Part shown: positions 1 to 8,030 of the stretch, one piece after another
How the letters are laid out: every line of letters begins with the position of its first letter
How positions within the stretch are numbered: the stretch's first letter is position 1
NCBI GenBank assembly: GCA_001799195.1
Contig: MGSU01000195.1
Span: 1 to 8,030, forward strand
DNA: 8,030 bases
Origin: Deltaproteobacteria bacterium RIFOXYA12_FULL_61_11
Lineage (GTDB): Bacteria; Bdellovibrionota_F; JAHFAK01; YA12-FULL-61-11
Direction of reading: 5' to 3'
Notes under the pieces: model-generated
Told to the model about the DNA's origin: nothing
Databases searched by the model: none
Seen by the model: the letters and a program-made list of their open reading frames with translations, nothing else
Position numbers and translations under genes: made by a program

Positions 1-455
1 TCCACGTCTCTAAGGAACTGTCTGATCGCACTGAATTTCATCGGCCCACGCCAGATCACCGCCTCGTCGCGGCTCTGCAGCAAGAAGCCTATCGACATCA
101 CCTTCAACAGGCCTGGCTCGAAGCCCACGGCCACCGGGTCGATGCTGCGTTCGTTCCCGGTGATGGTGGCACCGTGCAAACCGAGGAGCTTTGGCACGCT
201 CGGACCATGGAGATCCACGTCGAGCAGTCCGACCCGCTTTCCGGCCAGGGCTAAAGCCGTGGCGAGATTCACCGCCACCGTGCTTTTGCCCACCCCACCC
301 TTGCCCGACAAGACCATGATCTTATGGTGGATCTTGCACATCCGGGCAGCAAGGGCCTGACGTTCGCGATAGGCTTCCTCTCCCTCATCGGGACGACGTT
401 CAGCGCTCGAACAGGTTGAGTCGTGACACGTGGTGCAATTGCTCTCGTGACTCAT
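1..455 (-). CDS. Mrp/NBP35-family Fe-S carrier ATPase, N-terminal part (C-terminus outside window)
   Basis: This is the first 151 codons of a P-loop ATPase of the Mrp/NBP35 (ApbC) family, cytosolic proteins that bind and transfer [4Fe-4S] clusters. Seen: a deviant Walker A, SGKGGVGKST, at residues 50-59 with the signature lysine K51; the LLDVDLHGPSVPKLLG segment at about 77-92, typical of the family (switch I region); and IWRGPMK at about 134-140, also characteristic. The N-terminus carries C7, C10 and C15, resembling the short Cys-rich leader seen on NBP35-like members. The ATG at 455 is chosen because AAGGAG (467-462) sits 6 bp upstream. That SD overlaps the stop codon of the preceding fusion ATPase gene, and the two genes are separated by 11 bp, so this is the last visible gene of the operon. 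The conserved CxxC and any C-terminal extra domain lie beyond position 1 and cannot be assessed. In orp-type clusters the Mrp protein may carry a C-terminal ORP domain; that is unknown here. Confidence 0.93.
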   Translation of the reverse strand, partial: MSHESNCTTCHDSTCSSAERRPDEGEEAYRERQALAARMCKIHHKIMVLSGKGGVGKSTVAVNLATALALAGKRVGLLDVDLHGPSVPKLLGLHGATITGNERSIDPVAVGFEPGLLKVMSIGFLLQSRDEAVIWRGPMKFSAIRQFLRDV

Positions 456-466
456 GAGGTACTCCT

Positions 467-2296
467 TCAAATTCCATAGGTCAGCACAGCATTCCAGAGT
501 TCCCGGGTATCCTGGGCAGCAGCGCAGTCCTTCCACTCCACTACCGCCCGTCCGGCGACCTGGGCTCGGGTCATCTCTTCATCGTAGCGGATGCGTCCAA
601 GTACTGGGAAACCGAAACCGGCCATGGCGTTCTCGATCTCGGTACTGACCTCTGCATTGAGATCAGCCTTGTTGATACAGACCGCGGCGCGCACCTGGCT
701 CTGCCTTGCCAACTCGGCAACTCGCAACAGGTCGTGCAACCCCGAGAGCGTTGGTTCGGTGACCAGCAGGACCAGGGCTGCTCCCGCGATGGACGCCAAC
801 ACCGGACAACCGATGCCGGGAGAACCATCACAGAGGAGGAGTTCCCGCCCTTCCTCCAGAGCCAGAGCCCTTGCTTCCTTGCGCACCATGGATACCAGCT
901 TGCCGCTGTTTTCCTGGGCCACGCCGAGGCGCGCATGAACCAGGGGCCCATGTCTCGTGTCCGAAATGAACCATTCGCCGTTGACGGTGGGTACGAGTTC
1001 GATCGCCTTGACCGGGCAGACCGCGAGACAAACACCACAGCCCTCGCAACCGATCTTCACCACTCGATAGGTCGGGAATGCCCCGGTCGTATCGACCACG
1101 ATGGCATCGAAGCGGCAATACTCTGCGCACGAACCACAGCCAAGACAGGTCTCCTCGTCGATGACCGCGGTCTTCCCCCCCGAGAAAGGCCAACGATGGC
1201 GAACCGTCGGATCCAGCAGCAAATGGAGATCCGCTGCATCGACATCACAATCCGCCATAACAGCCCGGGCAGCCAACGCCGCGAAGGAGGCCACGAGGCT
1301 GGTCTTGCCCGTGCCCCCCTTGCCGCTCAGCACGACGAGTTCGCGTACCGACGGCAGGCGCGAAGCTTCTACGCGACTAGAGGGCAGCACAGCCAACTCG
1401 GTTTCGTCGGAAACCCCCGATTGTTCCCGGACGGATAAGCTCGGTCGGGGAGCGACCGTCAGCCCGGCTAGAACTCGACGCAACTCGAGCAAGCGTTGGT
1501 CCAAGCCCGGCACGACCTCCCGGGCAAGTTGTCCCCGGGAATACGCGCGGGCGATGAGGGGATCATTGGGCAGTTCGAGGAGTACGGGGATGCCTTCTTC
1601 TTCACAGAAATCGTAGACGGCATGATCCCCAAGGCCGGCACGATTGACGAGTACCCCCAGCGGTTTTCCCAACTCGCGCACCATGGCCACGGCCAGGCGC
1701 AGATCGTTCAAACCGAACGGCGTGGGTTCGGTGACCAGGAGGACCACCTCTGACTGCTCGACCGCGGCTATCACCGGGCACGAGGTCCCGGGTGGTGCAT
1801 CGAGGATCAGGGTCCGATCCTTGGGGGCGGCCGCGAGGACCCCACGGATGACCGGCGGAGACAAGGCCTCTCCTATGGTCAAACGCCCCTGGAGAAAGGT
1901 GATCCTCCCCGCTTGTCCCTGCTCGATCACCCCGATGGGCCGAGGCACCTCGCGGATGGCCCGTTCGGGACAGACCAAGGTGCAACCGCCACAGCCATGA
2001 CAAAGCTTGGGAAACGTCAGGATATGCCCAGGCAAGGCCAAGATGGCCGAGAAACTACAAGCCTGCCCGCACGCCCCACAATAGGTGCAAGCCGCGGCAT
2101 CGACCTCGGGAACCGGAATGGTAACGACTTGACATAGATCGAGTTCCGGTCTCAGGAAGAGATGCCCATTGGGCTCCTCGACATCGCAATCGATATAGGC
2201 AACCGCCTCTCCTGAGGCCGCCAGGGCCGCAGCAAGGTTCGTTGCTACGGTGGTCTTGCCCGTGCCGCCCTTGCCGCTGGCTATAGCGATACGCAT
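467..2296 (-). CDS. Fused tandem MinD/ParA-type ATPase with two ferredoxin inserts (four predicted [4Fe-4S] clusters)
   Basis: A single 609-residue frame contains two complete copies of the 'P-loop ATPase with inserted (4Fe-4S) ferredoxin domain' family (COG1149-like), which is normally encoded by two adjacent genes of about 280-300 codons. Half 1: deviant Walker A SGKGGTGKTT at 7-16; ferredoxin cysteines C70/C73/C76/C80 and C99/C102/C105/C109 (each Cx2Cx2Cx3C); LDAPPGTSCPV at about 165-175. Half 2: Walker A SGKGGTGKTS at 324-333; cysteines C384/C387/C390/C394 and C417/C420/C423/C427; CDGSPGIGCPV at about 489-499. A polar Ser/Arg/Glu-rich linker (about 280-317) joins them. The start ATG lies 2 bp after the upstream NifX-like stop, with GGAGG at 2307-2303 inside that gene's end, so translational coupling is likely. 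Family role (known): ATP-dependent, redox-active partners in metal-cluster assembly. The Mo/Cu or Fe-S client here is inferred from the neighbours. All motifs are intact, with no sign of a frameshift or decay. Confidence 0.95.
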   Translation of the reverse strand: MRIAIASGKGGTGKTTVATNLAAALAASGEAVAYIDCDVEEPNGHLFLRPELDLCQVVTIPVPEVDAAACTYCGACGQACSFSAILALPGHILTFPKLCHGCGGCTLVCPERAIREVPRPIGVIEQGQAGRITFLQGRLTIGEALSPPVIRGVLAAAPKDRTLILDAPPGTSCPVIAAVEQSEVVLLVTEPTPFGLNDLRLAVAMVRELGKPLGVLVNRAGLGDHAVYDFCEEEGIPVLLELPNDPLIARAYSRGQLAREVVPGLDQRLLELRRVLAGLTVAPRPSLSVREQSGVSDETELAVLPSSRVEASRLPSVRELVVLSGKGGTGKTSLVASFAALAARAVMADCDVDAADLHLLLDPTVRHRWPFSGGKTAVIDEETCLGCGSCAEYCRFDAIVVDTTGAFPTYRVVKIGCEGCGVCLAVCPVKAIELVPTVNGEWFISDTRHGPLVHARLGVAQENSGKLVSMVRKEARALALEEGRELLLCDGSPGIGCPVLASIAGAALVLLVTEPTLSGLHDLLRVAELARQSQVRAAVCINKADLNAEVSTEIENAMAGFGFPVLGRIRYDEEMTRAQVAGRAVVEWKDCAAAQDTRELWNAVLTYGI

Positions 2297-2298
2297 GG

Positions 2299-2673
2299 TC
2301 AGCCTCCGCTCCGCTGCCCCGCATGACTGACAACATTAGGCGAGCTCGACGGCCGAAGCTTTCCGTCGTTGTACTGTTGCACGACTTCGGCGACCGTGCC
2401 GCCGCAACCGACGATCACTTCGACTCCGGCGGCGCTGAGGGTCTGATGAGCATTGGGACCGCAATTGCCGGTCAGGACGACCTTCGCGCCATGGGTCACC
2501 ACCAACTTGGCAGCTTGAATACCTGCTCCTCCCCCGAGGGAGCTGTTGGTGTTATCCACGGCTTCGAAACTCAAATCGTGGCTGTCGATGAACAGGAAAT
2601 AGGCACATCTGCCAAAGCGAGGATCTACTGGACTGTCCAGCTTCGGTCCCACGGACGATACTGCGAGTTTCAT
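2299..2673 (-). CDS. NifX/NifB-type iron-molybdenum cofactor-binding domain protein (ORP-like), 124 aa
   Basis: A small cytosolic protein of the dinitrogenase Fe-Mo cofactor biosynthesis fold (NifX / NifB C-terminal / MTH1175-like), single domain. Diagnostic stretches seen: the N-terminal MKLAVSSVGPKLDSPVDPRFGR, split here as MKLAVSSVGP and the DPRFGRCAYF motif (about 17-26); the glycine-rich GGGAGIQAAKLVVTHGAK (about 47-64); and TGNCGPNAHQTLSAAGVEV (about 68-86) with the GCGGTV loop at about 89-94. Cysteines are C23, C71 and C90. An open frame continues upstream to 2961, but the ATG at 2673 is chosen because AAGGAGG (2686-2680) lies 6 bp before it and homology begins there. The gene lies 40 bp after the first NifX-like gene and 2 bp before the fusion ATPase. 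This is the best candidate in the window for an orange-protein-like metal-cluster carrier. That role is inference from fold and context; no nif structural genes are visible. Confidence 0.9.
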   Translation of the reverse strand: MKLAVSSVGPKLDSPVDPRFGRCAYFLFIDSHDLSFEAVDNTNSSLGGGAGIQAAKLVVTHGAKVVLTGNCGPNAHQTLSAAGVEVIVGCGGTVAEVVQQYNDGKLRPSSSPNVVSHAGQRSGG

Positions 2674-2713
2674 GGTCACCCTCCTTATGGGTTCGTTCAG
2701 GTAACTATCTTCT

Positions 2714-3148
2714 TCACGATGTTGACTTACTCTTCGCAGGTGTGCCCCCCACCGCGCGCCCCATGCGAAACCGAGCCCCTCGACCCGAATTCCTCCTGCA
2801 ACCACACTGTCGGCGCCAACACCCGGGCATCGAGAATGCTGGGGCTGGCAACTGCTCGTGGAGCAGGGCGTGCAATACCTGTTCGAGCTCCCCGGCCACG
2901 AACGCGATGACCTGCACCTCTTTGTTCCGCAACTCCTGGAGGAGAGGTTCAGAAATCGCACCGCACACCAGGGTTGTAATGCCGAGTTCGATCAACCGCT
3001 CAATGGTCCGCTGGGGATTGGAGCCTTCGAAGGAGAGAAGGCTCCTCCCGCGCTCGACCTGTTCCTCGAGTTCGAGCACCAGCACCTCTCGGCACACATC
3101 GAAGACCGGGGAGATCCGGCCGTCCCAGACCGTCAGCGCGACTTTCAT
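2714..3148 (-). CDS. NifX/NifB-type domain protein with Cys/Arg-rich C-terminal tail, 144 aa
   Basis: First gene of the putative orp-like operon. Residues 1-100 match the NifX/NifB-associated domain: MKVALTVWDGRISPVFDVC at the start (family pattern 'I.....GRISPVFD'), an acidic amphipathic segment, then a TIERLIELGITTLVCGAIS core (about 48-66) and a further strand, VQVIAFVAGE. The tail from about 106 is different: MPGC at 107-110 followed by C115 and C117 and many arginines, ending in a polar stretch. Many relatives end in an MPGC plus Arg/Gly tail, so this looks native and not frameshifted. The ATG at 3148 has AAGGAGG at 3165-3159, spaced 10 bp. The gene is preceded by a 196-bp intergenic region downstream of the sigma-54 activator. 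A likely role is as an accessory metal-cluster-binding partner of the ATPases downstream; the specific ligand is unknown. Confidence 0.88.
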   Translation of the reverse strand: MKVALTVWDGRISPVFDVCREVLVLELEEQVERGRSLLSFEGSNPQRTIERLIELGITTLVCGAISEPLLQELRNKEVQVIAFVAGELEQVLHALLHEQLPAPAFSMPGCWRRQCGCRRNSGRGARFRMGRAVGGTPAKSKSTS

Positions 3149-3177
3149 GCGGAAGGCACCTCCTTGCGCAGCGCTTC

Positions 3178-3193
3178 AGCAGGATCCAGGCCG
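3178..3193 (-). promoter_or_regulatory. Weak candidate sigma-54 (-24/-12) promoter
   Basis: The minus strand reads CGGCCTGGATCCTGCT, compared with the consensus TGGCACG-N4-TTGCT. The invariant GG and GC are present at the correct spacing, and 8 of 12 defined bases match. Predicted initiation near 3167 would leave a leader of only about 19 nt, though one that still includes the SD. It was the best GG-N10-GC match found by hand in this gap, but such matches are common in GC-rich DNA. Confidence 0.2.
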
Positions 3194-3297
3194 CCCGAGA
3201 AGGACGCCTGCTTGCATGTGTATCTCTATGTTTTTGTTTGTTACTGTGCGTTTTCCAGCCCCACGGGCGAGCAGTCTACAGTCGCGTTGTCGCGCCT

Positions 3298-3314
3298 CTA
3301 CTGTTCAATAGTAG
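3298..3314. promoter_or_regulatory. 17-bp near-perfect dyad, candidate activator (UAS) binding site
   Basis: The plus strand reads CTACTGTTCAATAGTAG. The arms CTACT/AGTAG and TT/AA are symmetric about the central C, with one asymmetric pair. It lies about 155 bp upstream of the first NifX-like ATG and just after the activator gene, in the position and size range usual for enhancer sites of NtrC-type activators. It is not followed by a T-run on the minus strand, which argues against an intrinsic terminator. With flanking GCG/CGC it could also form an imperfect RNA hairpin at the activator's 3' end, so a role in RNA processing is the alternative. Confidence 0.4.
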
Positions 3315-3344
3315 CGCAGCAATGCAACTCTATGCCGTTCCAGC

Positions 3345-4748
<1,404 letters not shown>

Positions 4749-4755
4749 TCCACGG

Positions 4756-4760
4756 CTCCC
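4756..4760 (-). promoter_or_regulatory. Shine-Dalgarno deciding the start of the sigma-54 activator
   Basis: GGGAG on the minus strand lies 7 bp upstream of ATG 4748. The alternative GTG at 4775 has only CTTGG immediately upstream, so the 467-residue form is preferred over the 476-residue one. Confidence 0.6.
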
Positions 4761-4838
4761 ACGGCAAGAGTACACCCAAGGTTCGAGGGTCAGAGACTCC
4801 GAGCATCCGTGCTGATCCTGCCGACGCCTACGTCCTGA

Positions 4839-4866
4839 ATTATGGACATAGGTGCATTTCTGTCAA
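4839..4866 (-). promoter_or_regulatory. Sigma-70-type promoter for the sigma-54 activator gene
   Basis: The minus strand carries a perfect -35 TTGACA (4866-4861), a 16-bp spacer and a -10 CATAAT (4844-4839), 11 of 12 consensus bases. Transcription would start near 4832, giving a leader of about 84 nt before ATG 4748. An imperfect dyad, GTCC-N8-GGAC with AATT at its centre (4832-4847), is centred on the -10 box and could be an operator. It lies in the 186-bp gap after the hydrolase gene, which implies the activator is transcribed independently of the genes to its right. Confidence 0.7.
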
Positions 4867-4872
4867 GGAACC

Positions 4873-4890
4873 GCACGCCGGGCACCGTGC
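4873..4890 (-). terminator. Weak possible hairpin downstream of the hydrolase gene
   Basis: GCACG and CGTGC (5-bp arms, 8-nt loop) lie about 45-60 bp past the hydrolase stop on the minus strand. No U-rich tract follows, so a true intrinsic terminator is doubtful. No better candidate was seen in this gap. Confidence 0.15.
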
Positions 4891-4934
4891 ACGAAGCGTG
4901 AACCGACTTCGAGGGAAGGGGACGGGAGTGCTGA

Positions 4935-6185
4935 TCAGAAGGGATAGCTGACGATCGAATCCAGAGGATCGACACCATGTTCCTGCACTACCACGGGGCT
5001 TTCCGGTTCAGACTGGCATTCTTGGCCTGCGACGATCGGCCGGAGGTGGGCCAGGTCGGCTCCGCCGAGGAAACGGTCGAGCAACTCGACCGCGCAGCGA
5101 TGTTTCTCGCGCAAGAGCGCATGACCGGAGTGGGCATTCTCCCACAAGAGAACCTCGGGAAGGAGCCTAGCCATACGGCGCATGGCCTGCACCGGGGTGA
5201 CGGGGTCGTACTTGCCGGCCCACACCATGGTCGGTGCTCGAACCTGTGAGAGGGTGCTCGAGAAATCCATCGGCTTCCGGAACCCCTTGAAAGGTCCGCA
5301 CTCACGCTGGAAAAAGGTCAAATAGAACTGGTGTTCGGCAACCTGGCCGGGATGATCATAGATCTCTTCGCAGAGAATGCGCCGAGGCATGTCGACCGCC
5401 GGAATGACAGGTATGCGGTAGGGTGCCAGGATGGTCAAGAACTGCTGTTCTCCCTCTGCCCCGGCTAAACGAGCGAGTAATTCGGGGATCTGCAGAGTGC
5501 GGCCATGGAAACCATAGGTCATGGGGAAAAGGGCCTCCAGGACTGCTGCAGCATGGCGCGGATAGAGCTGTCTGATGCGATCGAAGTGTTCTTTTGCGAC
5601 GCTATTCTCATCCACGTACAAGCGGAGGTACTGCTTTCGAGCGACCGCGACATCGGTGCTGGAAAGCATGGCAGAGTCCAAGACGAGACCGGCGAGATGC
5701 CGGTGATACTTCACAGCATAGGCCTGACCAAGGAAGGTTCCATAGGAGACTCCATAGAGGAACCATTTCCCCGACGGGCCGAGCAGGTCTCGACGGATCG
5801 CGTCGAGGTCGTCGGCCGCACGATCCATCGAAAACTCCTGAGGCACATGCCCGGCAAGACGCGGGGTCAGTTCGGTGGTGCAACCGAGGCCGCGGTGATC
5901 GAAACTGAGGACGTTGGCGCGATGGACGAAGTCCTCGTTGGCCACGGCATCGAGGATGCTGTGATCTCCACCCGGTCCGCCGTTGACCAAGACAAGTGTG
6001 GGCTTCGCGCTGTCAAAGGGTTGGAGCAGCTTATAATAGACCCGGAACCAGCGGTCCATGCTCGGTGGGTCTTGTTGGTCGTAAGGGGCCACCACATACC
6101 GGTTGAGATCATCGGGAGGGGGGCACACGGCCGCTCCTGCCAAGATCGGATTCACCAGACACACGAGGAGGAGCAGAGTGCGCAT
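4935..6185 (-). CDS. Secreted alpha/beta hydrolase, S33 prolyl/tripeptidyl aminopeptidase type
   Basis: A 416-residue exported serine hydrolase. An N-terminal signal peptide (residues 1 to about 19, MRTLLLL then a hydrophobic core ending LAGAA) precedes the mature protein; there is no lipobox. Catalytic motifs in order: oxyanion-hole NGGPG at 68-72 (the HGGPG motif of prolyl iminopeptidases); SFDHRGLG at 94-101 (the DxRGxG motif); nucleophile elbow GVSYG with Ser147; acid GKYDPVTP with Asp327; and His355 (or His352) in NAHSGHALL. The length and the YDPVTP segment fit the TAP-like branch of family S33, which releases N-terminal residues, often proline, from peptides. ATG 6185 is preferred over the upstream in-frame ATG at 6239, because GAGG (6194-6191) precedes it by 5 bp and it starts directly with the signal peptide. 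Substrate preference is not predictable. A link with the neighbouring metal-cluster operon is not evident; it is separated by an independent promoter. Confidence 0.88.
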   Translation of the reverse strand: MRTLLLLVCLVNPILAGAAVCPPPDDLNRYVVAPYDQQDPPSMDRWFRVYYKLLQPFDSAKPTLVLVNGGPGGDHSILDAVANEDFVHRANVLSFDHRGLGCTTELTPRLAGHVPQEFSMDRAADDLDAIRRDLLGPSGKWFLYGVSYGTFLGQAYAVKYHRHLAGLVLDSAMLSSTDVAVARKQYLRLYVDENSVAKEHFDRIRQLYPRHAAAVLEALFPMTYGFHGRTLQIPELLARLAGAEGEQQFLTILAPYRIPVIPAVDMPRRILCEEIYDHPGQVAEHQFYLTFFQRECGPFKGFRKPMDFSSTLSQVRAPTMVWAGKYDPVTPVQAMRRMARLLPEVLLWENAHSGHALLREKHRCAVELLDRFLGGADLAHLRPIVAGQECQSEPESPVVVQEHGVDPLDSIVSYPF

Positions 6186-6370
6186 GCGGACCTCGGGTGG
6201 ATCACCTGAGCGAGTTCCTAGCACATCCCTCGAGGACATGCAATCAGCATTGCCCTAGTGGTTGAGAACCCTCAGATAATGAACTGAAATATTCAGAACT
6301 CGCGCGGTAGGAGGTGAGCAGGGGACATCGGACGAACCGTGAAGCTCAGTACTGGATAGATCGCGGAAAA
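6186..6370. other. Intergenic gap between lipoprotein and hydrolase genes
   Basis: This 185-bp non-coding stretch should contain the hydrolase promoter. It has a locally AT-rich part (about 6275-6298) with a short palindrome, CTGAA-ATA-TTCAG (6284-6296). No clear -35/-10 pair, terminator or RNA gene was recognised. The first 54 bp are an in-frame extension of the hydrolase frame, without an SD at its upstream ATG. Confidence 0.5.
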
Positions 6371-7546
6371 TCAGCGCACGAGGGCTGCGGTATACCCCAA
6401 GTATTCCGTATACCATTGGTCGTTGTCGCAGTAGATTGCCCTCTCGATGTTGACGATCAATTCGGCCACGGTGAGGTCGCTACCGGAAACCGTCTGGCAG
6501 GGCGATACCGCGTGGTTGAGGACACTCAGCCAAAGCACCAGGAGGTCCTGGATGAGCATATCCCGATCGCTGAGCCTTGAGGCGTCCCAGGACAAGAGGC
6601 AGCGCACCCGCTCGACCGTGTCGAGGATGACTTTCTCGGAGAAGATCTTCGAAAAATACTGGATGGTATCGATCGCCACGGCCATCTCCTCTTCGTCCTC
6701 GAGGCGCTGGAGCAAAGAGGCCGCACCTGGTAGACACAGGACCTCCCCTTCGGAGGCTTCCCGCACGGTAACCTTCGCGGTGGCAACCGTGGTGGAGAGG
6801 AATTCACCTCGCAACTCGGCGTCAAGGGCGATCACCTCCCCGTCGCAGAGCAAGGGGTTGACCCGCAGTTCGAGTTCGCGCTCCAGGAGGCCGTCATTGC
6901 AGATCAGCCGATCCTGCATCCAATAGATCTCGGTATCCATGTCGTCTTTGGCGAAATCCCGAACCTCATGGACCGCGGGATAGATATGGCCATCGATCGA
7001 CACGGTGGGGAGGTACACCTTCAACATGATCTCTCGGAAATTGTACCTCGTGGTATTCAAGGCCATGACGTGCTCGGTGAAGTCTTGTCCATTGAAGACC
7101 ACGGCCGGATCGACTTGATTGAAGATACAAAGTTCTTCGCCGCACACGGATTGGGCGGTCTCCAGGTTCTCGGTGCAGCACACTACCGGCTGCCAGGGAA
7201 CCGGTTCACCTTGAGGTTGGGGTTCGTTGGAAACCGGGGCATCTCCCTCTTGCTCATTCGGGTCCGGGGTATCGCTCGGCTCTTCATCTTCTTCACCATC
7301 CTCAGGCTGAGCATCGTCTGAGACCTCATCCTGGGTCGTGGACTCTTCCTCGCCCTGGCCCTCAGCATCTTCAGACGCTTCATGCTCCGCTGAGGCATCT
7401 GCCTCGTCCCCGATGAACAAGGGCTCTTCATCCTCGGCGAGTACCGAGGGGAGGGATTCTTGCTCGATCTTCGCAGTCGTCTTCTGAGCGCACCCGGTCA
7501 CGATCAATGCGAAGAACAGGATCAGGGACAGGGGCATGGTCTTCAT
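6371..7546 (-). CDS. Predicted lipoprotein with Asp/Glu-rich spacer and Cys-containing C-terminal domain, function unknown
   Basis: I do not recognise this 391-residue protein. Seen: a type II signal peptide with a hydrophobic core (about 5-16) and lipobox VTGC, lipidated cysteine C19; then a strongly acidic, Pro/Gln/Ser-containing low-complexity spacer (about 38-116) rich in Glu and Asp with very few basic residues; then a globular-looking domain from about 117 to 391. That domain has ten cysteines (C123, C124, C135, C140, C216, C234, C271, C316, C350, C373), an even number compatible with disulfides in an oxidising compartment, and several amphipathic segments. ATG 7546 is preceded by GAGAGG at 5-bp spacing. 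The protein would be tethered to a membrane, with the acidic stretch acting as a flexible spacer or cation-binding region (inference). It is probably transcribed alone from the AT-rich region upstream. No functional link to the neighbours is visible. Confidence 0.82.
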   Translation of the reverse strand: MKTMPLSLILFFALIVTGCAQKTTAKIEQESLPSVLAEDEEPLFIGDEADASAEHEASEDAEGQGEEESTTQDEVSDDAQPEDGEEDEEPSDTPDPNEQEGDAPVSNEPQPQGEPVPWQPVVCCTENLETAQSVCGEELCIFNQVDPAVVFNGQDFTEHVMALNTTRYNFREIMLKVYLPTVSIDGHIYPAVHEVRDFAKDDMDTEIYWMQDRLICNDGLLERELELRVNPLLCDGEVIALDAELRGEFLSTTVATAKVTVREASEGEVLCLPGAASLLQRLEDEEEMAVAIDTIQYFSKIFSEKVILDTVERVRCLLSWDASRLSDRDMLIQDLLVLWLSVLNHAVSPCQTVSGSDLTVAELIVNIERAIYCDNDQWYTEYLGYTAALVR

Positions 7547-7728
7547 CGCGGCCTCTCAATACGCTCGTTGCCTTTGGATACAGCAAAACTTAAGCCAAAT
7601 AAAACTATTGTTATTATTGATAAATATTGCTATCCTGGAGCCGAAGCGGGGTTGCAGTGTCGCAGTGCACCACATCCGGCCCCAACTCGTCGAGACCAAA
7701 CAGGGGATCTTCCCGAACGAGAAGTGAC
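7547..7728. other. Divergent intergenic region with AT-rich core
   Basis: This 182-bp gap separates the divergently transcribed lipoprotein (minus) and membrane-protein (plus) genes. Bases about 7589-7636 are markedly AT-rich compared with the GC-rich surroundings, as expected of promoter DNA serving one or both genes. No terminator or RNA gene was seen. Confidence 0.6.
7608..7636 (+). promoter_or_regulatory. Candidate sigma-70 promoter for the plus-strand membrane protein
   Basis: TTGTTA (7608-7613) and TATCCT (7631-7636) are separated by exactly 17 bp; each hexamer matches 4 of 6 consensus bases. Initiation near 7643 would give a leader of about 85 nt. AT-rich DNA yields such matches by chance, so this is tentative. 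Confidence 0.3.
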
Positions 7729-8030
7729 ATGGCAGCCATGTTCCCGACCACCTCTATTGCCCCCACCTCCCGTCGGCTTCTCTGCCTCCTCTTGGGCTTG
7801 GTCTACACGGCTCAACTCGGCCTCGACCTGAGCTACCTCGAGGACCTCGAACAGAACTCACCCTTCATACATGTGCTCGCCCTGGATCCCGCCGACAACT
7901 ACGATCGAGCGCTCTCCACTGTTGACCCGAACTCCGGCTTCAGGACCGAGGTCTTCTACCGCGCTCCCGCCTACCCCTGGTTCCTCCGCGCTCTCAGCGA
8001 ACTGACCGGTGCTCGGACCCCGATCGAACT
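7729..8030 (+). CDS. N-terminus of a membrane protein, probably GT-C / family-39-type glycosyltransferase (C-terminus outside window)
   Basis: An open frame runs from ATG 7729 to the window edge (100 codons) with no stop and a GAGAAG weak SD 4 bp upstream. Features seen: a short polar N-terminus with RR at residues 14-15; one hydrophobic segment, RRLLCLLLGLVYTAQLGL (about 14-31), likely the first transmembrane helix; then a polar, acidic loop (about 33-78) containing LALDPADNYDRAL; then FYRAPAYPWFLRALSELTG (about 79-97). This last pattern, an aromatic followed by RAP.YP.FL, is typical of the loop and second helix of GT-C polyprenyl-phosphate-sugar-dependent glycosyltransferases (PMT/ArnT/family 39-like), where acidic residues in the first loop are catalytic. 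The family call rests on about 20 residues and is an inference; a TPR-containing membrane glycosyltransferase is one specific possibility. An alternative ATG at 7738 has no SD. Confidence 0.6.
   Translation, partial: MAAMFPTTSIAPTSRRLLCLLLGLVYTAQLGLDLSYLEDLEQNSPFIHVLALDPADNYDRALSTVDPNSGFRTEVFYRAPAYPWFLRALSELTGARTPIE

Follow-up and report, generated by a model that had tools for sequence, protein, structure and literature searches.

What should we make of two ATPases, usually the products of neighboring genes, when they turn up in a single polypeptide? The question is posed by a contig of 8,030 bases, analyzed in its entirety and called the window from here on. It belongs to a draft MAG (342 contigs, 87% complete, 4.64 Mb) whose phylum counts only two species within the genome collection. 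On the minus strand of the window, positions 467 to 2296 form an uninterrupted frame of 609 codons, and the product is a ferredoxin-MinD/ferredoxin-MinD ATPase with Orp3-Orp4-type halves in one chain. Our answer, to which we attach a probability of roughly 0.6, is that the gene arose when two adjacent ferredoxin-MinD ATPase genes of an orp-type operon became fused, and that its protein acts as a heterodimer within a single molecule. The orp system is found widely among anaerobes. In a fused chain, both the 1:1 ratio and the order of the two ATPases are fixed.

Two ATPases in one frame and the company they keep

The N half of the protein (residues 1–285; 1442 to 2296, minus strand) is orthologous to the first gene of the split pairs found elsewhere, and the C half (residues 316–609; 470 to 1351, minus strand) to the second. 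Between them runs a linker (residues 286–315; 1352 to 1441, minus strand) that is disordered in the AlphaFold2 model and not conserved in sequence. Pfam recognizes two CbiA/MinD and two Fer4 stretches. Each half is a MinD/Mrp-type ATPase with a two-cluster ferredoxin insert, and the halves are 32% identical to one another across 272 residues (E 2e-28). Both P-loops read GKGGTGKT, the first at residues 8–15 with signature lysine K9 (2252 to 2275, minus strand), the second at residues 325–332 with signature lysine K326 (1301 to 1324, minus strand). Four CxxCxxCxxxC motifs supply 16 ligand cysteines, enough for four predicted [4Fe-4S] clusters. In the N half they are C70xxC73xxC76xxxC80 (2057 to 2089) and C99xxC102xxC105xxxC109 (1970 to 2002), in the C half C384xxC387xxC390xxxC394 (1115 to 1147) and C417xxC420xxC423xxxC427 (1016 to 1048), all on the minus strand. 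A first-pass annotation, made from the letters alone, had described just this: two complete ATPases in one 609-residue frame, with two P-loops and 16 cysteines in four motifs.

Across 127 N and C pairs, fused and split, the lysines are retained almost without exception (K9, K326, and K331 in 100%, K14 in 99%), and every one of the four motifs, all 16 cysteines, is present in 127 of 127. Because the ATPase and cluster residues are intact in both, neither half is an inactive copy kept for regulation.

The neighbors are informative. In the order of transcription on the minus strand, the operon begins with a PAS, AAA (GAFTGA), and Fis-type sigma-54-dependent activator (3345 to 4775), which is OrpR-like by position. 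It continues with two small NifX-family proteins assigned by Pfam (PF02579), a of 144 residues (2714 to 3148) and b of 124 residues (2299 to 2673), then the fused ATPase, and finally an MrpORP-type Mrp/NBP35 ATPase. Only the first 151 residues of this last protein are present (3 to 455, minus strand), the gene being cut by the contig end; the fragment matches positions 2–110 of NF041136 and PF10609. Several cysteines precede its P-loop (CTTCHDSTC...MCKIHH; 455 to 345, minus strand), as would be expected of MrpORP, for which four cysteines at the N terminus are reported. The fused protein scores 74 against NF041136, far below the curated cut-off of 450, and belongs to another branch of the superfamily than MrpORP. 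A search for a sigma-54 (−24/−12) promoter, TGGCAC-N5-TTGC with up to two mismatches, gave 7 matches against 7.3 expected, none of them in 3149 to 3344. An alpha/beta hydrolase (PF00561, TAP-like C terminus; 4935 to 6239, minus strand) lies outside the operon; it has a hydrophobic stretch at its N terminus and is probably a peptidase destined for secretion. The window also encodes a predicted lipoprotein of 391 residues (LIVTGC; 6371 to 7546, minus strand) with a long acidic low-complexity stretch, to which no family was assigned.

This assembly of parts is familiar from Desulfovibrio vulgaris, and it bears out the orp-type context in which the first-pass annotation had placed the gene. There, Orp3 (DVU2103) and Orp4 (DVU2104) are likewise ferredoxin-type MinD-like ATPases with two [4Fe-4S] motifs each (PMC6345978), and they belong to a cluster under sigma-54 control, by DVU2106 (PMC4641369), that also has MrpORP and a NifX-family (orange) protein. 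His-tagged Orp3 is reported to co-purify systematically with Orp4 and with Orp8, itself an orange-protein/NifX-family protein, and MrpORP transfers Fe-S clusters to the Orp3-Orp4-Orp8 complex in vitro (PMC6345978). What all this is for is unsettled; cell division has been proposed (PMC6345978). There are differences. Orp3 and Orp4 are two separate genes in D. vulgaris, whereas the window has one 609-codon frame, and the D. vulgaris orp genes form two divergent operons, whereas those of the window all point one way. Because the window operon holds the same kinds of parts, its halves are most likely Orp3- and Orp4-type subunits, a likeness to DVU2103 and DVU2104 drawn from architecture and context.

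The join in the reading frame

Could the genes in truth be split, the open linker being the product of an assembly or sequencing error that erased a stop codon or altered the frame? The window is, after all, a single contig of a draft MAG. Moreover, in seven split loci (L040, L042, L043, L044, L045, L046, and L053) the two genes share a frame and are parted by one stop codon, so that a lone error would be enough to join such a pair; in L044 the stop, TGA, directly precedes the ATG of the second gene. Against this stands L039, a Deltaproteobacteria MAG assembled elsewhere, which has the same one-frame fusion in a protein 61–64% identical to that of the window. Throughout the linker, the bases at the three codon positions occur in proportions like those of coding DNA. 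The second half resumes at VRELVVLSGKGG, its usual methionine gone, as the first-pass annotation had remarked; 25 of 26 fused proteins lack the ancestral start methionine of half 2, and because of this loss the fused protein would be made as one chain. Alternative in-frame starts for half 2 (TTG301, GTG303, and GTG322) have no recognizable ribosome-binding site. Nor did the genome assembly of the window hold a separate copy of either half (one match, with all 30 candidates scored). Since L039 is fused too, the half-2 methionine and ribosome-binding sites are absent, and a separate copy is lacking, chance or assembly error is unlikely to lie behind the fusion, and an artefact that masks genes truly split seems to us very improbable indeed. 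The seven loci with a lone stop have a second lesson: because nothing more than that in-frame stop parts the genes, one substitution can create a fusion.

The extent of the linker was also foreseen. It had been put at 38 residues, close enough to the roughly 36 that separate the last helix of half 1 (residues 265–281) from the first strand of half 2 (residues 318–324) in the AlphaFold2 model, and its position at about 1345 to 1460 was correct, the strand, left unnamed at the time, being minus.

Fused and split forms among genomes

These ATPases usually come as two neighboring genes, N before C. The median gap between the genes is 0 nt, and 71 of 107 split pairs overlap or lie within 20 nt of one another. 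The order activator, NifX a, NifX b, N, C, Mrp is seen again, with split genes, in a number of unrelated MAGs (e.g., L065 and L066). L061 and L126 have the same order of genes, again with split ATPases, except that there the other strand encodes the activator. Departures from adjacency were seen by eye in translations: L170 has a NifU/IscU-like ORF between its split ATPase genes (about 5494 to 6054) and L174 a methyltransferase-like ORF (2473 to 3021).

How often, then, are the two genes one? In a broad survey of 386 genomes, 121 (the window's own included) had a homologue at E <= 1e-60, and a locus was counted as fused only if a single match covered both halves without a stop. Fourteen of the 121 qualified, or 13 of 120 (~11%, about one in nine) once the window's genome is set aside. 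Open frames in G028 (579 residues), G002 (630), and G362 (860) had looked like fusions; their DNA shows split genes. Targeted surveys of three phyla gave eight fused loci in seven genomes in the first (where 33 of 82 genomes had homologues), fusions in four of five genomes in the second, and fusions in two of seven in the third, both of which also carry split copies. The fusion is a real variant of a known system, recurrent and not unique to the window. The first-pass annotation had raised the prospect that a survey would find the fused form both common and already described. Recurrent it proved to be, and we found no published description of the fusion in the open-licence literature, including that on DVU2103/2104 and OrpR. 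To our knowledge ours is the first count of its share of homologue-bearing genomes, of its origins (probably two), and of the genomes that hold both forms.

Those origins were explored with FastTree on 117–127 concatenated N and C pairs. The fused proteins fell into two clades, one consisting of the window protein and L039, the other of 15 and then, as sampling grew, 22 others. With 127 rows, the window pair is nested among split genes (0.80/0.93), and its identity to those split relatives is 58% vs 46–50% to the other fused clade. Judged from the tree, there were probably at least two fusions. The alternative is that a single ancient event gave rise to every fused form, the split relatives near the window having come apart again or the tree having misplaced them. 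It draws some comfort from an AU test with 57 rows, in which a single fused clade is not rejected (p 0.424, delta lnL 2.3), from another subset in which the window pair neighbors the other fused clade, parted from it by a lone split genome, and from linkers of similar length in the two clades (25–37 residues). The sequences of those linkers, however, are without clear similarity, and an AU test on 44 rows with broader sampling of fused and split forms, which included the long branch L186, does reject the single clade (p 0.024, delta lnL 11.4). Add to this the nesting among split genes and the greater closeness of the window protein to split relatives than to other fused proteins, and a single ancient fusion becomes somewhat unlikely. 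Two or more fusions is the history we prefer.

Most other fused proteins, then, make up a second and older clade, of 22 loci (e.g., L121/G045, L166/G182, L122/G036, and L050 from WOR-3). Like the window protein they run N, linker, C, with 25–37 residues of linker and all ligand cysteines; unlike it, they form a clade of their own, only 46–50% identical to the window protein. Fused and split copies occur together in three genomes, G036 (L122, L123, and L124), G188 (L168 and L169), and G307 (L183 and L184), and because of this coexistence the older clade may represent a paralogue that serves a separate function. Some of its loci are found away from orp-like operons, in the neighborhood of UbiE-type methyltransferases (L161, 390 to 7655; L163, 3067 to 3759; L166, 1160 to 4859), and these surroundings suggest a different type of cluster. 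One of the three loci has a methyltransferase-NifX domain fusion, and a second encodes an ARMT1-like phosphatase along with an Mrp that stands alone. G210 has two fused copies (L186 and L187) on a long branch, with 1.99 changes per column for L186.

How the halves may work together

That these ATPases work as a pair had been proposed for the window from the outset, and the split genes bear it out: they keep the N-C order and are mostly adjacent, and Orp3 and Orp4 are reported to co-purify (PMC6345978). The claim that a covalent fusion is direct evidence for a 1:1 machine goes too far. It is Rosetta-stone evidence, and for the split form biochemistry had already backed the pairing of the two ATPases.

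For the fused chain itself we turned to modeling. AlphaFold2 was given a chain-only alignment, A2, of only 23 rows, deepened by translating six split pairs across the one stop codon that parts them in frame (an alignment of 110 rows mixing halves and fused chains was dropped; in it, C halves fell on N halves). The model of the whole chain has pLDDT 88.5 and pTM 0.87, and pLDDT drops below 50 solely at residues 288–312, in the linker. Because the pTM of the whole chain is so high despite a disordered linker, the model suggests that the halves are packed in one defined arrangement. Taken singly, each half matches MinD, ApbC, NifH, or BchL (Z 22–25). The arsenite-pump ATPase ArsA, two homologous deviant-Walker halves fused, is a precedent for an intramolecular pair, and it is a full-length structural match to the fused protein, with two ATPase halves in one chain. 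It differs in having no ferredoxin inserts and another substrate, with an overall TM of about 0.4. Because the full-length superposition by Foldseek is poor (TM 0.38–0.41, rmsd 15–17 Å), an ArsA-like closed arrangement, the MinD-like sandwich in which the two P-loops would lie face to face within one chain, is not demonstrated.

A more modest role for the linker would be that of a tether, one that makes the fused chain a constitutive scaffold and holds two ATPases at a set stoichiometry while the working dimers, N with N and C with C, form between two chains. Many MinD-family proteins are homodimers, and homotypic dimers could form here, since P-loop and signature lysine are complete in either half; the linker, too, is long, disordered, and non-conserved. 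Yet split genomes keep the two genes paired and ordered, the two fused clades hold to a similar linker length of 25–37 residues, and a pTM of 0.87 for a single chain suggests packing within it. We therefore regard the tether as an unlikely account; of the ways to read the model, we favor the intra-chain heterodimer.

How might such a heterodimer function? The two halves would pack together in one chain, with the signature lysines K9 and K326 each completing the ATP site of the other half; because both halves keep their signature and catalytic lysines and their ligand cysteines, two composite ATP sites are possible. ATP binding and hydrolysis would switch the paired halves between states, and the switching would be coupled to the ferredoxin inserts, with their four [4Fe-4S] clusters, for electron transfer or the handling of a metal-sulfide cofactor. 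The neighboring MrpORP would load the clusters of the fused protein, the NifX-like partners, as relatives of orange protein, would serve as cofactor carrier or client, and the sigma-54 activator would turn the operon on. Of this scheme, we infer the dimerization within one molecule, the ATP coupling, and the role toward the NifX-like proteins. MrpORP and Nbp35-Cfd1, the latter a known heteromeric pair (PMC6345978), are likewise ATPases with a deviant Walker A motif and a link to Fe-S clusters. They have a CxxC motif for a bridging cluster, whereas the fused protein has ferredoxin inserts and a cysteine after switch II.

That cysteine deserves a closer look. It lies seven residues past the switch II aspartate in both halves, and it is common to fused and split proteins: D166-APPGTS-C173 in the N half (1778 to 1801, minus strand; 126 of 127 pairs) and D490-GSPGIG-C497 in the C half (806 to 829, minus strand; 127 of 127 pairs). 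NifH has the same spacing of seven in D125-C132, where C132 is a cluster ligand at the dimer interface. For C97, the other cluster ligand of NifH, we saw no evident counterpart in the halves. A fifth metal site between the halves, at C173 and C497, is possible on the strength of this spacing. One could go further and imagine a NifH-like machine in a single polypeptide, an ATP-gated reductase or cofactor-insertion device in which C173 and C497 hold the fifth metal site at the intra-chain interface and hydrolysis gates the passage of electrons or clusters out of the four ferredoxin clusters and onto a metal-sulfide cofactor that a NifX-like (orange-protein-like) partner carries; we consider this extension a long shot. 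The fused chain lends itself to experiment, in that mutants of a single half (K9 or K326, C173 or C497) are feasible in one protein without subunit exchange.
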